From an uncultured Pseudomonadota bacterium (GTDB lineage Bacteria; Myxococcota_A; UBA796; SXON01), in NCBI GenBank assembly GCA_903959175.1, contig CAJBVW010000266.1, forward strand, positions 1-34,778: 34,778 nucleotides of DNA, written 5' to 3'. The notes beneath the pieces are model-generated. The model worked only from the letters and a program-made list of their open reading frames with translations. It ran no database searches and had not been told where the DNA came from. Shown here in pieces: positions 1 through 34,778 of the stretch (position 1 is the stretch's first letter; every line of letters starts with the position of its first letter). The position numbers were made by a program, and so were the translations under genes.

Positions 1-882
1 ACGATGCGCGAGGTGTCGGACAAGAACTACCAGGCGAAGCTCCTGCTCTACGAGAGCCTGGAGGCGCTGGTGCGCGTGCTCCCGCGGGACCTCGCGCTGC
101 TCCAGAACAACCGCAAGGTGGAGCTGTACCCGTACCAGACGAACTCGTGGTGGTACGTCGGCTTCAACGCGGCGCACGCCCCCTACGACGACGTCAACGT
201 GCGCAAGGCGCTCTCCGCCCTGATGGACGTCCCGGGCCTCCTCGCGCCCGTCGGCACCGGGGACGTGCTCTCCGGCCCCTTCGTGAAGTCGAGCCCGTAC
301 TACAACCACGAGGTCACCCCCGTCGCGAAGGACGCCAACGCCGCCGCCGCGCTGTTCGCGGCCGCCGGCTACACCCAGGTGGGCGGGGCGTGGAGCAAGG
401 GCGGCAAGCCGCTCACGATCCGCATCGCCGCACACCAGTCGCTCGAGAGCGCGCAGGAGGTGACAATCAACCTCCAGAGCCAGCTCCAGAACGCCGGGTT
501 GACCGTGAACGTCGAGTTCCTGGACGACGCCGCGTGGAAGAGCCGCGTGTGGCGCGACCACGACTACGACCTCATCCTCTCGCAGTGGACCTTCGACCGC
601 AACGAGGACGTGCGCGAGCAGTTCTACAGCACCGGCGCCCGCAACTTCACCGGGTACAAGAACCCCCAGGTGGACGCCCTGCTCGACAAGGCCCGCGACG
701 CGACCGACCCCTTCGTGCGCAAGACCGCCCTGCGCGAGGTCCACAAGCGCGTGCACGACGACGCGCCGATGATGTTCCTGTGGACGCTCGACAGCTACGC
801 CGCCCTCTCCGTCAAGGTGAAGAGCGTGGTGATCCACCCATTCTACTTCTTCTCCTTCGCCAACGGCTGGCAGATGAAGTGA
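1..882 (+). CDS. ABC importer substrate-binding protein, family 5 (5' end cut by window)
   Basis: This is the C-terminal half of an extracellular solute-binding protein of the SBP_bac_5 class, which delivers peptides, nickel or related solutes to an ABC importer. The reading frame is open from base 1, so the signal peptide and N-terminal lobe lie outside the window. About 293 residues are visible, against roughly 500-540 for the family. The family's lobe-crossing region is recognisable in GFNAAHAPYDDVNVRKAL, and the end has the usual WTLDSYAAL-type segment before a final aromatic strand. The stop overlaps the GTG start of the first permease (879-881), and four more transporter genes follow, so the role is clear from context. 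The substrate cannot be read from the sequence. Confidence 0.9.
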   Translation, partial: TMREVSDKNYQAKLLLYESLEALVRVLPRDLALLQNNRKVELYPYQTNSWWYVGFNAAHAPYDDVNVRKALSALMDVPGLLAPVGTGDVLSGPFVKSSPYYNHEVTPVAKDANAAAALFAAAGYTQVGGAWSKGGKPLTIRIAAHQSLESAQEVTINLQSQLQNAGLTVNVEFLDDAAWKSRVWRDHDYDLILSQWTFDRNEDVREQFYSTGARNFTGYKNPQVDALLDKARDATDPFVRKTALREVHKRVHDDAPMMFLWTLDSYAALSVKVKSVVIHPFYFFSFANGWQMK

Positions 883-1916
883 CGGGCCCGGCGCCCGTCA
901 CCGCCCTCGCGGACCCCTCCCTCGACCCGAGCGGCGCGGCCCTCGCAGCGGCCTCTCCCTCGCGCCGCGGCCTCCGCCTCCTCGGGGCCGTGGGCGCGCG
1001 CGTGGGCACCTTCGTCGCGACGGTCGTGGGCGCCGTGCTCGTCGTGCAGGTCCTCCTCTCGCTCGCGCCTGGGGACGCCATCGATCTGCTCCCCAACGGC
1101 GAGGAGCTGCGCGCCGGCCTCTCCGCCGAGTGGGGCCTCGATCGCCCGCTGCCCGAGCGCCTCCTCGCCACCCTCGGCAACCTCGCCCGGGGGGACCTCG
1201 GCACCTCGCTCACCTGGCGCCCCGGCGCGTCCGTGGCGGAGCTCGTGGCGGACACCGGCGCCCGATCCCTCATGCTGCTCGTGCCCGCGCACGTGCTCGG
1301 GGTGACGATGGCGGCGCTCCTCGGCGCGTGGAGCGCGCGCGCCACGGCCGGGGGCATGCGCCTCTTGCGCCTCGTGCAGCTCGGCTCGGTGGTGCCGGCG
1401 TTCCTGGCGGCGTACCTGCTGGTGACCGGCATCAACGCCGCGATCTGGGCGCTCCTCGAGCGCGGCCTCATCGAGCGGCCCGAGTGGTTCGCCCTCCCCG
1501 ACACCCCGAGCGCCGTGCGCACCGCCCTCGCCGTGGGCGTGCTCGCCGTCGCGTCCGGCGGCCTCACCGAGATGCACGCCGCGTGCGACGCCGAGCTCCG
1601 CCGGCTGCGCGTCGCCCCCTTCGTGGACGCCGCCCGCGCGCGCGGGGCCGCGGCCTGGCCGGTCGTCCTCCACAACCTCGTGCCGCACCTCGCGGACCTC
1701 GCCGCCTCCCGCGCCGCGTGGCTCCTCGGCAGCCTCGTCGTCGTGGAGAAGCTGCTCCTGTTCTCGGGCGCGGGCGCCGCGCTCTGGCAGGCGTGCCGGA
1801 TGCGCGACTACCCCGTCGCCATCGGCATCACGCTCGTCGCCGCGATCGTCGTGGCGGGGACGCGCCTCGTGGCGGACCTCGTGCGCCTCGCGGTCGACCC
1901 TCGGCTCCGCACATGA
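879..1916 (+). CDS. ABC importer permease, DppB/NikB type
   Basis: First inner-membrane permease of the peptide/nickel-class importer, 345 residues. The GTG start at 879 overlaps the binding-protein stop (GTGA), and this is the only start consistent with the family N-terminus. A hydrophobic helix at about residues 41-62 is followed by the conserved APGD. The periplasmic segment contains GLDRPLPERLL and GNLARGDLGTS, as in DppB and NikB. The cytoplasmic EAA-like loop that docks the ATPase is seen as DAARARGAAAWPVVLHNLVP. The roughly 40-residue N-terminal tail before the first helix is longer than usual and rich in Ala, Pro and Ser. The stop overlaps the next start (ATGA). It pairs with the second permease downstream. 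Confidence 0.92.
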   Translation: MTGPAPVTALADPSLDPSGAALAAASPSRRGLRLLGAVGARVGTFVATVVGAVLVVQVLLSLAPGDAIDLLPNGEELRAGLSAEWGLDRPLPERLLATLGNLARGDLGTSLTWRPGASVAELVADTGARSLMLLVPAHVLGVTMAALLGAWSARATAGGMRLLRLVQLGSVVPAFLAAYLLVTGINAAIWALLERGLIERPEWFALPDTPSAVRTALAVGVLAVASGGLTEMHAACDAELRRLRVAPFVDAARARGAAAWPVVLHNLVPHLADLAASRAAWLLGSLVVVEKLLLFSGAGAALWQACRMRDYPVAIGITLVAAIVVAGTRLVADLVRLAVDPRLRT

Positions 1917-2716
1917 GCGCGCGCGCGGTCGGGATGGCCCTGCTCGGGGCGGTGATCGTCGCATGGGGGCTTGCGCTCGTCGCCCCCTATGACGTCGTCG
2001 CCGACGTGGATCCCACGCGCGCCAGCCTCGCCCCGAGCCTCGCCCACTGGCTCGGCACCGACCACCTCGGGCGCGACGTGGCGTGGCGCCTCCTCCTCGG
2101 CAGCCGCGCCTTCGTGGCCCCCGCGCTCCTCACCGCGGCCGTCGCGGGGATCGTGGGCGGCGCGGCCGGCGCCCTCGCGGGCTGGTTCGGCGGCCCGATC
2201 GCGGCGCTCGTGCGCTACGGCTTCACCGTCGGCGCGTCCGTCCCCCGCTTCGTGTTCGTGCTCCTCGCCGGCGCCATCTTCGGGGCCGCCCCCACCGTGC
2301 TCGCCGTCGCGACCGGCCTCGCGTGCGCCCCCGCCGTCGGCGAGGGCGTGCGCTCCCGGTTGGACGAGCTCCGCCGCGCCGAATTCGTGCTCGCCCTGCG
2401 CGCCCACGGCGTGCCCGAAGCGCGCATCCTCCTCCACCACCTCCTCTGGGTGAACGCGCGCGGGCTCGTCCTCCGCCACCTCTTCCAGGCCTTCGGCTTC
2501 TTCCTCGTCGTCGAGACTACCCTCTCCTACCTCGGCGGCTTCGGCGTCCAGGAGCCCACCCCGTCGTGGGGCAACATGCTGGCGTTCGAGTTCGGCATCC
2601 CGGACGGCAACGCCTTCGCGTGGATGGCGCCGGCGCTCGCGATCTGGGCCGCCGTGCTCGGCACCGCGCTGCTCGGCCAGGACCTCGGCCGGGCGGAGGG
2701 CGCGGACGGTGGATGA
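1913..2716 (+). CDS. ABC importer permease, DppC/NikC type
   Basis: Second permease of the importer, 267 residues, close to NikC in length. The ATG at 1913 overlaps the previous stop by four bases. The hallmark N-terminal motif of this subfamily, HWLGTDHLGRDVAWRLL, follows the first helix. The EAA-type ATPase-contact loop appears as LALRAHGVPEARILLHHLL, and the conserved PSWGNML occurs near the C-terminus. About six hydrophobic segments are evident. The 3' end overlaps the ATPase gene by eight bases. A dipeptide, oligopeptide or nickel substrate is equally possible. Confidence 0.92.
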   Translation: MSARAVGMALLGAVIVAWGLALVAPYDVVADVDPTRASLAPSLAHWLGTDHLGRDVAWRLLLGSRAFVAPALLTAAVAGIVGGAAGALAGWFGGPIAALVRYGFTVGASVPRFVFVLLAGAIFGAAPTVLAVATGLACAPAVGEGVRSRLDELRRAEFVLALRAHGVPEARILLHHLLWVNARGLVLRHLFQAFGFFLVVETTLSYLGGFGVQEPTPSWGNMLAFEFGIPDGNAFAWMAPALAIWAAVLGTALLGQDLGRAEGADGG

Positions 2717-3467
2717 GCTCGTCGCCGAGGGGCTCCGCATCGACGCGGGCGCGCGCACGCTGGTGGAGGACGCCTCCTTCCACGTTGGGGCCGGCGAGAT
2801 CGTGGCGTTGGTGGGCTCCTCCGGCTCCGGCAAGACCGTGACCGCCCGGGCGCTCCTCGGCATGATCCCCTTCGCGCCGGGCCGCGTCGCCGGCCGCGTC
2901 GCCGTGACCGTCGGCGGCGTGACCACCACCCCGCGCACCGACGCCGACTTCCGCCCCCTCCGCGGGGGCGCCCTCGGCCTGCTCTGGCAGGACGCCCGCG
3001 CCGCGCTCGACCCGCTCCGCACCGTCGGCGCGCAGGTCCTCGCCGCCGCGCGCCTCGCCGGGATCACCCCCCCGGCCGCCGAGCTCCTCGCCCGCGCCGG
3101 CTTCCCGGACCCCACGCGCGTCGCCCGGCTGTACCCCCACGAGCTCTCCGGCGGCATGGCCCAGCGCGCCGCGATCGCCGTGGCGCTCGCGCGCGACAGC
3201 CGCTTCCTCGTCGCGGACGAGCCCACCACCGGCCTCGACCCCTCCGTCCAGCGCGAGATCCTCGCCCAGCTCTCGGCCCTCGCCGCCGCCGGCCGCGGCC
3301 TCCTCTTCATCACGCACGATCTGCGCCTCCTCCCCGGCTTCGCCACGCGCGTCGTCGTGATGGACCGCGGCCGCACCGTCGAAGAAGCCACGTCCATCGC
3401 CGACCTCACGGGCGCGGGGCGCCTCCTCGTCGAGGCCACGCGCAAGGTGGCCGGGGGCGTGTTGTGA
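2709..3467 (+). CDS. ABC importer ATPase, DppD/NikD type
   Basis: Cytoplasmic ATPase that powers the importer, 252 residues, starting at a GTG. All nucleotide-binding motifs are intact: Walker A GSSGSGKT (residues 36-43), Q-loop Gln94, signature LSGGM (146-150), Walker B FLVADE (166-171) and switch His203. The protein is about the length of NikD (254) and lacks the C-terminal oligopeptide extension of DppD/OppD (about 320-330 residues), so the compact nickel-type architecture fits better. That does not prove substrate. It overlaps the upstream permease by eight bases and the next ATPase by four, so its translation is probably coupled to both. Confidence 0.93.
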   Translation: MDELVAEGLRIDAGARTLVEDASFHVGAGEIVALVGSSGSGKTVTARALLGMIPFAPGRVAGRVAVTVGGVTTTPRTDADFRPLRGGALGLLWQDARAALDPLRTVGAQVLAAARLAGITPPAAELLARAGFPDPTRVARLYPHELSGGMAQRAAIAVALARDSRFLVADEPTTGLDPSVQREILAQLSALAAAGRGLLFITHDLRLLPGFATRVVVMDRGRTVEEATSIADLTGAGRLLVEATRKVAGGVL

Positions 3468-4228
3468 CCGTCCCGCTCCTCCACCTCCGCGGCCTCGAGA
3501 AGCGCTACGGCGGCATGCTCGGCCCCGCCACCGTCGCCGTCGCCGGGGTGGACCTCGACGTGTTCCCCGGCGAGGTCGTCGGGCTCATCGGCGAGAGCGG
3601 CTGCGGCAAGACCTCCCTCGTGCGCGCCGCGCTCGGGCTCGTCCGTCGGGACGGCGGGACCGTTCGCGTGCTCGGTCAGGACCCCGCCGACCTCGGCGGC
3701 GCCGCGCTCACCGCGCTGCGACGGCGCGCCCAGCTCCTCCTCCAGGACCCCGGCGCCTCGCTCAACCCAGGCCTCTCGCTCCGCGCCACCATCGCCGAGT
3801 CCGCGCGCGTCCACCGCCCCGACGCGCCCTCCGCGGTCGCCGACGCGCTCGCCCGCATGGACCTCTCCCACCGCGCAGACGCCTACCCCCACCAGCTCTC
3901 CGGCGGGGAGCGCCGCCGCGCCACGCTCGCGATGTTGTGGCTGGCCGACCCCGAGCTCACCATCGCCGACGAGCCCACCGCCGGCCTCGACGCCGCGCGC
4001 AAGGCCGAGGTCCTCGATCTGTTGCTGGAGCGCCGCCGCCCCGGCGCCGGCTTCCTCCTCATCTCCCACGACCTGCCGCTCGTGCTCTACGCCTGCACGC
4101 GCATCGTCGTGATGAGCCACGGCCGGCTGGTCGACACGTTCACGGCCGACACCCTCGCGGACGCCCCGCGCCACCCCCTCACCCGGCGCCTCCTCTGGGC
4201 CGCCGGCATGCTCGCGGAGCCGGCATGA
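3464..4228 (+). CDS. ABC importer ATPase, DppF/NikE type
   Basis: Second ATPase of the importer, 254 residues, starting at GTG 3464 within the previous gene's last codons (GTGA). Walker A is GESGCGKT (43-50), Q-loop Gln94, signature LSGGE (145-149), Walker B LTIADE (165-170) and switch His202, so it should be catalytically competent. The GESGCGKTS variant is typical of DppF/NikE partners. Like its neighbour it is short and lacks the C-terminal oligopeptide extension. It completes a full set of binding protein, two permeases and two ATPases. The stop overlaps the start of a secreted protein gene (ATGA), which suggests the operon continues. Confidence 0.93.
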   Translation: MTVPLLHLRGLEKRYGGMLGPATVAVAGVDLDVFPGEVVGLIGESGCGKTSLVRAALGLVRRDGGTVRVLGQDPADLGGAALTALRRRAQLLLQDPGASLNPGLSLRATIAESARVHRPDAPSAVADALARMDLSHRADAYPHQLSGGERRRATLAMLWLADPELTIADEPTAGLDAARKAEVLDLLLERRRPGAGFLLISHDLPLVLYACTRIVVMSHGRLVDTFTADTLADAPRHPLTRRLLWAAGMLAEPA

Positions 4229-5433
4229 TCGCCCTCGGCCTCCTCCTCGCGATCCCCGAACTGCACGCCCAGGAGGCGGACAAGAGCGTGCGCCACCACG
4301 TCGCCCAGGCGCGGCAGTTCGTGAAGAACAAGTGGTACGACGACGCCGCCACCGAGATCGAGGCCGCCCTCGCGGCGCCCGAGGGCGGCGAGAGCTTCGA
4401 CGCGCACTGGATCGGCGCGCAGGTCTACTACGAGCAGGTCCAGGTCGACCGCGCCCTCGTCCTCGCCGACCGCGCCGCGCTCCTCGCCCCCAACGCCGAG
4501 GCCCGCGAGCAGGTCGTGAGCTTCGCGGCCTTCCTCCACGCCACCTTCGGCTATGTGGGCCTCTCCGGGCCCCAACCGGGCATGACCTCCCGCCTCCAGC
4601 TCGAGGTCACCTCCGTCGTCTTCGACGCCGACCTGAAGCGCCTCATCACCAAGCTCGCCGTCTCCGTCCGCGAGCCGACCGCGCTCCCCACCCGCCTCTC
4701 CCTGCCCGAGGGCGAGTACCGCATCAACGGCGCCGTCGTGACCGTCCGCCCCGACGCCACCACCCCGCTCGTGCTCGAGCCCCGCCAGGTCGGCGCCCGC
4801 GGCATGGCGTCCCTCCAGCGCACCCGCCTCGAGGTCGCGGCCGGCACCTCGGTGCTGTTCGGCGCGCGCGTCGCCAACCTCGACACCGGCGGCGCGTTCG
4901 AGCTCGCGCTCAACCAGCCCGTCGGCCCCGTGCTCCTCGGCGCGGTCGGCACCTTCGACCTGCGCGCCTACGACGCCGGCGGCACCGACACCGCCACCGA
5001 TCTTCACGCCTGGAGCGGCGGCCTGCGCGTCGGGAAGGAGCTTGCGCTCGGCGGGCCCCTCACCCTGCGGCCCTCCCTCGGCGTACGCTATGGGTTGGTG
5101 CCCGGCATCGGTTTTACGTGCGACGAGGCCGACGGTGCGCTCGCGTGCGTGCCCGTGGGCGAGGGCACCGGCGACGTGGAGATCTACGCCCTCGGCCGGG
5201 CCGTCACCCCCTTCGTCGAGCTCTCGCTCGAGTACCGCGCCGCCGGTCGCGCCAAGGCCGTGGGCGCGGGCGTGAAGGCCACCGTGGAGGAGCACGTAGG
5301 TACCGTGGCCTCCCCCGGAGAAGCCGTGCTCTACGACGCCCCCGACGCCGCCCCCCTCCCCTACGACGCCGCGCCCGCGACCTGGACCGCCACCGGCCTC
5401 CGCCTGCTCGCCAACATTAGCTTCGCCTTCTGA
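4225..5433 (+). CDS. Secreted helical-repeat plus beta-rich envelope protein, likely outer-membrane associated
   Basis: 402 residues, unrecognised as a named family. The ATG at 4225 overlaps the ATPase stop and gives a short signal peptide ending near LHAQEA (cleavage around residue 15). Residues about 18-100 look like TPR-type helices (KNKWYDDAATEIEAALAAP, then DRALVLADRAALLAPNAEA). The rest is beta-rich, and the last 120 or so residues alternate hydrophobic and polar positions and end in LLANISFAF, a terminal aromatic typical of outer-membrane barrels. The overlap with the importer suggests co-expression, so a role near the transporter is possible but unproven. A single disulphide pair is possible around FTCDEADGALACV. 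Confidence 0.6.
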   Translation: MIALGLLLAIPELHAQEADKSVRHHVAQARQFVKNKWYDDAATEIEAALAAPEGGESFDAHWIGAQVYYEQVQVDRALVLADRAALLAPNAEAREQVVSFAAFLHATFGYVGLSGPQPGMTSRLQLEVTSVVFDADLKRLITKLAVSVREPTALPTRLSLPEGEYRINGAVVTVRPDATTPLVLEPRQVGARGMASLQRTRLEVAAGTSVLFGARVANLDTGGAFELALNQPVGPVLLGAVGTFDLRAYDAGGTDTATDLHAWSGGLRVGKELALGGPLTLRPSLGVRYGLVPGIGFTCDEADGALACVPVGEGTGDVEIYALGRAVTPFVELSLEYRAAGRAKAVGAGVKATVEEHVGTVASPGEAVLYDAPDAAPLPYDAAPATWTATGLRLLANISFAF

Positions 5434-5449
5434 TCCGGAGCCCCCCTCC

Positions 5450-6532
5450 ATGCTGTCGCTGCTCCTCGCCTCCTCCCTCGCGCTCGCCCAGGCCCAGCCG
5501 CTCGCCCAAAGGATGTCCCCCGAGGCCGCGGGTAATTGCCAGGTGCCGAATTGGTCGGCCGACGGGAACCAACTCTCGTGGGAGCTGAACTTCCACGATC
5601 GCAAGATCGTCGAGCTGTGGGTCTCCCCCGGCTACGCCGGTGCCACCCCCCGCCGCATCGTGCCCGTCACCCGCGGATCCAGCGCGATGACCGCCGGCTT
5701 CGACGTTGCGGGCAGCGAGACCGTGGCGCACGAGCTCTCGTGGGCGCCCGCGTCGCTCAAGCGCTTCGTGTACGCCAGCAGCGGCAGCACCCAGGACTAC
5801 GACCTCTACATCGACGGCGGCGGGCCCGTCGCCCAGGCGGCCGGCGCCGACGGCACCGGGGCGTGGAGCCCCGACGGCAAGTGGATCGTCTTCACCTCGG
5901 CGCGCACCGGCCAGGGGGACCTGTACCTCCTCGACGTCGCCGCGCTGGAGAAGGCCCCCCTCAAGCTCACCGGTGACCCCACCGCCTCCGAGCTGTTCGC
6001 CGCGTGGAGCCCCGACTCCCAGAAGATCGCGTTCGTCGGCCACACCCAGAAGGGTGACAACATCTACCTCATCGACAACATCAACTTCCCCGCGCCCCGC
6101 GCCATCACCGCGTGGGAGCACACCCAGACGCGCCCGACGTGGAGCCCCGACGGCACGATGATCGCGTTCTTCTCCAACCACACCGACATCAACCGGTTCG
6201 ATCTGTACGTCACACCCGTCTCCGGCACGCCCACCCTCGTCGCGACGGACGTGGCGCTCAACGACGACGGCCCCGCGTGGACGCCCGACTCCAAGCACCT
6301 GATCTACGTCAAAAAGGACGAGCAGAGCTTCGATCCGGTGTACGCCGCCCCGGTGCGCCAGCCCTCCCAAGCCAAGGTGATCGCCACGGGCACCGTCGGC
6401 AACGGTGACCTCGACGTTGCCAAACGTCCGGACGGGAAGGTCTGGCTCGCGGTCGTGGCACAAGGGCTCACGAACGACAAGAAGCGGGACTTCAAGAAGG
6501 TGTATGCGTTGCCGTTGAGTGGGTTGCCGTAG
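5450..6532 (+). CDS. Secreted TolB-like six-bladed beta-propeller protein
   Basis: 360 residues with a signal peptide (LLLASSLALAQAQP). PD40/TolB-type blades repeat with Trp at about residues 98, 139, 186, 231 and 277, roughly 46 apart, each followed by a W-[ST/A]-P-D/A pattern such as WSPDGKWIVFTSAR and WSPDGTMIAFFSNH. An earlier WSADGNQLSW at residue 35 probably completes a six-bladed propeller. TolB itself acts in the periplasm with Pal, but it carries an extra N-terminal domain that I do not see here. This is therefore a TolB-like propeller rather than TolB. GGAG lies nine bases upstream of the start. It follows the barrel-like gene by 16 bases, probably in the same operon. Confidence 0.75.
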   Translation: MLSLLLASSLALAQAQPLAQRMSPEAAGNCQVPNWSADGNQLSWELNFHDRKIVELWVSPGYAGATPRRIVPVTRGSSAMTAGFDVAGSETVAHELSWAPASLKRFVYASSGSTQDYDLYIDGGGPVAQAAGADGTGAWSPDGKWIVFTSARTGQGDLYLLDVAALEKAPLKLTGDPTASELFAAWSPDSQKIAFVGHTQKGDNIYLIDNINFPAPRAITAWEHTQTRPTWSPDGTMIAFFSNHTDINRFDLYVTPVSGTPTLVATDVALNDDGPAWTPDSKHLIYVKKDEQSFDPVYAAPVRQPSQAKVIATGTVGNGDLDVAKRPDGKVWLAVVAQGLTNDKKRDFKKVYALPLSGLP

Positions 6533-6547
6533 GGCGTGGGGGACGGG

Positions 6548-6934
6548 ATGGATCTCCACGAACAAGCCGCGGTCGTCGCCGCGGGGGTCCTTGGGCTGGT
6601 CGCGGTGTTCCAACTCGCGCTGTCCGCCGGGGCGCCCCTGGGCCTCGCTGCGTGGGGAGGGCGCCACCGTGTCCTCCCGACCCGGTTGCGCGTGGGGAGC
6701 GCGGCCGCGGCCGCCGTGCTGTGTCTCGCTGCGTGGGTGGTCCTCGTCCGCGTGGGGCTCCTGGGGCCGGGTGAGGCCTCGCTCCCGATTCGATTGGCAA
6801 CGTGGGTGTTCGCCGCGATGTTTGGCTTGAACACGCTCGGCAACGCGGCGTCCACGAGCCGGGTCGAGCGGCGCGTGATGACACCGGTCACGGTGCTCCT
6901 GTGCGTGTGCTTCGGCGTGGCCGCGCTCGGATAG
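6548..6934 (+). CDS. Small four-helix membrane protein of unknown function
   Basis: 128 residues, almost entirely hydrophobic, with about four membrane helices (roughly residues 8-30, 46-66, 75-93 and 103-125). I chose ATG 6548 over an in-frame GTG at 6536 because it is an ATG with a G-rich stretch just upstream. The segment MFGLNTLGNAASTSRVERRVMTPV has an Asn/Ser-rich loop followed by charged residues and a TP at the head of the last helix. I associate this pattern with a widespread uncharacterised small membrane family, but I cannot name it. It sits 15 bases after the propeller gene in the same direction. No function can be assigned. Confidence 0.65.
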   Translation: MDLHEQAAVVAAGVLGLVAVFQLALSAGAPLGLAAWGGRHRVLPTRLRVGSAAAAAVLCLAAWVVLVRVGLLGPGEASLPIRLATWVFAAMFGLNTLGNAASTSRVERRVMTPVTVLLCVCFGVAALG

Positions 6935-6948
6935 GCGGGCACGGGGGC

Positions 6949-6973
6949 GCACCGGCTGGCGCCGGCCGGGTGC
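6949..6973. terminator. Possible hairpin between convergent genes
   Basis: An imperfect GC-rich hairpin: outer arms GCACC (6949-6953) and GGTGC (6969-6973), inner arms around GGC/GCC, with one bulge. It lies 14 bases after the small membrane gene, in the 208-base gap before the convergent methyltransferase gene. There is no T-run, so it is not a classical intrinsic terminator. A second potential stem (CCCCC 7041-7045 with GGGGG 7052-7056) lies further on. I see no gene in the rest of 6935-7142. Confidence 0.3.
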
Positions 6974-7142
6974 TATCGGTCGGCGCGGACGCCGCCCGAC
7001 GGAGCCCGGCGGGGCGCCGGTCCCCGCCCTTCGGGTGACGCCCCCTTGCGCGGGGGTGTAGAACTCCTGGATGAGGCCCCGCCCTTCATGCACGAGGAAC
7101 CCCCGGCAGGCACCTACCCGCCGCGAATGACACACACCGCGA

Positions 7143-7838
7143 TCACCCGCGCGCCCGCTCCGCAAACCACCCGCGGATGAGCGTGGCTTGGAAGCACGGC
7201 ACGGGCGGCGAGAAGCCCGCGTCCGCGATCATCTCCTCCACCTCCGCGGGGCCGTGCGCGGCGACACCCCGCCCGAACGCGGCGCGGAAGGCGGGCTTGC
7301 GGTCCTCGGGCATGCCGGCCACGTCGAGCCAGAGGGCCATCAGCGGCTCGAACGAGGCGGCGCCCACGTCGGCGCAGAGGTCGGCGTTGAAGAAGCGCCC
7401 GCCGGGCTGGACCCGCGCGGCGATGTCCGCGAAGTACGCCCGGCGTGCAACCGCGTCCGCCAGGAAGTGGGACACGAGCACGCTCGTCGCCGCGTCGAAG
7501 CCCTCGGCCGCGAGCGACGAGACGAGCCCGACGTGGAACTCACACCGGTCGGCGAAGCCCTCCGCCGTGGCGCAGCGGCGCGCGACCGCGAGCATCCCCT
7601 CGGACGGATCGACGAGGGTGAACCGCCACCGCGGAAAGAGCGGCGCGAGGAAGCGCGCCTCCGCCCCGGTGCCGGCGCCCACGACGAGGATGCGCGCGGC
7701 GTCGGGGAGCCCCGCGAACTGCCGGCGGATCAGCAGGTGGAGCGTGTCCTTGATGGGGAGGATGTGCTCGAGGTTGCGGTCGTACGCCTCGGCGTGGGTG
7801 GCGTTGAAGGCTTGGGTGACGGGGGGCGGGGTGGACAT
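7143..7838 (-). CDS. Class I SAM-dependent methyltransferase
   Basis: 231 residues. The glycine-rich SAM-binding motif I is ILVVGAGTGAEARFL, followed by the motif II acidic strand end FTLVDPSEGML. These are standard for class I (Rossmann) methyltransferases that act on small molecules. The substrate is unknown. The ATG at 7838 is two bases after the Rrf2 regulator stop, with a GGAG in the end of that gene six bases upstream, so the two are almost certainly co-transcribed. I read the regulator as controlling the pair through the inverted repeat at 8301-8321. The N-terminus (VTQAFNATHAEAYDRN) resembles methyltransferases that often sit beside small transcription factors. Confidence 0.85.
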   Translation of the reverse strand: MSTPPPVTQAFNATHAEAYDRNLEHILPIKDTLHLLIRRQFAGLPDAARILVVGAGTGAEARFLAPLFPRWRFTLVDPSEGMLAVARRCATAEGFADRCEFHVGLVSSLAAEGFDAATSVLVSHFLADAVARRAYFADIAARVQPGGRFFNADLCADVGAASFEPLMALWLDVAGMPEDRKPAFRAAFGRGVAAHGPAEVEEMIADAGFSPPVPCFQATLIRGWFAERARG

Positions 7839-7840
7839 GG

Positions 7841-8302
7841 CTACTCCGAGGCACGGATCGTTTGGGTGTGTAGACCGCGGGCGAGGACGCGGCGCTCGAG
7901 GTCCTCGGCCAATTCGGCGAGGGTGACTTGCTCCAGGCGGGCCAGGAGCAGCGCCTCGGCTTCGCGGAGCGCGACGTCCAGCGCGCCGTTGACCGCCTGC
8001 TCGACGAGGCACCCCGGGACGCGGCTCCGGACGCCGACCGCGAACACGGAGGGCCCGCCGAGCGCGGCGTGGACGTCCCGGACGGTCACGGTGGAGAGGT
8101 CACGGGCGACGGACCATCCCCCGCCCCGCCCCTTCTCGGCGCGGACCAGGCCCGCCTCGCGCAGGCCGGCCATCGTGCGCCGCACGACGACGGGGTTGGC
8201 GTTCAGACACCGGCCCAGCTCCTCGGAGGTGACGGGGCCGGGGCGCCGCGCCAGGTGCAGCAGGGCGTGGAGCGCGGACGAGAGGCGGCGGTCGAGATTC
8301 AT
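7841..8302 (-). CDS. Rrf2-family transcriptional regulator
   Basis: 153 residues. The N-terminal winged helix matches the Rrf2 family: LHALLHLAR, then TSEELGRCLNANPVVVRRTM (recognition region, about residues 25-44) and the wing GLVRAEKGRGGGWSVARD. Iron-sulphur members such as IscR and NsrR have three conserved cysteines in the C-terminal half. Only Cys98 is present here (VPGCLVEQ), with another at 32 inside the DNA-binding domain. A cluster like that of IscR is therefore unlikely, and a thiol-sensing or ligand-binding type is more plausible. It heads a two-gene operon with the methyltransferase. A perfect inverted repeat overlaps its own start codon, which suggests autoregulation. Confidence 0.88.
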   Translation of the reverse strand: MNLDRRLSSALHALLHLARRPGPVTSEELGRCLNANPVVVRRTMAGLREAGLVRAEKGRGGGWSVARDLSTVTVRDVHAALGGPSVFAVGVRSRVPGCLVEQAVNGALDVALREAEALLLARLEQVTLAELAEDLERRVLARGLHTQTIRASE

Positions 8303-8321
8303 GTAACTCCATCTATTACAT
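8301..8321. promoter_or_regulatory. Inverted repeat ATGTAA-N9-TTACAT, candidate Rrf2 operator
   Basis: Perfect six-base arms at 8301-8306 and 8316-8321 are separated by nine bases. The left arm overlaps the start codon of the divergent Rrf2 gene (CAT at 8300-8302). The site is unusually AT-rich for this window. Rrf2 proteins are dimers that bind palindromes and often repress their own operon. The position is what an autorepressor site would need, blocking initiation or the promoter. That this repeat is the site is inference. Confidence 0.6.
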
Positions 8322-8373
8322 TACGGCGCCAGCGACACGCCCCTCACTCCCCCGCGGCAGGTGACCGGAGTGC

Positions 8374-8473
8374 GGCCGCCGTCCGCGGCGGCCGGTCCCG
8401 CCAGGGTCCGCCCGGGCGGACCGAGGCCGGAGGCCGAGCACGCAGGGCGCCGACGGCGGCGTCCGCGCCGCCG
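8374..8473. repeat. Cluster of three GC-rich palindromes in a divergent intergenic region
   Basis: Three perfect palindromic elements lie within 100 bases. The first is a hairpin with 8-bp arms GGCCGCCG/CGGCGGCC and loop TCCG at 8374-8393. The second is an 18-bp palindrome, GGTCCGCCCGGGCGGACC, at 8405-8422. The third is a hairpin with arms CGGCGGCG/CGCCGCCG and the same TCCG loop at 8454-8473. They sit in the 262-base gap between the Rrf2 start and the ExbD-like start (8303-8564), where I see no gene. They could form leader RNA structures ahead of the ExbD-like gene or be a small repeat family. Confidence 0.55.
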
Positions 8474-8564
8474 GGCCGCCCGGATCTCGTCCTTACACCG
8501 CCCTGTCCCGAGCGGAACCCGCCACCTCCCGCGTTGTCCGACCGCGCACACCCGGAGTTTCCCC

Positions 8565-8993
8565 ATGGCGAGCGGCAACGGCGGCGGCGAGGAGCTGAAC
8601 CTCACGGCCTACATGGACATCATCGTCACGCTGGTGTTGTGCATGGTGTTCACGGTGTCGCTGATGGCGGACTTCAGCGCGGCGGAGGTGGACGTGCCGA
8701 CGGGGCACGGCGCGGGAGGATCGGCGGTGAACGTCGTGATCAACGCGGAGGGCTTCGAGGTGCGGCAGGACGGCGCGAAGCTGGCGCTCGCGCGCGGCGC
8801 GGACTGGCCCTACGCCGACCTGAGCGCGGTGCTGCGGCAGCTCCACGACGCCGAGGCCACCCCGCCGGCGCTGACGCTGTCGCCGGGGGCGGCGGTTCCA
8901 TACAAGGTTGTCGTCGCGACGCTGGACGCGCTGCGCACGGACGAGGTGGGGCCGCTGTTTCCGGACGTGGCGCTGGCGATCGCGTCGCGGTGA
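8565..8993 (+). CDS. ExbD/TolR-like membrane protein (orphan)
   Basis: 142 residues. The N-terminal segment LNLTAYMDIIVTLVLCMVF matches the ExbD/TolR pattern LN-x-TP-x-x-D in front of a single membrane helix (about residues 17-36). Asp18 aligns with the proton-path Asp of ExbD and TolR. The rest would be a small periplasmic domain. In the family, this protein works with ExbB/TolQ to pass proton-motive energy to TonB or TolA-type partners. No ExbB or TolQ is nearby, so its partner must be elsewhere. GGAG at 8554-8557, seven bases before the ATG, supports the start. The gene lies downstream of the palindrome cluster. Confidence 0.8.
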   Translation: MASGNGGGEELNLTAYMDIIVTLVLCMVFTVSLMADFSAAEVDVPTGHGAGGSAVNVVINAEGFEVRQDGAKLALARGADWPYADLSAVLRQLHDAEATPPALTLSPGAAVPYKVVVATLDALRTDEVGPLFPDVALAIASR

Positions 8994-8998
8994 CACGC

Positions 8999-9022
8999 GG
9001 CGTCGCTGCCCGACGCGACGCC
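8999..9022. terminator. Hairpin between convergent genes, candidate two-way terminator
   Basis: Perfect 8-bp arms GGCGTCGC (8999-9006) and GCGACGCC (9015-9022) with an 8-base loop fill most of the 33-base gap between the ExbD-like stop and the pirin stop. A symmetrical stem could serve both converging transcripts. There is no T-run, so termination strength cannot be judged. Confidence 0.45.
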
Positions 9023-9026
9023 CCGG

Positions 9027-9950
9027 TCAGCCCTCGACCAGCTTCCCCGACCGATAGTCCTCGTAGGCCTGCCGGATCTCCTCGTCGGTGTTCATCACGA
9101 AGGGGCCGCGGCGGGACACGGGCTCGCCAATGGGGGCGGCGGCGACGAGCAACATGCGGCCGGCGCCGGTGGCGGAGACGCTGCGGCCGGGGCCGAGGAC
9201 CGCGAGGTTGCCCGCGGAGACGGTGCGATCGCCGAAGGTGAGCTCGCCCTCGGCGACGTAGGCGAAGGTGGTGTGGCCGCCGGGGATCTCGTCCGCGTAG
9301 AAGGTGCCGCCGGCGGGGACGGTCACGTCGAGGAGCGTGGGGGCGGTCTCGACGCCGCGCACGGGGCCCTCGGTGCGGGCGATGGTGCCAGCGAGGACGC
9401 GCACGCGGGCGTCCGCCACGTCGACCTCGGGGACGGCGCCCGGGGCCTCGTCCTGGTAGCGGGGCGGGGACATCTTGAGGCGCGCGGGCAGGTTGACCCA
9501 GAGCTGGAAGCCCCACATCGCGCCGTCCTCTTGCTTGGGCATCTCGGAGTGCACGATGCCGCGCCCGGCGGTCATCCACTGCACGCTGCCGGGGCCGAGC
9601 AGGCCGCGGTTGCCGACGCTGTCGCGGTGCTCCATCGCCCCTTTGAGCATGATGGTGACGGTCTCGAAGCCGCGGTGCGGGTGGTTGGGGAAGCCCTTGA
9701 TGTAGTCGTCCGCGACCTGGCTCTTGAACTCGTCGAGCAGCAGGAACGGGTCGAGCATGCGGAGCGTCTGGGAGCCGATGGCGCGGCGGAGGGCGACGCC
9801 GGCGCCGTCCTTGGTGGCGGTCACGGGCACGACGGACGTGACCGCGCGGGGATCGCGGGGGCGGAACAGGCGCGGCATGGCGAGGGCCGAGCCGGCGACG
9901 CCGGTGGCGCCGAGGCCGTAGAGGAGCGTGCGGCGGGAGAGGAGGGCCAT
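9027..9950 (-). CDS. Pirin-family cupin protein with a Tat-type signal
   Basis: 307 residues. The pirin metal ligands are all present: His90 and His92 in NHPHRGFETVT, and His134 and Glu136 in QWMTAGRGIVHSEMP. Bacterial pirins are usually cytoplasmic, and some act as quercetin dioxygenases or regulate enzymes by binding. This one begins MALLSRRTLLYGLG, a twin-arginine motif followed by a hydrophobic stretch ending SALAM, so it is probably exported folded with its metal through the Tat pathway. The C-terminal GPFVMNTDEEIRQAYEDYR segment is also typical of the family. It is transcribed divergently from the alpha-2-macroglobulin gene. The substrate is unknown. Confidence 0.9.
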   Translation of the reverse strand: MALLSRRTLLYGLGATGVAGSALAMPRLFRPRDPRAVTSVVPVTATKDGAGVALRRAIGSQTLRMLDPFLLLDEFKSQVADDYIKGFPNHPHRGFETVTIMLKGAMEHRDSVGNRGLLGPGSVQWMTAGRGIVHSEMPKQEDGAMWGFQLWVNLPARLKMSPPRYQDEAPGAVPEVDVADARVRVLAGTIARTEGPVRGVETAPTLLDVTVPAGGTFYADEIPGGHTTFAYVAEGELTFGDRTVSAGNLAVLGPGRSVSATGAGRMLLVAAAPIGEPVSRRGPFVMNTDEEIRQAYEDYRSGKLVEG

Positions 9951-10062
9951 GGCGGGAAGATAGCGCCGGGCCTACGGCGGCGCAGCACCACACAAACCCC
10001 TGACCAGACATCGGGAACCGACTGGCCTCCGCCGGCTACACAGCATGTGGAGGTTCGCCGGG

Positions 10063-13000
10063 ATGCGGGTCACGATGCGCTTGATCGCGCTGGTCCTCGC
10101 GGGGTGCGCGGCCCCGGCCCCCTCCCCCGCGCCCACACCGGCCGAGTTCCCCGCCGCCCCGCCCGACCCGCCCGCCCTCGCGGAGGCCCCAGCGGCGTCA
10201 CCGCGCCTCCCCGCCGGTCGCCCCCGCGCCGCGCCCCCCGTGAAGAACCGCCTCTACCTCACGACGGACAAGCCCCTCTACCGGAGCGGCGAGACGGTCT
10301 GGATCCGCACCTGGCACCTCGAGGGGCAGGGCTTCGAGGGCGCGGGCACCGGCGGCGTCCGGTACGAGCTCATCGGCCCGCGGGGGGACCTGGTCGCGCG
10401 CAAGTGGGTCGAGCAGAAGGCGGGAGACGCGACGAACGACCTCGTCATCCCGACGAACGCGCCGGGCGGCGCGTGGACGGTGCGCGCCACCCACGAGCGC
10501 GTCGTCACCACCCGCTCGATCGTGGTGCTCGGGTACGAGGCCCCACGCCTGAAGAAGTCGTTGGAGTTCGTGCGCAAGGCCTACGCCCCCGGAGACACCG
10601 TGGCGGCCACGCTCAGCGTGACCGACGCGACCGGGGCGCCGCTTGCCGACCACGCACTGACGGCGCTCGTGCGCCTCGACGGGGAGGACCTCCCGCGGGT
10701 GGAGGTGACGACCAACGCCGCGGGCGAGGCGACGGTCCGCTTCCCCCTGCCCGGCGACATGGAGCTCGGCGACGGCCTGCTCACCGTGCTCGTGGACGAG
10801 AGCGGAGTCACGGAGTCGATCTCGCGTCGCATCCCGATCGTGCTCGCAGGGCTGGACGTGACGCTCTACCCCGAGGGTGGCGCCCTGGTGATGGACGTGC
10901 CCTCCCGCGTCTACTTCGCGGCGACCCAGGCGGACGGCACGCCCGCGGATGTGTCCGGGCGCGTCGTGGACGATTGGGGACAGGTGCTCGGCGGCTTCCG
11001 GTCCTTCCACCACGGCCTCGGGCGCTTCGAGTTCACGCCGCGTCGCGACCGCGCGTACTGGGTCGAGATCGAGGGCCGACCGACGCGGACGCCGCTCCCA
11101 ACAGCGCGAGACACCGGCTGCGTGTTGCGCGCTCACGACGACTTCGCCTCCGCGCTGCCCGCCCTGCGCGTGGACGTGACGTGCGCCGTGGCGCAGGAGG
11201 TCACCGTCGCCGGCAGCCTGCGCGGGCGGGTCCTCGACACCGCGCGGCTCTGGGTGGACGCCGGGCGCGCCGCCACCGTGTACCTCACCCCCGAGGAACC
11301 CGCGGTAGCCCGGGCCGGCGGGGTGGCCCGCGTGACCGTCTACGACTTCGCCTTCCGGCCGCTCGCCGAGCGCGTCGTGATGCGGAACGCGCACGATCAG
11401 CTCCGGATCGAGGTGAAGCCCGGGCGGGAGACGTACGGGCCGAGGGACGAGGTGACCCTCGACCTGACCGCGACGGACCCGAGCGGCGCGCCCGTCGTGG
11501 CCGACCTCGCGGTCGCGGTGGCGGACGACCGGGTGATCGCCTACGCGGACGACGAGCAGGGCGACATCGTGAGCCGCATGCTCGTCGAGGCCGAGCTCTC
11601 CGGGGAGGTCCACGAGCCGCGGAGCTACTTCGCGGAGCCGACGGGGTACGCGCTCGACCTGTTGATGGGGACCGCCGGATGGCGGACGTTCGCCGAGATC
11701 CCGGTGATCCCGCCGGGGAGCCTCACGGCGCACGAGGTCGTCTTCTCGGTCTCGAACGAGCCGCCGTCCCCTGATTCGCCGCCGCCGCCGTCGGCGGAGT
11801 GGGCGGAGGCGCCGCCGACGCCGGCCTTCCTGGAGGACGTGCCCCGCGCCCCGGAGGCGACCGGCCTCGACGCCCGCGCCGGCCTCGGAGGCGAGAGCCC
11901 CGGCGACGTCGCGCGCTCCCGCTACGGCAACGACGACTACGGCGCCCGCGGCGGCAACTTCAGCACCCTCGCCGAGGGAGGGGTCGCGATGATCATCGGG
12001 GACCCGCTGATCCTCGGCGAGCTCTACGAGCACCAGTTCGACGCCGTCATCAAGCGCAACATGAGCCAGATCCGCTACTGCTACCAGCGCGAGCTCTCGA
12101 AGCGGCCGGGCCTGGGTGGTGACCTGAAGGTCAAGTTCGTCGTCGCGAAGGACGGCAGCGTCTCCAGCGCCGTGACGAAGGCCTCGACCCTGGCTGACCC
12201 CGCCACCGAGGCCTGCATCAACGGGCGCTTCTTGCGGTTCACCTTCCCCGAGCCCCGCGGCGGCGGCGTCGTCATCGCTACCTACACGTTCCGCTTCGCT
12301 CCGGACCGCTTCTCCGCCGGGAGCTTCGCCACCGTCCGCGTGTTCCCCACCCCGCGCCCCGCACACGACGCCACACGTACCAACTTCCGCGACACCGTCG
12401 CCTGGGTGCCCTCCGTCCTCACGGACGCCGCGGGCCACGCCACCGTGCGCTTCCCGCTCTCCGACGCGGTGACCTCCTTCCGCGCCACCGTCGAGGGCGT
12501 CGGCGGCGGGCGCGTGGGCCGCGGCGAGGCGGTGTTCGCGTCCACGCTCCCGTTCAACATGGCGGTCACGCTGCCCGTCGCCGCGGTGCGCGGGGACACG
12601 CTGAAGATCCCGCTGACCCTCACCAACGACCGCGACGCGCCGGTCACCGTCCGCGTCGCCGCCGCCCTCTCGGCGCCCGCCCGCACCGTCACCCTCCCCG
12701 CCCGCGCCGGCCGCACGCTCTTCTACGACCTCGTCGCCAACGAGACGATCCCGGTCTCCTTCTCCGCGGTGACGGACGGGCTCACCGACGCCTTCACGCG
12801 CACCCTCCGCGTGGTCGACGCGGGCTACCCGAGCGTGTGGTCCGCGTCCGGCCTGCTCGACGGCACGGCCGCCTACGACGTCGCGCGCGTCGATCGTGCG
12901 GAAGGCGGGGCCGAGGCGTGGCTCAAGGTCTACCCGAACCCGCTCGCCACGCTCGTGGACGGCCTCGCCGGGCTCCTGGAGCTGCCGCACGGCTGCTTCG

Positions 13001-14394
13001 AGCAGACGAGCAGCTCCAACTACCCGAACCTGCTCGTGATGCGGTACCTCGAGCAGGAGGGCGTCACCGACGCGGCGCTCCTCGCGCGCACCCGCGGCTA
13101 CCTCGACGAGGGGTACAAACGCCTCACCAGCTACGAGGTGCCGGGCGGCGGCTACGAGTGGTTCGGGCGCGCCCCCGCCCACGAGCCGCTCACCGCCTAC
13201 GGGATCGCGCAGTTCACCGACATGCGCGCGGTGTACGCGGGCGTGGACGACGCGATGGTGCGCCGCACGACGCGCTGGCTCACGGGCCGCCAGGACGGCG
13301 CGGGGGGCTGGTTGGCGAGCGGGGCCCAAAGCGGCTTCGGGCAGGCGTCCAAGGCGGTGACGGACGCGTACATCACCTGGGCGCTCGTCGGCGCCGGCAC
13401 CACGACCGGCCTCGACGCCGCGATCGACGCGCAGGCGCACCTCGCGACGGACACGAAGGACCCGTACCTCCTCGCGCTCGCGACGAACACGCTGCTGCGG
13501 GCCCGCCCGGCCCTCGGCGCGGAAGCGGCGGTGCGCCTCGCCGCGCTTCAGGACTCCGACGGGGCGTGGCGTGGCGCGGACCACAGCATCACCCGCAGCG
13601 GCGGCGACAACCTCGTGGTGGAGACCACCGCCCTCGCTACCCGTGCGCTGCTGGACGACGGCCACCACCCCGACGCCGTCGCGGGCGCTGCGCGGTGGCT
13701 GATGGGCCATCGCGACGGCTTCGGCCGATGGGGGAGCACCCAGGCCACCGTCCTCACGCTCGACGCGCTCACCCGCTACGCGGCGGCGCACCCCGTCCTC
13801 GCCGACGGCGCCGCGATCGTGCGGGTGGACGGCGTCGAGGTCGGTCGGGTCGCGTGGCACCCCGGGGACACCGCTGCCCCACGGCTCGCCCTGCCCCTCA
13901 CCGCCGATCGGCACGCCGTCACCGTCACGTCCCTCGCGGGGGCGCCCGTCCCCTACTCCCTCGCGGCCGCGTGGCGCACGCGGTCCCCCGTCTCCAACCC
14001 CGACGCCGCCGTCACCGTCGCGACCTTCCTCTCGGCGGATCGTGTGGACATGGGCGAGCCCGTGCGCCTCACCGCGCGCATCGCCAACCGGCGCGCCACG
14101 CCGCAGCCGATGATCCTCGCGCGCATCGGCGTCCCGGCGGGCCTCTCCGTCCAGTCGTGGCAGCTCGAGGAGCTCCGGACACGAGGCACCGTCAGCTTCT
14201 ACGAGACCCGCGACAACGAGGTGATCGTGTACTTCGACGGCCTCGGCCCCGAGGAGGTGCGGATGGTCGACCTCGACCTGCTCGCCACGGTGCCGGGCAC
14301 CTACGTCGCGCCCGCCACCCGCGCGTACCTGTACTACGACGACGACAAGGTCGCGTGGGCGCCGCCCATCCGGGTGTCCGTCTCCGGCGGGTAG
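10063..14394 (+). CDS. Alpha-2-macroglobulin-like thioester lipoprotein with an inserted AgmX/PglI-type domain
   Basis: 1443 residues. Of three in-frame ATGs, 10063 has GGAGG nine bases upstream and gives MRVTMRLIALVLAGC, a lipoprotein signal with Cys15. An MG2-type domain starts near residue 61 (LYLTTDKPLYRSGETVW). A Pro-rich bait-like stretch follows (about 565-645). Residues 647-746 form a domain matching the AgmX/PglI C-terminal type (RNMSQIRYCYQREL, VKFVVAKDGSVSS, Cys673 and Cys718). The A2M domain resumes near 777. The thioester motif GCFEQ is intact (Cys978, Gln981), followed by the thioester helical domain and a C-terminal receptor-like domain. Family members trap proteases covalently. 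The inserted domain is unusual. Bacterial homologues are often beside pbpC, which is absent here. Confidence 0.92.
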   Translation: MRVTMRLIALVLAGCAAPAPSPAPTPAEFPAAPPDPPALAEAPAASPRLPAGRPRAAPPVKNRLYLTTDKPLYRSGETVWIRTWHLEGQGFEGAGTGGVRYELIGPRGDLVARKWVEQKAGDATNDLVIPTNAPGGAWTVRATHERVVTTRSIVVLGYEAPRLKKSLEFVRKAYAPGDTVAATLSVTDATGAPLADHALTALVRLDGEDLPRVEVTTNAAGEATVRFPLPGDMELGDGLLTVLVDESGVTESISRRIPIVLAGLDVTLYPEGGALVMDVPSRVYFAATQADGTPADVSGRVVDDWGQVLGGFRSFHHGLGRFEFTPRRDRAYWVEIEGRPTRTPLPTARDTGCVLRAHDDFASALPALRVDVTCAVAQEVTVAGSLRGRVLDTARLWVDAGRAATVYLTPEEPAVARAGGVARVTVYDFAFRPLAERVVMRNAHDQLRIEVKPGRETYGPRDEVTLDLTATDPSGAPVVADLAVAVADDRVIAYADDEQGDIVSRMLVEAELSGEVHEPRSYFAEPTGYALDLLMGTAGWRTFAEIPVIPPGSLTAHEVVFSVSNEPPSPDSPPPPSAEWAEAPPTPAFLEDVPRAPEATGLDARAGLGGESPGDVARSRYGNDDYGARGGNFSTLAEGGVAMIIGDPLILGELYEHQFDAVIKRNMSQIRYCYQRELSKRPGLGGDLKVKFVVAKDGSVSSAVTKASTLADPATEACINGRFLRFTFPEPRGGGVVIATYTFRFAPDRFSAGSFATVRVFPTPRPAHDATRTNFRDTVAWVPSVLTDAAGHATVRFPLSDAVTSFRATVEGVGGGRVGRGEAVFASTLPFNMAVTLPVAAVRGDTLKIPLTLTNDRDAPVTVRVAAALSAPARTVTLPARAGRTLFYDLVANETIPVSFSAVTDGLTDAFTRTLRVVDAGYPSVWSASGLLDGTAAYDVARVDRAEGGAEAWLKVYPNPLATLVDGLAGLLELPHGCFEQTSSSNYPNLLVMRYLEQEGVTDAALLARTRGYLDEGYKRLTSYEVPGGGYEWFGRAPAHEPLTAYGIAQFTDMRAVYAGVDDAMVRRTTRWLTGRQDGAGGWLASGAQSGFGQASKAVTDAYITWALVGAGTTTGLDAAIDAQAHLATDTKDPYLLALATNTLLRARPALGAEAAVRLAALQDSDGAWRGADHSITRSGGDNLVVETTALATRALLDDGHHPDAVAGAARWLMGHRDGFGRWGSTQATVLTLDALTRYAAAHPVLADGAAIVRVDGVEVGRVAWHPGDTAAPRLALPLTADRHAVTVTSLAGAPVPYSLAAAWRTRSPVSNPDAAVTVATFLSADRVDMGEPVRLTARIANRRATPQPMILARIGVPAGLSVQSWQLEELRTRGTVSFYETRDNEVIVYFDGLGPEEVRMVDLDLLATVPGTYVAPATRAYLYYDDDKVAWAPPIRVSVSGG

Positions 14395-14401
14395 CGCGCG
14401 T

Positions 14402-14566
14402 TCACGCCGCGGAGGCCCCACGCCACCAGAGGAGGGCGGCAACGCCCCAGGCGGCGACGAGGACGAGTCCGACGGGCGAGGCGCCCTCGTGCACGTGGGG
14501 GACGGCGTCGGAGTGCGCGGCGGCGAGGGAGACGAGGGAGACGAGGGAGACCAGGGAGACGAGCAT
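14402..14566 (-). CDS. 54-residue secreted or membrane peptide
   Basis: A small gene, supported by AGAGG at 14572-14576, five bases before the ATG. The product starts M-L-(VSL)4-AAAH, a hydrophobic signal-like segment without positive charge. A short His/Glu-rich loop follows (SDAVPHVHEGASP), then a second helix (VGLVLVAAWGVAALLWW) and a tail RGASAA. The DNA of the first segment is a 9-bp tandem repeat. It begins 19 bases after the M50B-like protease gene on the same strand, so the two look co-transcribed, and its stop is seven bases from the convergent alpha-2-macroglobulin stop. I know no family for it. A substrate or partner role for the protease is only inference. Confidence 0.6.
   Translation of the reverse strand: MLVSLVSLVSLVSLAAAHSDAVPHVHEGASPVGLVLVAAWGVAALLWWRGASAA
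14525..14560. repeat. Four 9-bp tandem repeats inside the small peptide gene
   Basis: The unit GAGGGAGAC occurs at 14525-14533, 14534-14542 and 14543-14551, with a fourth copy at 14552-14560 that differs in one base. On the minus strand each unit encodes Val-Ser-Leu, making the hydrophobic core of the peptide's signal segment. Gain or loss of units would stay in frame and change the helix length by three residues. Confidence 0.85.
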
Positions 14567-14585
14567 GCGCGCCTCTAACGGAGGC

Positions 14586-15308
14586 TCATCCGGCGCGCCG
14601 CACCGCGCGGACGAGGAGGGCGACGGCGGCGACCAACCAGAGGGCGGACCAGAGGATCGCGGGGATGCCGGTCATCGCGGCGAGGAGGGCGGCGTCTCCC
14701 TGGCCGAGGTCGGAGAGGACGTCGCGGATGGCGTCCGCCACGACGAACAGGCCCACGCCGCGCAGGACGAGGCGGCAGGTGTCGTGGGAGGCCTTCCAGG
14801 CGAGGGCGAGGAGGCCGGCGCCCACGAGCGCGGTGTAGAGGAAGCCGAAGGAGATCGGGGGGATCCAGCCGAGGGCGAAGAGCGCGAGGAGGCCGAGGAC
14901 GGCGGTGGGGCCACGGGCCGCGCGGGGCGTGGCGGTGAGGAGGAGGCCGGCGAGGAGCGAGCCGAGGTAGCCGCCGTGGAGGATGAGGAAGTGGATGCCG
15001 CCGCTGGAGAGGGTGTGGCCGCTCTCCTCGGCGTTCACGGCGATCTCCACGACGGTGCCGCCCGTGAGGAGGGTGACCGCGGCGTGGCCGCCCTCGTGGA
15101 GGAGCACGGTGAGGAGGCGGAGCGGGTAGACCAGCGGCGCCGCGTACCAACCGGCGATCACCGCCAGGAACACGCCGGCGACGAGGCCGGCCCGGCCCAG
15201 GGGGCCCCCGCCCTTGGCGCCGCCGGAGCCGCCCCCGCGGCGCGTCACGTCGGCGCGGTCGAGGCGGACGCGGGCACCCGACTTCGTGCGGTCCTTGACC
15301 GTGCTCAT
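14586..15308 (-). CDS. Peptidase M50B-like membrane protein
   Basis: 240 residues. After a 40-residue charged and Gly-rich cytoplasmic head comes a helix (about 41-62), then the zinc motif HEGGH (residues 71-75) in LLTVLLHEGGHAAVTLLTGG. This is the arrangement of the M50B family. Further helices follow with Gly-rich loops (GGIHFLILHGGYLGSLLAG). M50 enzymes cut within or near membranes. M50B members are mostly uncharacterised, and a later metal-ligand Asp is not obvious to me. The ATG at 15308 faces an RnfD-like gene in the opposite direction. The tiny peptide gene 19 bases downstream is probably co-transcribed. Confidence 0.8.
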   Translation of the reverse strand: MSTVKDRTKSGARVRLDRADVTRRGGGSGGAKGGGPLGRAGLVAGVFLAVIAGWYAAPLVYPLRLLTVLLHEGGHAAVTLLTGGTVVEIAVNAEESGHTLSSGGIHFLILHGGYLGSLLAGLLLTATPRAARGPTAVLGLLALFALGWIPPISFGFLYTALVGAGLLALAWKASHDTCRLVLRGVGLFVVADAIRDVLSDLGQGDAALLAAMTGIPAILWSALWLVAAVALLVRAVRRAG

Positions 15309-15485
15309 CGAACCGTCCTAACCGCGGCGCGCCTTGACCCGCGCGGGATCCGCGGCGTAGCGTGCGCCCCCCGCTCCGAGGCCCGCCTGCTGGTCGCGTC
15401 CGCGCTCCTCGCCTCGGCCCTCGCCGCGCCGGTCGACGCGACCGAGGCCGCCGCGCTGCACGCGCTCCTGCCGGCCGGAGAGCTC

Positions 15486-16817
15486 GTGTACGCCGACGCG
15501 ACCGAGGTGGGAGACTCCGTCGCGTGGCCGCTGGTGCGCGCCTCCACGGGTGAGGTGGCGGGCGTCCTCCACGTCTCCACGGGCCCGGCGCCGACGCCCG
15601 TACGCACCGAGCGGTTCTCCTTCGTCCTCGACCAACGCGACCCGGGCGAGGACACGCTCCGCGCGCTGATCGGCGGCGCCAACGCCGTCGCGACGCACGA
15701 CGGTGGCTACGTCACGGAGGCGCGCACCGTGGAGGCCCCGCAGGGCATCCGCTCCGCCGGGATCTTCGCGGCGCTCGGCGCCATCGTGCTGCTCTCGCTC
15801 GCGAATGTGCCGGTCACGCTCGACCTGAAGCTCGTCCACGCGCTCCCGGCGACGATCCAGACCTCGATCTTCGTCTATTGGGCGGCGTGGTGGCCCCCGG
15901 TGCTCGCCCAGGCGCCGAACATCGGCGCGCAGCTGCTTCTCGCCTTCGCGCTCGACGCGACGCTCTCCACGCTCACCCGGCGGCGCTGGGTGGCGGGGCT
16001 CGGGCCGATCCCCATCGTGCTGAGCATCAACCTCTTCCTCTGGTTCTCCCCCATCGCCTCGATCGCAGCCATCGTCGCGGCGATGGGGAGCAAGGCCCTC
16101 TTCGCGAGAGAGGGGCGGCACGTCTTCAACCCGTCCGCGTTCGCGGTCGCGACGATCGGCCTCGCAGGCCTCTTCGTCCCGCAGCTCGGCTACGCCGGCC
16201 TCTTCCACCTGATGAACCTGCCGCCGAACATCACCGAGTGGATCCTGTGCGCGGCGCTGATCCCCCAATTGCGCGTCCCCATCGTGCTCGTGACGCTCGG
16301 CGCCCTGATCGGCAACCGCGGCTCGTCGTTCCTGGGTCCCGGTCCGGGCGTCGTCCAGCCGCCCACGCTGCTCGCCATGGCGCTCCTCGCGACCGACCCC
16401 GCCACCATCCCCCGCACCGGCCGCGGCAAGCTCCTCTTCGGCCTCCTCTACGGCCTCGGCATCCGCCTCTCCTCCATGGCGCTGATGGCGGCGGGCTACC
16501 CGGACGACATCTCGAAGGTGCTCCCGATCCCGCTCCTGAACCTCCTCGCCCCCACCCTCGACCGCCTCGGCGAGCGCCTCCCGGGCGCCGCGTTGCTGGA
16601 CGTGCGGCACAACCGGGCCCACGTCGCGGCCTGGTTCGTGCTCGCGTCGATCGCCCTCGCCGCGAACAAGGCGAGCTCCTTCGAGGGCGCGCTGCACTGG
16701 AGCTACGGGACGCGCGCGGTGGTGCGGGGGCCCGACGACACGCCGACGTGCGAGGAGAACCCGATGTTCTGCGAGGCGTTCTCGGTCCGCCGGGAGCTCG
16801 GGGTGTGGTTCCCCTGA
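15486..16817 (+). CDS. RnfD/NqrB-like membrane protein, start uncertain
   Basis: The body matches the NQR2/RnfD/RnfE membrane family: GLGPIPIVLSINLFLWFSP, then HVFNPSAFAVATIGLAG, and LLATDPATIPRTGRGKLLFG near the end. In Rnf and Nqr complexes these subunits carry a covalent FMN on an [S/T]GAT Thr, but I find no such motif here and no other Rnf or Nqr subunit nearby. GTG 15486 is the only standard in-frame start near the body and has GGAG five bases upstream. However, codons in the same frame upstream to about 15366 look coding (GC-rich third positions) and encode a signal-like LLVASALLASALAAPVDA. The real N-terminus may therefore be about 35-40 residues longer. The stop abuts the convergent M1 peptidase stop. 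Confidence 0.78.
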   Translation: MYADATEVGDSVAWPLVRASTGEVAGVLHVSTGPAPTPVRTERFSFVLDQRDPGEDTLRALIGGANAVATHDGGYVTEARTVEAPQGIRSAGIFAALGAIVLLSLANVPVTLDLKLVHALPATIQTSIFVYWAAWWPPVLAQAPNIGAQLLLAFALDATLSTLTRRRWVAGLGPIPIVLSINLFLWFSPIASIAAIVAAMGSKALFAREGRHVFNPSAFAVATIGLAGLFVPQLGYAGLFHLMNLPPNITEWILCAALIPQLRVPIVLVTLGALIGNRGSSFLGPGPGVVQPPTLLAMALLATDPATIPRTGRGKLLFGLLYGLGIRLSSMALMAAGYPDDISKVLPIPLLNLLAPTLDRLGERLPGAALLDVRHNRAHVAAWFVLASIALAANKASSFEGALHWSYGTRAVVRGPDDTPTCEENPMFCEAFSVRRELGVWFP

Positions 16818-18590
16818 TCAGCGGCGCCGACGCACCAGCAGCAGCCCGCTCACGACGACCACCGCGCCACCGCCGGCCCCTCCCGCCCCGTCGCAGCCGC
16901 ACCCGGCGGGGTCCTCGTCCTCCTCCTCGATGGTGGGGCCGCACGTAATGGCCCCGGGCTCCGCCGCGACCTCGACGTTCTCGTGGCGGAGCACCCAGCG
17001 GTCGGGGTCGAGCTCTGCCGCGACGGGGGCGCCGCGCTCGTCGGAAGCGGGCAGGCACACGGTGGCCTCGGCCCCCTCCCCTTCGACCACGATGGATACG
17101 TCGTCTGTCGTGCCGTCGGCGTAGGTCAGGCGCGCCACCATCGGCATCCGGAAGGCCGTCAGATCCTGGCTCACCGAGAGATCGACCTGCCAGCCGCCCG
17201 CGCCGTCGGGTTGGATCGCCCAACCCCAGGTGTAGGTGGGCTCGCCGATGCCGTAGACCCATTGGTCGAAGAACCAACCGAGGTCCTCGCCGGAGGAGGC
17301 CTCGAAGGCGGCCATCAGGTCGGTCGTGACGGCGGTGCCGAGGTGGTGCTCGGCCTCGTAGGCGGAGAGCGCGGCGAAGAAGCGGTCGTCCCCGAGCACG
17401 CCGCGCAACATGTGGACGACCATCCCACCCTTGTCGTAGACGACGCCGCCCCACATGTAGAGGGGGTCGTACACCGGGAAGCGGCCCTCGAGCGACTGCC
17501 ATCCGAAGAACGCGTCCGTCAGATATTCGGCGTAGACCGTCAGGCCTTCCTGGCCGTACTCATGCTCGTACCAGAGGGCCTCGGTGTAGGTGGCAAACCC
17601 TTCGTTGAGCCAGATGTCGTCCCAGGTGCCGAGCGTCACGTCGTCGCCCCACCAGTGGTGGCCGAGCTCGTGGACGTTGACGAGCTCGCCGTCGTCATCG
17701 CCGACAAGCTCGTCGGAGAAGGTGACGCAGGTGGTGTGCTCCATCGCGCCGCCGAAGGGCGCCATCGCGTTGCCGTAGCTGGGGAACGGGTAGGGCGCGT
17801 AGAGGTCGGAGAAGTAGTCCAGCATCTCCGGGGTGTTCCCGAAGGTCTCCGCCGCTTCGGCCGCGCGGTCGGGGTAGGCCCAGGTGTAGACGGGGATGTC
17901 GCCGCCCGTGACCGACACGTCGTAATCGGACAGGTGCACGGTCATCAGGTAGGTGGGGATCGGCTGGTCGAAGACGTAGCGCCAGGTGGTCCACCCCGCG
18001 TCGGCGGCGGCGGTGGCCTCGAGCACGCCGTTCGCGGCCACCACCCAGCCGTCCGGCGCGGTGACCTCCCAGGTGAGCGAGGCCTTGTCGGCGGGGTCGT
18101 CGTAGACGGGCAGCCAGGTGCGCGCGCCGATGGGCTCGTGGAAGGAGAACACGACCTCGCGGCCCCACTGGATGCCGTTGGGGCGGACCTCGTCGTAGGT
18201 CCAGTCGACGACGAGCGTGGCGGTGTCTCCGAGGACGGGGATGAACACCTCGTCCTCGACGACGGTGGGGGTGACCGCGGCGCCGTCCACGTAGACGGCG
18301 GAGATCACCGGGCCGTTCGCGTGGAGGAGGAGGTCGCCCGGGCCGAGGCGGGCGGCGGTGATCGTGGCGCGGCCGACCACGGTGCGCGCGGCGGGGTCGA
18401 TCCGCACGGCGAGCACGTAGTCCTCGATGTCCCAGGCGGGCGGCGGCGCGAAGGGCGGGGCCGCAGATGGGGGCGCGGCCGGGGCGGCGAGGTGCTTGAA
18501 GACCTCGCGGGCGGCCATCGGATCGGGGCGGGCGCGGAGCTCGTCCGGGGACGGGAGGCCGGCGGAGGCCGTCGAGAGGAGGAGGAGCAT
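16818..18590 (-). CDS. M1-family zinc metallopeptidase with MYXO-CTERM-like anchor
   Basis: 590 residues. Zinc ligands are His307 and His311 in VNVHELGHHWWGDD, with Glu330 in LNEGFATY, giving the M1 spacing HExxH-x18-E. The substrate-site motif usually written GAMEN reads GGAMEH. An N-terminal signal (MLLLLSTASAG) precedes the beta-sandwich domain. The C-terminus has an acidic linker, then CGC at about 564-566, a Gly-rich hydrophobic helix and RRRR. This is the pattern of MYXO-CTERM tails, processed by myxosortase in myxobacteria for surface anchoring. I prefer ATG 18590 to a GTG six bases upstream. It lies 36 bases after the thioesterase gene on the same strand. Confidence 0.92.
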   Translation of the reverse strand: MLLLLSTASAGLPSPDELRARPDPMAAREVFKHLAAPAAPPSAAPPFAPPPAWDIEDYVLAVRIDPAARTVVGRATITAARLGPGDLLLHANGPVISAVYVDGAAVTPTVVEDEVFIPVLGDTATLVVDWTYDEVRPNGIQWGREVVFSFHEPIGARTWLPVYDDPADKASLTWEVTAPDGWVVAANGVLEATAAADAGWTTWRYVFDQPIPTYLMTVHLSDYDVSVTGGDIPVYTWAYPDRAAEAAETFGNTPEMLDYFSDLYAPYPFPSYGNAMAPFGGAMEHTTCVTFSDELVGDDDGELVNVHELGHHWWGDDVTLGTWDDIWLNEGFATYTEALWYEHEYGQEGLTVYAEYLTDAFFGWQSLEGRFPVYDPLYMWGGVVYDKGGMVVHMLRGVLGDDRFFAALSAYEAEHHLGTAVTTDLMAAFEASSGEDLGWFFDQWVYGIGEPTYTWGWAIQPDGAGGWQVDLSVSQDLTAFRMPMVARLTYADGTTDDVSIVVEGEGAEATVCLPASDERGAPVAAELDPDRWVLRHENVEVAAEPGAITCGPTIEEEDEDPAGCGCDGAGGAGGGAVVVVSGLLLVRRRR

Positions 18591-18626
18591 GCCCACGCTT
18601 AAGCCCGCGCGCGGCCGGGCGGCGGA

Positions 18627-19013
18627 TCAGCGATCGAGGACGTGCCCGTCGAGCACGAAGGTGGTGAAGACGCCCTCGAAGACCGCGCGATCGCCCACGC
18701 GCCCGACCACGCGCACCATGTGCTTGCGGCCCTTGACCTCTTCGCGCTGGGCCTCGGCGCGCACGGACTCGCCCACGCGGACGGGCGCGAGGAACTTCGT
18801 GTCCGCGGAGCCGAGCACCACGTTCGGGTCGTTCACGGCGAGCATCGCCGCGTAGTCCGCGAGGCCGAACAGGAAGCCTCCGTGGACGAGGCCCCGCGCA
18901 TCGGCCGCCATCGCGTCCGTCGTGGCGAGGACGACGCTGGCACGGCCCTCGGAGAGCGCGGTGGGCGTGCCGACGAGGGCGGCGTCGATGGCGAGGTGGG
19001 TGTTCGGGGTCAT
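18627..19013 (-). CDS. Hotdog-fold thioesterase, FapR/PaaI-like
   Basis: 128 residues. The hotdog active-site helix is GLVHGGFLFGLADYAAMLAV, with His44, the Gly pair and Asp53, followed by VLGSADTKFLAPVRVGESV. This sequence type resembles the stand-alone relatives of the acyl-binding domain of FapR and predicted thioesterases such as H. pylori HP0420. A role in cleaving or sensing acyl-CoA or acyl-ACP is likely. It is divergent from plsX across a 94-base gap that holds a tandem repeat, so a link to phospholipid synthesis fits. There is no DNA-binding domain. The start at 19013 gives the conserved N-terminus of the domain. Confidence 0.85.
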   Translation of the reverse strand: MTPNTHLAIDAALVGTPTALSEGRASVVLATTDAMAADARGLVHGGFLFGLADYAAMLAVNDPNVVLGSADTKFLAPVRVGESVRAEAQREEVKGRKHMVRVVGRVGDRAVFEGVFTTFVLDGHVLDR

Positions 19014-19029
19014 GGTCGTCCTGGCGCGC

Positions 19030-19059
19030 GGCGAGCCTAAGCCGGCGAGCCTAAACCGG
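19030..19059. repeat. Tandem 14-bp repeat between the thioesterase and plsX genes
   Basis: GGCGAGCCTAAGCCGG (19030-19045) and GGCGAGCCTAAACCGG (19044-19059) differ at one base and share the joining GG. They lie in the divergent 94-base spacer, 17 bases from the thioesterase start and 49 from the plsX start. This is a likely control region for both genes. Binding by a regulator is inference. They do not resemble the FapR operator I know. Confidence 0.5.
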
Positions 19060-19107
19060 CGGGGCGGGCGCGCCCACGCCCGGAGCCGCGTGGTACCGTC
19101 CGGGGTG

Positions 19108-20142
19108 ATGATCCGCCTTGCGCTCGACGCCATGGGCTCCGACAAGGGGCCCGCCGCCACCGTCGCCGGCGCCGCCCAGGTGAGCCTGCGTGACGACGCC
19201 CCGCACATCATCCTCGTCGGCGACACCGCGCAGATCCAGTCCGAGCTCGCCCGGAACCCCCACGCCCCCGAGCGCATCCGCGTGGTCCACGCGGCCGAGG
19301 TCGTGCCCATGGACGCCTCCCCGCGCGACGCCCTCGACGCCCTCCCCGACGCCTCCATGCTCGTCGCCGCCCGCCTCGTCGCCGCCGGCGAGGCCGATGT
19401 GCTCGTGAGCGCCGGCAACACCGGCGCCGTCACGCTCGCGTGCGCCCGCACCTTCGCGCGCCTCCCCGGCGTCGGCCGCGCCGCCCTCGGCGCCGTCGTC
19501 CCCACCGAGGCCCGCCACGGCGCCCGGAGCGACCCCTTCAGCCTCCTCCTCGACGCCGGCCTCACCCTCGACCCGAGCGCGGACGATCTGTTCGCCTTCG
19601 CCCTCATGGGCAGCGCCTACGCCCAGCGCATCTCGCGCAACCCGCGCCCGCGCGTCGCCCTCCTCTCCAACGGCGCCGAGCCCGGCAAGGGGCCGCCCGC
19701 CGTGGTCGAGGCCCACGCGCGCCTCGCCGCCTACGCCGCCCTGCCCGGCAGCCCGCTCGACTTCATCGGCAACATCGAGGGCATGGACATCCCGCGCGGC
19801 ACCGCGGACGTGATCGTGACCGGCGGCTTCGTCGGGAACATCGTGCTCAAGATGCTCGAGGGCGTGAGCGACACGGTGATGCGCACCGCGCGCGCCGCGG
19901 GCGAGCGGCGGTGGCGCTACGCCGCGGGCCTGTGGCTGTTGTCCCCCGCGATCCGCCGGGTGCGGCAGGTGACCGACTGGCAGCAGTACGGCGGCGTCCC
20001 CATCCTCGGCTTCGACCACCTGTGCATCAAGGCGCACGGCCGGAGCACGGCCCGCGCGATCTCGAACGCGTTGAAGGTCGCGACGATCACGGCGCGCACG
20101 GACCTGGTCGGCGGGATGCGGGCGGCGTTGGAGCTCCGGTGA
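19108..20142 (+). CDS. plsX: Phosphate acyltransferase PlsX
   Basis: 344 residues, the usual length. PlsX makes acyl-phosphate from acyl-ACP and phosphate, the first committed step of phosphatidate synthesis with PlsY. It acts on the inner face of the membrane. Recognisable family segments are the N-terminal LALDAMGSDKGP, VLVSAGNTGAV, RVALLSNGAEPGKG, FIGNIEGMDIPRGTADVIVT and GFVGNIVLKMLEG. The ATG at 19108 gives the family N-terminus; a GTG directly before it is an alternative. In many bacteria plsX sits with rpmF and fabH, but here it stands alone and divergent from a hotdog thioesterase. Its stop is nine bases from a convergent lipoprotein gene. Confidence 0.97.
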   Translation: MIRLALDAMGSDKGPAATVAGAAQVSLRDDAPHIILVGDTAQIQSELARNPHAPERIRVVHAAEVVPMDASPRDALDALPDASMLVAARLVAAGEADVLVSAGNTGAVTLACARTFARLPGVGRAALGAVVPTEARHGARSDPFSLLLDAGLTLDPSADDLFAFALMGSAYAQRISRNPRPRVALLSNGAEPGKGPPAVVEAHARLAAYAALPGSPLDFIGNIEGMDIPRGTADVIVTGGFVGNIVLKMLEGVSDTVMRTARAAGERRWRYAAGLWLLSPAIRRVRQVTDWQQYGGVPILGFDHLCIKAHGRSTARAISNALKVATITARTDLVGGMRAALELR

Positions 20143-20151
20143 ACCGGCGGA

Positions 20152-21396
20152 TCAGGGACTCCAGCCGCCGTAGGGGCCGCCGAACGCGCCGAGATCGTTG
20201 CGCGTGCCATCGGCATCGTTGTAGCCGGCCAACGGATTTCCCTGGTCGATGGCCGGGGAGAACCCGGGGTCGAGATGGAAGTCGCCTGCGTCGGGGTCCG
20301 TGAAGCGGGGGTTGGACGAAAAGTTGTCGGGTTGGGAGCTCGCCTCGGGCGAGAAGTTGGCCTCGTTTCCGTAGGAATCAGTGTACCGAACCACCGCGCC
20401 GTTGCTGGTGGCGACACCGTTGGCCCCCGTGTTCTCCGAGACGATGCAATTCTCGATGACCGTGGTGCCGCCCGACGCGCTGAGCGCCTCGCCGCCCCCA
20501 ACGTTCCCGTGCACGACGGCGTTGTACAACCATCCCTCGTCCGCACCGCGGAGGTCCACGACGTCGGTGTCGAAGCCGGCCTCGTTTGCGTACACGAGGA
20601 TGTTGGACACCTCGTACCTGTCCGCCTCGAGGTAGAGCGCCTGCCCGCCATACCCGTTTGCGGGGAGCGGCCCATTGCCGGTGAAGACGGCGTTCCGCAT
20701 CGTCACCTCGCCGCCGGTGACCGCGATGAACGCGCTGCTGACGCTGTTCCCCTCGAACACCACATCGTCCCAGGACGACGTCGATTCCTTCTGGACCACG
20801 CCGTAGCCGCCGCCGTCTCCTTCGCAGCCGAACACGCGCAGATCAGCTACCTCGAAGGTCGAGTAGATGAAGTAGAGCGCGCCAGCGAGCGTCTCTTCGG
20901 AGGCGCCGTCTGCGCCGCCCGTGAGGCCGAACCCCGACATCACGATCGACGAATCGGTGACGTAGAGCGCCGTGCGCCGGCCCCCGTCGATGACGGTCGT
21001 GTCGGCGCCGTCACCGACCAGCGTCACCTCCAGCTGGTCGATCTCCACGCGATCGTAGGTGCCCGCGCAGACGTAGATCACGTCTCCGTCGTTGGCCGCG
21101 TCGATGGCGTCCTGGAGGTCGTCGTACGGGGCCACACCGTCGGCGCACACGGTGTAGTCGGGCGCAACGTCGGTGTCGGTGTCGGTATCTGAGTCCGTGT
21201 CCGTGTCCGTATCGGTATCTGAGTCCGTGTCCGTGTCGGTATCGGAGTCCGTGTCGGTATCGGTATCGGCGTCATCGACGACGCACTGGCCATCCTCCTC
21301 ATGGGTCCCAGGCCCGCAGGCGAAGCTGTCGGCGCTGTCTTCGAGCTTGCCGTCGACGGGAACACAGGCGGGCAGGAGCGCGAGAAGGATGAGCAT
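20152..21396 (-). CDS. Beta-helix lipoprotein with Asp-Thr/Ser repeat linker
   Basis: 414 residues. GGAGG upstream of ATG 21396 and MLILLALLPAC give a lipoprotein with Cys11. A small Cys-containing segment (FACGPGTHEEDGQCVVDD) comes next, then a long (DT)n/DS linker. The rest is a right-handed parallel beta-helix of the pectin-lyase-like or DUF1565 kind: DDLQDAIDAANDGDVIYVC, VTLVGDGADTTVIDGG and repeated coils with SSIVMSGFGLTGG. Such proteins are often cell-surface carbohydrate-binding or adhesive proteins, and many are catalytically inactive. I see no clear catalytic residues. It lies 105 bases after the pseudouridine synthase gene; I see nothing definite in that gap. Confidence 0.82.
   Translation of the reverse strand: MLILLALLPACVPVDGKLEDSADSFACGPGTHEEDGQCVVDDADTDTDTDSDTDTDTDSDTDTDTDTDSDTDTDTDVAPDYTVCADGVAPYDDLQDAIDAANDGDVIYVCAGTYDRVEIDQLEVTLVGDGADTTVIDGGRRTALYVTDSSIVMSGFGLTGGADGASEETLAGALYFIYSTFEVADLRVFGCEGDGGGYGVVQKESTSSWDDVVFEGNSVSSAFIAVTGGEVTMRNAVFTGNGPLPANGYGGQALYLEADRYEVSNILVYANEAGFDTDVVDLRGADEGWLYNAVVHGNVGGGEALSASGGTTVIENCIVSENTGANGVATSNGAVVRYTDSYGNEANFSPEASSQPDNFSSNPRFTDPDAGDFHLDPGFSPAIDQGNPLAGYNDADGTRNDLGAFGGPYGGWSP
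21170..21269. repeat. Coding 6-bp repeat array for the Asp-Thr/Ser linker
   Basis: About 100 bases of near-perfect hexamers on the plus strand (GTCGGT, GTCCGT, ATCGGT and GAGTCC variants) read on the minus strand as Asp-Thr and Asp-Ser dipeptides. DS units break the DT runs, so larger units of four to five dipeptides repeat. The tract is prone to in-frame length change. A shorter DT-type linker also occurs in the sulfatase lipoprotein. Confidence 0.85.
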
Positions 21397-21501
21397 GGGG
21401 CCTCCAGGCCGCACCCTACCCCGAAAGGGCGCGAGGGACCCGTCGACGGCCGTGCACCGGCGGGCGCTCGCCATCCGCGGTTAGGTCCGCACCCTCCGCG
21501 C

Positions 21502-22167
21502 CTAGAACGGATCGCCCTCCACCTTCGGCCGCACCGGACGCGAACGCAACGCGACGACACACCGCTCCAGCTCCTCGGGGAGCGGGGCCTCGAACACGCG
21601 GCCGTCCGGCAGCTCGATCTTGGCGGCGTGGAGGAACATGCGGTTCGGGTACGCCGGGATCCGCAGCTTGTGCTTGGGCAGGTAGCGGTCGTCGCCGACG
21701 ATGGCGAGGCCGAGCCCGTGGAGGTGGCGGCGGATCTGGTGCTTGCGGCCGGTCTCGGGGGTGACGCGGAGGAGCGAGAAGGCACCGAGGCCCTCCTGCA
21801 GCCGGTAGCGGGTGACGGCCTCCTGCGGCGGGCCGCCGTCGTCCGGGGTGAGCGGGACGCGGATCACGCCCTTCTTGTGGGCGTGGCCCTGGACGAGCGC
21901 GAGGTACGTCTTGGAGACGGTGCCGTCCATGAAGTGCCGGCCGATGTTCCCGCGCGTGAGGATCGACGCGGCGTAGAGCACGACGCCGGAGGTCTCGCGG
22001 TCGAGGCGGTGGCAGGGCTCGAGGCCCTTCGGGACGCCGGGCTGGGCCGAGAGCCACGCGCGCAGGTCGAAGCGCTCGCCTTCCATGGCGGCGTGGACGA
22101 CCCAACCAGTGGGCTTGGAGACGGCGACGAGGTCACCATCGGAGGACAGGACAGAGGGGTCGGACAT
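21502..22167 (-). CDS. RluA-family pseudouridine synthase
   Basis: 221 residues. The catalytic motif is HRLDRETSG with Asp56 as the nucleophile. The later family motifs ETGRKHQIRRHLHGLG, VGDDRYL and MFLHAAKIEL are also present. There is no S4 RNA-binding domain, so it is of the short RluA/TruC type. Such enzymes convert uridine to pseudouridine in rRNA or tRNA. Which site is modified cannot be read from the sequence. It is divergent from the glutathione transferase gene, with 39 bases between starts. No other RNA-related gene is nearby. Confidence 0.9.
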   Translation of the reverse strand: MSDPSVLSSDGDLVAVSKPTGWVVHAAMEGERFDLRAWLSAQPGVPKGLEPCHRLDRETSGVVLYAASILTRGNIGRHFMDGTVSKTYLALVQGHAHKKGVIRVPLTPDDGGPPQEAVTRYRLQEGLGAFSLLRVTPETGRKHQIRRHLHGLGLAIVGDDRYLPKHKLRIPAYPNRMFLHAAKIELPDGRVFEAPLPEELERCVVALRSRPVRPKVEGDPF

Positions 22168-22206
22168 GGCGGGAGCCGGTTATCCCCTGCGCGTCCGGAG
22201 TGTGTT

Positions 22207-22896
22207 TTGTCCATCGAGCTCTACTGGGGAAGCGGCAGCACCCCCGCCTGGCGTGTCCTCCTCGCCCTTGCTGTCAAGAACCTGCCTTACACCTCCCACT
22301 TGTTGTCCTTCTCCGCGGGCGACACGCGGAAGCCCGAATTCCGCGCGCTCAACCCCCGCGGCAAGGTCCCTACGTTGAAGGACGGGGATCTCGTGATCAA
22401 CGAGTCCCTCGCGATCCTCGCCTACCTCGACAGCGCCTACCCCGACGTTCCCCTCTTCGGCCGCACCCCCGCCGAGACCGGCGCCGTCTGGCGCTACGTC
22501 ATGGAGTTCGAGTCCCACGGCAACCCCACGATCTCCGCCGTCGCCCGCCCCCTCCTCTTCGGCACCCTCGCCGCGGACGAGCAGAAGGTGCGCGAGGGCG
22601 TCTCCGCCCTGCACGCCGAGCTCGACACCCTCGCCGAGCGCGTCGCGAGCGGCTGGATGGTCGGAGGCGCGATCTCCGCCGCCGACATCGTCTGGTACTG
22701 CGGGCTCCAGCAGCTCGTCCGCGCCGCCACGCGCCCCGCCGCGGAGGGGCTCGACCTCGGCGTGTGGCCCCTCGCCACCCGCTGGCCGGCCGTCGTGCGC
22801 TGGGCGAACGCCATCGAGGCGCTCCCCGGCTACGACGCGACCGTGCCCCCGCACTGGCGCGAGGGCGCCGCCCCCTCTCCGGAACGGACGGTCTGA
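22207..22896 (+). CDS. Glutathione S-transferase family protein
   Basis: 229 residues. I chose TTG 22207 because a GGAG lies six bases upstream and it gives the classical start MSIELYWGSGSTPAWRVL, with the thioredoxin-like fold and active-site Ser/Thr region. The glutathione-contact segment KVPTL (53-57) and the NES motif (65-67) with its helix follow, then a C-terminal helical domain. GSTs conjugate or reduce small molecules in the cytoplasm. The natural substrate is unknown. The stop is two bases from the start of a lipoprotein gene, heading a co-directional run to 27329. Confidence 0.88.
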   Translation: MSIELYWGSGSTPAWRVLLALAVKNLPYTSHLLSFSAGDTRKPEFRALNPRGKVPTLKDGDLVINESLAILAYLDSAYPDVPLFGRTPAETGAVWRYVMEFESHGNPTISAVARPLLFGTLAADEQKVREGVSALHAELDTLAERVASGWMVGGAISAADIVWYCGLQQLVRAATRPAAEGLDLGVWPLATRWPAVVRWANAIEALPGYDATVPPHWREGAAPSPERTV

Positions 22897-22898
22897 CC

Positions 22899-23627
22899 AT
22901 GCTGCTCGCCCTCCTGCTCGCCTGCGCGGAAGAGCCGCCCCCCGCCCAGCACAAGCTGCTCGACTTCTTCGAGCCCATCGTCCAGCTCAACACCGGCTCG
23001 GTCCCGGGCGGCCCCGAGGTCATCCAGCTCTTCGTGCATCCGAAGATGGTCGGCAAGTGCCACCCGATCCCGACGCTCACCGCCACGCTCGACGGCAAGC
23101 CCATGACCCGCCTCACCGGCCGCGTCATGGGCCCCGAGCCCTACGACCGCGACTGCTCGATCAACGAGTTCAGCCTCGACCCCAAGGAGCTCGTCGTCGG
23201 CCCCTCGCACGCCCTCGTGGTGAGCGACGGCGCCACCACCTGGCGCATGGGCATCAGCGACGTGTTCTCCCCGCGCGTCGCCACCGGCCCCACCGCCGAG
23301 CTCGCCGCCGGAGACCCCGTGACCCTCACCTGGTCGCCCGCGACCGACGTGGTGGCCGAGCAGGGCGACATCGGTTTTGAGCTCGTGGCGGGCGCCAAGC
23401 GCGTGGTCGTCAAGCGCAAGGACATCACCTTCGCGCCGGGCGCCCTCACGTTCACGATGCCGCCGGGCATCTCGGGTGACGTGACGCTCTCCGTCTACGG
23501 CACCGCCGCGCTCCAACCGGAGATCACCGCGTGCGAAGGCCCGAAGACGTGCGGCGTCTCCCGCGAGTACGACGTGCCCGCGGTCACGCTGAAGGTCAAG
23601 GCGTCCGACGCCGTCGCGGCGCCGTAG
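22899..23627 (+). CDS. Lipoprotein of unknown function, beta-rich
   Basis: 242 residues. MLLALLLAC gives a very short lipoprotein signal with Cys9. The mature part looks beta-rich and perhaps made of two Ig-like domains, such as GDPVTLTWSPATDVV and GALTFTMPPGISGDVTLSVYG. Four Cys residues in the mature part (in GKCHP, DRDCS, TACEG and KTCGV) could form disulphides. I do not recognise a family. It starts two bases after the glutathione transferase stop and ends three bases before the DUF922 gene, so co-transcription is likely. An envelope role is the most that can be said. Confidence 0.7.
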   Translation: MLLALLLACAEEPPPAQHKLLDFFEPIVQLNTGSVPGGPEVIQLFVHPKMVGKCHPIPTLTATLDGKPMTRLTGRVMGPEPYDRDCSINEFSLDPKELVVGPSHALVVSDGATTWRMGISDVFSPRVATGPTAELAAGDPVTLTWSPATDVVAEQGDIGFELVAGAKRVVVKRKDITFAPGALTFTMPPGISGDVTLSVYGTAALQPEITACEGPKTCGVSREYDVPAVTLKVKASDAVAAP

Positions 23628-23630
23628 GGC

Positions 23631-24203
23631 GTGATCCTCCTCCTGCTCGGCTGCGTCGCCGCCACGGTCCCTCCGCCCGAGGGGCCGGTCGGCTACCCGG
23701 TGGACCCCTCGTTCACCGGCGATGTCGCGTTCGAGGGCGCCGCCGTCGCCTACTACCCGGTGACCGGGGTGAACGACGTCGAGGTGTGGCGGTCGATCCG
23801 CACGAGCGGGCCGCGCGTGGCCGGCGTGTCCCATGGCGCGTACACCACCTGGGACGTGCGCTGGACCTGGCCGGACGGCGGCACCTGCAGCCCGGTGGCG
23901 GTCACCACGGACATCGTCGTGGCGTTCCCGCGGTGGGATCCGCCCCCCGAGGCCCCCGCCGCGTCGGTGGGCAACTGGCAGCGGTACGTCGGGCGGCTCG
24001 CCTTCCACGAGCAGGGCCACGTCGACCGCATCCGGGGGGTCAGCGCGCAGATCCCGGACGTCCTCGGGGCCGCCGGCTGCGACGGCATCACGACGGCCGG
24101 CAAGGACGCGCTCGCGATGCTCGACGCCCTCAACGCAACCTACGACACCGAGACCGAGCACGGCGCGCGCGAGGGTGCGACCCTGTTCGTCCGCGCGCCC
24201 TGA
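23631..24203 (+). CDS. DUF922-type secreted zinc protease-like lipoprotein
   Basis: 190 residues, GTG start. MILLLLGC is a very short lipoprotein signal with Cys8. The domain matches DUF922 (PF06037), a predicted secreted zinc-dependent protease: YYPVTGVNDVEVWRSIRTSGP, then YTTWDVRWTW, VAFPRW and the zinc-type motif HEQGH (His126, Glu127, His130), followed by Asp132. Activity has not been shown for most members. It is three bases after the unknown lipoprotein and just ahead of a DUF1615 lipoprotein that carries lysozyme-like motifs. A shared role in cell-wall or envelope processing is plausible but inferred. Confidence 0.82.
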   Translation: MILLLLGCVAATVPPPEGPVGYPVDPSFTGDVAFEGAAVAYYPVTGVNDVEVWRSIRTSGPRVAGVSHGAYTTWDVRWTWPDGGTCSPVAVTTDIVVAFPRWDPPPEAPAASVGNWQRYVGRLAFHEQGHVDRIRGVSAQIPDVLGAAGCDGITTAGKDALAMLDALNATYDTETEHGAREGATLFVRAP

Positions 24204-24256
24204 TGCCGCCCGCGGTGTCCGCGGCGCCCCAGGCGGACGCAAGCCGGAGGCGCTAC

Positions 24257-25423
24257 GTGTTCCCGAACGCCATGCTCCTCCTCCTCCTCGGCTGCGGCTC
24301 GCTCACCCCAACGCCCGAGCCCGTACTCCCCTTCGAGCAGCGCCCGATCACGGCGGAGGGCGCCGCGCGCGCGTTCCCGTCCGACCGCGTGAGGGACCGC
24401 GCGGGTTGGGCGACGGATCTGCACGCCGTGCTCGTCGCGCACGCCATCCCCGCCACCAACGGCAACGCCTGCGCCGCCGTCGCCGCGGTGGAGCAGGAGA
24501 GCGGCTACGCGGCCGACCCCGCGGTGCCGGGCATGGGTACGATGATCGACACCTGGATCGCCGAGAAGCAGGAGTCCATGGGCAAGGTGTCGGGGTGGGC
24601 GCTCGGCGCGGGGCTGCGCGCGGTGCTCGACGGCAAGCCCAAGGGGCAGACGCGGTCCTTCTACGAGCGGCTCCAGGCGGCGAAGACCGAGCGCGACGTG
24701 GACCTCGTGTTCCGCGAGCTCGTGGAGACGCAGCGCTCCAGGCTGCCAGCGCCGCTCCGCCAGGCGGAGGTGGCCGCCCAATTCGTCGGGCTCGACCTCG
24801 ACGATCTGAACCCCATCACCACGGCCGGCTGCCTCCAGGTCAAGGTGGACTTCGCGGAGGACCACGCCCGCGACCACGGCACCGACCGCGCGCTCGTCCG
24901 CGACCAGCTCTACACCCGCGCCGGCTGCCTCCACTACGGCGTCGTGCGCCTGCTCGACTGGGACGCTGGCTACGACAAGCCGCTGTACCGCTTCGCCGAC
25001 TACAACGCCGGACTCTACGCCAGCCGCAACGCTGCGTTCCAGGAGCAGGTCGCCGCGCTCTCCGGCGCGAAGCTCGCGCTCGACGGAGACCTCCTCCGCT
25101 ACACCGAGGGCGGCCGCCCCGCCTCCGAGCCCTCGCAGACGCTCACCGCGGTGCTCGGCGTCGTGGCGAAGAGCGGGCTGGACCTGACGGAGACCCGCGT
25201 GCGGCGCGACCTCGGCAAGGAGAAGACGCGGCAGTTCGAGGAGACCGACACCTGGACGGCCGTCCGCGATCTGTACGCGGCGAAGCTGAAGAAGGAGCCC
25301 GCGTACGCGCGCCTACCCGACGTGCACCTCGACTCCATCAAGCTCTCCGGCGACCGCACCACTGCGTGGTTCGCGCAGGGCGTGGACCGCCGCTACCAGG
25401 CGTGCCTGACGAGGCTGAAGTGA
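24257..25423 (+). CDS. DUF1615-family lipoprotein, possibly lytic transglycosylase-like
   Basis: 388 residues. I chose GTG 24257 because GGAGG lies six bases upstream (24246-24250). It gives MFPNAMLLLLLGC with a lipoprotein Cys13. ATG 24272 and ATG 24203 (overlapping the DUF922 stop) are alternatives. The sequence fits DUF1615: AGWATDLHAVLVAHAIP, EQESGYAADPAVPG, ITTAGCLQV and YRFADYNAGLYASRNAAF. These blocks resemble lytic transglycosylase signatures: Glu81-Ser82 (ES), a GxxQV block (191-195) and YNAG (249-252). Cutting of peptidoglycan is therefore a reasonable guess, with Glu81 the candidate catalytic residue. Its stop overlaps the next gene's GTG. Confidence 0.82.
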   Translation: MFPNAMLLLLLGCGSLTPTPEPVLPFEQRPITAEGAARAFPSDRVRDRAGWATDLHAVLVAHAIPATNGNACAAVAAVEQESGYAADPAVPGMGTMIDTWIAEKQESMGKVSGWALGAGLRAVLDGKPKGQTRSFYERLQAAKTERDVDLVFRELVETQRSRLPAPLRQAEVAAQFVGLDLDDLNPITTAGCLQVKVDFAEDHARDHGTDRALVRDQLYTRAGCLHYGVVRLLDWDAGYDKPLYRFADYNAGLYASRNAAFQEQVAALSGAKLALDGDLLRYTEGGRPASEPSQTLTAVLGVVAKSGLDLTETRVRRDLGKEKTRQFEETDTWTAVRDLYAAKLKKEPAYARLPDVHLDSIKLSGDRTTAWFAQGVDRRYQACLTRLK

Positions 25424-26265
25424 GCCTCGTCCACGAGATCGCCGGGCTCCCCGGCACGCCCCCGTGGGTGCGGCGCTGGGCGCTCAAGTGGCTCGGCTAC
25501 CGCGTGCTGCACGAGGCCCGGCTCCCCGACGGCGGCTCCCTTCGCGTGCTCGAGCGCGGCACCGTGCGGCGCCTGCGCTTCGGCGAAGCGTGGGAGGACC
25601 AATCCGCCCTCGACCGCGCCGCGCCGCTCCGCCCCCTCCTCCCGTACACCCGCTACGCGACGCTCGGTGTGGCCCTCCCGCCCCGGCTCGACCGCGTGCT
25701 CCATCTCGGCCTCGGCGGCGGCACCTTCCCCCGCGTGGTCCACGCCGCGGCCCCCGGCGCCCGCCAGGAGGCCATCGAGCCCTTTCCCGAGGTGGTCGAC
25801 GCCGCGCGGCGCTTCTTCGACCTGCCCGACGTGGTCGAAGTCACCGTCGCCACGGCGGAGGAGCCCGCCGGCGCCCCCGAGGCCGCCTACGACCTCGTCG
25901 TACTCGACGCCTTCTCTCACGCCGGCCTCCCCGTCGGGCAGACGGAGGCCTCCTTCGCCCGCCTCCACGGCCTGCTCCGGCGCGACGGGTGGCTGCTCGT
26001 CAACGCGACGCGCGACGCCCGCACGGCCGTCCTCGCGCTCCACCGCGTCTTCGCCTCCGTGGCGTGGCTGAAGCTCCCGGACACCGACCAGTACGTGATC
26101 TTCGCGAGCGACACCACGAGCCTCGCCGGGGTCCGCGCGCGCGCCCGGGGGCTGGCGGGGAGGCTCGAGGGCGACGTGGAGGCCCTGGTCGACGCGCTCT
26201 CCTGGGCAGACGGCTCGATCCTCGCTTTGTCCGCCACGGTGTCGCCCGGGCCGGCGCCGGGGTAG
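25420..26265 (+). CDS. Spermidine-synthase-like aminopropyltransferase/methyltransferase fold protein
   Basis: 281 residues. GTG 25420 overlaps the DUF1615 stop (GTGA). The Rossmann fold is clear: LHLGLGGGTFPR (95-105), an acidic strand end EAIEPFPEVVDAAR with Glu120, and DLVVLDAFSHAGLP with Asp163. This resembles the spermidine synthase superfamily. True spermidine synthases have a D-[ST]-[ST]-D-P-x-G-P segment in place of LDAFSHAGLP, so the substrate may not be a polyamine. Stand-alone relatives are common and uncharacterised. There is no signal peptide, so it is cytoplasmic, unlike the lipoproteins before it. Confidence 0.8.
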   Translation: MSLVHEIAGLPGTPPWVRRWALKWLGYRVLHEARLPDGGSLRVLERGTVRRLRFGEAWEDQSALDRAAPLRPLLPYTRYATLGVALPPRLDRVLHLGLGGGTFPRVVHAAAPGARQEAIEPFPEVVDAARRFFDLPDVVEVTVATAEEPAGAPEAAYDLVVLDAFSHAGLPVGQTEASFARLHGLLRRDGWLLVNATRDARTAVLALHRVFASVAWLKLPDTDQYVIFASDTTSLAGVRARARGLAGRLEGDVEALVDALSWADGSILALSATVSPGPAPG

Positions 26266-26288
26266 ATGCGCCGGCAACGGAGACGACG

Positions 26289-27329
26289 ATGGCGAAGAAG
26301 GACGCGGCGAAGCGGGCGGCGAAGAAGCACGAGAAAGAGAAGAAGCGCAAGAAGAAGCTGGAGGCACGCCCTCCGCGCGTCGTCACGCAGGACCCAGTCG
26401 ACGGCTGGAAGCCCGCCATCGAGGGCATCGAGGGCCTGGCCCACCGCCTCGAGGTCGGCTCGCACGACGCCGCGCATCTCGCCGATCTCGTCGCGACGCA
26501 CGGCCGTCGCAAGGACGCCGGCGCCACCTGGCTGCCGAGCAAGGTCCGCGCCCTCTCCGACGCCCAGATCCTCGCCGAGCTCGCCGCCCGTGGCGTCGTG
26601 ACCGACGAGTCCACGTTCGTCGCCGCCGCCGAGGCCCGCGAGGGCGCCCGCGACCTCGCCATCGAGCTCTGGAAGCCGATGATGACGTCCAACGCCTCCG
26701 TGCACGACCGCGACTTCGTCGGCGAGTCCGCCGTGGTCCTCTGGGAGCGCTGGGCGCCCCACCACCTCGCGGACGAGGTCCTCCACGACCTCCTCCGCTC
26801 CGCCTTCGACCACCTCGAGGACGGCTCGAACGATGTCGCCCTCGAGATCCTCTGCAACGCCTGGGAGCTCGCGCGCGACAACGGCGGCCTCGAGCGCCTC
26901 GCCCGGGCCGACACCCGCGGCGAGGGCTTCCTCGAGGAGCTCCTCGGCGCCGTGGACGACCTCGGCGAGGCCGAGCCGAAGGTGCACGAGCGCGCGCTCG
27001 TGGCGCTCCACGAGATCCGCGAGTCCCTCCCCCCCGGCCACGAGGCCTTCGTGCACACCGTCGTCAACGAGGCCCGCACGCTCGAGACCCTCGGCCGCGC
27101 GAAGGAGGGCATCGACCTCCTGCTCGGAGCCGCGCCCGCGTGGCCCGGCGATCCGGACGTGCTCGGCGAGGCCGCCGAGATGTTCATGGTCAACCCGACG
27201 GTAGGCCGCCGCTTCGGAGACGACGTGGCGGAGGCCCTCACCGCCGCCCGCGACGCCGCCGACGGCAAGGTGCGCGAGACCTTCGAGAACGACCTGAACC
27301 GGCTCACCGAGGCGCTCGCCGCCCTCTGA
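26289..27329 (+). CDS. Hypothetical protein with Lys-rich head and all-helical body
   Basis: 346 residues. GGAGA at 26279-26283 precedes the ATG by five bases. Residues 1-27 are almost all Lys, Ala, Glu and Arg (MAKKDAAKRAAKKHEKEKKR and on), a likely disordered or coiled basic tail. The rest is rich in Ala, Leu, Glu and His and looks fully helical, perhaps TPR- or HEAT-like (LVALHEIRESLPPGHEAF, then AKEGIDLLLGAAPAWPGDPD). No signal or membrane helix is seen, so it is probably cytoplasmic. The basic head could bind nucleic acid, but I cannot support a function. It ends three bases from the convergent sulfatase stop. Confidence 0.75.
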   Translation: MAKKDAAKRAAKKHEKEKKRKKKLEARPPRVVTQDPVDGWKPAIEGIEGLAHRLEVGSHDAAHLADLVATHGRRKDAGATWLPSKVRALSDAQILAELAARGVVTDESTFVAAAEAREGARDLAIELWKPMMTSNASVHDRDFVGESAVVLWERWAPHHLADEVLHDLLRSAFDHLEDGSNDVALEILCNAWELARDNGGLERLARADTRGEGFLEELLGAVDDLGEAEPKVHERALVALHEIRESLPPGHEAFVHTVVNEARTLETLGRAKEGIDLLLGAAPAWPGDPDVLGEAAEMFMVNPTVGRRFGDDVAEALTAARDAADGKVRETFENDLNRLTEALAAL

Positions 27330-27332
27330 GCG

Positions 27333-29288
27333 TCAGTACGGGCCGGCGGGCGCGGGGATGTCTCCGTGCGCGCCCGGCACGCCGTCGAAGTAGGCGACCC
27401 AGTACCAGTCCCGGTCGGTGCGGAGGTCCTCCAGCGCGAGGACCACCCGCCCGTCGGGGCCGGCCACGACGATGTCCGAGCTGCGCCGCGCACCCTCGGG
27501 CACCCGCTCGGGCGTGGCCCGCACCTGCACCGCGACGCCCGGCCGCGCGTGGAGCACGAGCGTGGCGGAGGTGTCCGTGGTGCGCGCCATCGTCGGCTCC
27601 GGCGGGGCCTCCCCGATGACGACGCGGAGCGCGCGGTTGAAGGCCTGCGGCTCGCCCGTCCACCCGGAGGCGGAGGCGTCGTGCGCCCACACCCCGAAGA
27701 CGTACTCGCCGGCCTCGGTGGGGACGCCCTGGAGGACGCCGGCGCCGCCGAGCGTGAGGCCCGGGGGGAGCGTGCCGTCCACGGAGAAGAGGACGGGCGC
27801 GGTGCCGCCCCACGTCGTGAGGTCGACGCGGTAGGGCACGCCGATCTCCCCGTCAGGGACGGTCTCGGTGAGGACGGCGAAGCCGCGGTGCTCGTCCACC
27901 ATCGTGCCCCACGCGGTCAGCGGCACGCCCTCCGGAGGCGTGACGTGGAGGCTCGTGAGCTCGAAGGGGTCGGCCGTGAGGTCGTAGATCTCGGTCTCCC
28001 CGGTGCCCCACTCGACGTACTTGTACTGCTCGGTGACGATGGCGGCCCAGACCGCGAAGCCGGACGTGTAGTTGTCGATGAACACGTGGTCGCGCGTAGC
28101 GACGGTGGGATCGGCGAGGGCGTGGCGGAGGGAGCTCCCCTCCCCCGAGGCGGGAGCGCCGAGCAGATCCGTGACGGTCGCCGCGAGGTCGAGGTTCACC
28201 GAAACCAATCGGCTGTCGACGCGGGGAGTGACGCCGGGCGCGAGGGCGAAGAGGGGCACGTGCACGGCCTCCTCGTAGGGGAGGCCCTTGAACTCCAGCC
28301 GGTGCTCCCCGTGGAGGTAGCCGTTGTCCGAGGCGTAGACGACCAGCGTGTCTTCGAGGGTGCCACGAGCGGCCAGCGCGTCGACGAAGTCGGCCACCTC
28401 GCGGTCGAGCGAGGCGAGGTTCTGATACATCCGGCGCGCGTTGTAGTCGATGCCCGCGACCTCCAGCTCCGTGAACCGCGGCTCTTCCTGGAGCCAGAGC
28501 GGCTTGTCCGAGATGTCCTCCTCGTCGAAGGAGGGGGGGCGCTCCGGGAGGTCGGCGTAGAGCGCGAGGTCCTCGGTCGCCGGCGAGCCCGACAGGTGCG
28601 GCGAGTTGGGCGCGAGGTAGAGGAAGTACGGACGATCCCCCTCCGCGTCGACGAAGGCGAGCGCCTGATCGAAGAGGTAGGACGTATAGTGTTCCCCTCC
28701 GGTGTCCGTGACGGTCCCGACGGAAGACGCGTTCGGCCCGCTGGAGCCGACCACGACCTCCTGCTCGTAGCCGCCGTCCCCCGCGCCGGTCGCCACCCAG
28801 GTGTCCCAGCCGGGCGGCACGTAGGGGGCGAGCTCGACCTCGTAGTTGTTCATGTACTTCCCGAACAACGCCGTGGCGACGCCGGCCGACTGGAGGCGCG
28901 TCGCCAGGGTGTCGCTGTCCGGGAAGGCGCTTGCGCCGCCCATCGGGAGGTTGTTGGTGAGGACGCCGGTGTCCTTCGGGTACCAGCCGCCGGAGAGGAA
29001 GCTCGCGCGCATCGGACAACACATCGGCGCCCCGACGTACGCCTTCTCGAAGCTCACGGCCGCGGGGAGCACGCGCGCGCTGACCTCCGGCATGGCCCAC
29101 ATCGTGTTGAACGCCTGATCGTCGGAGAGGATGACGATCACGTTGCGGGCAGCGACGGCCGGCCCGGTGTCCGGCGCCGTGTCGGGCGCGGTGTCGGTGT
29201 CTTCCTTCGCGGGGGGCCGAGGCGTGTCGCCCGTCGGGTCGGTACACCCGAAAAGGAACAGGGCCGCGAGGGCGTTCGGCGTGCGCAT
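27333..29288 (-). CDS. Sulfatase lipoprotein with C-terminal Ig-like (He_PIG) domain
   Basis: 651 residues. MRTPNALAALFLFGC gives a lipoprotein Cys15, followed by an Asp-Thr-Pro linker. The sulfatase domain has metal ligands in VILSDDQ (Asp56, Asp57). The maturation motif CCPMR has Cys90, which would become formylglycine; the usual C-x-P-S-R has Met in place of Ser. A second metal site is seen in YASDNGYLHGEH. From about residue 477 a He_PIG/Ig-like domain follows (GEIGVPYRVDL, LPPGLTL, GVLQGVPTEAGEY). It likely removes sulphate from polysaccharides at the cell surface. No maturase gene is in the window. Its own promoter region lies directly upstream. Confidence 0.92.
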   Translation of the reverse strand: MRTPNALAALFLFGCTDPTGDTPRPPAKEDTDTAPDTAPDTGPAVAARNVIVILSDDQAFNTMWAMPEVSARVLPAAVSFEKAYVGAPMCCPMRASFLSGGWYPKDTGVLTNNLPMGGASAFPDSDTLATRLQSAGVATALFGKYMNNYEVELAPYVPPGWDTWVATGAGDGGYEQEVVVGSSGPNASSVGTVTDTGGEHYTSYLFDQALAFVDAEGDRPYFLYLAPNSPHLSGSPATEDLALYADLPERPPSFDEEDISDKPLWLQEEPRFTELEVAGIDYNARRMYQNLASLDREVADFVDALAARGTLEDTLVVYASDNGYLHGEHRLEFKGLPYEEAVHVPLFALAPGVTPRVDSRLVSVNLDLAATVTDLLGAPASGEGSSLRHALADPTVATRDHVFIDNYTSGFAVWAAIVTEQYKYVEWGTGETEIYDLTADPFELTSLHVTPPEGVPLTAWGTMVDEHRGFAVLTETVPDGEIGVPYRVDLTTWGGTAPVLFSVDGTLPPGLTLGGAGVLQGVPTEAGEYVFGVWAHDASASGWTGEPQAFNRALRVVIGEAPPEPTMARTTDTSATLVLHARPGVAVQVRATPERVPEGARRSSDIVVAGPDGRVVLALEDLRTDRDWYWVAYFDGVPGAHGDIPAPAGPY

Positions 29289-29322
29289 TTGGTGGAGACT
29301 ATCATACCAACTCCTTACGGAG
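29289..29322 (-). promoter_or_regulatory. Sulfatase promoter region with inverted repeats
   Basis: Upstream of the sulfatase ATG on the minus strand is TATGAT (29301-29306), close to the -10 consensus, in an AT-richer patch. It sits inside an inverted repeat TTGGT-N12-ACCAA (29289-29310), directly next to the start codon. A second small repeat, CTCC-TTAC-GGAG, lies at 29311-29322. No good -35 is visible. The mRNA leader would be very short. The repeat looks like an operator that covers the promoter; the regulator is unknown. Confidence 0.45.
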
Positions 29323-29357
29323 CGGGCGCAGGCCCCGCGCGCGCCGCCCCCCGGCCG

Positions 29358-30203
29358 TCACCGGAAGATCCGCCGCGCTCCCCGGCTCCACCGACGCCTC
29401 CCCTCCTCCCCGACCTCGAAGGCCCACGCGCCGCTCCCCTCGGCCAGCGCGAGGTTGCCGCTGACGTAGATGGCCGTCGCGAGGCCGTCCGCGATCATCC
29501 CCGAGGGCGCCACGACGCTGACCACGCGGGCGCCGACCACCGAGCGGCCCGTCGTCGCGTCGTGGATGTGTCCGGGTTGCCACGCGTTCCCGGAGGTGGA
29601 GAGGGCGGCGTCCCGGAGCCGGACCGTCGCGACGCGCCCCTGCGCGCCAGCCACCTCCACCCGCCATCCCGCGCCCGCACGCGCCCCCTCCTCGTCCCCC
29701 GCGGCCACGATGTCGCCCGCGGCGTCCACGAGAAAGTCGGTCATCCCGCCAGCCCGGAGCGCGTCCGCCGCGCGATCCGCGAGCCACCCCTTGAGCACGC
29801 CCCCGAGGTCGATCGGGGCCGGCCCGTCCACCCGAAGGCCGGCGGGGCCCCACAGCCACGTCGGGCTCGCCCCTGCCGCACGCGCCTTCCATGACACATC
29901 GAAGCGCCCGCCGGATGTATCACGCAGGGTGTCCACCCACCGAAAGAGAGCCTCCTCCTTTGGTTCGAGTGATACTTCCTCCCCTGCCGCAAGCCGGGAC
30001 GTCTTCGAGCCGGGGCGCCACTCCGAGAGCGCGGCCTCGCCCGCCTCGATCGCCGCCCACGCGGCCTCCATCGCCGGGTTCCCGGCCTCGGGCTCGGCCA
30101 CGACCGTGATGCCGACGACCGTACCCATCGCGAGGCGCGACGTGCGGAGCGTCTCCGCGTGCGCCGGCCCTACGAGGGCGAGGAGGAGGGCGAGCGCGCG
30201 CAC
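29358..30203 (-). CDS. apbE: FAD:protein FMN transferase ApbE
   Basis: 281 residues. ApbE attaches FMN covalently to a Thr in target proteins outside the cytoplasm, using FAD and Mg. A signal peptide (MRALALLLALVGPAHA) sends it to the periplasm. Family motifs are MGTVVGITV (26-34), IDLGGVLKGWLADRA (131-145), STSGN (202-206), HIHDATTG (212-219, for HIxDPxTG) and IADGLATAIYVSG (237-249). GTG 30203 is the start that gives this signal. It overlaps the membrane protein gene by 34 bases. An FMN-binding-domain target with an SGAT motif is encoded two genes upstream. The protein is a little shorter than typical ApbE. Confidence 0.93.
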   Translation of the reverse strand: MRALALLLALVGPAHAETLRTSRLAMGTVVGITVVAEPEAGNPAMEAAWAAIEAGEAALSEWRPGSKTSRLAAGEEVSLEPKEEALFRWVDTLRDTSGGRFDVSWKARAAGASPTWLWGPAGLRVDGPAPIDLGGVLKGWLADRAADALRAGGMTDFLVDAAGDIVAAGDEEGARAGAGWRVEVAGAQGRVATVRLRDAALSTSGNAWQPGHIHDATTGRSVVGARVVSVVAPSGMIADGLATAIYVSGNLALAEGSGAWAFEVGEEGRRRWSRGARRIFR

Positions 30204-30676
30204 CAGAGCTCGTAGAGGGAGTCGACGATCATGAAGCCGAGCCCGAGCACCACCGCGGCGGTGATCGGGAGGAGGAGCACGCCGGCGGCGGGGGTGGCGT
30301 AGGCGACGGCCCAGGGGAGCGCGATCTGGGCGCCGATGGCGGCGAGGGTGCCCATGCTGATCCAGCCCCGACCGCGGCCGAGGTGGTAGAGGTGCGCCAC
30401 GACCAGCCACACCACCGGCTCGGTGAACAGGTGGAAGTGGGTCAATTCGAGGATCTGGCGGTAGCTCTTCGGGTAGACCATCTGCGATTCGTCGCCGCGC
30501 CAGTAGGCGGTCGCGGTGGCGGCGGAGACGCCCATGCCGTCGTAATGCAGGAGCCCTGCCGCGATGAGCCCGCAGAAGAGGAACGCGAGGAAGCCCGCGT
30601 AGACCAGCCGCGCGCCGGGGTCGAGGCGGCGAAGGGCGCCCTTGGGCGACGGGGGCTTCTGGTTGAACTCGCGCAT
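30170..30676 (-). CDS. Four-helix His-rich membrane protein, possible heme or quinone protein
   Basis: 168 residues with about four membrane helices (24-44, 84-100, 106-130 and 132-153). His residues lie near helix ends: His44, His80 and His82 in ELTHFHLFTEP, and His95 and His98 in AHLYHLG. That pattern would suit b-type heme, but no established cytochrome family is recognised. The PKSYRQILELTHFHLF segment looks like a conserved family I have seen only as unnamed membrane proteins. It starts with a one-base overlap on the FMN-binding gene (TGATG) and is overlapped by apbE. It is a reasonable candidate for carrying electrons across the membrane to the flavin, but this is inference. Confidence 0.75.
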   Translation of the reverse strand: MREFNQKPPSPKGALRRLDPGARLVYAGFLAFLFCGLIAAGLLHYDGMGVSAATATAYWRGDESQMVYPKSYRQILELTHFHLFTEPVVWLVVAHLYHLGRGRGWISMGTLAAIGAQIALPWAVAYATPAAGVLLLPITAAVVLGLGFMIVDSLYELWCARSPSSSPS

Positions 30677-31230
30677 CAGCCGGCGATCCCGAGGTAGGCG
30701 GCGACGATCACCGTCGCGCGCTTGACGCCGACGGCCATGGAGCGAGTGGAGATGGTGGCGCCGGAGACGACGCGGATCTCCTTGGCGGGGCGCATCGCCG
30801 AGCGGGGGCCGAGGCCGATGAACTGCTTGCGGAAGGCCTCGCCGCGCACGCCGTCCCCGTAGGCCTCACGGTAGACGAGCACCTCGACGCGCTGGACCTT
30901 GGCCGCGCCGTCCACCATCACGCCGAAGTCGATGGGCTCGTGCTGGCCGACCTGCTGGTCGAGCACCGCGTAGCCGAGCACGCCCGCGGCCCCGCGCCCG
31001 ACCTGGAGCGTGTAGTCCGCCCGCGGCAGCTCGTACCCGAGCAGGCCCGCGATCTGCGCGCGCGCGGCGGCGTCGGGGGTGTAGGTCACCGCGTCGACCG
31101 AGGTCGCACCTGGGAAGAAGCTCGCCATGAGCGCGTCGGGCGTGAAATAGACGTACGCCCACGCGGGCCCCGCCGAGAGCAGCGCGATCGTCGCCACGAG
31201 GAGTCCCACCGTTCGTCCCACCAGCCGCAC
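30676..31230 (-). CDS. FMN-binding-domain protein with SGAT flavinylation motif
   Basis: 184 residues. Three GTGs stand in a row; 31230 has GGAGG five bases upstream, whereas the first directly abuts the Shine-Dalgarno. The signal peptide ends near GPAWAYV. The C-terminal part fits the FMN_bind domain of NqrC/RnfG: EEAFRKQF-like spacing, then VVSGATISTRSMAVGVKRA (SGAT at 156-159). Thr159 is the likely site for covalent FMN added by ApbE, which is encoded in the same operon. No heme motif is present. The protein would act in the periplasm, passing electrons between the membrane protein and outer partners. The last 15 or so residues are hydrophobic. Confidence 0.9.
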   Translation of the reverse strand: MRLVGRTVGLLVATIALLSAGPAWAYVYFTPDALMASFFPGATSVDAVTYTPDAAARAQIAGLLGYELPRADYTLQVGRGAAGVLGYAVLDQQVGQHEPIDFGVMVDGAAKVQRVEVLVYREAYGDGVRGEAFRKQFIGLGPRSAMRPAKEIRVVSGATISTRSMAVGVKRATVIVAAYLGIAG

Positions 31231-31251
31231 CACCACCTCCGCCCTACCGGG

Positions 31252-32427
31252 TCAGAACATGTACCCCACGCCGACGTCCCACTGCAGCTCGTCGTCACCG
31301 TACTTGCGGTCCCGCAGCACGACGTCCGCCTTGAACGACACGTTGGGGATCGGCCGATACGTCAGGCCGAACGTTCCCTCGTCCACCGTGCGGAGCGGGT
31401 TGGCGTCCATCCCTTCGGGGACCGCCGCCTGCGTGTCGTAGTGCTCCAGCCGCGCGAAGGGCACGAGCTCGTGGCTCGTGTCGAAGGGGTAGAGCACGTT
31501 CCAGCCGAGCTCGACGTAGCCGCCGCGCATGTGCGTCGGGATGACGCCCGAGCCCTCGACGAAGTACGGGCTGCCATCCGCCTTGCGGGCCTCCATCAGG
31601 TCGTCCGACTCGGGGAGCCAGAAGCCGACCCCGAGCACGCGGGCCTCGACGCCGAAGCCGCGGAACCGCGCGTCCACCTCGGCGCCGTAGACGGGGAGGG
31701 AGAGCTTCAGCGGGTCGCCGGTGGGCGAGTACCACTCCTGCGCGGGTCCGGTGTCGCTCGCGTAGCCGGACACGCCAGCCACGAGCCCGAGGGTCGGCTC
31801 GACCTCGACGCGCCCTGAGAACGCGATAGCGTCTGCCGGAGAGCTGGCACCGAGCGTGCGGCCGTTCACGATGCCGACGTCGTCGAAGCCGGTGGGGTCC
31901 AGCGCCGTCATGGCGTAGACCTCGTAGCGGAGGATCCCCGGCTTGCCGGTGAAGCCGACGCCGAGCTCGCGCCAGGTGGACGGGATGAGGATCTCGTCCA
32001 GCGAGGGGCGGTTCACGCCGTTGAAGACCGGGGGCTCGTGCCACTGGTTGATGATGCCGAAGGGCACGAGGATGAGGCCGCTGCGGAGGGTCAGCGCGTC
32101 CCCCGCGATGCGCCAGTCGAGGAAGGCCTGCTCGACCTCGACGGAGCCGGGCTGCCCCTCCCCGGCGATGGCATTCTCCCACTCGAACTCGGTGTACGCC
32201 CGGATCGGGAGCCCGAAGGAGGAGAAGTCGTGGGAGACGAACAGGACAAGGCGGCGCACGGTGGCCTCGCCCTCGTAGGTGGGCGAGGGGCCGACGCCGA
32301 CCCAGCGCGCCTGGATCTGACCGTAGCCGCCGACGACGGTGCCGGAGGTGGCGAGACGCTCGTCCTGGAGGCCGCGGACGAGCGCGGACTCCTCGACGGG
32401 GCCGGTGCCGAGCGCGACGGGCGTCAT
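31252..32427 (-). CDS. Porin-like outer-membrane beta-barrel protein
   Basis: 391 residues, similar to phosphate-selective-porin-like barrels: VGGYGQIQARWVGVG, then RRLVLFVSHDFSSFGLP, LRSGLILVPFGIINQWHEPP and IPSTWRELGVGFTG. It ends DVGVGYMF, with the C-terminal Phe typical of barrels inserted by Bam. The ATG at 32427 overlaps the P460-like stop (ATGA). The N-terminus shows no signal peptide (MTPVALGTGPVEESALVRGL), which is odd for a barrel. The start may be wrong, or a signal may have been lost. In the operon it would let substrates or electron shuttles pass the outer membrane. Confidence 0.85.
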   Translation of the reverse strand: MTPVALGTGPVEESALVRGLQDERLATSGTVVGGYGQIQARWVGVGPSPTYEGEATVRRLVLFVSHDFSSFGLPIRAYTEFEWENAIAGEGQPGSVEVEQAFLDWRIAGDALTLRSGLILVPFGIINQWHEPPVFNGVNRPSLDEILIPSTWRELGVGFTGKPGILRYEVYAMTALDPTGFDDVGIVNGRTLGASSPADAIAFSGRVEVEPTLGLVAGVSGYASDTGPAQEWYSPTGDPLKLSLPVYGAEVDARFRGFGVEARVLGVGFWLPESDDLMEARKADGSPYFVEGSGVIPTHMRGGYVELGWNVLYPFDTSHELVPFARLEHYDTQAAVPEGMDANPLRTVDEGTFGLTYRPIPNVSFKADVVLRDRKYGDDELQWDVGVGYMF

Positions 32428-32933
32428 TCGGCGCCCAGCGGGACGGCGTGGACGAAGTCGTTCTCCGCCGCGGCGGCGTGGCAGGTGTTGCAGTCTCCCG
32501 TCATGCTCCCTCCCGTGTCCTCGGTCGCGCCCGGGAGCGCGCCGTAGGTCTCGCCGGCCGGCGGCTCCTCCCCGCGCCACTTGATGACGGGCTCGCCGTT
32601 GGTGGCGGTCACCAGCTCGAACCACTCCCAGCCCGGCGCGCCGTCCGCGTTGAAGCCGTCTCCGCGCTTGACCATCGCGTGGATGTCGGCGCCGGGGATG
32701 ACCTTGACCACGATGGTGCCGATGGGGAAAGACGTGTCTTCCGCGGCCGGCATCGTGTTGACGTACACGGTGCGCTCCCCCTCGGGGTGCCCGGTGTCGT
32801 CCGCGGCGGCGGCGTCCACCCCGACGGAGTCCCAGGTGGAGTAGCCGACGAAGTCCGCCTGCATGGCGACGAAGGCGCCCTCCGCGCCCGGGATGGGCGT
32901 GTGGTCGAGGCATCCCAAGAGGAGGAGGAGCAT
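32424..32933 (-). CDS. Cytochrome P460-like lipoprotein
   Basis: 169 residues. MLLLLLGC is an eight-residue lipoprotein signal with Cys8. The fold matches the cytochrome P460 domain: VGYSTWDSVGVD, FPIGTIVVKVI (69-79, with Lys77), GDGFNADGAPGWEWFEL and a C-terminal heme c motif CNTCH (148-152), followed by NDFVHA. In characterised P460 proteins a Lys is cross-linked to the heme and hydroxylamine is oxidised. Many family members lack that, and I cannot tell whether Lys77 plays this part. The neighbours suggest an envelope redox or electron-transfer role. It is six bases after the imelysin gene. Confidence 0.85.
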   Translation of the reverse strand: MLLLLLGCLDHTPIPGAEGAFVAMQADFVGYSTWDSVGVDAAAADDTGHPEGERTVYVNTMPAAEDTSFPIGTIVVKVIPGADIHAMVKRGDGFNADGAPGWEWFELVTATNGEPVIKWRGEEPPAGETYGALPGATEDTGGSMTGDCNTCHAAAAENDFVHAVPLGAE

Positions 32934-32939
32934 CGGGCG

Positions 32940-33959
32940 TTATTCCGGGAGCTGCGGGATCCCGAGCAGATCCGCGGCGGCCGTCATGCGCGCGACGAGG
33001 GAGCCGTCGATCGTCGGATCGGCCTCGACGGAGAGGAGCGTGAAGAGCTGGCCGTAGGGGGTCGCGAGGTCGGCCTCGGACGGGGCGTCGGCGTTCCAAT
33101 CGGGCGGCACCTCGGGGATGGCGTCCCCCGCGATGGCGACGTAGCCGGCCTCGACCCGGGCGAACCCGGCCTGGATGTCGGCGTCCACGGCCTCGCCGCC
33201 CTCAAGGCTCACGAGCCAGGGGTTGAACGCGGCGAAGATGTCGGCGCCGCCCGAGAGGTTGGCGCGCATGTCGCCGAGGGTGTGCTGGGCGTAGCGGGAC
33301 TCGTCTTCGCCCGTGCTCGCGAGCGCGACCTTCTCGTACTGCTCGGCCATGGAGCCGATGACGCCGCGGAAGGCGGCCGCGGAGTCGAGCGCGAGGGGGG
33401 CGAATTGGTCCCGCATGTCGGCGGCGTCGACGGAGAGGCGCGCGCAGAGATCGTTCTTGAAGGCGGCGGACTGCGCGGCGTCGGCCGGGAAGGCGGCGGG
33501 CGTGTAGTCGGGGAGCGAGGACTCGAAGGCGACGACGTAGGCGGGGTGGCGGTCCGCCCAGACGATGCGCTCGATGGCGTGCACGCCGGTGACGTGGTCG
33601 CCGTCGAAGAGGTCCTCGTCGGGGCCCTCGGCGATGAAGCCGTCGTACCGCTCGTCGGTGGCGGCGTCGAGGCCGGGGAAGAGCACCGCGATGGCGCCCT
33701 CCACGCGCTCGTAGGCCACCCGCGCGTCCACCCACGCGGCCTCCATGCCGGCGGTCTCGGCGGAGGTCCACCCGTCGGCGTCCGCGGCGGGGGCGGCGGT
33801 CTGGATGGCGGCGGCGGCCGTCGCGAGCGCGTCGAGCTCTGCGCCGGTGAGCGCCTTCACGTCGAGGATGGCCTGGGCTTCGAGGTCCATCGGCTTGTCG
33901 TTGTCGTTCGTGCAGCCCATCAGGGCGAGGAGGACGAGAGTCAAGGACGAGCGGATCAC
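32940..33959 (-). CDS. Imelysin / M75-family lipoprotein
   Basis: 339 residues. GTG 33959 overlaps the di-heme oxidoreductase stop (GTGA) and gives SSLTLVLLALMGC, a lipoprotein Cys16. The imelysin motif GxHxxE is seen as GVHAIERIVW (His127, Glu130), within an all-helical domain (YERVEGAIAVLFPGLD and ATPYGQLFTLLSVEADPTI). Proteins of this family (imelysin, EfeO-type M75) sit at the cell envelope and are linked with iron handling; many are induced by iron starvation. Peptidase activity is debated. It follows a di-heme oxidoreductase gene, the usual partner in such loci. Confidence 0.9.
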   Translation of the reverse strand: MIRSSLTLVLLALMGCTNDNDKPMDLEAQAILDVKALTGAELDALATAAAAIQTAAPAADADGWTSAETAGMEAAWVDARVAYERVEGAIAVLFPGLDAATDERYDGFIAEGPDEDLFDGDHVTGVHAIERIVWADRHPAYVVAFESSLPDYTPAAFPADAAQSAAFKNDLCARLSVDAADMRDQFAPLALDSAAAFRGVIGSMAEQYEKVALASTGEDESRYAQHTLGDMRANLSGGADIFAAFNPWLVSLEGGEAVDADIQAGFARVEAGYVAIAGDAIPEVPPDWNADAPSEADLATPYGQLFTLLSVEADPTIDGSLVARMTAAADLLGIPQLPE

Positions 33960-34778
33960 AGGGACTCCACGTAGGTCAGGAGGGTCTCGCGGTCGGCGGC
34001 GGAGAGGGCCGCGTACTGGTCGGCGGAGAAGGCGGCCTCGGAGCCGGGGGCCCCGTGCGCGACGATGGCGGCTTCGACCGTGTCGGCGCGGCCGTCGTGC
34101 AGGTAGTAGCGGAGGTGGCGCAGGCCGAGGAGCGGGGCGGTGCGCCACTCGGAGGGGCTCGCGACGCCGTCCGAGAGGCCGTCCGAGAGGCCCTCGCCCA
34201 TGTCGTGCAGGAGCATGTCGGTGAAGAGCGGCGCGTCCACCCCGGCGAGCTGGGGCACGGGCCAGTCGGCGCGCGTGCGGAGCGAGGGGGTGTGGCAGGT
34301 GTCGCAGCCCGCCTCGGCGAAGAGGGCGACACCCGCGGGATCGGCGGCGTCCCGCGTGGGGATCTCGAGGAGGCGCATGTAGTCGCCGGTGCGGTTGACG
34401 GTCTCGAGGTCGATGTCGACGCCGGCGCGGGCGTCATCGGTGAGACCGTCCGGATTCGCGAGCTCCAACGGGCGCATCGGCGAGGTGATCGACATGTCGC
34501 CCTGGTAGGCGTCGGCCGCGAAGCCGTCGAGCGTCGCGACGCGGGCCTTGAGGCCGAAGCGCCCGACCGACGTCTCACCGGGCGTACACGTCGGAAAGTA
34601 GGATTCGGGGTTGGCCTCGAAGTCGCAGGCCACCTCGTTCACGCGGCCGCTGACCCGCCCGTCCGCCGCTTGAGCGTCCGCGAGGGCGCGCAGATCGGCG
34701 TCGGAGACGGCCTCCATGTAGCCGCGGCCGAACACGGCGGGGGGCGCGCGCGTCGTGATGGAGATGCGCGCGTCGTCC
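33956..34778 (-). CDS. Di-heme (thiol) oxidoreductase, DHOR family (5' end cut by window)
   Basis: About 273 residues of the C-terminal part; the frame is open to the window edge, so the N-terminus is missing. The family pattern of the di-heme oxidoreductases (PF06537) is clear: RAPPAVFGRGYMEAVSD, GRFGLKARVATLDGFAADA, GDMSITSP, a heme c motif CDTCH (34292-34306), LLLHDMGEGLSDG and YYLHDGRADTVEAAIVAHG. A first CxxCH should lie outside the window. These proteins are relatives of di-heme cytochrome c peroxidases and occur beside imelysin genes in iron-regulated operons. It is the most upstream gene of the cluster seen here. Confidence 0.92.
   Translation of the reverse strand, partial: DDARISITTRAPPAVFGRGYMEAVSDADLRALADAQAADGRVSGRVNEVACDFEANPESYFPTCTPGETSVGRFGLKARVATLDGFAADAYQGDMSITSPMRPLELANPDGLTDDARAGVDIDLETVNRTGDYMRLLEIPTRDAADPAGVALFAEAGCDTCHTPSLRTRADWPVPQLAGVDAPLFTDMLLHDMGEGLSDGLSDGVASPSEWRTAPLLGLRHLRYYLHDGRADTVEAAIVAHGAPGSEAAFSADQYAALSAADRETLLTYVESL

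Follow-up and report, generated by a model that had tools for sequence, protein, structure and literature searches.

Gene clusters that pair an imelysin with a DUF1111 protein, a di-haem oxidoreductase (DHOR), are regulated by Fur in other bacteria (PMC3143127). Proteins flavinylated by ApbE form another group of extracytosolic systems, and a survey connects several of the gene clusters for flavinylation with the reduction of iron (PMC8238504). The same survey distinguishes five classes of membrane protein, to which a further study adds the DUF4405 proteins, with the proposal that haem is bound by a homodimer in FezC (PMC11334425). Here, we describe an operon in which both kinds of module are joined. 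Its imelysin/DHOR half and its ApbE/FMN_bind chemistry are of kinds already known; the DHOR-imelysin-P460 triad, the porin partner, the fusion itself and the family of the four-helix membrane protein appear to be undescribed. No description of any of these was found in the literature searched, mostly papers available without subscription, which agrees with the original prediction made from the DNA that the fusion had not been described. The operon links two poorly understood iron modules and thereby gives each a testable partner.

Gene Organization of the Operon

The window, that is the whole stretch of 34,778 nucleotides that was analyzed, is the entire contig CAJBVW010000266.1 of a fragmented genome assembly (GCA_903959175.1; 7.2 Mb, 611 contigs, 95% completeness). 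The host is a little-known relative of the myxobacteria. All seven predicted open reading frames were found on the minus strand, in the order DHOR, imelysin, P460-like protein, porin, FMN_bind protein, four-helix protein and ApbE. The features, with one further gene, are:

33956..34777, minus strand: DHOR (DUF1111) di-haem oxidoreductase, C-terminal two thirds (PF06537, 133.7 bits)
32940..33959, minus strand: imelysin (Peptidase_M75 family) lipoprotein (PF09375, 48.3 bits; GxHxxE motif in the form GVHAIE)
32424..32933, minus strand: P460-like mono-haem c lipoprotein (PF16694, 26 bits, the cut-off being 27; CNTCH)
31252..32427, minus strand: porin, predicted 16-strand outer-membrane barrel (AF2 model, pLDDT 84.7)
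30676..31236, minus strand: FMN_bind protein, secreted (PF04205, 29 bits; SGAT motif)
30170..30676, minus strand: four-helix membrane protein of an unnamed family (AF2 model, pLDDT 92.2)
29358..30203, minus strand: ApbE, FAD:protein FMN transferase with signal peptide (PF02424, 119 bits)
27333..29288, minus strand: sulfatase-family lipoprotein (PF00884, 122 bits)

DHOR, imelysin, FMN_bind and ApbE all score above their own Pfam cut-offs. The gene identities that had been predicted are supported. Neighboring genes overlap by 4 nt (DHOR/imelysin and P460/porin), 1 nt (FMN_bind/four-helix) and 34 nt (four-helix/ApbE), or are separated by 6 nt (imelysin/P460) and 15 nt (porin/FMN_bind). For ApbE the start at 30203 is the most likely one because a signal peptide is encoded from there. 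The gene list originally given is correct for its seven members but probably ends too early: the sulfatase gene (27333-29288) is probably an eighth member, because in a congeneric species (G284; JAUXQH010000075.1) a sulfatase of 64% identity sits in the same place, 8 nt past ApbE, the gap in the window being 69 nt.

The contig breaks off within the DHOR gene and cuts its 5' end. The missing part, encoding the N-terminus, is supplied by another contig of the same genome (C380), which overlaps the end of the window by 337 bp at 95.3% identity; the mismatches are probably strain variants. On C380 the divergent neighbor of DHOR is the same one as in G284. A plasmid search gave zero matches, and a sigma-70 promoter scan, which is not informative for the host phylum, found none.

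Distribution of the Two Modules

In G284 the identical order of eight genes occurs in one run, and the operon proteins of the two species are 62-89% identical. This strongly argues against an assembly artefact, and an assembly chimera as the origin of the fusion was rejected on this ground. Synteny is conserved beyond the strain, as the original prediction required. The halves were found joined in the window genome and in G284 alone, both sampled from a single genus, and the modules are separate elsewhere. The third congener searched (G210) gave no match for imelysin, FMN_bind or the four-helix protein, and parts of both modules lie at separate places in G262, G185 and G142, the last of which is without FMN_bind.

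Across the Myxococcota the genes of the operon fall into two cassettes that are independent of each other. One is DHOR-imelysin-P460, in some cases with a porin; the other is FMN_bind/four-helix/ApbE, which is frequently accompanied by a porin from that same family. The imelysin query matched 15 of 269 Myxococcota genomes. DHOR stands beside imelysin in all 14 relative loci read (one gene intervenes in L101); P460 adjoins them in 11 of the 14 and a porin follows P460 in five. The original prediction spoke of both modules fused with a P460-type cytochrome and a dedicated porin; since P460 and porin belong to the DHOR/imelysin half, they are not extra recruits.

Matches to the four-helix query occur in 80 of 284 genomes. 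Of the 40 loci read, 37 have FMN_bind next to the four-helix gene and 23 have a porin from the family of the window porin. When one genome from each GTDB species was scanned with an alignment as query, 389 relatives of the four-helix protein were returned; the same contig scan with the single protein as query found nothing. The best 80 of the 389 are mostly from Nitrospira, and among these 80 the fetched stretch also holds FMN_bind (78), porin (61) and ApbE (59). The cassette is found repeatedly in Nitrospirota, in many cases close to ferritin and ExbD/TonB genes, and for the most part it has neither DHOR nor P460 with it. The membrane protein of this conserved cassette, which many Nitrospira genomes carry, is unnamed in Pfam and NCBIfam.

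The window porin has no Pfam match, its relatives match BBP2 or Porin_O_P, and its AF2 model finds PorB, OprB and OprP with Foldseek. In a porin tree the six DHOR-module porins, including that of the window, form one clade with 100/100 support, and this clade groups with the flavin-cassette porins, which indicates that one porin family has served both modules. Inspection of the N-termini revealed no recognizable signal peptide in the porins of the genus. A frameshift fusion of P460 and porin was considered as an explanation and set aside: all three genomes concerned have an open -1 frame, but no slippery site was seen by eye.

Probable Iron Control

Upstream regions were scored against the 19-base Fur consensus GATAATGATAATCATTATC, with a site defined by at least 14 matches. 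At the 45 Myxococcota loci, 35 such sites fall in the 27.6 kb within 300 bp of module starts, against 14 in the remaining 699 kb; where registers of a single site overlap, each was counted. A near site is present at 24 of these loci, and several of the distant sites lie slightly further upstream of the same modules. As a positive control, GAAAGTGAATGTCAATATC lies 21 bp upstream of feoA in the window genome, where it is the sole site with at least 13 matches in that 12 kb, and near copies of it are present in G284 and G210. A search for a Fur-type site upstream of DHOR, outside the window, had been proposed with the original prediction. One was found there on C380 (GAAACTGAAAGTCAATATC), nearly identical to the feoA site of the genome, and in G284 the sole site with at least 14 matches in 20 kb sits just upstream of DHOR. 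These consensus sites resemble the feoA site and point to Fur control of the DHOR operon. Both modules have Fur-like sites of their own when standing alone; in G284 there is none between the halves.

The gene neighborhoods also concern iron. Genes of the FUR family occur close to the flavin cassette at four Myxococcota loci and close to the DHOR module at L102. Among 42 full-length loci from the set that is mainly Nitrospira, 25 have ferritin, 24 ExbD and 27 TonB-like genes nearby. FeoB is present in the window genome, and a search of this genome and G284 found FTR1 in neither.

Components of the Two Modules

Module 1 comprises three lipoproteins (lipobox read by eye), among them a candidate metal site in imelysin and a di-haem and a mono-haem c protein. 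The PF09375 match with its GxHxxE motif and the adjacent PF06537 match uphold the predicted imelysin/DHOR module of the iron type. Full-length DHOR relatives have two invariant CxxCH motifs; the protein is annotated as a putative peroxidase and has a weak profile match to the di-haem cytochrome c peroxidase 1nml. In imelysin, G125, H127 and E130 are invariant over 16 sequences. It has a weak sequence match to EfeO (7wgu) and its score stays below the EfeO level (54.6 against 270 bits). The P460-like protein has a signal peptide of seven residues, and C148, C151, H152, K77 and K89 are invariant in its alignment (A3), the two lysines over 13 sequences. These lysines are of interest with regard to the lysine that is cross-linked to haem in cytochrome P460, but solved P460 chains align to the profile only around the haem motif.

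The flavin half was likewise predicted correctly as an ApbE/FMN_bind module, as the PF02424 and PF04205 matches and the conserved threonine of the motif attest. The flavinylated residue would, however, be T161, counted from the GTG at 31236, and not Thr159 as first given; among the FMN_bind relatives G159 is found in 41 of 41 and T161 in 40 of 41. ApbE matches the solved ApbE structures 6nxi and 5mgy. The genome holds one ApbE locus and one FMN_bind gene, which indicates that the pair is dedicated.

No Pfam or NCBIfam match was obtained for 38 members of the four-helix family, and the AF2 model of the monomer, with four long helices, has no PDB match at E <= 0.001 in Foldseek. The alignment shows no variation at E77, H80, H82, H95 and W122. 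All three histidines are carried by a single helix, at spacings of 13 or 15 residues, which is similar to the distance between the paired haem ligands that b-type cytochromes have on one helix. These three histidines make haem binding a candidate property; because no invariant histidine lies on another helix, a homodimer would be the natural mode, as in the proposal for FezC (PMC11334425). Homology to DUF4405 was considered and rejected, with no PF14358 match and an hhalign probability of 0.5% against a small DUF4405 profile; given the size of that profile, a very distant link may still exist.

Proposed Function and Alternative Explanations

The locus is probably a Fur-repressed iron-starvation operon that arose by the joining of two iron modules kept apart in relatives. 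The DHOR, imelysin and P460-like lipoproteins, with the porin, would handle or bind iron compounds that enter through the porin. ApbE would flavinylate the secreted FMN_bind protein with FMN at T161. The four-helix protein is probably a b-type cytochrome that forms a homodimer, in which each haem would sit between H80/H82 on one helix and H95 on a second; it would draw electrons from the quinone pool or the cytosol and pass them to the FMN, which would reduce Fe(III) to Fe(II) for import by FeoB. Since FeoB is present and FTR1 absent in the window genome, it makes sense that ferric iron would be reduced for FeoB. The two halves may cooperate physically, but no result supports the electron flow from the flavin protein to the envelope cytochromes that was originally predicted. 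Several points speak against the reading as a whole: the fusion was seen in two genomes only, with separate modules elsewhere, the porins of the genus appear to lack a signal peptide, the Fur boxes were identified by matching to a consensus, no homologue of the four-helix protein is recognized, and the sulfatase has no place in the model. We see an even chance for the more specific proposal that the four-helix proteins are transmembrane b-type cytochromes of a new class, which feed ApbE-flavinylated proteins, and that the family defines a ferric reductase cassette of porin, FMN_bind, cytochrome and ApbE in Nitrospirota, Myxococcota and a Nitrospinota genome, coupled in this genus to the imelysin/DHOR/P460 cluster. 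If the protein is a cytochrome, it would add a further class of electron route to flavinylated proteins and suggest a way in which these bacteria reduce iron before taking it up.

It is nearly as likely that the halves act independently. The operon would then be one of convenience, a possibility we put somewhat below an even chance, in which two iron-regulated halves share a promoter and perhaps the porin and no electrons pass from flavin to cytochrome. Most carriers have the modules alone with their own Fur-like sites and the fusion is limited to one genus, which fits this reading, as does the lack of an internal site between the halves in G284; the independent attachment of one porin family to both modules suggests, on the other hand, a shared substrate. 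Such an operon would be compatible with the iron part of the preferred explanation. Periplasmic detoxification under iron starvation is improbable. P460 proteins act on hydroxylamine or bind NO, and this, with the peroxidase annotation of DHOR and its match to 1nml, would suit a transfer of electrons from the four-helix protein and FMN to P460 and DHOR for the removal of peroxide or nitrogen oxides, but the resemblance to solved P460 chains is confined to the haem motif, the neighbors are iron genes, and the flavin cassette mostly does without DHOR or P460.

Two further readings are very unlikely, to a similar degree. Porin, c-type haem lipoproteins and a flavin module in one operon could suggest that electrons are conducted across the outer membrane to respire an extracellular acceptor, as in the wider version of the original prediction. 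A conduit of the Mtr type has a multihaem cytochrome threaded through a large barrel; here the porin is modeled as a 16-strand barrel of the ordinary type and the operon encodes three haem c motifs in all, which does not resemble such a conduit, and the Fur-like control points to assimilation. As for copper instead of iron as the metal handled by the DHOR/imelysin/P460 half, G225 (L091) has genes 1.1-3.4 kb downstream that look to the eye like MbnP and MbnH, but it is the one genome in which they were seen, and Fur-like sites and iron genes dominate the neighborhoods. The original prediction had left both metals in play; feoAB, ferritin, ExbD/TonB and FUR neighbors favor iron, and copper has only this unconfirmed neighborhood.

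Comparison With Known Systems

With the ApbE-flavinylated extracytosolic systems (PMC8238504) the flavin half shares ApbE, the motif of a secreted FMN_bind protein, a dedicated membrane protein and iron-linked neighbors; it differs by the porin in the cassette and by a membrane protein that is, by Pfam, not detectably NapH, MsrQ, PepSY, DsbD, NQR/RNF or DUF4405. The portions consulted of the two flavinylation surveys (PMC8238504; PMC11334425) show no sign of the four-helix family. FezC and the DUF4405 cytochromes (PMC11334425) are also small membrane proteins with conserved histidines, flavin or iron genes nearby and a homodimer as the likely mode of haem binding, whereas the protein here has four helices and three histidines on one of them, FezC being compared by its description only. 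The H80/H82/H95 arrangement would be compatible with a FezC-like bis-His haem b homodimer. The family may represent a new class of membrane cytochromes linked to flavinylation.

The other half shares with EfeUOB an imelysin of the EfeO/M-like kind, a haem peroxidase-like partner and iron control, but FTR1/EfeU is missing and the imelysin scores below the EfeO level. Closer is PA4370-PA4373 of Pseudomonas aeruginosa (PMC3143127), in which an imelysin with GxHxxE likewise stands beside DHOR/DUF1111, with lipoproteins and Fur-type control. That cluster has a second imelysin, the counterpart of which (as PA4372) is absent here, the whole genome having one imelysin; a P460-like protein and a porin are present instead, and in this genus the flavin module is fused to them. 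Module 1 is best read as a variant of the Fur-regulated imelysin/DUF1111 outer-membrane cluster.

Signal peptides of the envelope proteins

In the bacterial family of the window genome, some candidate lipoproteins have ultra-short signal peptides that lack basic residues: 14 of the 34 lipobox candidates carry the lipobox cysteine at residue 12 or earlier without any K, R or H, compared with 2 of 34 in other Myxococcota; absence of these residues was scored even from the earliest possible ATG, GTG or TTG start. The P460-like lipoprotein of the window begins with MLLLLLGC and is preceded by an in-frame stop three codons upstream. Ultra-short lipoprotein signal peptides are found in:

Window 32424-32933 (-), P460-like lipoprotein
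Window 23631-24203
Loci L090, L091, L116, L035 and L046 of relatives

No recognisable signal peptide was found at the porin N-termini of the window genus or of genome G142. In all three cases the reading frame upstream of these porins continues without a stop into the P460 gene, while the porins of relatives L091-L093 do have a signal peptide, of about 9-10 residues. Porins without a recognisable signal peptide are:

Window 31252-32427 (-)
L116 7155-8330
L090 2-562

Variation around the two modules

Between porin and FMN_bind lies a small lipoprotein-like gene in locus L164 (4631-5074) and in Nitrospira loci, with relatives in 40 of the 42 full-length loci among the best 80 of 389 four-helix relatives (a mainly Nitrospira set). 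Several relatives whose flavin cassette has no nearby porin have a DUF6662-type gene, barrel-like by eye, adjoining FMN_bind:

L033 10819-11538
L035, L038-L040, L042, L044

Genome G142 retains the four-helix protein and ApbE (L032 7574-11046); an FMN_bind gene was not found anywhere in its assembly (89% complete), and its position is taken by a gene resembling an unrelated hydrolase.

The window genome has a second DHOR gene on contig C243 (in the stretch L231 4252-7844), whose product shares 53% identity with the DHOR of G284, a second species of the genus with the same operon. Directly 5' of it are genes for an apparent ZnuA-type metal-binding protein and ABC-3 membrane subunit, as annotated by eye. 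Near the DHOR-imelysin-P460-porin operon of genome G225 are genes that, judged by eye, look like MbnP and MbnH (L091 4649-6880).
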